Shown: positions 1-42,730 of the stretch, one piece after another
Position numbering within the stretch: the first letter of the stretch is position 1
Layout: each line of letters starts with the position of its first letter
Source of the DNA: Balneolia bacterium
Lineage (GTDB): Bacteria > Bacteroidota > Rhodothermia > Balneolales > Cyclonatronaceae
Assembly (NCBI GenBank): GCA_022565795.1
Contig: JAIUMA010000026.1
Location: 1 to 42,730 of the forward strand
DNA length: 42,730 nucleotides
Direction of reading: 5' to 3'
Position numbers and translations under genes: made by a program
The notes under the pieces: model-generated
What the model was told of the DNA's origin: nothing
What the model saw: only the letters and a program-made list of their open reading frames with translations
The model's database searches: none

Positions 1-1686
<1,686 letters not shown>

Positions 1687-1783
1687 AATGCTATAGTTAG
1701 GCGAATGATACTTTAGCCATTCTTTCGCCATTTTCCTTCAATCAAAAAGTATTAACCGCGGTATAACAGATTTCCCTGACTCT

Positions 1784-2170
1784 ATGAAACTCGATATTCA
1801 GCAAACCGACCATTATGCCGTAATCACACCCGGCACGCCTAAACTCGACTCTACCGTATCACCGGATTTCAAAAGCAACCTGATTGTGCTTGGAAATGCG
1901 CTGGAGACCGGCGGGCTCATCATGAATCTGGAGCACGTAGAATTCGCGGACTCCAGCGGCTTAAGCTCTTTACTTCTGGCACATCGCCTCTATCGCGACA
2001 CCGAACGCACACTGGTCTTGTGTGAACTCAATCCGAAGATTGCCAAACTGCTGGAAATTTCGAAACTGACCTCTTCCTTCATCATAGTAGATAAACTTGA
2101 GGACGCCATTGAGTACCTCAGTGATATCGATGCGGAATTCGACGAAGAGGACGACGATGACGAAATCTGA
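1784..2170 (+). CDS. STAS-domain anti-anti-sigma factor-like protein
   Basis: A 128-residue protein that is nearly all one STAS domain of the SpoIIAA/RsbV type. Such proteins bind or release a partner-switching anti-sigma kinase according to phosphorylation of one serine. The phosphorylation-loop motif DSSGL is present (residues about 51-55), preceded by the usual beta strand LIMNLEHVEFA. The C-terminus is a strongly acidic tail (DAEFDEEDDDDEI) beyond the domain. No cognate serine kinase (RsbW-like) or PP2C phosphatase lies in the window, so its partner must be elsewhere. It sits 97 bases after ligA and 44 bases before the symporter gene, and may share a transcript with either. Family assignment is firm. 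The regulated process is unknown. Confidence 0.88.
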   Translation: MKLDIQQTDHYAVITPGTPKLDSTVSPDFKSNLIVLGNALETGGLIMNLEHVEFADSSGLSSLLLAHRLYRDTERTLVLCELNPKIAKLLEISKLTSSFIIVDKLEDAIEYLSDIDAEFDEEDDDDEI

Positions 2171-2214
2171 GCCAGGGCCGGATTTCACCTTCTGATTCAC
2201 CCGAATCTTATTCC

Positions 2215-3672
2215 ATGTTATCGAATCTGACCGCACTCGGCACCACAGATTGGGCCATCGTTTTCTTTTACCTGCTGCTTTGTGTGGTGATAGGCATCTA
2301 TGCCGGCGGTAAGCCCACCGATGCCAAAACCTATTTTCGCACAGAGGGAAAAGTACCCTGGTGGGCCGCCTCATTTTCGATAGTCGCCACTGAAACCAGC
2401 CTGCTTACCGTAATTTCGATTCCCGCTGTTGCCTACGGCGGAAGTCTGGTTTTCCTCCAAATTGTGATAGGCTATATCATCGGCCGGATTCTGGTGGCAT
2501 GGCTCATACTGCCCTCCTATTTCAAAGGGGATTTGGTTACTCCCTACGGACTGTTCGAGTCCCGGTTCGGCGTTCCGTTTCGAAGACTCTCCTCGGCAGT
2601 TTTTCTGGTAACCCGCCTTCTTGCCGACGGTATCCGCCTATTTGCGGCAGCCATCCCGCTTAAGATCATCACCGGGCTCGATTACCCGGTTGCAATTGCG
2701 CTAATCGGTTTCCTTACCCTGGCCTACACCTATTATGGCGGCCTCAGATCTGTTATCTGGATTGATGTCCTCCAGCTTCTGGTCTACACCATTTGTGCGG
2801 TGTTCATCGTATGGTACACTGCCGGTCTGCTCTCCGGTGGCACCGGAATGGAACTGCTTCAGCAGGAAGATAAACTAAGCTGGCTTCAGATGCCGACCTC
2901 CCTTTCAGACGTGTTCCTCACGCCCTACAACCTCATCGGGGCCGTGATTGGCGGAACGTTTCTGAGCATGGCATCACACGGTACCGACCACCTCATTGTG
3001 CAGCGCCTGATTGCTTGCGGCGACCTTCGCACCGCACAAAAAGCGCTGATAAGCAGCGGCTTTCTGGTTTTTATTCAGTTTGCCCTCTTCCTTCTGGCCG
3101 GAATCGTAATCTACCTCTTCTATCAGGGCATGACTATAGCCGAACTCGGCCTCAATAATCCCGATGAAATCATGCTATCGTTCGTGGTTGCTGAAATGCC
3201 GGTCGGCACCACCGGCCTATTTGTAGCGGCGCTGTTTGCGGCCGCCATGAGTACGCTTAGCAGCTCTCTTTCGGCACTATCATCATCTACCTTCTTCGAT
3301 CTTTTCCCGAAGCTTAGCAAGCGCCCGGACGCGATGAAGCTCTCCCGATACATGATGATTTTCTGGACGTTCATTTTCATACTGTTCGCATCCATGTTCA
3401 CAGATACAGACAATCCGATTGTTGAGCTTGGGCTCGGCATTGCGGGCTTCACATACGGAGCGCTTCTTGGTGCGTTTGTGATGGCGATATTCAGCCGTAT
3501 TGGTCAAACCGAAGCCATAATTGGTATGGTTGTTTGCGTTACGGCCATGACCATCATCATCTTCACCACTCCTCTGGCATGGCCTTGGTATACCTTAACG
3601 GGATTAACTATCTTCAGTATCAGTTCCGCTTCAGTTGCGGCATTCCGCACAAACAGAGCATCAAACCGGTAG
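2215..3672 (+). CDS. Sodium:solute symporter (SSS/SLC5 family)
   Basis: An inner-membrane Na+-coupled importer of 485 residues with about 13 hydrophobic segments, which is normal for the family. Family features are the N-terminal GTTDWAIVFFYLL helix, the unwound first core helix around WWAASFSIVATETSLLTVISIP, and the motif SHGTDHLIVQRLIACGDLRTAQKAL near residues 246-275. The helix with TLSSSLSALSSSTFFDLF carries the serines that usually form the second Na+ site. The substrate cannot be told from sequence; sugars, proline, pantothenate or organic anions are all used by relatives. It follows the STAS gene by 44 bases. Confidence 0.9.
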   Translation: MLSNLTALGTTDWAIVFFYLLLCVVIGIYAGGKPTDAKTYFRTEGKVPWWAASFSIVATETSLLTVISIPAVAYGGSLVFLQIVIGYIIGRILVAWLILPSYFKGDLVTPYGLFESRFGVPFRRLSSAVFLVTRLLADGIRLFAAAIPLKIITGLDYPVAIALIGFLTLAYTYYGGLRSVIWIDVLQLLVYTICAVFIVWYTAGLLSGGTGMELLQQEDKLSWLQMPTSLSDVFLTPYNLIGAVIGGTFLSMASHGTDHLIVQRLIACGDLRTAQKALISSGFLVFIQFALFLLAGIVIYLFYQGMTIAELGLNNPDEIMLSFVVAEMPVGTTGLFVAALFAAAMSTLSSSLSALSSSTFFDLFPKLSKRPDAMKLSRYMMIFWTFIFILFASMFTDTDNPIVELGLGIAGFTYGALLGAFVMAIFSRIGQTEAIIGMVVCVTAMTIIIFTTPLAWPWYTLTGLTIFSISSASVAAFRTNRASNR

Positions 3673-3699
3673 ATCGTGGAATTATGAAGAAGGGCGCAA

Positions 3700-3729
3700 T
3701 TGTAGTAGTTTTACTGATTGTGTACTTTG
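3700..3729 (+). promoter_or_regulatory. Candidate promoter for the 7TM-HD gene
   Basis: A TTG (3700-3702) is followed after 20 bases by TACTTTG (3723-3729). This resembles the Bacteroidota-type promoter TTG-N19-TAnnTTTG, but with one base missing in the -7 box. It lies 94 bases upstream of the 7TM-HD start. The same stretch encodes a 24-residue hydrophobic mini-ORF (3684-3758) that I consider incidental. Confidence 0.25.
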
Positions 3730-3822
3730 GTGTCTTCAGACGCGTTAGGATTTGCTGACAACCATCTGGTATCACAGAATTTTCAAGTTACAGATTACCA
3801 TTTCCCTGAGGGGTAACCATCC

Positions 3823-6237
3823 ATGAGTTTTTTAGAAAAGCTTGGCCTTGGCAGAAAAAGAGCCGTCCAGACCACCGGTTTGAACGAGAAGGCACAGCTT
3901 GAGGAACAGAAAAAGCGCCGGAACAGCCTGTTTGTAAAGCTCGGCATTGCTTTTATTTTCCTCGTTTTGGTGATGATTCTCTATCCGAGAAATATCATGC
4001 AGGAAGCAAACTATCAGGTAAACGAGCCCTGGAGGCTGGATGACCTCACCGCTCCGTTCGACTTTAGCATTCTGAAAACTGATCAGGAAATTGAGCGGGA
4101 AATACGTGAAATACGGGAGACAACAGCACCGGTTTTCCACACCGACCCTGAAATTCAGGATCGTGTAATTGCTCAGATTGATTCCGTGATGAGCCGTCTG
4201 GATCCCGTGCTGAATGCGTTCGCCGAGTGGCAGATTAACAGCAGAAACGGAAACGGAGACTCGCTGTCAGACAGCCTTAATTACGTTCGTACTCGGGCCA
4301 ACGCCAACCTCTTTTTCACAGATTCCAGTCTCGACTTCATGCTCGAACAGTATGCTCGCGTACAAATGGAAGACGGGCGACGCAGTTTCGTTGGAGCCGA
4401 TGTAACGAACCGTCTTGAGCACCTCATAAATGAAGTTTATCGCGACGGCATTATCGATATCGACAAATCCGAGCTTGAGAGTAACGAAATCTCGGTAAGG
4501 GATACACGGCAACGAACCGAACGCTTTATGAGCGCGGCAAATGTACGGGATATGGGCGAAGCTGCAGAATTTGTTAGTTTCCGCCTGAATCGCATGCTCA
4601 GGGACGAGGCGGCTTCTATAGCCATACAGCTTTACGTTCAGCTTATTGAGCCAAACTTCATATTCAACGAATCTGAAACCGAAGCTCTTATTGCGCAGGC
4701 TGTTGAGAGCATCAGCCCAACCAAAGGAGCCGTCGCTGCAGGACAAGTCATTATTCGCCGTGGAGACCTTATTGATCAGGAGCGTCTAAATACTCTTCGC
4801 AGTCTGGATGCAGCCCGTGCCACTCGGGCCAGCAACGTCGAGCTGGCGCTTCGCATACTCGGTGATTTCCTGCTGTTCCTGGCTATACTAGCTACCTTCC
4901 TCATTTATCTCTACCTCTATCGAACGCCAATTTTCGACAGCACGAGCAAGTTCCTTCTCGTCTTTCTGGCGCTTTTCCTGGTTGTGGGATCCAGCGCGTT
5001 TTTAATACGACTTGATAATATCTCGGAGTACATTGTGCCGCTTGCCATGGCGCCCATACTACTCACGATTTTCTTCGATTCGCGAGTAGGGATTATAGCA
5101 GCGATAAGCATAGCGCTGATTACCGGCATCATGAACGGATTCAATTTTGAGTTTATGACGGCTACTCTGGTCGGCTCAAGCGTTGCCGTTTACACCGTGC
5201 GTGACATAAGACAGCGCAGCCAGTATTTCCTGAATACGCCCGGATTAATTTTTCTGTCATACGGTTTTGTTCTGCTCGGCTTCACCCTTTCCAGAACGGG
5301 TGCATGGGATATTTTCGGAATGAACCTGGTGTTTGTTTTTGTGAATGTGCTGCTGATTTCAATTTTGACCTACCCGCTCATTTTTCTTTTCGAGAAAATG
5401 TTCAGTCTCACCACAGACGTGACGCTGTATGAGCTTAATGACAACAACAATCCGATTCTCAAAGACCTGATGCTCAACGCAACCGGAAGCTTTCAGCACA
5501 GTATTCAGGTAGCTAACCTGGCTGAGTCTGCAGCCAGCGATATAGGAGCCAATGCTCTACTTGCTCGTGTGGGCGCCTTGTACCACGATATCGGCAAGAT
5601 GGATAAGCCACAGTATTTCGTTGAGAATCAGGCTCCGGGTATGAATCCGCACGATCAGCTTTCACCAAGCATGAGCGCCAAAATTATCCGCGAGCATGTG
5701 AAGGCCGGTGTGAGAATTGCCAGAGAGAAAGATCTGCCGCCTGTCATTATTGACTTCATCCAGACCCACCATGGTGACAGCCTCATTCAGTTTTTCTACA
5801 ACAAGGCCCTAAAAGAGGCCAGCAGCGAGAGTGAAGTCCAGGAAGACTTTTTCCGCTATGACGGCCCCCTGCCATCCACCCGGGAGACAGGCATTCTGCT
5901 GCTTGCCGACTGCGTCGAGGCAGCTTCACGTGCTATGACCGACCCATCTTACAAGAAGCTGGAAAACCTGGTTAACCGTCTCGTTGACGAGCGCGTAACG
6001 GAAGGCCAGCTTATCGACTGCCCGCTCACCTTCCGTGATATTACCATTATCAAAAAAGCCTTCCTGAAGAACCTTTCGGCAATGTATCACAGTAGGATTA
6101 AATATCCCGGACAGGACGACAAAGACAAAGACAAAGAAGGAACCTCAACCGGATCCGGCAGTACGCTCTCCACGGGAGCCAGTTCAAAACGCGAGACGGA
6201 AGAGAAGCAGCAGACTCAGGAAAAGGAAAGCAACTAG
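3823..6237 (+). CDS. pgpH: 7TM-HD family cyclic-di-AMP phosphodiesterase-like protein (PgpH type)
   Basis: A membrane phosphodiesterase of 804 residues. An N-terminal TM segment (about residues 37-55) is followed by a large extracytoplasmic 7TMR-HDED sensor domain (about 60-335), seven clustered TM helices (about 345-545), and a cytoplasmic HD domain. The HD domain has the metal-binding HDIG motif at H588-D589 (LYHDIGKMDKP), an upstream FQHSIQVANLAE histidine and THHGD further on. PgpH proteins hydrolyse c-di-AMP, best known from Listeria. The extreme C-terminus (about 765-804) is a low-complexity Lys/Asp/Ser/Thr/Glu tail. A start with no competing upstream ATG and a GAGGGG just ahead (about 3808-3813) supports the chosen start. 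No diadenylate cyclase is in the window. The xer gene follows after 9 bases. Confidence 0.88.
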   Translation: MSFLEKLGLGRKRAVQTTGLNEKAQLEEQKKRRNSLFVKLGIAFIFLVLVMILYPRNIMQEANYQVNEPWRLDDLTAPFDFSILKTDQEIEREIREIRETTAPVFHTDPEIQDRVIAQIDSVMSRLDPVLNAFAEWQINSRNGNGDSLSDSLNYVRTRANANLFFTDSSLDFMLEQYARVQMEDGRRSFVGADVTNRLEHLINEVYRDGIIDIDKSELESNEISVRDTRQRTERFMSAANVRDMGEAAEFVSFRLNRMLRDEAASIAIQLYVQLIEPNFIFNESETEALIAQAVESISPTKGAVAAGQVIIRRGDLIDQERLNTLRSLDAARATRASNVELALRILGDFLLFLAILATFLIYLYLYRTPIFDSTSKFLLVFLALFLVVGSSAFLIRLDNISEYIVPLAMAPILLTIFFDSRVGIIAAISIALITGIMNGFNFEFMTATLVGSSVAVYTVRDIRQRSQYFLNTPGLIFLSYGFVLLGFTLSRTGAWDIFGMNLVFVFVNVLLISILTYPLIFLFEKMFSLTTDVTLYELNDNNNPILKDLMLNATGSFQHSIQVANLAESAASDIGANALLARVGALYHDIGKMDKPQYFVENQAPGMNPHDQLSPSMSAKIIREHVKAGVRIAREKDLPPVIIDFIQTHHGDSLIQFFYNKALKEASSESEVQEDFFRYDGPLPSTRETGILLLADCVEAASRAMTDPSYKKLENLVNRLVDERVTEGQLIDCPLTFRDITIIKKAFLKNLSAMYHSRIKYPGQDDKDKDKEGTSTGSGSTLSTGASSKRETEEKQQTQEKESN

Positions 6238-6246
6238 ATCAGTTTT

Positions 6247-7161
6247 ATGGAGTCTGCTTTCAGCCCCGTATTGAAGCAGTTTTTGCAGTATCTGAAGCTG
6301 GAGAAAGGACTTGCTGAAAATACGCTGGATGCCTACAAACGGGATATCAACAACTATCTGAATTTCCTCTTCAGTGTAAAAGATATCCGGGATTTGTCCG
6401 GTGTTGAGCTTCGCCATATCGAGGACTATCTTTTCGAGCTGGCTGAAACCGGCCTGGCAACCACGACCATAGCGCGGAACATTTCGTGTATTCGCTCCTT
6501 TCATGTTTTTCTGGTGATTGAGGGCTTCAGCGCGGCTAATCCCGCCCAGCTCGTCGACCTCCCTAAGAAAGCTATGAAGCTTCCTGAGGTACTCCGTGCT
6601 GAAGAAGTGGCAAGACTCCTGGATGCAAGCTCCTCTTTTGGCTTTTCATCCAGCCCCATGCGGGACCGGGCTATACTCGAAGTGCTTTATGCTACCGGGA
6701 TGCGCGTATCTGAGCTAACAGAGCTCACATTAGAACAGATTTTTCCGGAAATCGGATTTGTCCGTGTTTTTGGAAAGGGAAGCAAAGAACGGCTTGTGCC
6801 CGTTGGAAAACCTGCGCTCGATGCCATAAACATCTATTTGGAGAACGAGCGACCGCTTCATGCTAAAAACAAAGAGCAAACGCTAAACCGTGTTTTCCTG
6901 AATCAGCGCGGTAAACCGCTCAGCAGGGTCAGCGTTTGGACTCTGGTAAAGAAAGCGGCAAAAATGGCCGGAATCCGAAAGCCCGTTTACCCTCATGCGC
7001 TAAGACACTCGTTTGCGACACATCTTTTGGAAGGCGGTGCAGACTTAAGGTCGGTGCAGGAGATGCTTGGCCATGTTTCCATCAACACCACTGAAATATA
7101 TACCCATGTTGACCGTAATTTCCTGCAGCAAGTCTACCGGGAATTCCATCCGCGCGGTTAG
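6247..7161 (+). CDS. xerD: Tyrosine recombinase XerC/XerD
   Basis: A site-specific recombinase of 304 residues that resolves chromosome dimers at dif with a partner Xer protein. The N-terminal SAM-like core-binding domain (about residues 1-90, QFLQYLKLEKGLAENTLDAYKRDI) precedes the catalytic domain. The catalytic residues are R153 in ATGMRVSEL, the lysine of GKGSKERLVP, H250 and R253 in HALRHSFATHLLEGG, H276 in LGHVSI, and the nucleophile Y285 in EIYTHV. Length and motifs match XerD slightly better than XerC, but the two are hard to separate without alignment. It lies 9 bases after the 7TM-HD gene and is probably co-transcribed. No phage or integron features surround it, so it is most likely the housekeeping enzyme. 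Confidence 0.92.
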   Translation: MESAFSPVLKQFLQYLKLEKGLAENTLDAYKRDINNYLNFLFSVKDIRDLSGVELRHIEDYLFELAETGLATTTIARNISCIRSFHVFLVIEGFSAANPAQLVDLPKKAMKLPEVLRAEEVARLLDASSSFGFSSSPMRDRAILEVLYATGMRVSELTELTLEQIFPEIGFVRVFGKGSKERLVPVGKPALDAINIYLENERPLHAKNKEQTLNRVFLNQRGKPLSRVSVWTLVKKAAKMAGIRKPVYPHALRHSFATHLLEGGADLRSVQEMLGHVSINTTEIYTHVDRNFLQQVYREFHPRG

Positions 7162-7234
7162 CATTCTCGTTTTTTGTATCTTCGCACCTGTAATCATCAC
7201 ACTGAACCTCTGAACAATCCTTTCGATTTTTTTT

Positions 7235-8287
7235 ATGAATGAAACCGGCAAAGCAATACAGTCTATAGAATGGCGTGAAGACCACGTCCGAATCATCGAC
7301 CAGACGTTTCTTCCCGGCAGAACGGTCTACTGCGATATCCGCGATGTTGGCCAAATGTGGGACGCCATCAAAAAGCTCAAAGTGCGCGGTGCCCCTGCTA
7401 TCGGAATTGCCGCTGCCTATGCGTTTTATCTTGGGATTAAGGACATTCGCGATATATCCTACTCCGGGTTCAGTATTGAGGTTGACAGAATCGCACAATA
7501 TTTGGCTTCAAGCCGACCTACTGCCGTAAATTTGCAATGGGCACTTGATCGCATCCAGAGCACTATACATGCACTCCGCGAGAAACCAATCGATGAAATT
7601 AAAGACACTGTTCTACAGCTTGCGAAGACGATACACGAGGAAGACAAACGAATTTGCAAGAATATTGGTCTGAACGGCCAGGAGCTTATTCCTGACACAG
7701 CCAACATACTCACGCACTGTAACACCGGCGGACTTGCAACCGGACAGTACGGTACGGCGCTTTCCATGATTTACCACGCGCATGAAGCAGGTAAGAAAAT
7801 TCATATTTGGGTAGATGAAACGCGTCCGCTTCTGCAGGGTTCAAGACTTACGGCATGGGAACTGACCAGCGCAGGTATACCAATGCAGCTCGTGATCGAC
7901 TCCGCAGCCGGTCATCTCATGAAATCCGGCAAGGTAGACCTGATTGTGGTTGGAACCGACCGTGTTGCCGCCAATGGCGATACTGCGAACAAAATCGGTA
8001 CCTACTCGCTCTCTGTACTAGCCAAGGAGCACAATATCCCCTTCTATGTGGCTGCTCCGCTGTCGTCTATCGATACAGCAATTAAAACAGGTGATGAAAT
8101 CCCGATAGAAGAGCGTGACGGAGAGGAAATTACCAATATTGGCAGCAGCCGTATCGCGCCTAAAAAAGTGGATACCTACAATCCGGCTTTCGATGTTACC
8201 CCGGCCAAAAACATCACCGCTTTTATCACTGAAAAAGGTATCGTTAAGCAGCCGTTCACGACCGGAATAGCGAAGCTGTTTTCCTGA
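7235..8287 (+). CDS. mtnA: S-methyl-5-thioribose-1-phosphate isomerase
   Basis: Converts 5-methylthioribose-1-phosphate to the ribulose form in methionine salvage. At 350 residues it matches the family. It shows the N-terminal RGAPAIGIAAAYAF motif (51-64), the catalytic cysteine C162 in ILTHCNTGGLATG, and the catalytic aspartate D242 in VVGTDRVAANGDTANKIGTY. These separate MtnA from the related eIF2B subunits. No other methionine-salvage gene lies in the window. A TATCTTCG element at 7177-7184, upstream of the ATG, resembles a -7 box, but I see no convincing -33 element. The stop codon ends one base before the stop of the convergent HD gene. Confidence 0.95.
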   Translation: MNETGKAIQSIEWREDHVRIIDQTFLPGRTVYCDIRDVGQMWDAIKKLKVRGAPAIGIAAAYAFYLGIKDIRDISYSGFSIEVDRIAQYLASSRPTAVNLQWALDRIQSTIHALREKPIDEIKDTVLQLAKTIHEEDKRICKNIGLNGQELIPDTANILTHCNTGGLATGQYGTALSMIYHAHEAGKKIHIWVDETRPLLQGSRLTAWELTSAGIPMQLVIDSAAGHLMKSGKVDLIVVGTDRVAANGDTANKIGTYSLSVLAKEHNIPFYVAAPLSSIDTAIKTGDEIPIEERDGEEITNIGSSRIAPKKVDTYNPAFDVTPAKNITAFITEKGIVKQPFTTGIAKLFS

Positions 8288-8920
8288 TTAGCTTCCTGCT
8301 TCGTAAAAAAGCTGATTGAGCCACTCTCTCATAAACGTAGTACGCCGGCGGGCCTCTTCCCTGCCGGCTTCTGTTTTCATGGTGTGCTCGAGCTTCAGAA
8401 GCTTTTCATAAAAGTGATCGATGATATAGTTCTTTTCGTCAGCCGGCCTGTTTTCCGGTTCAGGCTCATCCGGATGATAGAGTGACGCTCCGAAACCGGC
8501 TCCGGTTATCAGGCAGCGGGCAATGCCGATAGCACCGAGCGCATCGAGTCGGTCGGCGTCCTGCACAATGCTTGCTTCAATCGATTCAGGCTCAATACCG
8601 GCGCTGAAACTATGCGCTTCGATGCAGTGAAATATCTGGTCGAGCTTCTCTTCATCTGAGTAGCCCTGCTCTCTGAGAAACGCCACGCCACTTTCGGCCG
8701 CCAGCTTAGATGCCCTCTTTCTATCAGGGCTGTCTTTTGCCACGCTAACGCAGTCATGAAGCCAGGCTGCATAGCGCACAATTTCGGTATCTGCATCTTC
8801 TGACTCACTCAAACGCAGGGCAGCTGCAACTACGCGCTTGATATGAGATAAGTCGTGCGCAGCATCAGAAACAAGATTACGCTTCAGGAAGCTTATGAAG
8901 GTATCGTCGGGTATCATCAT
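8288..8920 (-). CDS. HD-domain metal-dependent phosphohydrolase
   Basis: A 210-residue soluble HD-superfamily protein. The HD signature is spread as AHDLSHIKRVV (about residues 17-27), WLHDCV (about 49-54) and QDADRLDALGAIGIAR (about 115-130). This order is typical of YedJ-like predicted phosphohydrolases, whose substrates are usually nucleotides or unknown. There is no membrane segment. The gene is tail-to-tail with mtnA, with no gap between the stop codons. On its own strand the hairpin terminator of the yciO-like gene stands just upstream, so it probably has its own weak promoter or depends on readthrough. Family is secure, function is not. Confidence 0.85.
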   Translation of the reverse strand: MMIPDDTFISFLKRNLVSDAAHDLSHIKRVVAAALRLSESEDADTEIVRYAAWLHDCVSVAKDSPDRKRASKLAAESGVAFLREQGYSDEEKLDQIFHCIEAHSFSAGIEPESIEASIVQDADRLDALGAIGIARCLITGAGFGASLYHPDEPEPENRPADEKNYIIDHFYEKLLKLEHTMKTEAGREEARRRTTFMREWLNQLFYEAGS

Positions 8921-8921
8921 A

Positions 8922-8965
8922 CTAAAAGAAAATCGGGATGCGCACTAAGATCGGCGCACCCCGAT
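8922..8965 (-). terminator. Rho-independent terminator of the YciO-type gene
   Basis: Read on the minus strand, ATCGGGGTGCGC pairs with GCGCATCCCGAT (one A/G mismatch) around a 10-base loop. A TTTTCTTTTAG tract follows directly. It stands between the end of the yciO-like gene and the start of the HD gene, so it should separate the two transcripts. Confidence 0.75.
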
Positions 8966-8996
8966 ATTGATCATTAATATTTTAAAAATTCCAGAA

Positions 8997-9668
8997 TTAA
9001 GCTTCGACTTCTGTGGCCAGGTTATTGATTCTGAAGACCTCTTCAACCTTGTCAAAGCCTTCGCCTCTGCGCAGAATTACCGGTGTATCTCCGGTCATAT
9101 CAATAATGGTTGACTCACTGGTTGACAGCGGTTGCTCATCATCTACCACTATATCAACCAGACGATCGAAAATCTGGAATAAATCATCCGGGAATTCGGG
9201 ATCGGGTCCACTGTAGAGATCTTCGGGCACTTTTGCGCTAGTAGCAAGTAGCGGACGACCTAATTCCGCAATAATGGTCTCACATATCGGATGGGCAGGC
9301 ACCCGAAATCCGACTGTTTTACGCTTAGGGTGAAGCAGGAGTTTGGGTACTTCCTTTGTTGCCGGTAAAACGAACGTATAGGGTCCCGGAATAAGACGTT
9401 TAATAATTTTGAAGTTGTCGTCGCTAAGATTCGCAAATTTCGAGATTCCGGTAAGCGAGTCACAAATAAGGGTAAAAAGGTGGTCATCATCCAGCTTTCT
9501 GATGCTTCTGATTTTATCAATACCTTTTTTATTCACATAGTCGCAGCCCAGTGCAAAGCGGGTATCTGAGGGGAAAAGCATAATCTCACCGCTTCTTAAC
9601 CGGTCTACAATATCAAAAACGCGCTTAATATGTGGTGTTTCAGGATGGAGCTTAATTTTTTCTGCCAT
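8997..9668 (-). CDS. yciO: YciO/Sua5/YrdC-family protein (YciO subgroup)
   Basis: A 223-residue protein with the YrdC dsRNA-binding-like fold. Members include TsaC/Sua5, which make threonylcarbamoyl-AMP for the tRNA t6A modification. Sequence features are GEIMLFPSDTRFALGCD, the basic helix IDKIRSIRKLDDDHLFTLIC, PGPYTFVLPATKEVPKLLL, KRKTVGFRVPAHP and STIIDMTGDTPVILRRGEG. From memory these follow E. coli YciO (for example RIRQLPDGHNFTL and PGNYTFILKGTKEVP) more closely than TsaC. YciO is the less understood paralogue, so annotation as the t6A enzyme is uncertain. There is no C-terminal Sua5 domain. A clear terminator follows the gene. Confidence 0.85.
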   Translation of the reverse strand: MAEKIKLHPETPHIKRVFDIVDRLRSGEIMLFPSDTRFALGCDYVNKKGIDKIRSIRKLDDDHLFTLICDSLTGISKFANLSDDNFKIIKRLIPGPYTFVLPATKEVPKLLLHPKRKTVGFRVPAHPICETIIAELGRPLLATSAKVPEDLYSGPDPEFPDDLFQIFDRLVDIVVDDEQPLSTSESTIIDMTGDTPVILRRGEGFDKVEEVFRINNLATEVEA

Positions 9669-9866
9669 GTTTGTTCCGTTTATGTTCAGGGTTGTGATGA
9701 TATGTTTCAGACTTCTCCGTTAGCGGCATTCAGCCATTTGCATATCTTGCCGGTATCTACACTCTACGTTTGAAAAGCCGGATTATGCTGAAACTTTTGT
9801 TATTTATTTTATCTTTTAATGTAGTAAATACTCATTACAATCGAAGCCCAAAACCGGAAATCAATT

Positions 9867-10571
9867 ATGAAGACAGACGTAAAACTGACTTTCTTAGGCC
9901 ATTCTGCATTTAAGCTGGTAAGTCCGGCAGGTAAAGTATTATACATCGACCCGTTTCTTAAAAATAACCCGACTACCCCAGACGAGTACAAAGAGCCTAA
10001 AGAGGCCGACTATATTCTTCTCACGCACGGGCATGAAGATCATGTGGGGGAAACGCTCGAAATTGCTAAGCGTACCGGGGCTAAAGTTGTCTCAATCGTA
10101 GAGCTTTCCGGGCTGCTGAAGTCCGACGGTCTTAATGAAGACCAGGCGTTTGAGTTTAATAAGGGCGGAACCGTCCATTTTGATGACTTCTCTGTAACGC
10201 TTACCAACGCTAACCATTCTTCATCATTTGGCGGACGATATGCCGGTGACCCCGCTGGCCTTGTCATTCGCTTCAAAGACGATATTACGGTGTACCACGC
10301 AGGTGACACTAACATTATGCCGGATTTCGAGATTTACGGCACTCTCTACCGTCCGGATATTACTATGCTTCCTATCGGTGATCATTATACCATGGGCGAC
10401 AAAGAGGCAGCCGTTGCGGCCGGTATGATTGGCACGGGATTATTTATACCCGTTCACTATAGTACCTTCCCGCCGCTTACAGGCTCACCTGAGACCTTCA
10501 AAACTGAGGCAGAAAAGCTTCTGAAAGGCAAAGGAAGCGTGAAGATTATGGAGCCAGGTGAATCGCTATAG
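9867..10571 (+). CDS. UPF0173 metallo-beta-lactamase-fold hydrolase
   Basis: A 234-residue soluble metal-dependent hydrolase. The metal-binding signature LLTHGHEDHVGE (about residues 51-62) is the HxHxDH motif, with further ligands in NANHSSSFGG (the histidine near 115) and VYHAGDTNIMPD (the aspartate near 149). IPVHYSTFPPLTG near 190-202 provides the last histidine. The set and the 230-residue length match UPF0173 (YtkL-like) proteins, whose substrate is not established. It is a single-gene unit that faces ctaB and ends at a strong bidirectional terminator. Confidence 0.9.
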   Translation: MKTDVKLTFLGHSAFKLVSPAGKVLYIDPFLKNNPTTPDEYKEPKEADYILLTHGHEDHVGETLEIAKRTGAKVVSIVELSGLLKSDGLNEDQAFEFNKGGTVHFDDFSVTLTNANHSSSFGGRYAGDPAGLVIRFKDDITVYHAGDTNIMPDFEIYGTLYRPDITMLPIGDHYTMGDKEAAVAAGMIGTGLFIPVHYSTFPPLTGSPETFKTEAEKLLKGKGSVKIMEPGESL

Positions 10572-10591
10572 GAGCTTCAATAGGTCACTAA

Positions 10592-10627
10592 ACAAAAAAA
10601 GCTCACCGGTAACCGGTGAGCTTTTTT
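10592..10627. terminator. Bidirectional terminator between the UPF0173 gene and ctaB
   Basis: A perfect GCTCACCGG/CCGGTGAGC stem with a TAA loop is flanked by an A-run on the left and a T-run on the right. It can therefore stop transcription on both strands. The stop codons of the convergent genes lie 20-30 bases away on each side. Confidence 0.9.
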
Positions 10628-10657
10628 CATGATATATGATAACTTAAACTACCTGTC

Positions 10658-11560
10658 TCAAAAGAGCACATCAATCAGGATAATAATCCAAACGATGGGC
10701 AGGTAGAATATAGAAGCGAACATCAACAGCTTGGCGTTGGTCTTGTCGCGCTTCAGGAAGAATTTAACTCCGTAGTATAGGAATCCCGCGCCGCTGAGCA
10801 GAGCACCGATTAGATAAATCATACCATTATACCCCATGAAGTAAAGGGATAAGGAAACGGGTATCAGCACAAGAAGGCAAAGAAGGTTTACCCAACCGGT
10901 TTTAATACCACTGGTATCGTTTTTTGGAAGCATACGGAAACCCGCTCTCGTATAGTCTTCATTACAAAGCCACGCGATAGCAACCACGTGCGGAACCTGC
11001 CACAGGAAAACAATAGCAAAAAGAACCCAAACGCCGGGCTCTGTAATTGTTCCTGTAGCTGCTGCCCAGCCGCCTACCGGCGGAAGTGCACCGGGCACGG
11101 CTCCAATCCAGACGTTACTGAACGATACACGCTTCATAGGCGTGTACATAGCAAGATAGGAAAACGCTGTAGCAGCAGAAACGAGTCCTGCAACCATGTT
11201 AACCGTAAAGATCAGGTAGAATAGGCCGCCAAATATAAGGCTCATAGAAAAGATGAGCGCATGCGTGGAGGTAATCTTCTCGGTCGGTAGCGGGCGTTTA
11301 CTGGTGCGGAGCATCAGCTTGTCGAGATCACGCTCGATGTACTGGTTATGCGCGGCAGTACCTGCTGCAATCAATACCGTACCGATTACGGCGTGCATCA
11401 ACAGCAGATAATCGACGGAACCGGCAGAGCCCAATAAAAAACCAATGGCCATGCTGGCCAGCACAAGTATTGTTATACCCGGCTTCGTAAGCTCAACATA
11501 ATCAGAAATAGTTTGTGAAAATAATGGCCTGGAAAGGGTTTTATCCTGTGTTAACTTCAT
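10658..11560 (-). CDS. ctaB: Protohaem IX farnesyltransferase (haem O synthase)
   Basis: Attaches a farnesyl group to haem B to make haem O, the precursor of haem A for the oxidase encoded next door. It is an integral membrane UbiA-family enzyme of 300 residues with about nine TM segments. The prenyl-diphosphate/Mg-binding motif is NQYIERDLDKLMLRTSKRPLP (residues about 72-92, with a Glu in place of the first Asp). The second polar loop is NEDYTRAGFRMLPK, and FLWQVPHVVAIAW precedes it. It is divergent from ctaA, with about 170 bases between the likely starts, and ends at the bidirectional terminator. Assignment is supported by both sequence and context. Confidence 0.95.
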   Translation of the reverse strand: MKLTQDKTLSRPLFSQTISDYVELTKPGITILVLASMAIGFLLGSAGSVDYLLLMHAVIGTVLIAAGTAAHNQYIERDLDKLMLRTSKRPLPTEKITSTHALIFSMSLIFGGLFYLIFTVNMVAGLVSAATAFSYLAMYTPMKRVSFSNVWIGAVPGALPPVGGWAAATGTITEPGVWVLFAIVFLWQVPHVVAIAWLCNEDYTRAGFRMLPKNDTSGIKTGWVNLLCLLVLIPVSLSLYFMGYNGMIYLIGALLSGAGFLYYGVKFFLKRDKTNAKLLMFASIFYLPIVWIIILIDVLF

Positions 11561-11734
11561 TAGCGGGACGAAAAATAATCTTTAATAAATATCAGCGTAA
11601 AATAAGAAATAATCGGTAAATCCTCACTTTGTTGTTGAATATATGTGAGGAATAAACGTTAATTTGTGACATCACGAACAATTGCTTTTATTGACCTCAG
11701 AAACGTTTCTATTCGTGGGTTGCTCTACTATACT

Positions 11735-12646
11735 ATGTTAAAAAAATACTTCCCGACTGTAGCCATTACCACTGTTGTGGTAACCGTTATTTTAATATTC
11801 ATCGGTGTAATCGTTCGCGCTTCCGGTGCCGGTTTAGGCTGTCCGGACTGGCCTAAATGTTTCGATATGTGGATACCACCTACTACCGCAGCCGATTTGC
11901 CTCCACAGTTCAATGCAGACGAATTCAATGCGCTGCATACATGGACTGAATATATCAATAGGCTGGTTGGCGTATTGGTCGGTTTTCTGATTTTGTTAAC
12001 GGCTCTGTTCTCGGTTTCATACATTAAAGAACGTAAGTCGGTGTTTATTTCTTCATTTCTGGCGCTTATTCTGGTTCTTTTTCAGGGATGGCTTGGCGGA
12101 CAGGTCGTTCGCAGCGGATTACAGCCCGGAATGATATCCGTCCACATGGTAGTGGCAATGCTTATACTTATGACTCTTGTCTACGCCGCATGGCAGGCCG
12201 TGAAGGACAACTACCGCTTTACCCTCATGCGCCATCATAAAAAAGCTCTCTTTTACTTCTCTACTTTACTGATTGGGCTTACGCTTGTGCAGATTGTACT
12301 TGGGACGCAGGTTCGGGAAGGAATTGATAATGCTGATCAAACCGTTGACCGTGCGCTTTGGATAGAACAGGTTGGACTAATTGATTACATTCACCGCTCT
12401 TTCTCCTGGACCGTTTTACTTACCGCCATTGGCCTTATTTACTATGTGAAAAAGAACAATCTGGTAACCAATATTACCAACCTCTCTTATACGATTCTTG
12501 CTTTAATACTTCTTCAGGTTCTAATTGGTATTATACTGGTCTACGGGGGACTACCTCCCGTTTTTCAGGTTCTGCATCTTGGTGTTTCATCATTTTTGAT
12601 AATAAGTATGCAGCTTCTGTTCCTAGCCTCACGACACAGCAGATAG
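11735..12646 (+). CDS. ctaA: Haem A synthase (COX15/CtaA family)
   Basis: Oxidises haem O to haem A for the oxidase. An upstream GTG at 11666 would add 23 residues. I prefer the ATG at 11735, because MLKKYFPTVAITTVVVTVIL then starts with a normal TM helix and a possible -7 element (TAATTTG) overlaps the GTG. The protein has 303 residues and eight TM helices. C36 and C42 (CPDWPKC) match the disulphide-forming pair in Bacillus CtaA. Haem-site motifs are TEYINR (E72, with N75 where the usual histidine would be), SVHMVVAM, IDYIHRSF and VLHLGVSS. Three of the four family histidines are therefore kept. It is divergent from ctaB and followed by a strong terminator. Confidence 0.92.
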   Translation: MLKKYFPTVAITTVVVTVILIFIGVIVRASGAGLGCPDWPKCFDMWIPPTTAADLPPQFNADEFNALHTWTEYINRLVGVLVGFLILLTALFSVSYIKERKSVFISSFLALILVLFQGWLGGQVVRSGLQPGMISVHMVVAMLILMTLVYAAWQAVKDNYRFTLMRHHKKALFYFSTLLIGLTLVQIVLGTQVREGIDNADQTVDRALWIEQVGLIDYIHRSFSWTVLLTAIGLIYYVKKNNLVTNITNLSYTILALILLQVLIGIILVYGGLPPVFQVLHLGVSSFLIISMQLLFLASRHSR

Positions 12647-12692
12647 TGTTCTTCAACTTAGCGACGTAGTACCAGGCAAGTTTTCATGACAT

Positions 12693-12731
12693 AAAAAAAG
12701 CTGATACTCTTAACGAGCATCAGCTTTTTTT
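12693..12731. terminator. Bidirectional terminator between ctaA and the respiratory operon
   Basis: AAAAAAAGCTGAT pairs with ATCAGCTTTTTTT, continuing through a single mismatch into a CTC/GAG pair around a TTAAC loop. The A-run and T-run on the two sides allow use from either strand. It ends ctaA on the plus strand and the act-cox operon on the minus strand. Confidence 0.9.
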
Positions 12732-12762
12732 GTTGAGATTCGGCATGCCTGCTATGGCTTGA

Positions 12763-13065
12763 CTACCAAACGGAAATTCCAGTATCTCGGAACATCGTAT
12801 CGAGCAACGTAATTCCGACAAAAACGAGAAAGAAGAGAAATGAGAATATTAACACAACGGTATTAAATTTCTCGTCGTAGTACAAGCCCATGAAAAACAT
12901 CCCTACAAGCGTGGCTTTGAAAGAAGCAAGCAGAATAGCTACTACCACGTCGAATGGTGCTGGAATAGGCAGGTAGAACACCGCAACCGTTACAATTGTT
13001 AGCACGACGAGTGCCACAGTTGTGGAGATCAGGGTTTTCATTGGAATAATGTGATGAGCGCTCAT
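12763..13065 (-). CDS. ctaF: Cytochrome c oxidase subunit IV
   Basis: A 100-residue membrane protein with three TM helices (about 10-32, 38-60 and 70-92). It matches the small bacterial subunit IV (COX4_pro/CtaF-like) family: FDVVVAILLASFKATLVGMFFMGLYYDE, with the ALxLAxxKAxLVxxFFMxLxYD pattern. These subunits stabilise the oxidase and hold no redox centre. It is the last gene of the operon, 72 bases after subunit III, and is followed by the terminator at 12693-12731. Confidence 0.88.
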   Translation of the reverse strand: MSAHHIIPMKTLISTTVALVVLTIVTVAVFYLPIPAPFDVVVAILLASFKATLVGMFFMGLYYDEKFNTVVLIFSFLFFLVFVGITLLDTMFRDTGISVW

Positions 13066-13137
13066 AATCTTGTTGCTAAAAAATGTGTATGAGTGAGTAT
13101 AATTACAGTTCTGATATCAATTCTCATTCAATAAATC

Positions 13138-13788
13138 TTATTCAATGAGATACATCAGCGGGAATAAGAAAATCCAGATAATATCGACAATGTGCCAATA
13201 CAGACCACACATTTCCACAGGCGTATACCACTGACTTGAATAGTCCCCGATTTTAGCCCTGATTACAAGCCAAATCATCAAACCTATACCGATGATTACA
13301 TGAAGACCATGGAGCCCTGTCATCATATAGTAGATGCTAAAAAACACGTTAGCCTTTGGATGATCAATACCATCAAAGGTGTAGTAAGCACCAGGGAAGA
13401 TTCCCATATCGAACTTATGCGTGTATTCAAAGTACTTGATCACAAGGAATACGGAAGCAAGAAATATGGTAAGCAGAAGGTAATTTACAATCATTTTCTG
13501 CTTGTCGGTCTGAGCAGCTCGAATGGCGAGCGCAATCGTGAGTGAACTACCAATTAGAACAACAGTATTAACTGCTCCTAACATCGTGTCCAGCTGTGTT
13601 GCTGCCATTGTGAAGAGTTCCGGGTTCCATGCGCGGTATATGATATACGCGACAAAGAGTCCACCAAAGAACATAATCTCGGTGAATAGGAACAGCCACA
13701 TCCCCAGCTTTGATGAACTGAACTGCTGATCTGCATTTCTGAAGTGATGCAGAAGACGTGGATTATCTACGCTATGCGCTTCGGCCAT
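13138..13788 (-). CDS. ctaE: Cytochrome c oxidase subunit III
   Basis: A 216-residue inner-membrane subunit with five TM helices, the short form usual with caa3 oxidases. Family motifs are KLGMWLFLFTEIMFFGGLFVAYIIYR near the N-terminus, MMTGLHGLHVIIGIGLMIWL, and the C-terminal YWHIVDIIWIFLFPLMYL. It supports proton uptake and stability of subunit I and has no metal site. It lies 44 bases downstream of subunit I. Confidence 0.96.
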   Translation of the reverse strand: MAEAHSVDNPRLLHHFRNADQQFSSSKLGMWLFLFTEIMFFGGLFVAYIIYRAWNPELFTMAATQLDTMLGAVNTVVLIGSSLTIALAIRAAQTDKQKMIVNYLLLTIFLASVFLVIKYFEYTHKFDMGIFPGAYYTFDGIDHPKANVFFSIYYMMTGLHGLHVIIGIGLMIWLVIRAKIGDYSSQWYTPVEMCGLYWHIVDIIWIFLFPLMYLIE

Positions 13789-13832
13789 TTTTGAAGGATT
13801 TGTTATTCAGATTTTGTGTTGAGTTTACGCGT

Positions 13833-15563
13833 TCAGGCGTTTTGTTCCTGCTGTTTTACCGGTTCGCCTTTGTGCTCGTGTCCGTGATCATCTTCAGCAA
13901 TACCAAGGGTGAAGTCAGCAATCGGCTTATGGAAATCATAGGCACCATTGTTAAGTACAGGCTGGTAGTTGAAGTTATGATGAGCCGGTGGTGATGAAGT
14001 CATCCAGTCGAGTGTACGAGCCCCCCATGGGTTCGACGGAGCTTTTTGTCCGCGGAACATGGAGTGCGCCAGATAGACAGCAATTATAACAAAGCCAACG
14101 CCAAGAATGTATGAACCAATAGTTGAAAGCTGGTGCATCGTTTGGAACTGCTCAATATAGCTGTAGTATCTTCTCGGCATGCCCTGGCTTCCCATAATAA
14201 ACTGCGGAAGGAAAGTAAGGTTGAAACCAATAAAAATTATAACCGCTGAAATTTTGCCCCAAAACTCATTGTACATCTTCCCTGTCATTTTAGGCCACCA
14301 GTAGTGGAGACCACCAAGGAACGCCATCACTGTACCACCCATCATCACGTAGTGAAAGTGAGCAACTACATAGTAGGTATCATGAAGTTGTACGTTAACA
14401 GAAATGGCTCCAAGCATGATACCTGTAACCCCACCAATGGTAAACAAAAACAGGAATATACATGCATAAAGCATCGGAGTCTTCATATCGATTGACCCCT
14501 TGTGCATCGTTGCCAGCCAGTTAAAGATCTTGATACCCGTGGGAATACCTACGAAGAATGTAAGGAATGAGAATACTACAGTACTCAGCTCACTTTGACC
14601 GGATACAAACATGTGGTGACCCCACACAAGCGACCCGATGAAAGCAATCGCAAGACTCGACATGGCAATCGCCCAATAACCGAAAATAGTTTTCCTTGAG
14701 AACGTAGCAATCAGCTCGGATATCACACCGAATGCCGGTACAATCATAATGTATACCGCGGGGTGAGAGTAGAACCAGAAGAAATGCTGGTACAATACAG
14801 GATCACCGCCGAGTGCCGGATCAAAAATCCCAATACCAAGTGTACGCTCCATAATGAGCAGCGCCAGCGTGATAGCAAGTACAGGAGTCGCAAGAACCTG
14901 AATTATAGAGGTTGCGTACATCGCCCACAGGAAGAGTGGCATACGTCCCCACGTCATTCCCGGCGCGCGCATCTTATGGATGGTTACAATAAAGTTCATA
15001 CCCGTCAGAATCGACGAGAAACCCATAATAAACACACCTAACGTCATCAATATTACGGCTGATCCCGTTTGAACGGAATAGGGTGTGTAGAAAGTCCAGC
15101 CGGTATCAATTGGGTTTACAGCCAGTGATGCAAGCGTAAACAGAGCACCAATAGAATAAATCCAGAATGATGCAAGGTTCAGGCGGGGGAAGGCTACATC
15201 TTTAGCCCCCAGCATCATAGGGAGAAGGAAGTTACCGAGTGCGGCAGGAATTGATGGAATGATGAACAGGAATACCATCACCGCACCATGGATAGTAAAA
15301 ATGCGGTTGTAGGTTTCCGCTGTCATCAGGTTTTCTGCCGGAGTAAACAGCTCTGTACGAAGTACTAGAGCCAAAACACCGCCCACAAAAAAGAATAGCG
15401 CGATTGATGCGAGATACATCAGCCCGATTCTCTTGTGATCTACAGTAAATAGCCATGACTTGAGACCGGTCTCAGCATTCAGATAATGCTCAGTCGGATT
15501 TTCCTCAATATCGAAATAGCGTACTTTTAACGTTTTTCCGTTAGTAGTTGATGATGCTGACAT
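13833..15563 (-). CDS. ctaD: Cytochrome c oxidase subunit I (type A2 haem-copper oxidase)
   Basis: The catalytic, proton-pumping subunit, 576 residues with about 12 TM helices. Ligands visible are H92 (IFTIHGAVM) and H404 for the low-spin haem, H402 for the high-spin haem (VAHFHYV), and H267, H316 and H317 for CuB (YSHPAVY, WGHHMF). Y271 is the tyrosine cross-linked to H267. K345 in PTGIKIFNW fits the K-channel lysine. Helix VI reads [11 protein letters not shown]: the D-channel glutamate of A1 enzymes is replaced and a YS pair is present. This is the A2 signature known from Rhodothermus and Thermus. The C-terminus is a histidine- and acid-rich tail. It starts one base after the subunit II stop. 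Confidence 0.97.
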
Positions 15564-15564
15564 C

Positions 15565-16518
15565 TTATTGTAACTCCTTTATAAATTCAACTAATCCCAT
15601 TAGCTCTCTTTCGCTTAGTGTTTCACCGTAAAACGTCGGCATGTTGTTAGGGTAGCCAACATTCACAAGGTCACGTGGATTAACAATCGACTCAATCAGA
15701 TAGTCTTCGTCCGCAATTCTGGTTGAACCGTCCGTGAATTCACGCTCAGCCATGTATAGCCCGGCAAATGTAGGACCAACACGGGATGAACCATCGGTAG
15801 AATGGCATCCCTGGCATCCTTCACGAGTGTACAGAAGCTGACCAAGTTCTGCAAGCGGTAGTGCATCCAGGTCACGACCCAGCTCGTCTTCGGTCCAGGC
15901 ATCAAACTCATCCTGATCCATCACATGAACAATACCGTTCATCATAGAGTGCCCGCCTCCGCAGTACTCTGTACAGAAATAGACAAACTCACCGGGGCGA
16001 ATAGCCTCAAACCATGCATAGGTGTAGCGGTTAGGCATCAAATCCTGTTTGAGCCTGAACTGTGGCACAAAGAAAGAGTGAAGCACGTCGCCATCACGAG
16101 AACGCATAATGAGACGTACGGGGGTTGCAACAGGTACTGTGAGATTATTAGATTCAACAATACCATTCGGATGCTCGAAATTCCAGCCGAACGAGAAGCT
16201 TTCCACGTAAACTTCGTATGAATCTGCAGGAGGAGTACGCATTTCGACGTAATCGTTGAAGCCCCAGCCGAAAACGATAAGAATGAGTATCAACGGGATT
16301 ACCGTCCATGTAACCTCAAGAGTAGTATTGTGAGTAATAAGCGGAGTGGTATCCTCCTGCGACTTTCTTCTGTACTTGATAGAGAAGTACACAATCGCAA
16401 TAGTGATACCCACCAGAAGGATAAGACTCACAATATTGATGAAGTGAAACAGCGCGTCAACATTAGCCGCATAGGTCGACTCGGCTGACGGGAGGAAAAA
16501 ATTAGTAACGTATTCCAT
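15565..16518 (-). CDS. ctaC: Cytochrome c oxidase subunit II with fused cytochrome c (caa3 type)
   Basis: Accepts electrons and passes them to subunit I. It has 317 residues: two TM helices (about 25-47 and 70-88), a periplasmic cupredoxin domain, then a cytochrome c domain. CuA ligands are H147, C182, C186, H190 and M193 ([15 protein letters not shown]). The haem c motif is CQGCH at 235-239, with a likely methionine ligand in PNNMPTFYG near 297. The fused haem makes this a caa3-type enzyme, so electrons can come straight from ACIII without a soluble cytochrome. I see no clear lipobox at the N-terminus. Confidence 0.96.
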
Positions 16519-16538
16519 AAAGTTGTTAAACTGTTAAT

Positions 16539-17432
16539 CTAGTCGAAACTGATTTCTGATGTTTTTTTATTTCTTTCTCTGAGCCAGAAAATTCCAAGAA
16601 AAAGCCCAAGCCCCATAAGGATTACAACACCGCTCACTTTCATTATATTCATTGCGTAAGGCACGTAGGAGCCTGATTCCGCATCGAATGTGAAGCAGTA
16701 CAGCGCGATACGCTCCAGCGTTGAACCTACACGGCCGCCGGCAGCATCGAACAATGCGTTTCTTACATCAAGCTCTCTGTACTGAACGCCATACAGGTAA
16801 CGGGTAATTTTCCCTTCAGGTGAAAGGAACATAATTGCAGAGCCGTGGAGGAATTCCTGAGCTTCATCGCTCCAGACAAACGGCATTCCTACTGCCTCTG
16901 TAATTCGGTCAATATTCTCCTGATCCGCTGTTAGGAAGTGCCAGCCGTTCTCAATACCATCGCGATTTACGCGATTGATGTATGTTTCCTTCTGATTAGA
17001 TGCCATCAAATGATCTTCATCCGGATCGATACTGATGGTTACCACCTCATATTCGCTGCCCGGTACCCAGCGCACCTGGTCAACAGCATCGGCTACTCCA
17101 TTCAGAATAAGGCTGCACATGCTCGGGCAGTTGAAATAAATGAGGTTCAGAAGAACAGGTTTTCCGCTTTCGAAATATGTAGAAAGCGGTACTTCAATTC
17201 CTTCTTCGTTAGTGACCATAATGTCACCGGGGACATATTCACCGAGTTGTTCCTGAATTTCAAGCTGGCGAAGCAGATCTGCATTCTGCTCGGCCTGCGG
17301 AATCGTTCTGTTCGAACGTTGAGCCAATAAGTCTGTTGTAAATAACAGAATAATTGCTAGTGCTGCCAGCGTGGTTATATGTTGTTTTAATACTTTCAAT
17401 GGTACTGCCTGAATAATAGTAGAGTATTTCAA
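16539..17432 (-). CDS. SCO1/SenC-family copper chaperone
   Basis: Delivers copper to, or reduces, the CuA site of subunit II. It has 297 residues with an N-terminal hydrophobic segment (about 20-37) and a thioredoxin-like domain containing the copper ligands C102 and C106 (NCPSMC) and H196 (FLHGSAIMF). Unlike many SCO proteins it ends with a second TM helix (VSGVVILMGLGLFLGIFWLRERNKK), so it is probably anchored at both ends. A long insert lies between the copper motif and the catalytic histidine (SNQKETYINRVNRDGIENGW). Its start overlaps the previous stop by four bases (ATGA), so the two are translationally coupled. Confidence 0.93.
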   Translation of the reverse strand: MKYSTIIQAVPLKVLKQHITTLAALAIILLFTTDLLAQRSNRTIPQAEQNADLLRQLEIQEQLGEYVPGDIMVTNEEGIEVPLSTYFESGKPVLLNLIYFNCPSMCSLILNGVADAVDQVRWVPGSEYEVVTISIDPDEDHLMASNQKETYINRVNRDGIENGWHFLTADQENIDRITEAVGMPFVWSDEAQEFLHGSAIMFLSPEGKITRYLYGVQYRELDVRNALFDAAGGRVGSTLERIALYCFTFDAESGSYVPYAMNIMKVSGVVILMGLGLFLGIFWLRERNKKTSEISFD

Positions 17433-17794
17433 TTAGATCTGTTGATCAGCAGCGTTTTCGCGCTGTCTACAGGAATCCGGAAAATACCTTGCTCTTCATC
17501 AATAACTTCAAGCTGGTTGAGTAGATTGATGTTGTCTGCCCGGTGATTGTTCAGTTCTCTGTACTCCACATTTACAGCCTGCTGAAATTCTTTATCGAAC
17601 TTGTAGAATTGATAAAGATTGTAGGCTATGGCGATGAGTACAATAACGAGTACAGACGTAGCAACGGTCCAGAATACAACTCTGGACATGCCAATTTCAT
17701 CGCTCATCACACCCTGGTCTACAGAGGCCTGAAATTCAGGGTCCTGTATCTCAAAGTATTCGGGTTCTTTGTTAGGTTCTTTTCCTGATTGCAT
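17429..17794 (-). CDS. Single-TM membrane protein of unknown function within the act-cox operon
   Basis: A 121-residue protein that I do not assign to a named family. A charged N-terminal segment (1-40, rich in Glu, Asp and Pro) comes before one TM helix (about 41-61, VVFWTVATSVLVIVLIAIAYNLYQF). A 60-residue polar C-terminal part follows (YKFDKEFQQAVNVEYRELNNHRADNINLLNQLEVIDEEQGIFRIPVDSAKTLLI). The last part, RIPVDSAKTLLINR, looks like a conserved short domain. It lies 17 bases after actF and overlaps SCO by four bases. That position fits a small accessory subunit or assembly factor of ACIII or the oxidase. Being a counterpart of the small extra subunit reported in some ACIII structures is possible but unproven. 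Confidence 0.85.
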   Translation of the reverse strand: MQSGKEPNKEPEYFEIQDPEFQASVDQGVMSDEIGMSRVVFWTVATSVLVIVLIAIAYNLYQFYKFDKEFQQAVNVEYRELNNHRADNINLLNQLEVIDEEQGIFRIPVDSAKTLLINRSN

Positions 17795-17811
17795 AATCTA
17801 AACGCAGTAAA

Positions 17812-19002
17812 TCAATGTTTATTTAGTGATTCTATCAATTTGGGGTCGTTTTTAGGCACCATACTGTTCTTCTTAAAGTGGAAGAAGAAGAGCCACATGA
17901 AGATACCGGCAAGAGCGAGAAATGTAGCAACATCCAGCCAGTGGAAAGTCAGTGAATCATGCAATGATGGCATGACCAGCCAGAAAATCTCAACTACATG
18001 GCTCACAATGATTATCACGGAAATCGTTGAGAGTACCTTGTAATTTGCTTTTGCAGATTTGTTGAGCAAAACGATAAATGGTATAACAAATCGTCCGAAA
18101 ATAGTCGCATAAAACACGTACTGCCAGTTGCCCTCCATTCTAACATAGTAGAACAGAGTTGCTTCCGGAATGTTTGCATAATAAATAAGGAAAAACTGGC
18201 TGAACGTTATGTATGCATAAAATACGGTGAATGCAAACATCCACAATCCAAGGTCGTTGATGTGCGCACGCGTGATGGTGTTCAGAAGCAGCCCTTTACC
18301 TCTCAGCCAGAGTATCATCACGATCAATACGGCCATAATAGCCTGGAAAGACATAGCGAAGTAATATACACCAAACATGGTTGAGAACCAGTCAAAGCGT
18401 AAAGACATAATCCAGTCGAATGACGCGAATGCCAGCGTAAAACCAAAGAAGAAGATACCAGGCGCGCTAATTTTGCGGAACATAGTGTCGATTCCCCAGT
18501 CGCCGGTCTCATCCATTTTAATGGAGTTTTTGTACAGCGTATAGCCAAGGTAGCCCCAGATACCGAAGTAAATGACGTTACGAAGAATAAAGAAAGGAGT
18601 ATTCAGGTACGGGCTTTTGTATTCCGCCAGATTCTGATAAAACACGTTTCGCCCCTCAAGATCACCAACCCACTCATATAAAGTACTCATTCCAAGCAGA
18701 ATGGGTATAAACAGAAGCGCAAAAACCCAGAGATAAGACGAAAATGTCTCCGGAATACGACGAAGGGTTGTTCCCCAGCTGGATCGTGTAATGTGATGAA
18801 TCATTACCAGAAACAGAGAGGCCAGTGAAAGGCTTATGAAAAACGAAAAGCTGGTGAGATACGAGTGCAGAAACTGCTCGTAATTAACCACTACCCCAAC
18901 AAGACTGGCTAAAACACCTACAACTCCAACAGCAATAATTACACGCGAAGGATTAGCACTTTCTGGGAGTTGAACGTTATCTGTAAGTTTGGTTTGTGCC
19001 AT
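17812..19002 (-). CDS. actF: Alternative complex III subunit ActF (quinol:cytochrome c oxidoreductase membrane subunit)
   Basis: A 396-residue membrane protein with about ten TM helices, related to the NrfD-like subunit ActC but lacking its full quinone pocket in known structures. Recognisable stretches are HHITRSSWGTTLRRIPE (about 69-85), NTPFFILRNVIYFGIWGYLGYTLY, FAFASFDWIMSLRFDWFSTMFGVYYF-like sequence near 205-230, and the late VVEIFWLVMPSLH. Tandem histidines H69-H70 near the N-terminus are typical of the family. It lies 27 bases downstream of actE. Confidence 0.93.
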   Translation of the reverse strand: MAQTKLTDNVQLPESANPSRVIIAVGVVGVLASLVGVVVNYEQFLHSYLTSFSFFISLSLASLFLVMIHHITRSSWGTTLRRIPETFSSYLWVFALLFIPILLGMSTLYEWVGDLEGRNVFYQNLAEYKSPYLNTPFFILRNVIYFGIWGYLGYTLYKNSIKMDETGDWGIDTMFRKISAPGIFFFGFTLAFASFDWIMSLRFDWFSTMFGVYYFAMSFQAIMAVLIVMILWLRGKGLLLNTITRAHINDLGLWMFAFTVFYAYITFSQFFLIYYANIPEATLFYYVRMEGNWQYVFYATIFGRFVIPFIVLLNKSAKANYKVLSTISVIIIVSHVVEIFWLVMPSLHDSLTFHWLDVATFLALAGIFMWLFFFHFKKNSMVPKNDPKLIESLNKH

Positions 19003-19029
19003 TTCTATGAGTTACTGAATTGTTAGTAA

Positions 19030-19689
19030 TTACTCTGAAGCCAGATCTGATCCGGTGTTATCGATACCAAAATGCCCTGCGCTGATGTTGAGCTCACGAA
19101 GATCCTCTTCTGTAGCGCCTTGACTGATTTGCATCGCGCGAATATAGGCTACAATCGCCCAGCGGTCTTCAGCGCGGTTCACCATTCTTCTGTACGATGG
19201 CATACTTCCGGCACCGTTATAAATAGCGCTGTAAATCTGGCCGTCCGGCATCGATAGTACATCTTCATCGTGGAATGATGGAGGCGGCACGTATCCCCGG
19301 CCAATTACGAGACCGTCGCCATAACCGGCAACACCGTGGCACGGAGTACAGCTTATGTTATACTGTGCTTCACCACGGGCAAGAAGTTCACGGGTTATGG
19401 CAATAGGAATCATCTCCACATAATCCCCATTCTGAGTAACACCTTCATACTTTTCGATATCGTTTCTGAGGTGTCCGCGCGCTACAGTACCCTCAACGGG
19501 TACACGGCTCGCGCGCCGGTCATCAAAAAAATCATTTGGCTCAAACGCCTTGAACTTTTGCTGCCAGTACATATTCTGCTGCGGCTGGATTTGTGTACGC
19601 TCCGATGGCTGCCCCCGGCAAGCAGAGATCAAAAAGGCCATCATTAGCAGTGCTAAGATCCGGAGGTTAGGATTTTGCAAAAACTTCAT
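19030..19689 (-). CDS. actE: Alternative complex III subunit ActE (monohaem cytochrome c lipoprotein)
   Basis: A 219-residue periplasmic cytochrome c. The N-terminus is a lipoprotein signal with a likely lipidated C24 (ILALLMMAFLISAC). The haem-binding motif is CTPCH at 114-118 (NISCTPCHGVAGYGDG). A methionine in GAGSMPSYRRMV is the probable axial ligand. ActE is thought to be the electron exit of ACIII, giving electrons to the haem c of the oxidase. It starts 10 bases after actD. Confidence 0.93.
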   Translation of the reverse strand: MKFLQNPNLRILALLMMAFLISACRGQPSERTQIQPQQNMYWQQKFKAFEPNDFFDDRRASRVPVEGTVARGHLRNDIEKYEGVTQNGDYVEMIPIAITRELLARGEAQYNISCTPCHGVAGYGDGLVIGRGYVPPPSFHDEDVLSMPDGQIYSAIYNGAGSMPSYRRMVNRAEDRWAIVAYIRAMQISQGATEEDLRELNISAGHFGIDNTGSDLASE

Positions 19690-19699
19690 TCTATAGCTC

Positions 19700-20254
19700 C
19701 TACTCGTAAACTTTTTCTATGTGTGATGCGCCGGTACCTTCCAGAAACTTCATCGTTTCCTCTTCAGAATACATACCGTCTTCAGTTTCGATACTGATAA
19801 AAAACTTATCATCGGTTACCCGGTTAAAGTTATCCGAGTTAAACAGGTTGTTATGCAGTTTTGGCAAATTATTGAGAAAGAACATTCCAAAGACCGCAGC
19901 AAAAGCCGAAAGTAAAATGGTAAGCTCAAACGTTACCGGTACATAAGCCGGAATATTGGCAAACGGACGCCCACCGATGTTAATCGGGTAGGCAATTGAG
20001 CTGGCCCACACCTGAAGCGCAAGACCTCCGGAAAAACCCACAAGCGCGTGGCTCAGAACAATCCACCCGAGTTTGGACTCTTTCAGACCCATTGCATCAT
20101 CCATGCCGTGGATAGGAAACGGACTATGAGCATCGAACTTGGTATAACCCGCGCGGTTAACCAACTTCGCAGCTTTCATCAGCTTTGCCGGATTGTCGTA
20201 TTCGGCAAGCACAGCAAAAACGGTCTTATCTGTTTCTTTTACTTGATCGCTCAT
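19700..20254 (-). CDS. actD: Alternative complex III subunit ActD (DUF3341)
   Basis: A 184-residue protein with a soluble ferredoxin-like N-terminal part (FAVLAEYDNPAKLMKAAKLVNRAGYTKFDAHSPFPIHGMDDAMGL) and two TM helices (about 62-85 and 105-127). This is the DUF3341 architecture. It carries no redox cofactor and packs against the NrfD-like subunits. The C-terminal FFISIETEDGMYSEEETMKFLEGTGASHIEKVY is cytoplasmic and conserved in this family. It starts 5 bases after actC. Confidence 0.94.
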   Translation of the reverse strand: MSDQVKETDKTVFAVLAEYDNPAKLMKAAKLVNRAGYTKFDAHSPFPIHGMDDAMGLKESKLGWIVLSHALVGFSGGLALQVWASSIAYPINIGGRPFANIPAYVPVTFELTILLSAFAAVFGMFFLNNLPKLHNNLFNSDNFNRVTDDKFFISIETEDGMYSEEETMKFLEGTGASHIEKVYE

Positions 20255-20259
20255 CAGTA

Positions 20260-21687
20260 TTAGCTATTTGTATTAGGCTCGTTAAGCTCTTCAGTTTCTT
20301 TAACCGGCTCGTTGCCGTCTTCATCATAATAGTGCGGGTCGGCCTGTGGCATCACCATTTTCACCTCGGCAATCGCAATCATAGGAAGGAAGCGGAGGAA
20401 CAATAGGAAATTCGTAAAGAAAAGGCCGAATGTACCTACATAAGTAAGAACGTCCACCCACGTTGGCGAGTAGTACGCCCATGAACCAGGAAGGAAATCC
20501 TGCGCAAGAGATGTTACCGTAATTACAAATCGTTCGAACCACATCCCGATATTTACTACAATAGACAGTATAAAGGATACGGTGATACTTCTCCTCATTT
20601 TCCTGAACCAGAAAAAGTTCGGAGCAATTACGTTACACGACATCATTATCCAATAGGCCCATGCATAAGGTCCGGTAGCTCTGTTCACGAAAGCAAATTT
20701 CTCATATTCAACCCCGCTGTACCAGGCAATGAAGAACTCCATGATGTAGGCAAAACCTACCATCCATCCGGTAACCAGAATAATGATATTCATTTTCTCA
20801 ATGTGGTCAATCGTCATGATATCCTGAAGCCCGTAAATCTTGCGGGCGATAATCATGAGCGTCATTACCATCGCAAAACCAGAGAAAATAGCTCCGGCTA
20901 CAAAGTAAGGCGGGAAAATGGTGGTGTGCCATCCCGGAATTATGGATACTGCAAAGTCAAAGGATACAATTGTGTGTACAGAAAGTACGAGCGGTGTGGC
21001 TAAACCGGCGAGAAGCATGTATGCTTTCTCGTAATTCTGCCACTGCCTGTTACCACCAGTCCAGCCCAGGGCGAATGCACCATAGAGCTTGGCGGCCAGC
21101 TTGCTTTTAACTCTGTCTCGCAGCGTTGCAAGGTCAGGAATAAGGCCAACGTACCAGAAAAGAAGGGATACGGTAAAGTAGGTTGATACAGCGAACACAT
21201 CCCAAAGCAGCGGGCTTTGGAAGTTTGGCCACATCTGCATCTGGTTTGGAAGCGGGAAAACCCAGTAGATTACCCAGATACGACCTACGTGTACGGCTGG
21301 AAAAATACCCGCACACATTACCGCAAAAATGGTCATTGCTTCCGCAAATCGGTTAATGGCGGTACGCCACCCCTGTCGAAACAGAAAAAGAACCGCGGAA
21401 ATAAGCGTGCCTGCGTGACCGATACCAACCCACCATACAAAGTTAATAATCGCCCAGCCCCATGCTACGGTATTATTCAGGCCCCAGACTCCGGTACCTT
21501 CCCAGATCAGGTAGCCAAGCATCAGAAACAAAAGCCCCATCAACAGGTTGGATATACCGAATGCGATATACCACCAAAATGGAGTTGGCTTTTCAACAAT
21601 ATCAGCAACCAATGCCGTGATACTGCTGAAAGTATGATTGCCCTTTACCAGTGGGGCTTCTTTGACGTAACCGCTATTACTGCTCAT
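20260..21687 (-). CDS. actC: Alternative complex III subunit ActC (NrfD/PsrC-like quinol-binding subunit)
   Basis: The quinol-oxidising membrane subunit, 475 residues and about ten TM helices, of the NrfD/PsrC family. Recognisable segments are [71 protein letters not shown] and [15 protein letters not shown] near the N-terminal half, followed by [35 protein letters not shown]. The GHAGTLIS histidine and the SFD aspartate are typical of the quinol site and a possible proton path. The C-terminal tail is acidic and Asn-rich. It follows actB by 43 bases. Confidence 0.95.
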
Positions 21688-21730
21688 CTATAACTGTTCG
21701 TTTACTTAATTGTTCTAATTAGGCAGGGCG

Positions 21731-24739
<3,009 letters not shown>

Positions 24740-24780
24740 TCCGAAAATTCTCGTACTAAGTTTTGTAGTTAACTAAAACG

Positions 24781-25428
24781 CTACCTGTGGCAGGCGTTAC
24801 AGTAAATGGGTGGGTTGATGTTCTTCTTGGAGATCACCATTCTGGCGAATTCGAAGTGATCTTCTTCCGGTTCCCACGCCATGTTGGTTACTTCTTCTAC
24901 CGGACGCAAATAAGGCTCAGGGTTGTTATGGCAATCCAGACACCAACCCATGCTCAACGGTTCTGATTGCATTACAACTTCCATACGATCTACACGACCG
25001 TGACAAGTCGCACAGCCCACGCCAACGTTTACGTGTGCGCTGTGGTTGAAGTAAGCAAATCCCGGAAGCTTGTGAATATGAACCCATTCGACAGGATTAC
25101 CTGTTTCCCATGCTTCATACAACGGCTCGAGCATCGGGCTGTCGGTGGCAATCTGAGAGTGGCAGGTCATACAGGTTTCCGTTGAAGGAATTCCTGCATT
25201 GGCCGATTCCATAACTGAACCGTGGCAATACTGGCAATCGATGCCTAATTCACCTGCATGAAGTCTGTGGCTGTAGTCAATAGGTTGCGATGGCGCGTAA
25301 CCAACCTGGGTATATTTTGGTGATCCCCAGTACCAAAAGCCAAATATTACGGCGAGTAGTAGTAAGTTAACAGACAGCAAAAGCTTTTTGGGAACTTTAT
25401 TTGCCCACTTAGGAAAGAGTTGAGCCAT
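24781..25428 (-). CDS. actA: Alternative complex III subunit ActA (pentahaem cytochrome c)
   Basis: A membrane-anchored multihaem cytochrome of 215 residues with one N-terminal TM helix (about 15-35). Five CxxCH motifs are visible: C65-H69 (CQYCH), C86-H90 (CMTCH), C139-H143 (CATCH), C163-H167 (CLDCH) and C210-H214 (CNACH). The last lies two residues from the C-terminus. It relays electrons from the ActB iron-sulphur clusters toward ActE. It is the first gene of the operon, with more than 400 bases of non-coding DNA upstream. Confidence 0.96.
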   Translation of the reverse strand: MAQLFPKWANKVPKKLLLSVNLLLLAVIFGFWYWGSPKYTQVGYAPSQPIDYSHRLHAGELGIDCQYCHGSVMESANAGIPSTETCMTCHSQIATDSPMLEPLYEAWETGNPVEWVHIHKLPGFAYFNHSAHVNVGVGCATCHGRVDRMEVVMQSEPLSMGWCLDCHNNPEPYLRPVEEVTNMAWEPEEDHFEFARMVISKKNINPPIYCNACHR

Positions 25429-25608
25429 TAGGTTTTAAAGATTTGTTTACACAAGATTTATCAGGAGTGCTGTAAAATCATAAATGAGAAATATCGCGCT
25501 AAATATACATAAGAAAGGCGGTAAAGCCCTGATACATCAGCGAAATAATGAATTTGAAACTGTTCTAAATAATAGTAGTTAGTAGTCTTCCGGAACAATT
25601 TCGAGTTG

Positions 25609-25616
25609 CAAAAATA
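25609..25616 (-). promoter_or_regulatory. Possible -7 element of the act-cox operon promoter
   Basis: TATTTTTG on the minus strand matches all fixed bases of the TAnnTTTG box. The -33 element is not convincing, so this is only a candidate. Confidence 0.3.
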
Positions 25617-25794
25617 ACACGTTTGGGTGTAAAAACCACCTTTTTTCTTCACATGGAATTTATCAGCGGAGCCACATTCCTCATAAATCTAACAGTCAGA
25701 AATGGATAGGCTTCATAAAAAATTTATAGAAAATTTCTCTCCCGATGCTATCACCGTTTAAAAGCACTGGAATGGCGCACACATTCTCACAAAC

Positions 25795-25826
25795 AAAAAA
25801 GGCGCCCGTGATTACGAACGCCTTTT
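25795..25826 (-). terminator. Terminator of the RND efflux operon
   Basis: On the minus strand AAAAGGCG pairs with CGCCTTTT, with an inner CGT/ACG pair inside a small internal loop. TTTTTT ends the structure. It lies 25 bases after the RND stop codon. Confidence 0.75.
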
Positions 25827-25850
25827 GTATTTCATTTTTTCCCAATCGTC

Positions 25851-28800
25851 TTAGTTCGGCGACTGCGGCACGGGCACTTCTGCGGTATCTTCTTTAAAGC
25901 GCTGCGCAAATGATTTTGCACGCTCCATAACCGATGCTACGGTTACATATACAATCGGGATAAGAAACAGCGTGATGAATGTTGAAGCCGTAAGTCCTCC
26001 GATTACCACGCGGGCAAGCGAAGCCTGGAGTTCAGCACCGGCACCGATGCCAAATGCAAGCGGCATAAGGGCTAGAATTGTCGTAAATGTAGTGAGCAAA
26101 ATAGGTCTCAAGCGAAGTCTTCCCGCCTCAACTACCGCTTTACGCACCGGCAGATTTTGTTCGCGACGCATCAAATTGATGTAGTCGACAAGTACAATGG
26201 CGTTATTCACCACTATACCAATGAGCATAATTACCCCCATCAGGCTTTGCAGGTTTATCGTTGTTCCCGTTAGCATAAGGGTTGGAACCACCCCTACAAT
26301 TGCCACAGGCACTGAAAACATTACAATTAGAGGATCAACAAACCGCTCAAACTGTGCTGCCATCACCATATATATGAGCAAAAGCGCCATGATGATAGCC
26401 AGGGTAAAATCGCGCTGGGCACGCTGCTGTTCCTCATATTCACCACCGAAGTAGATGGAGAAGCCGTCAGGTAGTGGTATCTGACTGAGCTCAGAGCGGA
26501 TTCTGTCTACCGCCGTGCCAAGGGCAACGCCTGACTCAAGATTTGCCGTAATGTAGGTTACACGCTGGCCGTTCACCCTGTTGATGTTGGTCGGACCGCG
26601 TTCACTAACCTGCTCAACCACGCTGGAAATTGGAAGTATTTCGTTTCCGGCCGTACGAACATTAATGTTATCAATATCCTGGATACTAACTCTATCTTCG
26701 GGTCTGAGGCGAACCGTTATCGGGATTTCCTCACCGTCCTGACGAAACATCCCGGCACGGCGTCCTCCGACATTGGCTTGTATTGCAGTTCCGATATCCT
26801 GAGCGCTGATACCCAGTCTGGACATTCGCTCCCGGTCGAATCTAATGTTCTGCTCGGGACGCCCCTGTCGAACACCTGCCCAAACATCGGTTACGCCCTC
26901 AATTTCTTCAATGCGATCGCGCATCATCATCGCAAGCTCTTCAGCTGTTTCGAGGTTGTAACCCCGAAGCTGCATGGATACTGACTCTCCGTCGTCGTTA
27001 CCGCCACTGCTAAAGACCCGGCGAAGGACCCAAAGACCAGTTCGTGCTGAAACGCGAATGTCCGCACCAGGAATTGTACCCTGCAGTCTTCTTCTGATTT
27101 CATCTGCCAGCTCGTTTGCAGAAGTGGTGCGATCACCAAAATCAACAAGGGTGAGGTCGACACGGGCGTTGCCGTTTCGTATATCTCTGGTGAGATATCG
27201 CACATCCTGCATAGGCACCACCTCGTCTATAATGGCATCAAGCTCGGCCACGTACTGATAAACCACGGCGATGTTCGTACCCCCATCCATGCTCATGTTG
27301 ATGCGGATTTCATCGGCCTCGGTTTCAGGAGCAAGTTCAAACGGGATAGTTGGCAGCACGTAAAAAGATAGCGCAACCAGGCCGGCAGTTACAATTACTA
27401 TATAAGCTCGGTATTTAAGCGCGTGCTGCACGCCGTTTGCATACTTATCCTCTACTTTTGTTACAAACCTTTGCCATTTTGTACGCTTCTCCGGATCAGG
27501 GTTATCCGGCTCCATTTTAAGGAAACGGCTCGAGAGCATCGGCACAAGGGTGAGTGCCACAATGAGCGAGCACAACAGGGAAAAAACAACTACGAGCGCA
27601 AGTTCCTGAAACATGATCCCGGTGATCGTCGTCATGAATACAACCGGAAGGAAAATTACTGAAGTCGTTAACGTTGATGCAATGATAGCACCGGCAACCT
27701 GTTTGGTTCCGATTAATGCGCTTTCCCTCTTCTCTTTTCCGTTCTGCCGCTGCCGTACGATATTCTCAAGTACAACAATCGCATTATCGACAATCAGACC
27801 GACCCCGAGGGCAAGACCGCCAAAACTCATCTGATTAAGAGTAAGACCGCCAAAGTACAAGAGTCCGAATGTAGCAATGATTGATATCGGAATCGTAATT
27901 CCGATAATCATGGTAGCCGATCCGTTGCGCAGAAAAGAGAACAGAACAATGATCGCGAGTATACCGCCCCAAATGGCTGAGTTACGCACGTTGTCTATAG
28001 ACTGGTTGATGAAATCGCTCTGATCGGTTATCACCTTGAGCTGAAGATCGGTGCGCTCCAAATTAATTCGGCGAACTTCATCGTGTATACTGGCCGCAAC
28101 GGCTACCGTGTTGGCACCGGTTTGTTTCCGCAATCCCATTCTGATCGTCGGACGATCATCAATTTCGACATATCGGCCAATTTCTTCGTAACCAAACGTT
28201 ACGATGGATACATCACCTACACGAATCGGCACTCCCTCAACAGTGGTGACAATTGTATTCTGCACCTCGTCTACCGTCTGGTATTCACCTAGCGTACGAA
28301 CATACAGATCGCTCAGCCCCTCGCGAATGTTACCTCCCGGCAGATTCACATTTTCACGGCCGATTGCATTGACCACGTCAGCTGCCGTCAACCCTGATGA
28401 GATAAGTCTTTCACGAATAAGGTCTACGTGGATTTCACGATATACGCCGCCCCATACATCAATAGCTCCTACTCCGGGAATCTGCTCAAAACGCTTGCCA
28501 ATTTCACGCTCCAGAATGCGGGTTAACTCTGCCAGTTCGCGCTCAGACTGCGCTCCGACTACAACAATAGGTGAGTCGTTGGGATCGAACTTCCAGATCC
28601 GGGGAGCGTCAACTTCTGGAGGGAGGCTTCTGCGAACGCGGTCGAGTGCTGCGCGTACGTCGTTAGTTGCCTCATCGAGGTTGGTGCCTTGCGCAAAGTG
28701 AAGCGTAACACGACTGTTGCCTTCGCTTGAGTTCGAGTTCACCCGGTCTACGTTAGGCACACCGGCCACAGCATTTTCAATCTGGTCGGTGATGATGAGC

Positions 28801-28979
28801 TCCATTTCTTCCGGGCCCACGTTATCGTAGTTCACAGCGACTGTTAGCTGCGGATATTCAATAGGTGGAAGCAAATCTACCGGCAGCATCCTGAAGCCGA
28901 TGATGCCGAGGGTGATTACAATGAGGTATATCATTGTAGTCGCTATCGGCCGGGAGATAGATTTAGCAGATATGGACAT
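25851..28979 (-). CDS. RND-family efflux transporter, inner-membrane pump (AcrB/HAE1-like)
   Basis: A proton-driven tripartite efflux pump subunit of 1042 residues, the usual size. It starts with the family pattern SRPIATTMIYLIVITLGIIGFRMLPVDLLPPIEYP. Two large periplasmic loops follow the first and seventh TM helices. The TM4 proton-relay motif is GGLALGVGLIVDNAIVVLENIV, and a second conserved motif is MVMAAQFERFVDPLIVMFSVPVAIVGV. The presence of the TM4 aspartate and amphiphile-type sequence suggests drug or lipid export rather than heavy metals. It follows the adaptor by 41 bases. No outer-membrane channel gene lies next to it. Substrate unknown. Confidence 0.95.
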   Translation of the reverse strand: MSISAKSISRPIATTMIYLIVITLGIIGFRMLPVDLLPPIEYPQLTVAVNYDNVGPEEMELIITDQIENAVAGVPNVDRVNSNSSEGNSRVTLHFAQGTNLDEATNDVRAALDRVRRSLPPEVDAPRIWKFDPNDSPIVVVGAQSERELAELTRILEREIGKRFEQIPGVGAIDVWGGVYREIHVDLIRERLISSGLTAADVVNAIGRENVNLPGGNIREGLSDLYVRTLGEYQTVDEVQNTIVTTVEGVPIRVGDVSIVTFGYEEIGRYVEIDDRPTIRMGLRKQTGANTVAVAASIHDEVRRINLERTDLQLKVITDQSDFINQSIDNVRNSAIWGGILAIIVLFSFLRNGSATMIIGITIPISIIATFGLLYFGGLTLNQMSFGGLALGVGLIVDNAIVVLENIVRQRQNGKEKRESALIGTKQVAGAIIASTLTTSVIFLPVVFMTTITGIMFQELALVVVFSLLCSLIVALTLVPMLSSRFLKMEPDNPDPEKRTKWQRFVTKVEDKYANGVQHALKYRAYIVIVTAGLVALSFYVLPTIPFELAPETEADEIRINMSMDGGTNIAVVYQYVAELDAIIDEVVPMQDVRYLTRDIRNGNARVDLTLVDFGDRTTSANELADEIRRRLQGTIPGADIRVSARTGLWVLRRVFSSGGNDDGESVSMQLRGYNLETAEELAMMMRDRIEEIEGVTDVWAGVRQGRPEQNIRFDRERMSRLGISAQDIGTAIQANVGGRRAGMFRQDGEEIPITVRLRPEDRVSIQDIDNINVRTAGNEILPISSVVEQVSERGPTNINRVNGQRVTYITANLESGVALGTAVDRIRSELSQIPLPDGFSIYFGGEYEEQQRAQRDFTLAIIMALLLIYMVMAAQFERFVDPLIVMFSVPVAIVGVVPTLMLTGTTINLQSLMGVIMLIGIVVNNAIVLVDYINLMRREQNLPVRKAVVEAGRLRLRPILLTTFTTILALMPLAFGIGAGAELQASLARVVIGGLTASTFITLFLIPIVYVTVASVMERAKSFAQRFKEDTAEVPVPQSPN

Positions 28980-29020
28980 TAGTTGCAGTTGTTAGAGTTA
29001 TGTTGCGTTATTCAGTTTGT

Positions 29021-30310
29021 TCAGGCGTCGGGTGTATTCCCGTTTTGTTCTGCCAGCTTTTCGCGAATCATATCCAGCAGGTCACGGCTCTGAAGCTGCT
29101 GGAGCTCAAGGATTCGATCCCATGTAATGACGCGAACGCGGGCTTCTTCCCTTCCGGATGCCAATAGATTCTGACCAATCGTTACAACCAGATCGCCCGC
29201 CTCAATACCTGTGATACCCGAAACTTCACGACCCTGTGCCACTATGGTAACAGGCACAAAATCCACGCCGGTCGGACCAATAATCGAACTTCTGGTTTCC
29301 TCTCCAAGATCAATCTCTGAAAGTCCGCTTCTGCTGGCAACGTATACGCCTCTGCGGCCATCATTCGGATTGGTGAATAGCGAGTTATTTGGAATTAGTA
29401 CAGCCTGATCGCTTTCACCATAGAGCACATCAACAGTTACAAACATTCCCGCCCGAAGCAATCCGTCGGGATTATCGAGCTCGATTTCGGCCTCTGTGGA
29501 GTTCGTTACGGGGTTCAGAAACGGAGAAATTCGGGTGAGCTCGGTCTGAATAACTTCACCACCAAACGCATTGGAACTTATGTTTACAGTCTGTCCCGGA
29601 GCGATGTAGGACAGCATTCTCTCAGTAAGCGAAATTCTAATACTCATCCGGCGCGTATCGCCCACTTCAAACAATCGTGTGTTGGGAGTTACCAGTTGGC
29701 CGACCTCAACGGCTCTTGCACCGACAAAACCATCAATCGGCGATTTTATTACAGTATTATTAAGCTCATTTTTGCGCTCTTCAACAACGGACGCCGCCTG
29801 GCTGCGCTGCGCTTCGGCAAGTTCGAGTCCCGCTCTGGCTGATTCTACTTCCGCGCGAAGCTGCTCTACTTCAAGTTCACTCTCAAGATTACGTACACTC
29901 AGGGTTTCGATTCGGTTCAGTCTGGCTTCCAGACGCTGAACGTTCGCTTCAGCCTGCCGCACCTGGGCATCAGAAATGCGCAAACCGGCTTCGGCCTGTA
30001 TGAGGCGCTCACGGGCCTCGTTATCACGAAGTTTAATCAGCGGCTGCCCCTCAGTAACCTGCTCGCCGCTGCTGACCAATATTTCTCGAATCGGTGACGA
30101 TATCTCAGGAAATACATCAGACTGGTTTCTGGCGCGAACTACGCCGGTAAGTCTTTCTTCCAGGGGTAGTGAGCCGATAACTGTTTCGATAACTTCAACG
30201 GTGGGCGTGTACCCTCCACGTCCACGCTCATTTTCCGACGAATCGTCGCTGCTACAGGAGAAAACAACGACGGAAAAAGAGAGTAATAAAATGAGTGTTA
30301 TGTTTTTCAC
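29021..30310 (-). CDS. RND efflux periplasmic adaptor (membrane fusion lipoprotein)
   Basis: The HlyD/AcrA-type adaptor that links the RND pump to an outer-membrane channel. I start it at the GTG ending at 30310, because MKNITLILLLSFSVVVFSC then forms a clean lipoprotein signal with C19. A TTG at 30328 would add six residues ahead of it. Domains in order: beta-hairpin/lipoyl half (VFPEISSPIREILVSSGEQVTEGQPLIKL), a long coiled-coil hairpin (about 95-170), the second lipoyl half (VIKSPIDGFVGARAVEVGQLVTPNTRLFEV), a beta-barrel and a membrane-proximal domain (VLIPNNSLF onward). The length of 429 is slightly over the usual 370-400 because of an acidic linker and C-terminal tail. First gene of the two-gene efflux operon. 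Confidence 0.93.
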   Translation of the reverse strand: MKNITLILLLSFSVVVFSCSSDDSSENERGRGGYTPTVEVIETVIGSLPLEERLTGVVRARNQSDVFPEISSPIREILVSSGEQVTEGQPLIKLRDNEARERLIQAEAGLRISDAQVRQAEANVQRLEARLNRIETLSVRNLESELEVEQLRAEVESARAGLELAEAQRSQAASVVEERKNELNNTVIKSPIDGFVGARAVEVGQLVTPNTRLFEVGDTRRMSIRISLTERMLSYIAPGQTVNISSNAFGGEVIQTELTRISPFLNPVTNSTEAEIELDNPDGLLRAGMFVTVDVLYGESDQAVLIPNNSLFTNPNDGRRGVYVASRSGLSEIDLGEETRSSIIGPTGVDFVPVTIVAQGREVSGITGIEAGDLVVTIGQNLLASGREEARVRVITWDRILELQQLQSRDLLDMIREKLAEQNGNTPDA

Positions 30311-30344
30311 TATATAATTGTAAGGCAATTGGATGTCTCGTTAG

Positions 30345-30356
30345 TTGTTATAACAA
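30345..30356. promoter_or_regulatory. Perfect 12-bp palindrome upstream of the efflux operon
   Basis: TTGTTATAACAA is a perfect palindrome 35 bases upstream of the adaptor's GTG start. Position and symmetry suit an operator for a dimeric repressor such as TetR or MarR. No regulator gene lies next to it. Confidence 0.35.
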
Positions 30357-30527
30357 TGACCAATCTTGCGAAATAGTTTGATTGATGCTGTAAAAGCTTT
30401 TTAAACAGCTATTAAACTATGCCCCGTTCAGTCTGTTATGCTTTCACATTTATATCAAAAAACAATTTACTCTTAGTACTTACTGCAATCTGAAAAAATG
30501 ATTATTTTCAGACTATCGATTTTAACC

Positions 30528-30558
30528 TTGTCTGAATCTTTTTATCGCAATAATTTAG
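30528..30558 (+). promoter_or_regulatory. Candidate promoter of the M23 peptidase gene
   Basis: TTG (30528-30530) and TAATTTAG (30551-30558) are separated by 20 bases. This resembles TTG-N19-TAnnTTTG with one mismatch in the -7 box. It lies about 70 bases upstream of the start codon. Confidence 0.4.
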
Positions 30559-30625
30559 CAGTTTATACATTACTCAGAGGTTAAAGTTAATAAACCAGCC
30601 CTATCAGCTTCTTTTAAGACAACAC

Positions 30626-31963
30626 ATGCTACCATTCAGCCTCCCGTCTCCACTCCTTTTTTTAGTCATTTCCGTTTCATCACTGTTGCTCATTTCCTGT
30701 AATTTCGGTGATGCTAAAAAAACCGACGTTCAGAATATCAACGTAATAACCGTAGCCGAAGAGCCTGAACCAGTACCAACCGATATGTTCGGCCTTCCCG
30801 CAGCTGAGTATTCTGTGGTAGAACGCAGGGTAAGAAACGGTGAGACCCTTTCGGCCATGCTGTCTCCTTATGGTATCGGGCATCAGCAGGTACACGCTAT
30901 AAGCCAGGCTTCGCAGGACGTATTTAACCTCAGAAGAATTAACTCCGGAAGAGACGTACGCTTTTACATTAATGAAGACGATGGCCTGGATTTTTTTGTA
31001 TATCAGCCCAGCCGCAGAGACTATGTGGTATTCGATCTCAGAGACCAAATTGACATTTACACCGGTGAACGTGAAGAATCCCGGGTTATGCGGCATATTG
31101 AAGGCCGAATCGACGGATCCCTGTACGTTTCACTCCTTGAGCAGGGAGGTAGCCCTGCCCTTGTAAGCCGACTGGCCCAGGTTTTTGCATGGCAGGTCGA
31201 CTTCTATCGCATTCAGCGCGGCGACCGCTATGCCGTGGTTTATGAAGAACTGCTCATCGATGATGAAGTCGTTGGCGTTGGCCGGATTCATGCAGCATGG
31301 CTCAGCCACAGAGGCCGCGAATATCATGGTATCTACTTTGCCCAGGGCGAAAACGCCGGAACTTATTTCGATCTCGAAGGAAACTCGTTGCAGAAAGCGT
31401 TCCTGCGCGCTCCGCTCGACTATACCAGAATTAGCTCAAGATTTACCAATCGTCGCTACCATCCTGTACTTCAGCGTAATATGCCGCACCACGGGACAGA
31501 CTATGCGGCTCCAACCGGTACGCCGATTCGTGCGGTTGGCGACGGGGTGATCACTCATTCGGCCTACGACCGCAACAACGGAAACTTCATCCGCATCCGC
31601 CACAACAGCGTATACGAAACCGGCTACCTGCACATGTCGCGAATTGCAAGCGGTATGCGAAAAGGCGCTTCGGTTCGTCAGGGTGATATCATTGGATACG
31701 TTGGCGCAACGGGACTGGCCACCGGACCTCACCTCTGCTTCAGATTCTGGCAAAACGGACAGCCGGTGGATCCTTACCGCGTTGAGATGCCGCCTTCAGA
31801 GCCGGTTGAACCTGCTTACGTTAACCAGTTCAACGAAGTAAAAATCGCGATGGTAGGAAAGCTCTTCCCCGATGAAAAAGAGACCGACAAGCCGCTTCTT
31901 CTCGCCGGTGACGGAACTCTTCAGCACAGTTCATACACCATGCCAATGGTGCTGATTCAGTAG
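30626..31963 (+). CDS. M23-family peptidoglycan endopeptidase, lipoprotein
   Basis: A 445-residue cell-wall hydrolase that should cut peptide cross-links in peptidoglycan. A lipoprotein signal ends at C25 (SSLLLISC). The middle part (about 60-250) has an OapA/LysM-like segment (ERRVRNGETLSAMLSPYGIG) and a Csd3/MepM-like domain. The LytM domain (about 268-385) contains H288 and D292 (HHGTD) and the catalytic H336 (GYLHMS). The usual HxH is H369-L-C371: the third zinc ligand is cysteine, not histidine. From memory this occurs in a Bacteroidota-type group, so the enzyme may still be active. A strong terminator follows. Confidence 0.93.
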   Translation: MLPFSLPSPLLFLVISVSSLLLISCNFGDAKKTDVQNINVITVAEEPEPVPTDMFGLPAAEYSVVERRVRNGETLSAMLSPYGIGHQQVHAISQASQDVFNLRRINSGRDVRFYINEDDGLDFFVYQPSRRDYVVFDLRDQIDIYTGEREESRVMRHIEGRIDGSLYVSLLEQGGSPALVSRLAQVFAWQVDFYRIQRGDRYAVVYEELLIDDEVVGVGRIHAAWLSHRGREYHGIYFAQGENAGTYFDLEGNSLQKAFLRAPLDYTRISSRFTNRRYHPVLQRNMPHHGTDYAAPTGTPIRAVGDGVITHSAYDRNNGNFIRIRHNSVYETGYLHMSRIASGMRKGASVRQGDIIGYVGATGLATGPHLCFRFWQNGQPVDPYRVEMPPSEPVEPAYVNQFNEVKIAMVGKLFPDEKETDKPLLLAGDGTLQHSSYTMPMVLIQ

Positions 31964-31982
31964 TTTGCAAAACCCGTTATTT

Positions 31983-32018
31983 AAGCCTCTTTGGTAATCC
32001 AGAGAGGCTTTTTCTTTC
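31983..32018 (+). terminator. Terminator of the M23 gene
   Basis: AAGCCTCTTTGG pairs with CCAGAGAGGCTT (one T-G pair) around a TAAT loop. A TTTTTCTTT tract follows. It lies 20 bases after the M23 stop codon. Confidence 0.85.
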
Positions 32019-32100
32019 CCTTTGATTGTCGGAACGGTATTTTAGTGTAGCTTGCTTAGCAGAGCAGACAGTCTATGAACCCAAGACCAATCAATCCGCC

Positions 32101-32415
32101 ATGAAGTCCTTAATTTATCTCGATCCCGAAGCCCTGTTTTACATTATGGAAAAGGAGCAGGTCGTGGCCGTGACCCCCGGCTCCGAAAAGGACAAACCCG
32201 AAGCCGCACTGGTCGATGCAGGTTCTCTGGCTGATTCCGATTACAACCGCAACCAGCAGGACGGTGTCGAAATATACCTTTCGAAAAAGGTGAGCATCAC
32301 CCATGAGCAACAGCTGGAAATTCGGCTAAAGAAAGGGTGGCTTGGACGGAAACTTTTGGCATCTGTTACAGAGAAGCAATCCGTGCCGGGCTTTATGGGT
32401 ACACGCGGCTGTTGA
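32101..32415 (+). CDS. Hypothetical small soluble protein
   Basis: A 104-residue protein that I do not recognise. A TTG start at 32026 would make it 129 residues. I prefer the ATG at 32101 (MKSLIYLDPEALFYIM), since the upstream part looks unlike coding sequence. It has no signal peptide or TM segment. The first half is acidic, and the region DGVEIYLSKKVSITHEQQLEIRLKKGWLGRKLLA looks like an amphipathic beta-alpha unit. It ends with a lone cysteine (GFMGTRGC). It stands alone after the M23 terminator and converges with the histidine kinase gene. Confidence 0.6.
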   Translation: MKSLIYLDPEALFYIMEKEQVVAVTPGSEKDKPEAALVDAGSLADSDYNRNQQDGVEIYLSKKVSITHEQQLEIRLKKGWLGRKLLASVTEKQSVPGFMGTRGC

Positions 32416-32430
32416 TACGAGTCCTCGTAT
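32415..32430. repeat. Short inverted repeat between convergent genes
   Basis: ATACGAG and CTCGTAT form a perfect inverted repeat with a TC spacer. It overlaps the last base of the 104-aa gene and precedes the stop of the kinase gene. It has no T-run, so it is a weak candidate for a bidirectional terminator. Confidence 0.35.
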
Positions 32431-32434
32431 AAAC

Positions 32435-33967
32435 CTACTTCCCTTTGTAAGCAGGCAGGCGAATGATAAACTCTGCTCCGCCGCCCATACGGTCCCGAAC
32501 GCTAATAGAACCGCTGTGCTTTTGCACAACTCCACGGGTTATGGCAAGCCCGATTCCCAGGCCGAAGTCGCCACCGGCCGTTTTTGTTGTGAAGCTGGAT
32601 TCAAAAATCTTGCTTTTCAGATTATCCGGAACGCCGGGTCCGTCGTCGGCAATCGTTACCCAAACCTCGCCATCGGAGGACGTTCCGCAGTTGATAAACA
32701 GCCTGCCCTTGTCTTCCATCGCATCGCAGGAGTTTATGATGATATTCGTCCAGACCTGATTCAGCTCACCAACGTAGCACTTCACCATGGGTATTTCGGG
32801 CAAATTAAGCTCTACGTTTATATCTTTAAGCCTGTTGCCGATGATCATCAATGTTTCCTGAATGCCAAGACGTATATCGGCCACCTCAGGCTCGGCCCTT
32901 GAATCGCGGCTATAGCTTTTGAGGCTTTTCACAAGATGCCCTATTCTACCGGTGGACAATTGTATACTTGCCAGAAACACGCCCGCCTTGTGGCTGTCGA
33001 GCAGCAATCGTAGTGATTTCGGCTTATCATCCGATTTGGCGTACGAGGCGACCTTCTCAAGCAGCTCATCGCCTAATTCCGACATATCCCGAATAACCGA
33101 GCGACTGAGATGTGAATACCTTTCCTGAAGCTGCTTCATTTTTTCGCGCTGCTGATCCGTGCTTCTAATTTCGCGGCTCATACCGGCTTCAAGGAAGTGT
33201 CTCACCAAGCCCGTATCTGGGAGAGCACCGGCCTGCTCGGTCATATCGGGCAGTACGCGCATCAAGTAGTCGACTGAGCGCAGCAGTGCAGACGCAGGAT
33301 TGTTAATTTCATGCGCAAGTCCGGCCGTAAGCTCACCCAAAGTAGCCATCTTCTCCTGATTGATAAGCAGGTTCCGGGTTTTTTCAAGCTCATTAATGGT
33401 ATCCCGAAGGTTGTTTCGCTCCTCTTCCAGCTGTCTTGAAAGCTGCGCAATTTCCATGTGCAGCGTAACCACACGGCGGTAGCGTTCAGATAGATTCGAA
33501 AAAATAAGACCCTGAATTACACGGCTTATTTCAGGATAGTTTTCCTGAATCTGGTCGAGTGAAGACTGTCCCACCCTAAGAACTTCCACATCCGAACTGG
33601 CTCGTGCCGTTGTAAACACCCGCTCTCCCGTCTGAAACGACAGCAACCCCATAAAATCGCCCGGTCCCTGAAGATCGATGGCGATTTCAAATTCATCCGT
33701 TTGCTTCGACTGTTTTACATAGCCATCAAGAATCACAAAAAGCCTCTTGTTTTCCTGACCCTCCCTCAGGATAATTTCACCCTGCTTGTAGGTTTGATAA
33801 TGGCTGCTAAGCAATTCGGAACCAGGCAGCAGTTCTTTAATATTCTTTACGAACGCATTTTTATCGAGTCGGCGACCGGAGCTTCCTATGCCGATAGTGT
33901 TTGAGCGCTTCTGAACCTTTTCACGGGATTCCTTCAGATAGCGCATGTATTTGTCTTCAGATGACAT
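32435..33967 (-). CDS. Sensor histidine kinase with N-terminal CRP-like domain
   Basis: A soluble 510-residue kinase with no TM segment. An N-terminal CRP/cNMP-binding fold (about 45-160: GEIILREGQENKRLFVILDGYVKQ, then GPGDFMGLLSFQTGERVFTTARASSDVEVL) leads through a coiled coil (about 165-205) to the HisKA-like domain. The phospho-acceptor is H219 (GLAHEINNPAS). The ATPase domain has the N box (VWTNIIINSCDAMED), the D box (DDGPGVPDN) and GLGIGLAI. The CRP-like pocket seems to lack the Glu and Arg that hold cyclic nucleotide in CRP, so another signal or a protein partner is likely. The gene is third in an operon with a DASS transporter and a stand-alone receiver, which is the probable phosphorylation partner. 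Confidence 0.93.
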   Translation of the reverse strand: MSSEDKYMRYLKESREKVQKRSNTIGIGSSGRRLDKNAFVKNIKELLPGSELLSSHYQTYKQGEIILREGQENKRLFVILDGYVKQSKQTDEFEIAIDLQGPGDFMGLLSFQTGERVFTTARASSDVEVLRVGQSSLDQIQENYPEISRVIQGLIFSNLSERYRRVVTLHMEIAQLSRQLEEERNNLRDTINELEKTRNLLINQEKMATLGELTAGLAHEINNPASALLRSVDYLMRVLPDMTEQAGALPDTGLVRHFLEAGMSREIRSTDQQREKMKQLQERYSHLSRSVIRDMSELGDELLEKVASYAKSDDKPKSLRLLLDSHKAGVFLASIQLSTGRIGHLVKSLKSYSRDSRAEPEVADIRLGIQETLMIIGNRLKDINVELNLPEIPMVKCYVGELNQVWTNIIINSCDAMEDKGRLFINCGTSSDGEVWVTIADDGPGVPDNLKSKIFESSFTTKTAGGDFGLGIGLAITRGVVQKHSGSISVRDRMGGGAEFIIRLPAYKGK

Positions 33968-34011
33968 ATCAGGCTGATGCGTTTGTGGAGTTGATCATCG
34001 CAGATACCAGA

Positions 34012-34509
34012 CTAGTAGTCTGAAATCGTCCCTCTGGCGCGGATGGCTTCCTGTATTCGTTTGGCGTCCAGCGCCCCCATGTAGGGAAGCAGGTCTTTTT
34101 CATTTTCAATAACGAAAGTGGTGAGCTCGTCGCGCGCCACGCTCACCAGGTTATCCGGATCCCATGGCTTCGCGATATAGCGGTTGAGCCGTGCATGGTT
34201 CACGGCCTCGACGGTTGCATCGAGACCGGCCTGTCCGGTTAGCAGCACCTTACGGGTACGCTCAGTAAACTCGTCGCCCTGCATCTCTATCATCAGCTCA
34301 ACGCCCTTGTCGCCGGGCATCACGTGATCGCAAATGGCAAGGCCAACTTTATCACCCTGTTCTTTTATTTCTTTTATGATATTACGGGCTTCATCGGCCG
34401 AAACGGCCATTTCAATAGGAAAAACATCTTCGAGAGCGGATAAATCGCGGACTATTACGTCCAGGACTTCAGGCTCGTCTTCTACGCACAAAATATAAAT
34501 GGTTGACAT
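34012..34509 (-). CDS. Stand-alone response regulator receiver protein
   Basis: A 165-residue protein with one receiver domain. The acidic pocket is in ILCVEDEPEVLD (residues 7-18), the phosphorylation site is D61 (ICDHVMPGDKG), the switch threonine is in VLLTGQAG, and the conserved lysine is K114 (RYIAKPWDPDNL). After the domain comes only a short helical tail (about 125-165, FVIENEKDLLPYMGALDAKRIQEAIRARGTISDY). No DNA-binding or enzymatic output is visible, so it may work by binding another protein or as a phosphate carrier. It sits between the transporter gene (18 bases) and the kinase gene (44 bases), and should share their mRNA. Confidence 0.92.
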   Translation of the reverse strand: MSTIYILCVEDEPEVLDVIVRDLSALEDVFPIEMAVSADEARNIIKEIKEQGDKVGLAICDHVMPGDKGVELMIEMQGDEFTERTRKVLLTGQAGLDATVEAVNHARLNRYIAKPWDPDNLVSVARDELTTFVIENEKDLLPYMGALDAKRIQEAIRARGTISDY

Positions 34510-34527
34510 AACTCCGGTCTCCTGTGA

Positions 34528-36168
34528 TTAAAGTAAAACTGCCGGCCAGAACAGAACGGCATAAGCAAGTGCAACAAAAAGGCCTATTATTCCAATAATA
34601 CTACCAATTTTAACCATGTCGGCTGTCTTAATATAGCCTGTACTCATGGCAATAGCATTAGGCGGTGTGGAAATCGGCAGCAGCATCGCCATGTTACATG
34701 CCATACCAATCATTACGGCAGATATAACGAGGCTGAAGCCATCACCGGCTATTCCTGATGTACCCATGCTCACGGCCAGCGGAATTAGAAGGGTCGCAGT
34801 AACGGTATTTGAAAGGAAGTTGGAAAGCATAAGCGCTACAAAGCCAAACACCAGGAGCAGCACGATTTGCGGGAACACATCCCAGCTTATGCTTGATACC
34901 AGCCAAACGGCCAGTCCGGTATTCTCCATGGAGATACCCAGAGCTATACCACCGGCTACCAGCCAGAGCACTTCCCAGGGCAGACTTCTGATATCTTCTT
35001 TCTCGAGTACGCTGCTTACCGTAAGACCCATTATCGGCAGGAAAGCAACCATACCGCTAGGTATTCCGTGCTGCGCCTCGGTAATCCAGAGCACAACCGT
35101 AAGTGCAAAAACGAAGTACATAATGATGGCTTTACCGGACTTATCGAATGCACTGTCGAGCTCCAGTTTGAAACGTGTAATCGTGGGCGGATACATCACC
35201 CTCATCAATCCCCAGGCTGAAAGAAGCATAACAAGCACCAGTGGAACCGCGATGAGCATCCATGTACCGAAGGCGATGGATTCTCCCTGTGCGTTTAGCG
35301 CAGAAATAACAATTGCGTTGGGTGGTGTACCAATTGGAGTGGCCATCCCGCCAAGGTTTGCCGCAATCGGTATACTCAGCGCCAGCATGATGCGGAACTT
35401 ATCTTCCTTGCTAACCTGCAGCGCAATCGGGATGGCTACGGTCATCATCATGGCTGTTGTGGCCGTGTTGCTCATAAATGCGGATAATACCGCCGTAACC
35501 AACATCAAACCAAGAATAATAAACATGGGTTTTTCACCAAACGGCTTCAGCAGCACGTTCGTGAGGTTCTTATCGAGGTTGTATTTCACAGCCGCCGCGG
35601 CGAGCATAAAGCCACCAAGAAACAGGATGATAATCGGGCTGGCCAACGTGCCCATAAATACGGTGTAAGATGCCGGCGTATATCCCGTAAGAATGTGGTT
35701 TACGTCCGACACAATCTCTGTGCCAGACGAAATCTCATCTGACCTCACAAAAACGAAGCCATTCTCCGTTTCGACCACTTCAATTTGAATCTCCTCAGAA
35801 GAACGAGCGCCCGTTCTAAGAAATACCGTGTTGTTCTGCAGGGCAGAGTCCGGTATGCGCCAAACCTCTTCCTGCGCAGTTTGCTCAACGGTGTATGACG
35901 GCAGCTCTGCATTCTGATAAAGCGGGCCCTGCGTACTCAAAAGTACAATTTGCAGGAAAATAACCAGCATCGAGGTAGCATAAATCGGGATGGGCTCAAG
36001 CATCCAGAAGGCTGCGGCAACCAGAAAGATGCCCAGGGTGAGATGACCCGCAAAAGACAGGCCGTCGAAATGTACAAAGAGAGGAATACAAAAGCCAATT
36101 ATACCAAGAGTGAGCCCGACTGCCGTTTTGGTCCAGGCGGGAAAACGCTGTTTTTCTTTAGTTCTCAT
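34528..36168 (-). CDS. DASS/SLC13-family Na+-coupled anion transporter with a large periplasmic insert
   Basis: A membrane transporter of 546 residues, about 85 longer than typical DASS proteins. Family motifs are the SNT signature in LSAFMSNTATTAMMMTVAIPIAL, the second SNT-type motif in LSNFLSNTVTATLLIPLAVSM, and the late helix ending MLLPISTPPNAIAMSTGYI with the paired GTPPNA earlier. They mark the Na+/dicarboxylate sites. The insert (about residues 79-168) follows three N-terminal helices, so it is predicted in the periplasm. It reads like the C-terminal domain of RND adaptors (VWRIPDSALQNNTVFL... then IQIEVVETENGFVFV and SGTEIVSD). First gene of the operon with the receiver and kinase. 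Substrate is probably a dicarboxylate or sulphate. Confidence 0.9.
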   Translation of the reverse strand: MRTKEKQRFPAWTKTAVGLTLGIIGFCIPLFVHFDGLSFAGHLTLGIFLVAAAFWMLEPIPIYATSMLVIFLQIVLLSTQGPLYQNAELPSYTVEQTAQEEVWRIPDSALQNNTVFLRTGARSSEEIQIEVVETENGFVFVRSDEISSGTEIVSDVNHILTGYTPASYTVFMGTLASPIIILFLGGFMLAAAAVKYNLDKNLTNVLLKPFGEKPMFIILGLMLVTAVLSAFMSNTATTAMMMTVAIPIALQVSKEDKFRIMLALSIPIAANLGGMATPIGTPPNAIVISALNAQGESIAFGTWMLIAVPLVLVMLLSAWGLMRVMYPPTITRFKLELDSAFDKSGKAIIMYFVFALTVVLWITEAQHGIPSGMVAFLPIMGLTVSSVLEKEDIRSLPWEVLWLVAGGIALGISMENTGLAVWLVSSISWDVFPQIVLLLVFGFVALMLSNFLSNTVTATLLIPLAVSMGTSGIAGDGFSLVISAVMIGMACNMAMLLPISTPPNAIAMSTGYIKTADMVKIGSIIGIIGLFVALAYAVLFWPAVLL

Positions 36169-36520
36169 AGCGTGTGATGGTCCTTGTCATGAAATATTTG
36201 TATAGGTTGAAATAGCCTTACATCGTGTTTACAGGCAGGTTTTTGTAGCACAAAACTAATCTAATAGCACTATTAGAATTTACGCTTTTTACCAGCCAAA
36301 TCCATCTGCAATTATTGCGATTCTTTCAAATTAATCGGTATTTCCTGCGCATCAGACGGGAAAAACGCTTCCATCGGACCCTATAATTAACCAATATTTT
36401 TCGGGACACCAAAACCATTTTTTCAGCAGGCTTATTCAATTTTTTTTCTTGTATGATATTCCTGCCTACAGTAGCTTCATTTGGCACCTTCAAACAAACG
36501 ACACAGACATTTCCAACGCT
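36169..36520. other. Divergent intergenic region between the DASS operon and purU
   Basis: A 352-base AT-rich gap. The only clear structure is the inverted repeat at 36260-36277. A TTG in frame with purU at 36449 would extend purU by 24 residues, but the added sequence is not like the family. I see no other ORF or RNA. Confidence 0.65.
36260..36277. promoter_or_regulatory. 18-bp inverted repeat upstream of the DASS operon
   Basis: TCTAATAG and CTATTAGA form a perfect 8-bp inverted repeat with a CA spacer, 92 bases upstream of the DASS start. Size and symmetry suit an operator for a dimeric regulator. It could serve the DASS operon or, less likely, purU, whose start is 243 bases away. Confidence 0.4.
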
Positions 36521-37387
36521 ATGAGACCAGAAGAACCAACGGCCGTATTTTTAATCAACTGTCCCGATCAGCGCGGGCTTGTTGCGTCTATAAGCAGTTT
36601 TTTCTTTGAAAAAGGATTCAATATTATCAGCTGCCAGCAGTACTCTGAGCTGAGTACCGGACGCTACTTTATGCGAATTGAGCTCTCATTATCCGACCTG
36701 AAGACCTCACGGAAAAAGCTTGAAGCGGACTTCGCGGCATTTGGTAAAGACTTCGGGCTGGGATGGTCGGTGCACTACACCGACGAAAAGCAGCGCATGG
36801 CTATTCTGGTTTCGAAGACCTCACACTGCCTGTATGACCTTCTGCTCCGGTGGAAAGAGAAGGAGATCGACTGCGAGATTCCCCTTATCATTAGTAATCA
36901 TCCGGATCTGGAGTCCGTTGCCAATCAGTTTAAAATTCCGTTTCACTGCCTGCCGGTGAGCAAGGAGACCAAAACTGAGCAGGAATCCGAAATCCGCGCG
37001 CTCCTGGAGTCACACCATATCGACCTCGTGGTACTGGCCCGATATATGCAAGTGCTGTCATCCGGCTTTGTGCATGAGTATGAAGGCCGGGTCATCAATA
37101 TTCATCACGCGTTTCTTCCGGCTTTTCAGGGCGCCAACCCCTACCAGAGAGCATGGGAGCGCGGCGTAAAGATGATTGGAGCTACTGCTCATTATGCGAC
37201 CGAAGACCTTGATGAGGGGCCAATTATTGAGCAGGACGTTCAGCGTGTGATGCACGAAGAGAGCCCGGAAGAGCTAAAGCAAATCGGAAGGGATGTGGAG
37301 CGGATCGTACTTTCAAGAGCGGTACAGGCACATCTGGAGCACCGCATTATTTTGTCGGGCAGGAGAACCATCATTTTTCGTCGATAA
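36521..37387 (+). CDS. purU: Formyltetrahydrofolate deformylase
   Basis: Hydrolyses 10-formyl-tetrahydrofolate to formate and tetrahydrofolate, balancing one-carbon pools and supplying formate for PurT. The ATG at 36521 gives 288 residues, the usual size. An N-terminal ACT domain (TAVFLINCPDQRGLVASISSFFFEKGFNII, about 6-80) precedes the formyltransferase-like domain (about 90-288). The catalytic Asn-His-Asp set is visible in VINIHHAFLPAFQGANPY and in YATEDLDEGPIIEQDVQRV. Regulatory ACT domains in this family respond to glycine and methionine. It is a single-gene unit divergent from the DASS operon. Confidence 0.95.
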   Translation: MRPEEPTAVFLINCPDQRGLVASISSFFFEKGFNIISCQQYSELSTGRYFMRIELSLSDLKTSRKKLEADFAAFGKDFGLGWSVHYTDEKQRMAILVSKTSHCLYDLLLRWKEKEIDCEIPLIISNHPDLESVANQFKIPFHCLPVSKETKTEQESEIRALLESHHIDLVVLARYMQVLSSGFVHEYEGRVINIHHAFLPAFQGANPYQRAWERGVKMIGATAHYATEDLDEGPIIEQDVQRVMHEESPEELKQIGRDVERIVLSRAVQAHLEHRIILSGRRTIIFRR

Positions 37388-37453
37388 ACTCCAGGTCTTT
37401 TCGCCCGGGATATTAAATGGTGATGCTGTTTTTTTCGGCCCCTCAAAACACAC

Positions 37454-37482
37454 ACAGCCCCGAACCAAAAGTCCGGAGCTGT
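37454..37482 (-). terminator. Possible terminator of the hflKC operon
   Basis: ACAGCTCCGGAC on the minus strand pairs with GTTCGGGGCTGT (two imperfect pairs) around a short loop. The bases after it are only partly T-rich. It lies about 30 bases beyond the hflC stop. Confidence 0.35.
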
Positions 37483-37509
37483 CTGAAAGTTACCGTATGA
37501 TGCGTTCCG

Positions 37510-38445
37510 TTACGGATTTGCGCCCATCAGGAACCGGAAGAAATCGCTGTCTGTCGACAGGATGATGGTGGTCTTATCATCCATCGTTTTCTCGAAGGCT
37601 TCCATGGTACGGATAAACTCGTAGAGCTCGCGAGTCTGTGCGTTGCGGTTGTAGGCTTCGGCGTAAATGCGCGTGGCCTCCGCATCGGCACGACCGCGGA
37701 TTTCCTGTGCTTCACGGCGGGCTTCGGAGCGAATCTGCGCCAGATCACGCTCTTTCTCTCCAAGGATTGCCCTTGCTTCACCCTCGCCCTCTGAGCGAAA
37801 CTGATCGGCAATACGATTTCGCTCGGAAATCATGCGCTCGAATACGGTTTGCTGTACTTCGTCGGAGTAGTTCACTCTTTTGAAGCGGAAGTCGAGAATA
37901 CGAATTCCCAAATCAAGAACCCGCTCATTAGCACGCTCGAGCACCATCGCTTCGATAGCATCCCGTCCTACAGATATCTCTTCCAGCACCTCGATTTCCC
38001 CAAGATACTCGTCGGTTACTTCAGGCTCACGGTTGGTTGAGCGAACCAGCTCCAGAAGGGAGTTGCTGGCCACCGCATTTCGTGTTTCCCCGTCGAGAAT
38101 ATCATCGAGTCGTGACTGTGCATTACGCTCGTCGCGCAGACGCAAAAAGAACTGAAGCGGATCGGTAATTTGCCAGCGGGCAAATGTATCCACGAAAATC
38201 AGCGTCTGATCCAGGTTGATAATTTGGTTTGCATCGCCATCCCATTCGAGAAACCGGCGATCGAAGAACTGTACTTTCTGAATGAAAGGAAGCTTGAACT
38301 TGAGGCCCGGCTCTGAAATCGGATCTCCAACCGGTCGCCCGAACTGCGTTACGATAGCCTGATTGCGTTCGTCTACGATGAAGGTTGAGTTCCAGGCGAG
38401 CACGAACATCACGACGGCAACGATAATAAAGATTGTATTTTTCAT
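37510..38445 (-). CDS. hflC: HflC, SPFH-domain modulator of FtsH protease
   Basis: A 311-residue membrane protein that forms, with HflK, a ring-shaped complex around FtsH in E. coli. An N-terminal TM helix (about 4-21, FIIVAVVMFVLAWNSTFIV) leads to the SPFH/band-7 domain (DERNQAIVTQFGRPVGDPISEPGLKFKLPFIQKVQFFDRR, about 27-200). A long helical stretch follows (RNRIADQFRSEGEGEARAILGEKERDLAQIRSEARREAQEIRGRADAEATRIYAEAYNR, about 208-270). The end (TIILSTDSDFFRFLMGANP) is the usual HflC C-terminus. It starts one base after hflK. No ftsH lies in the window. Confidence 0.95.
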   Translation of the reverse strand: MKNTIFIIVAVVMFVLAWNSTFIVDERNQAIVTQFGRPVGDPISEPGLKFKLPFIQKVQFFDRRFLEWDGDANQIINLDQTLIFVDTFARWQITDPLQFFLRLRDERNAQSRLDDILDGETRNAVASNSLLELVRSTNREPEVTDEYLGEIEVLEEISVGRDAIEAMVLERANERVLDLGIRILDFRFKRVNYSDEVQQTVFERMISERNRIADQFRSEGEGEARAILGEKERDLAQIRSEARREAQEIRGRADAEATRIYAEAYNRNAQTRELYEFIRTMEAFEKTMDDKTTIILSTDSDFFRFLMGANP

Positions 38446-38446
38446 G

Positions 38447-39433
38447 TTAGTTAGCCCTCCGCTGTGCCTGATCGATGTTCAAAAGCGGCAGGACGTTGTT
38501 ACCCTGCTCATCTACAATAACTTTGTTACCCAGTTTCGGCAGAATGGTTTCCATCGTCTCAAGGTAAATTCGCTGCTTGGTAACCTCAGGGGCGGCTACG
38601 TACTCCGCAAAAATGGAGTTAAAGCGGTTAGCTTCACCAAGGGCATCGTTCACGCGATTGAAGGCAAAACCTTCAGCTACCTGCACAATTTGACGAGCTT
38701 CACCACGCGCTCGGGGAACCTCGCGGTTGTACTCGGACTCAGCCTGATTGATGAGCGTCTCGCGCTGCTGCTCGGCCTGATTAACCGCATTGAAAGAAGC
38801 CTTAACGGGATCCGGCGGATTCACATCCTGCAGCACAATCTGATCAATTCGAACGCCGTTTTCGTACTCGTCGCTCATGGCCTGAAGCAGTTGCTCAGCG
38901 CGGGAAGCTACATCCTGACGTCTTACCGTAAGGATTTCACTAACGGTGCGGTCACCTACGATTTTGCGCACAACCGACTCAGCCATCACCCTTAAAGTTT
39001 CCTCGGCATTCCGAACCCGAAACAGGTAGTTATAGGAATTTTCGATACGATACTGAACCACCCACTCTACGTCGGCAATGTTGAGGTCTCCGGTGAGCAT
39101 TAGGGACTCGTCTACATACGGAGCTTTGCTGTACTGAGTGCGCTGCCCGGATTCAACCGTACGAAAGCCAAATTCCAGTTTGAGCTGGCGCTGTACGGGA
39201 ATTTTATTCATCTCTTCGATTCCGAACGGAAGGATGAAGTTAAGGCCGGGTTGCACAGTGCGGCTGTATTCCCCCAGGCGCAGTACCACGCCTTCCTCTT
39301 CGGGGGCTATGGTATGTATGGAAGTAAAAAGACCAAACAGGACTAAAACCCCCAGCACAATTTTAAGCAGGTGCTGCCGGATCAATTTGACCTCAGGCGG
39401 CATATCCGGCATTTTGAAATCTTTGTTAGACAT
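38447..39433 (-). CDS. hflK: HflK, SPFH-domain modulator of FtsH protease
   Basis: The partner of HflC, 328 residues. A short cytoplasmic N-terminus and TM helix (about 23-41, HLLKIVLGVLVLFGLFTSIH) lead to the SPFH domain (EEEGVVLRLGEYSRTVQPGLNFILPFGIEEMNKIPVQ). LMLTGDLNIADVEWVVQYRI (about 110-130) is a typical HflK stretch, and VRIDQIVLQDVNPPDPVKASFNAVNQAEQQRETLINQAESEYN begins the helical part. It lacks the Gly-rich N-terminal extension of E. coli HflK, as many Bacteroidota-type proteins do. First gene of the two-gene operon, one base from hflC. Confidence 0.95.
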   Translation of the reverse strand: MSNKDFKMPDMPPEVKLIRQHLLKIVLGVLVLFGLFTSIHTIAPEEEGVVLRLGEYSRTVQPGLNFILPFGIEEMNKIPVQRQLKLEFGFRTVESGQRTQYSKAPYVDESLMLTGDLNIADVEWVVQYRIENSYNYLFRVRNAEETLRVMAESVVRKIVGDRTVSEILTVRRQDVASRAEQLLQAMSDEYENGVRIDQIVLQDVNPPDPVKASFNAVNQAEQQRETLINQAESEYNREVPRARGEARQIVQVAEGFAFNRVNDALGEANRFNSIFAEYVAAPEVTKQRIYLETMETILPKLGNKVIVDEQGNNVLPLLNIDQAQRRAN

Positions 39434-39685
39434 AGGTTACATTAAATTAGAGCATTGCATGGCAGCCGAAAATTGAGAATTGGCTGCTCATGATATTGTG
39501 ATCCGACAGACGGCCTCATATGCAGGAAGCAGGCATCTTCAACCGGCTGTCAAGATACGTATGTTCGGCCAAAATGTTCGGTTTTTTCGGTCTCCGGGGC
39601 AAATGAGATCTGCGCAATTTAATGTGGCCTTCACACATCCATAATATTGCGGAAATGTGGGCAGCGTAACATTAAACAAAAACCT

Positions 39686-40531
39686 ATGCCATCACGCCGC
39701 AAGCTGGACATTCTTATTCTGTCCGACATTCACCTGGGCACTTATGGATGCCACGCCGCTGAGCTGAACGCCTATCTCAAGACTGTAAAGCCGAAAACGC
39801 TTATCCTGAACGGCGATATTATAGATATGTGGCAGTTCAACAAGTACTACTTCCCGGCCAGCCACATCAAAGTGCTGAAGCGCATTATCGGGTTCGTAAG
39901 TGAAGGAACCGAGGTATACTACCTCACCGGCAACCACGACGACAATCTGCGGCGCTTCACCGACCTGCATATGGGCAACCTTCACCTTTCCGACAAACTG
40001 CTGCTTCGGATTGGCGACCAAAAAGCGTGGGTTTTCCACGGTGATGTATTTGACCTCACCATGAAATACTCCAAAGTAGTAGCCCGCCTTGGAAGCATTG
40101 GATACAACACCCTCATCTTCCTGAACCGCGCCATCAACAAGCTTTCTATGCTGGCGGGTTACGGAAAAGTTTCGCTTTCCAAGAAGATTAAGGACAGCGT
40201 GAAGTCCGCCATCAAATTTATCGATGATTTCGAAACCACCGCCACCGATCTGGGCATCGAGAACGGCTATGATTTTGTGATTTGTGGTCACATCCACCGC
40301 CCGGTCATCAAGCGGGTGACCAGTAAAAACGGCTCAATTATGTACCTCAACTCCGGCGACTGGATCGAGAACCTCACCGCGCTGGAGTTTTCCAATGGCG
40401 AATGGACGCTTTTTCAGTATGATGAAGAGAACTTCATCAACAGTGCAGAAAACGAGCCCGAAGAGGAGAGTACTTCCGCCATCCCCGCTGTTCAGTTTGA
40501 AGACATGATTCTTCAGCAGCTGCGCCTTTGA
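39686..40531 (+). CDS. LpxH-like metallophosphoesterase (COG2908 family)
   Basis: A 281-residue calcineurin-fold enzyme. The ATG at 39686 is chosen over an in-frame TTG at 39647 that adds 13 residues of poor quality. Metal-binding motifs in order are LSDIHLG (about 12-18), NGDIIDMWQ, GNHDDNLRRF, FHGDVFD and GHIHRPV. GNHDDNLRR with FHGDVFD is typical of UDP-2,3-diacylglucosamine diphosphatases, the lipid A enzyme LpxH. This longer form is common in the FCB group and may act on another nucleotide- or lipid-linked pyrophosphate. The acidic C-terminal tail is unstructured-looking. It lies 24 bases before a glycosyltransferase and is probably co-transcribed with it. Confidence 0.88.
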   Translation: MPSRRKLDILILSDIHLGTYGCHAAELNAYLKTVKPKTLILNGDIIDMWQFNKYYFPASHIKVLKRIIGFVSEGTEVYYLTGNHDDNLRRFTDLHMGNLHLSDKLLLRIGDQKAWVFHGDVFDLTMKYSKVVARLGSIGYNTLIFLNRAINKLSMLAGYGKVSLSKKIKDSVKSAIKFIDDFETTATDLGIENGYDFVICGHIHRPVIKRVTSKNGSIMYLNSGDWIENLTALEFSNGEWTLFQYDEENFINSAENEPEEESTSAIPAVQFEDMILQQLRL

Positions 40532-40555
40532 TCTGCAAAAGACTTCACCAGGATT

Positions 40556-41578
40556 ATGAAAATACTTTACGGAATTCAGGGAACAGGTAACGGTCACATC
40601 AGCAGGGCCGGAGCTATTCTGCCCGAACTGTGCAGACATGCAACCGTGCATACGCTCATCAGCGGGAGCTCGAACGAGTTTGCGGGGAATTTTCCCACCG
40701 ACTACCGCGTGAGCGGGCTGGGGTTTTCATTTGGTAAAAACGGCGGTATCGACTATAGAGACAGCTTTACAAAAGCCAGACCGGCTGAACTGCTGCAGGA
40801 TGTCCAAAACTTGCCGGTTGAGCAGTATGATCTGATTATTTCGGACTTCGAACCGGTTTCCGCCTGGGCCGGAAAGCTGAAAAACATTCCTGTTCTTGCG
40901 CTCAGCCATCAGGCGGCCTTTCTTTCGGAAAAGTCGCCCCGTCCGGTGTCCAGACAACTTTTTGGCGAGATTCTGTACAGAAACTATGCACCGGCCAATA
41001 GCTACCTGGGGTTTCATTTTGAGTCCTACGACCGGCAGATTTTCACTCCGATTATTCGCCAGGCCGTTCGCGCGCTTTCTCCCGCTGAAGGCGAACACAT
41101 CACCGTTTACCTTCCGGCTTATTCTCCCGAAAAACTGATGCCGCGCCTCACTCAGCTCGAACGTCCGGTTCATCTTTTTACGAAGCATCAGAATCATTAC
41201 AGCTCAGAAAAAAACGTTCAAATCATCCCTGTTGACGGGGAGCTCTATCTGAGCAGCCTGGAATCCTGTAAAGCAGTGGTGTGCGGGGCAGGATTTGAAT
41301 CGCCATCGGAAGCGCTCTATCTGGGCAAACGGATGATATGCATTCCGATGTCGGGTCAGTACGAGCAGCAGTGCAATGCGGCAGCCCTCCGTATGAAGGG
41401 CGTTTCTGTGCTCAGTTCAGCTGATGAGCATCTCCATGAGCACATCAACGAGCTATTGAAGCAACCGGCACCGGCGCCCGTTGCGTACCCGGACATCATC
41501 CCCGATGTTGTGCAACAGGTTTTGAAGTTCGCTGAAAATCCTACAGGTGAAACGCTACGGAAAACTCTGCGCGCTTAG
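40556..41578 (+). CDS. MJ1255/VC2487-type glycosyltransferase
   Basis: A 340-residue GT-B-fold protein related to MurG and UDP-glycosyltransferases. The N-terminus MKILYGIQGTGNGHISRAGAILPEL carries the GxGxGH loop typical of this family. The C-terminal half has the donor-binding stretch VVCGAGFESPSEALYLGKRMICIPMSGQYEQQCNAAALRMKGV (about 240-285), with the Gly-rich loop and Gln-x-x-Asn pattern. Residues between are divergent and the acceptor cannot be named. It follows the LpxH-like gene by 24 bases, which suggests a cell-envelope lipid or glycan step. Its stop TAG overlaps the stop of the convergent symporter gene. Confidence 0.85.
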   Translation: MKILYGIQGTGNGHISRAGAILPELCRHATVHTLISGSSNEFAGNFPTDYRVSGLGFSFGKNGGIDYRDSFTKARPAELLQDVQNLPVEQYDLIISDFEPVSAWAGKLKNIPVLALSHQAAFLSEKSPRPVSRQLFGEILYRNYAPANSYLGFHFESYDRQIFTPIIRQAVRALSPAEGEHITVYLPAYSPEKLMPRLTQLERPVHLFTKHQNHYSSEKNVQIIPVDGELYLSSLESCKAVVCGAGFESPSEALYLGKRMICIPMSGQYEQQCNAAALRMKGVSVLSSADEHLHEHINELLKQPAPAPVAYPDIIPDVVQQVLKFAENPTGETLRKTLRA

Positions 41579-42435
41579 TCCTTAACGAGTCGGTTTCCGG
41601 CCGCAATCACCCCTATTGCGGTTACGAACATAAGCAGGCTGTAGATGGCAATGGGAATCGTAGCCACTGAGTTTTGCAGCAGGGTGGCCGCAATCATAAT
41701 TCCCATTGTGCCGTTCTGAATGCCGGATTCGACCGTTATGGACATTCTCTGACGCACCGGCAGCGCAAAAATGAGCGCTAAGCTATATCCGATTCCCATA
41801 GTGAGCAGATTCAGCGACAATGCGGCCGGACCGGTAAGAATCATGAACTCAACCAGGTTTTCGCGCTCCTGAAGGATGGCGGCTACCATGATTAGCGTAA
41901 AAAATAGCGCCGAGGCAAACTTCACCGGTCGCTCGGCCATTTTGGTAAGCCTTGGGTTCCGGCTTCGGATGAACATGCCTATGCTAACCGGAACAATGGT
42001 TACGCCCATAATCTGTATGATGGTCTGCATCACGGGCAGCATCACGCTTCCCTCCTCGCCGAAGTAACCAATTGACAGATTCACGATTAACGGAATGGTT
42101 GCAATGGTAACGACTGAGCTAACGGCTGTGAGGCTGATGGAAAGCGCCAGATCACCTTTGGCAAGATGGGAAATCAGATTCGACGTCGGACCGCCCGGGC
42201 AGGCAGCAAGGATCATGAGACCGAGCGCGAGTCCGCCGGTGAGCCCGAACAGCTTCACGAGCGCAAAACCGGCCAGCGGAAGCAAAATAAGCTGTGCGCT
42301 TAATCCCAGGGTGATGGCCTTGGGAGCCTTAAGCACCCTGCCGAAGTCCTCAACCCGCAGCGTGATGCCCATTCCCATCATAATAAACGCCAGGGCGAGG
42401 GGAAGAAAAACAGCCGTTAAAATACTTTGTTCCAT
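41575..42435 (-). CDS. Bile acid:sodium symporter (BASS) family transporter
   Basis: A 286-residue membrane protein with nine or ten TM helices. Family features are FIMMGMGITLRVEDFGRVLKAPKAITLGL at the N-terminus, the core motif ILAACPGGPTSNLISHLAKGDLALSISLTAVSSVVTIATIPLIV (about 87-130) and the late ESGIQNGTMGIMIAATLL with the Glu-Ser-Gly-x-Gln-Asn motif of the Na+ sites. Bacterial members move Na+ with organic anions such as bile acids, pantoate or 2-keto acids. The substrate here is unknown. Its stop shares the bases TTAG with the glycosyltransferase stop. Confidence 0.92.
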   Translation of the reverse strand: MEQSILTAVFLPLALAFIMMGMGITLRVEDFGRVLKAPKAITLGLSAQLILLPLAGFALVKLFGLTGGLALGLMILAACPGGPTSNLISHLAKGDLALSISLTAVSSVVTIATIPLIVNLSIGYFGEEGSVMLPVMQTIIQIMGVTIVPVSIGMFIRSRNPRLTKMAERPVKFASALFFTLIMVAAILQERENLVEFMILTGPAALSLNLLTMGIGYSLALIFALPVRQRMSITVESGIQNGTMGIMIAATLLQNSVATIPIAIYSLLMFVTAIGVIAAGNRLVKD

Positions 42436-42527
42436 GGATGGTTAAATGGTGAGAATAAAGATTCCCTGAAAATACCATCAATCGGGGATTATACAACCTG
42501 CGAAGCATTGATTTGATTAACTTAGCT

Positions 42528-42730
42528 TCAGTCTTTCTCAAGGTTTAATCCGGAACTGTTATTCAGAATTTTGAAGCAGATTACACTCCGACCTTCGACA
42601 AGGTCATTTGTTTCTAAACCATTACTGCTCAGGTCTGTAATGGTTATTTCCTCACCCCTGGTTCCGTACCTAAGCCCCCATTCGGGGTCTTTGAAAGTTA
42701 CATGGAAGCTTGAATTGTCTTTCCCCGGAC
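42528..42730 (-). CDS. C-terminal end of an unrecognised gene (cut by window edge)
   Basis: On the minus strand one frame stays open from the window edge to a TGA at 42528-42530, giving 67 visible residues. The other two frames stop within 60 bases. The visible sequence has alternating hydrophobic and polar residues, as in a beta-rich soluble domain (FHVTFKDPEWGLRYG, EEITITDLSSNG, VEGRSVICFKILNNSS). It ends LNLEKD. I do not recognise the family. It lies 92 bases upstream of the BASS gene and points the same way. Confidence 0.6.
   Translation of the reverse strand, partial: PGKDNSSFHVTFKDPEWGLRYGTRGEEITITDLSSNGLETNDLVEGRSVICFKILNNSSGLNLEKD

Follow-up and report, generated by a model that had tools for sequence, protein, structure and literature searches.

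According to a review, membrane-proximal domains (MPDs) occur exclusively in adaptors (PMC4446572). The locus described here raises the question of whether such a domain also resides within a secondary transporter and, if so, what it would do there. The locus lies in a contig of 42,730 nucleotides from a Balneolia bacterium (JAIUMA010000026.1; this whole stretch is hereafter called the window). A sequence-only reading of the window had noticed that a transporter of the DASS family (divalent anion:Na+ symporter, SLC13/INDY type) carries a segment resembling the MPD of RND adaptors between its third and fourth transmembrane helices (TM3 and TM4).

The transporter and the limits of its insert

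The gene at 34528-36168 on the minus strand encodes a protein of 546 amino acids. The score of this protein against TIGR00785 was 266.2 bits, above the cut-off of 198.6, which bears out the earlier assignment to the DASS family, and PF00939 and PF03600 were also matched. AlphaFold2 modelled the full protein with a pLDDT of 91.5 overall and approximately 95 in the insert. When the model was searched with Foldseek, VcINDY (5ul7) was matched with an E-value of 6.4e-21 and a TM-score of 0.80 by target, indicating an INDY fold. SNT motifs were located at residues 233-235 and 453-455, and TPPN motifs at residues 281-284 and 501-504. The SNT and TPPN motifs belong to the substrate and Na+ sites of DASS proteins. 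In an alignment of 44 DASS proteins, S233, N234, T235, S453 and T455 were invariant, N454 was nearly so, and the TPPN motifs were invariant or nearly so. We concluded from the TIGR00785 match, the Foldseek result and these motifs that the protein is a DASS transporter, and its sequence predicts Na+-coupled anion transport. The DASS Na+/dicarboxylate symporter of Vibrio cholerae, VcINDY (5ul7, 4f35), shares the DASS fold, and its SNT and PPN positions align with those of the protein studied here. Unlike this protein, VcINDY lacks a periplasmic domain in the TM3-TM4 loop.

In the AlphaFold2 model, TM3 of the scaffold domain comprises residues 62-77 (35938-35985, minus strand) and TM4 residues 178-195 (35584-35637, minus strand). 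By the DASS topology, TM3 runs from the cytoplasm to the periplasm and TM4 returns to the cytoplasm (PMC7553777). The sequence-only reading had placed approximately 90 residues foreign to the DASS fold between these helices, at 35665-35934 on the minus strand. The coordinates were right (residues 79-168 of the 546-residue reading frame), the three adaptor-like motifs were present as quoted, and a foreign domain does lie there, but its size had been overestimated. The gap between TM3 and TM4 is approximately 96 residues in the window's protein versus 24 in insert-free orthologues; in the orthologue alignment, the distance from L77 to T174 is 93-97 residues in insert-bearing proteins and 21-24 in insert-free proteins. 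Since the insert-free loop already contains 21-24 residues and the net gain is 72 residues, the inserted domain proper comprises approximately residues 89-160 (35689-35904, minus strand), and the remainder of the 90 residues is native loop. The sequences LLSxQGxLF and YxPxSYT, which flank the insert, are well conserved among the orthologues.

An MPD consists of an N-terminal strand and a C-terminal part that provides a strand with a helical turn, a meander and a hairpin (PMC4446572). DSSP assigned strands to residues 91-93, 102-106, 114-118, 124-128, 130-135, 138-142 and 151-153 of the AlphaFold2 model and a helical turn to residues 107-109, in an otherwise all-beta domain. The order of these elements (N-terminal strand, strand with helical turn, meander, hairpin) is that of the published MPD description (PMC4446572). 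The modelled insert thus resembles an entire MPD: its N-terminal strand continues immediately into the C-terminal part, and it has no barrel, lipoyl or hairpin domain. Because the MPD is its sole adaptor domain, the protein is not a periplasmic adaptor protein (PAP/MFP).

Sequence comparison of the insert with adaptors

TIGR01730 (RND_mfp) matched 19 of 33 inserts scanned alone (best E = 1.6e-6) and 12 of 44 full-length DASS proteins. The window's own insert, scanned alone, matched neither Pfam nor TIGR01730, and single inserts matched no adaptor model of Pfam-A. The adaptor family signal of this insert therefore stems from its relatives and from profiles. When aligned with full-length Balneolales adaptors using hhalign, the insert matched the C-terminal MPD with a score of 39.2 (P = 7e-6); the best score among 100 column shuffles was 21.6, and other DASS segments of similar size scored 8-17 against adaptors. 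The insert profile also aligned to the MPD of the RND periplasmic adaptor encoded at 29021-30310 on the minus strand (TIGR01730, 167 bits; columns 296-352 of the adaptor alignment), with which the sequence-only reading had compared the segment. Against a second adaptor set, the score was 71.8 over 57 columns (shuffled maximum 19.3), with a P value of 5e-11 that is optimistic because the set was picked by its match to the insert profile. This set held the nearest non-DASS sequence relatives of the insert, namely TIGR01730 adaptors of other Rhodothermia orders (L142-L154). Unlike the lone domain of the insert, these are full-length adaptors.

When 244 genomes of the class were searched with the insert profile, 34 DASS inserts were found, followed by 28 other places with E-values of 1.3e-7 to 0.01, where approximately 2.4 were expected by chance. 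Twenty of the 28 were checked. RND adaptors accounted for 19, four of them confirmed using NCBIfam, and the single non-adaptor had the weakest E-value. The matches in RND adaptors lay at or near the C-terminus, where the MPD is located. The window's own genome, searched with the insert profile alone, yielded no adaptor at E-values up to 10; the nearest adaptor relatives thus reside in other genomes.

The top ranks of a profile search of the PDB were occupied by de novo TIM barrels and Pizza proteins, and the adaptors 6vej and 4l8j ranked lower. We set aside a kinship of the insert with the DeNovoTIM and Pizza proteins because their scores sum identical repeats, each of which alone had an E-value above 1. 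By adding identical repeats, such designed proteins outrank true adaptors, and this is a trap in PDB sequence searches. As a separate observation, the genome that contains the window has an RND adaptor match (G000:C22:25588-26553; L062) with in-frame TAG and TAA codons, possibly a pseudogene or a frameshift.

Structural comparison of the insert with adaptors

The insert was also modelled on its own and compared with known structures using VIA-align. All of the best 20 matches were adaptors (Z-scores 10.0-6.2), and the Z-score then fell to 4.3 in the first match with an unrelated protein. The matches included CusB (10.0), BesA (9.2), TMexC (8.7), ZneB (8.6), AcrA (8.5), the SilB MPD (8.0), TriA (7.9), MexA (7.5) and MacA (7.1), and the matched ranges spanned the adaptors from the N-terminal strand to the C-terminal part (e.g. 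residues 45..296 of BesA). The insert shares fold, element order, sequence signature and predicted compartment with the MPDs of RND/MacB-type adaptors (CusB 3ne5, BesA 4kku, AcrA 5ng5, MexA 6iok, TriA 6vej, SilB 5a4g). It differs in standing alone within a transporter, without barrel, lipoyl or hairpin domain and without a second protein chain.

A generic small beta-roll might merely resemble an MPD by convergence. Small beta folds do recur, the N-terminal barrels of F1-ATPase also matched the insert in VIA-align (Z approximately 3.6), and a Foldseek search with the insert alone gave weak E-values (0.04 and up), as expected for a beta-roll of 75 residues. However, the sequence profiles single out adaptors and their MPD in both directions, and a clear structural gap separates the adaptors from all other matches. 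We therefore disfavour convergence and consider it highly improbable. The likeness to the adaptor MPD, which the sequence-only reading had drawn from a few motifs, is borne out consistently by the profiles, the search of 244 genomes and the structural comparison, and the AlphaFold2 model predicts an ordered insert.

Predicted position of the insert

The scaffold domain of DASS proteins consists of TM1-4 and TM7-9 (PMC7553777). In LaINDY, a DASS exchanger of Lactobacillus acidophilus (6wtw), the segment joining TM3 to TM4 is extended by an insertion, which projects into the periplasm close to the dimer interface (PMC7553777). A periplasmic rather than a cytoplasmic placement of the segment studied here, as had been proposed, is supported by its predicted topology, by the fit of the protein to VcINDY and by the loop of LaINDY. 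By prediction and homology, the insert would be located in the TM3-TM4 loop near the dimer axis, on the scaffold domain, which is immobile.

Because LaINDY has its extrusion in the same loop, on the same side of the membrane and in the vicinity of the dimer interface (PMC7553777), the insert might be regarded as the extrusion already described. In a profile alignment, however, the LaINDY chain before TM4 is longer than that of VcINDY by only approximately 20 residues (94 vs 72, at nearly the same profile column), which is too few for the domain of 72 net residues found here, and the nearest orthologues outside the order lack any insert. An identity of the two insertions is thus extremely improbable. 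An insertion at the TM3-TM4 site is known, whereas one consisting of an adaptor MPD is not. LaINDY has been described as an exchanger, and the protein at 34528-36168 keeps cotransporter-type motifs.

Distribution and evolution of the insert

We searched 59 related genomes for orthologues of the transporter (the Balneolales families were coded f1-f5). The insert was present in 33 aligned orthologues belonging to f1, f2, f3 and f5, and the hosts of the insert-bearing transporter were soda-lake and related bacteria. The f4 orthologues and one f5 genome (L051) possess the same transporter without the insert. Orthologues from other orders of the class (41-46% identical) also lack it, so that the insert-free state is likely ancestral and the insert gained. 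In a phylum-wide search of 394 genomes, no insert-bearing DASS protein was found outside Balneolales, and one adaptor was found. The range of the insert among DASS proteins, thus mapped within one phylum, comprises four of the five Balneolales families. Seven close relatives were found on genome contigs, mostly of Balneolales/Balneolia MAGs. A relative whose genome is complete (G005) encodes a protein of 84% identity. When the insert columns were excluded, the tree of the transporters implied two changes, and a single origin was not rejected (AU p = 0.128). The insert was probably captured once within the order Balneolales. Recent foreign DNA as its source was ruled out because the GC content of the insert equals that of the whole gene.

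The dN/dS of the insert was mostly 0.08-0.3, indicating purifying selection, and its core positions were invariant or near-invariant. The evolutionary rate of the insert is several-fold higher than that of the membrane part of the protein, as expected for a loosely constrained surface domain. Taken together, an adaptor likeness above that of shuffled alignments, the presence of the insert in 33 orthologues and purifying selection point to more than chance.

These data also bear on a passive role, in which the insert would be an adaptor-derived rigid periplasmic cap or dimer stabiliser, of use for example in saline, alkaline habitats, with neither a partner nor regulation. This explanation agrees with the faster evolution of the insert and with the insert-free f4 and single f5 genomes, in which the transporter is otherwise intact (f4 also keeps the gene cassette described below). 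On the other hand, the insert has been kept in four families under purifying selection with a conserved core, and a mere spacer need not retain a full MPD. We regard a passive cap as a real possibility that falls somewhat short of probable.

Two irregularities were observed among the orthologues. The DASS gene of L031 (G010:C238:45248-46679) is broken inside the insert region: reading frames matching residues 16-143 and 198-544 lie in different frames with a TAA between them, which we attribute to a pseudogene or an assembly error. The DASS proteins of L036, L037 and L038, from MAG contigs titled Bacteroidales/Bacteroidetes, fell inside the Balneolales f1 clade and probably represent mislabelled bins or transfer.

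Neighbouring genes

The DASS gene is the first of a same-strand cassette at 32435-36168. It is followed by a response regulator gene at 34012-34509 (minus strand; PF00072, E = 1.7e-13), whose product has only a receiver domain by Pfam, and by a histidine kinase gene at 32435-33967 (minus strand; PF02518, E = 5.1e-20). The kinase has an N-terminal cyclic-nucleotide-binding domain (PF00027, E = 2.8e-14) and is soluble as read from its domain content. In Balneolales genomes with enough flanking sequence, the order of DASS, response regulator and kinase genes is kept in insert-bearing and insert-free members alike; the link of the transporter with the kinase and regulator therefore does not require the insert. 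In another order, a distant homologue of the kinase was found near a DASS gene (L163).

The cassette would accommodate a transceptor, in which the MPD reads a periplasmic ligand, an ion or the state of the transporter, and the DASS protein relays this to the adjacent kinase and response regulator. The conservation of the cassette across the order is compatible with this explanation, and the soluble nature of the kinase makes a membrane input plausible. Coupling of a transporter with a kinase is known in CbrA, where an SLC5 transporter domain is fused to a histidine kinase, so that a transporter is tied to a two-component system as in the cassette at 32435-36168 (PMC8871633). CbrA, however, belongs to another transporter family, is a fusion and not an operon, has no adaptor domain, and the signalling role of its transporter domain is disputed (PMC8871633). 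Further, the cassette is equally conserved without the insert, which could thus at most modify the signal. We consider a sensor of this kind unlikely.

The window also encodes the RND adaptor described above (29021-30310) and, near it, an RND permease (25851-28979), 4-8 kb from the DASS gene; in two congeners, an adaptor is located approximately 10 kb away. Together with the contacts that MPDs make with RND porter domains (PMC6975555), this arrangement would suit a docking function, in which the MPD, imitating an adaptor, would bind to an RND pump or take a place in a ring of adaptors. However, no adaptor was found close to the DASS gene in the f3 and f5 genomes, and the insert lacks the domains with which such a ring is completed (barrel, lipoyl and hairpin). 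Since the synteny is confined to the genus, we rejected the adaptor neighbourhood as a sign of partnership, and docking to an efflux system appears quite improbable.

In another part of the window (approximately 20260-25428), genes resembling alternative complex III or a Qrc-type menaquinone reductase were observed. They encode a multihaem cytochrome, a molybdopterin-like/Fe-S fusion protein of 1002 amino acids and an NrfD/DsrP-like membrane subunit.

Possible roles of the insert and significance

On the evidence above, the insert is very probably a complete RND-type adaptor MPD at the periplasmic TM3-TM4 position. That it is, in addition, a periplasmic module of some adaptive value is likely. 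In the explanation that we propose, a Na+-coupled DASS transporter would have acquired an adaptor MPD, which came to lie in the periplasmic loop of the immobile scaffold. Tied covalently to the scaffold beside the moving transport domain, the MPD may act as a periplasmic regulatory or docking module. It could make contact with the transport domain, with the other protomer or with a partner in the periplasm, and these contacts might tune di-/tricarboxylate uptake or the report of the transporter to the kinase and response regulator cassette.

Mutations in the MPD of adaptors impair pumping. The MPD contacts the porter domains of the RND pump (PMC6975555) and has been proposed to sense the state of the transporter (PMC4446572). 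From these three properties we infer, by analogy, that the insert may have a regulatory or docking role. We put this forward tentatively and give a passive cap about the same probability. A more specific form, in which the MPD was internalised by an unrelated elevator transporter, keeps its old job in cis and feeds the co-encoded cassette, seems doubtful. From its periplasmic position, the MPD would then sense or set the conformation of the DASS dimer, or it would recruit a periplasmic partner.

The DASS transporter and the adaptor MPD are each known. No description of an MPD within a DASS transporter was found in the full texts of the open-access papers searched. An MPD built into a secondary (elevator) transporter breaks the rule of the review that this domain belongs to adaptors only. 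The insert-bearing protein is a natural cis-fusion with which the effect of an MPD on a transporter can be studied. Good structures exist for the DASS family, and the insert-free orthologues are ready controls. Further, the gene order points to a coupling of a DASS transporter with a two-component system in Balneolales, an order with many members from soda lakes.
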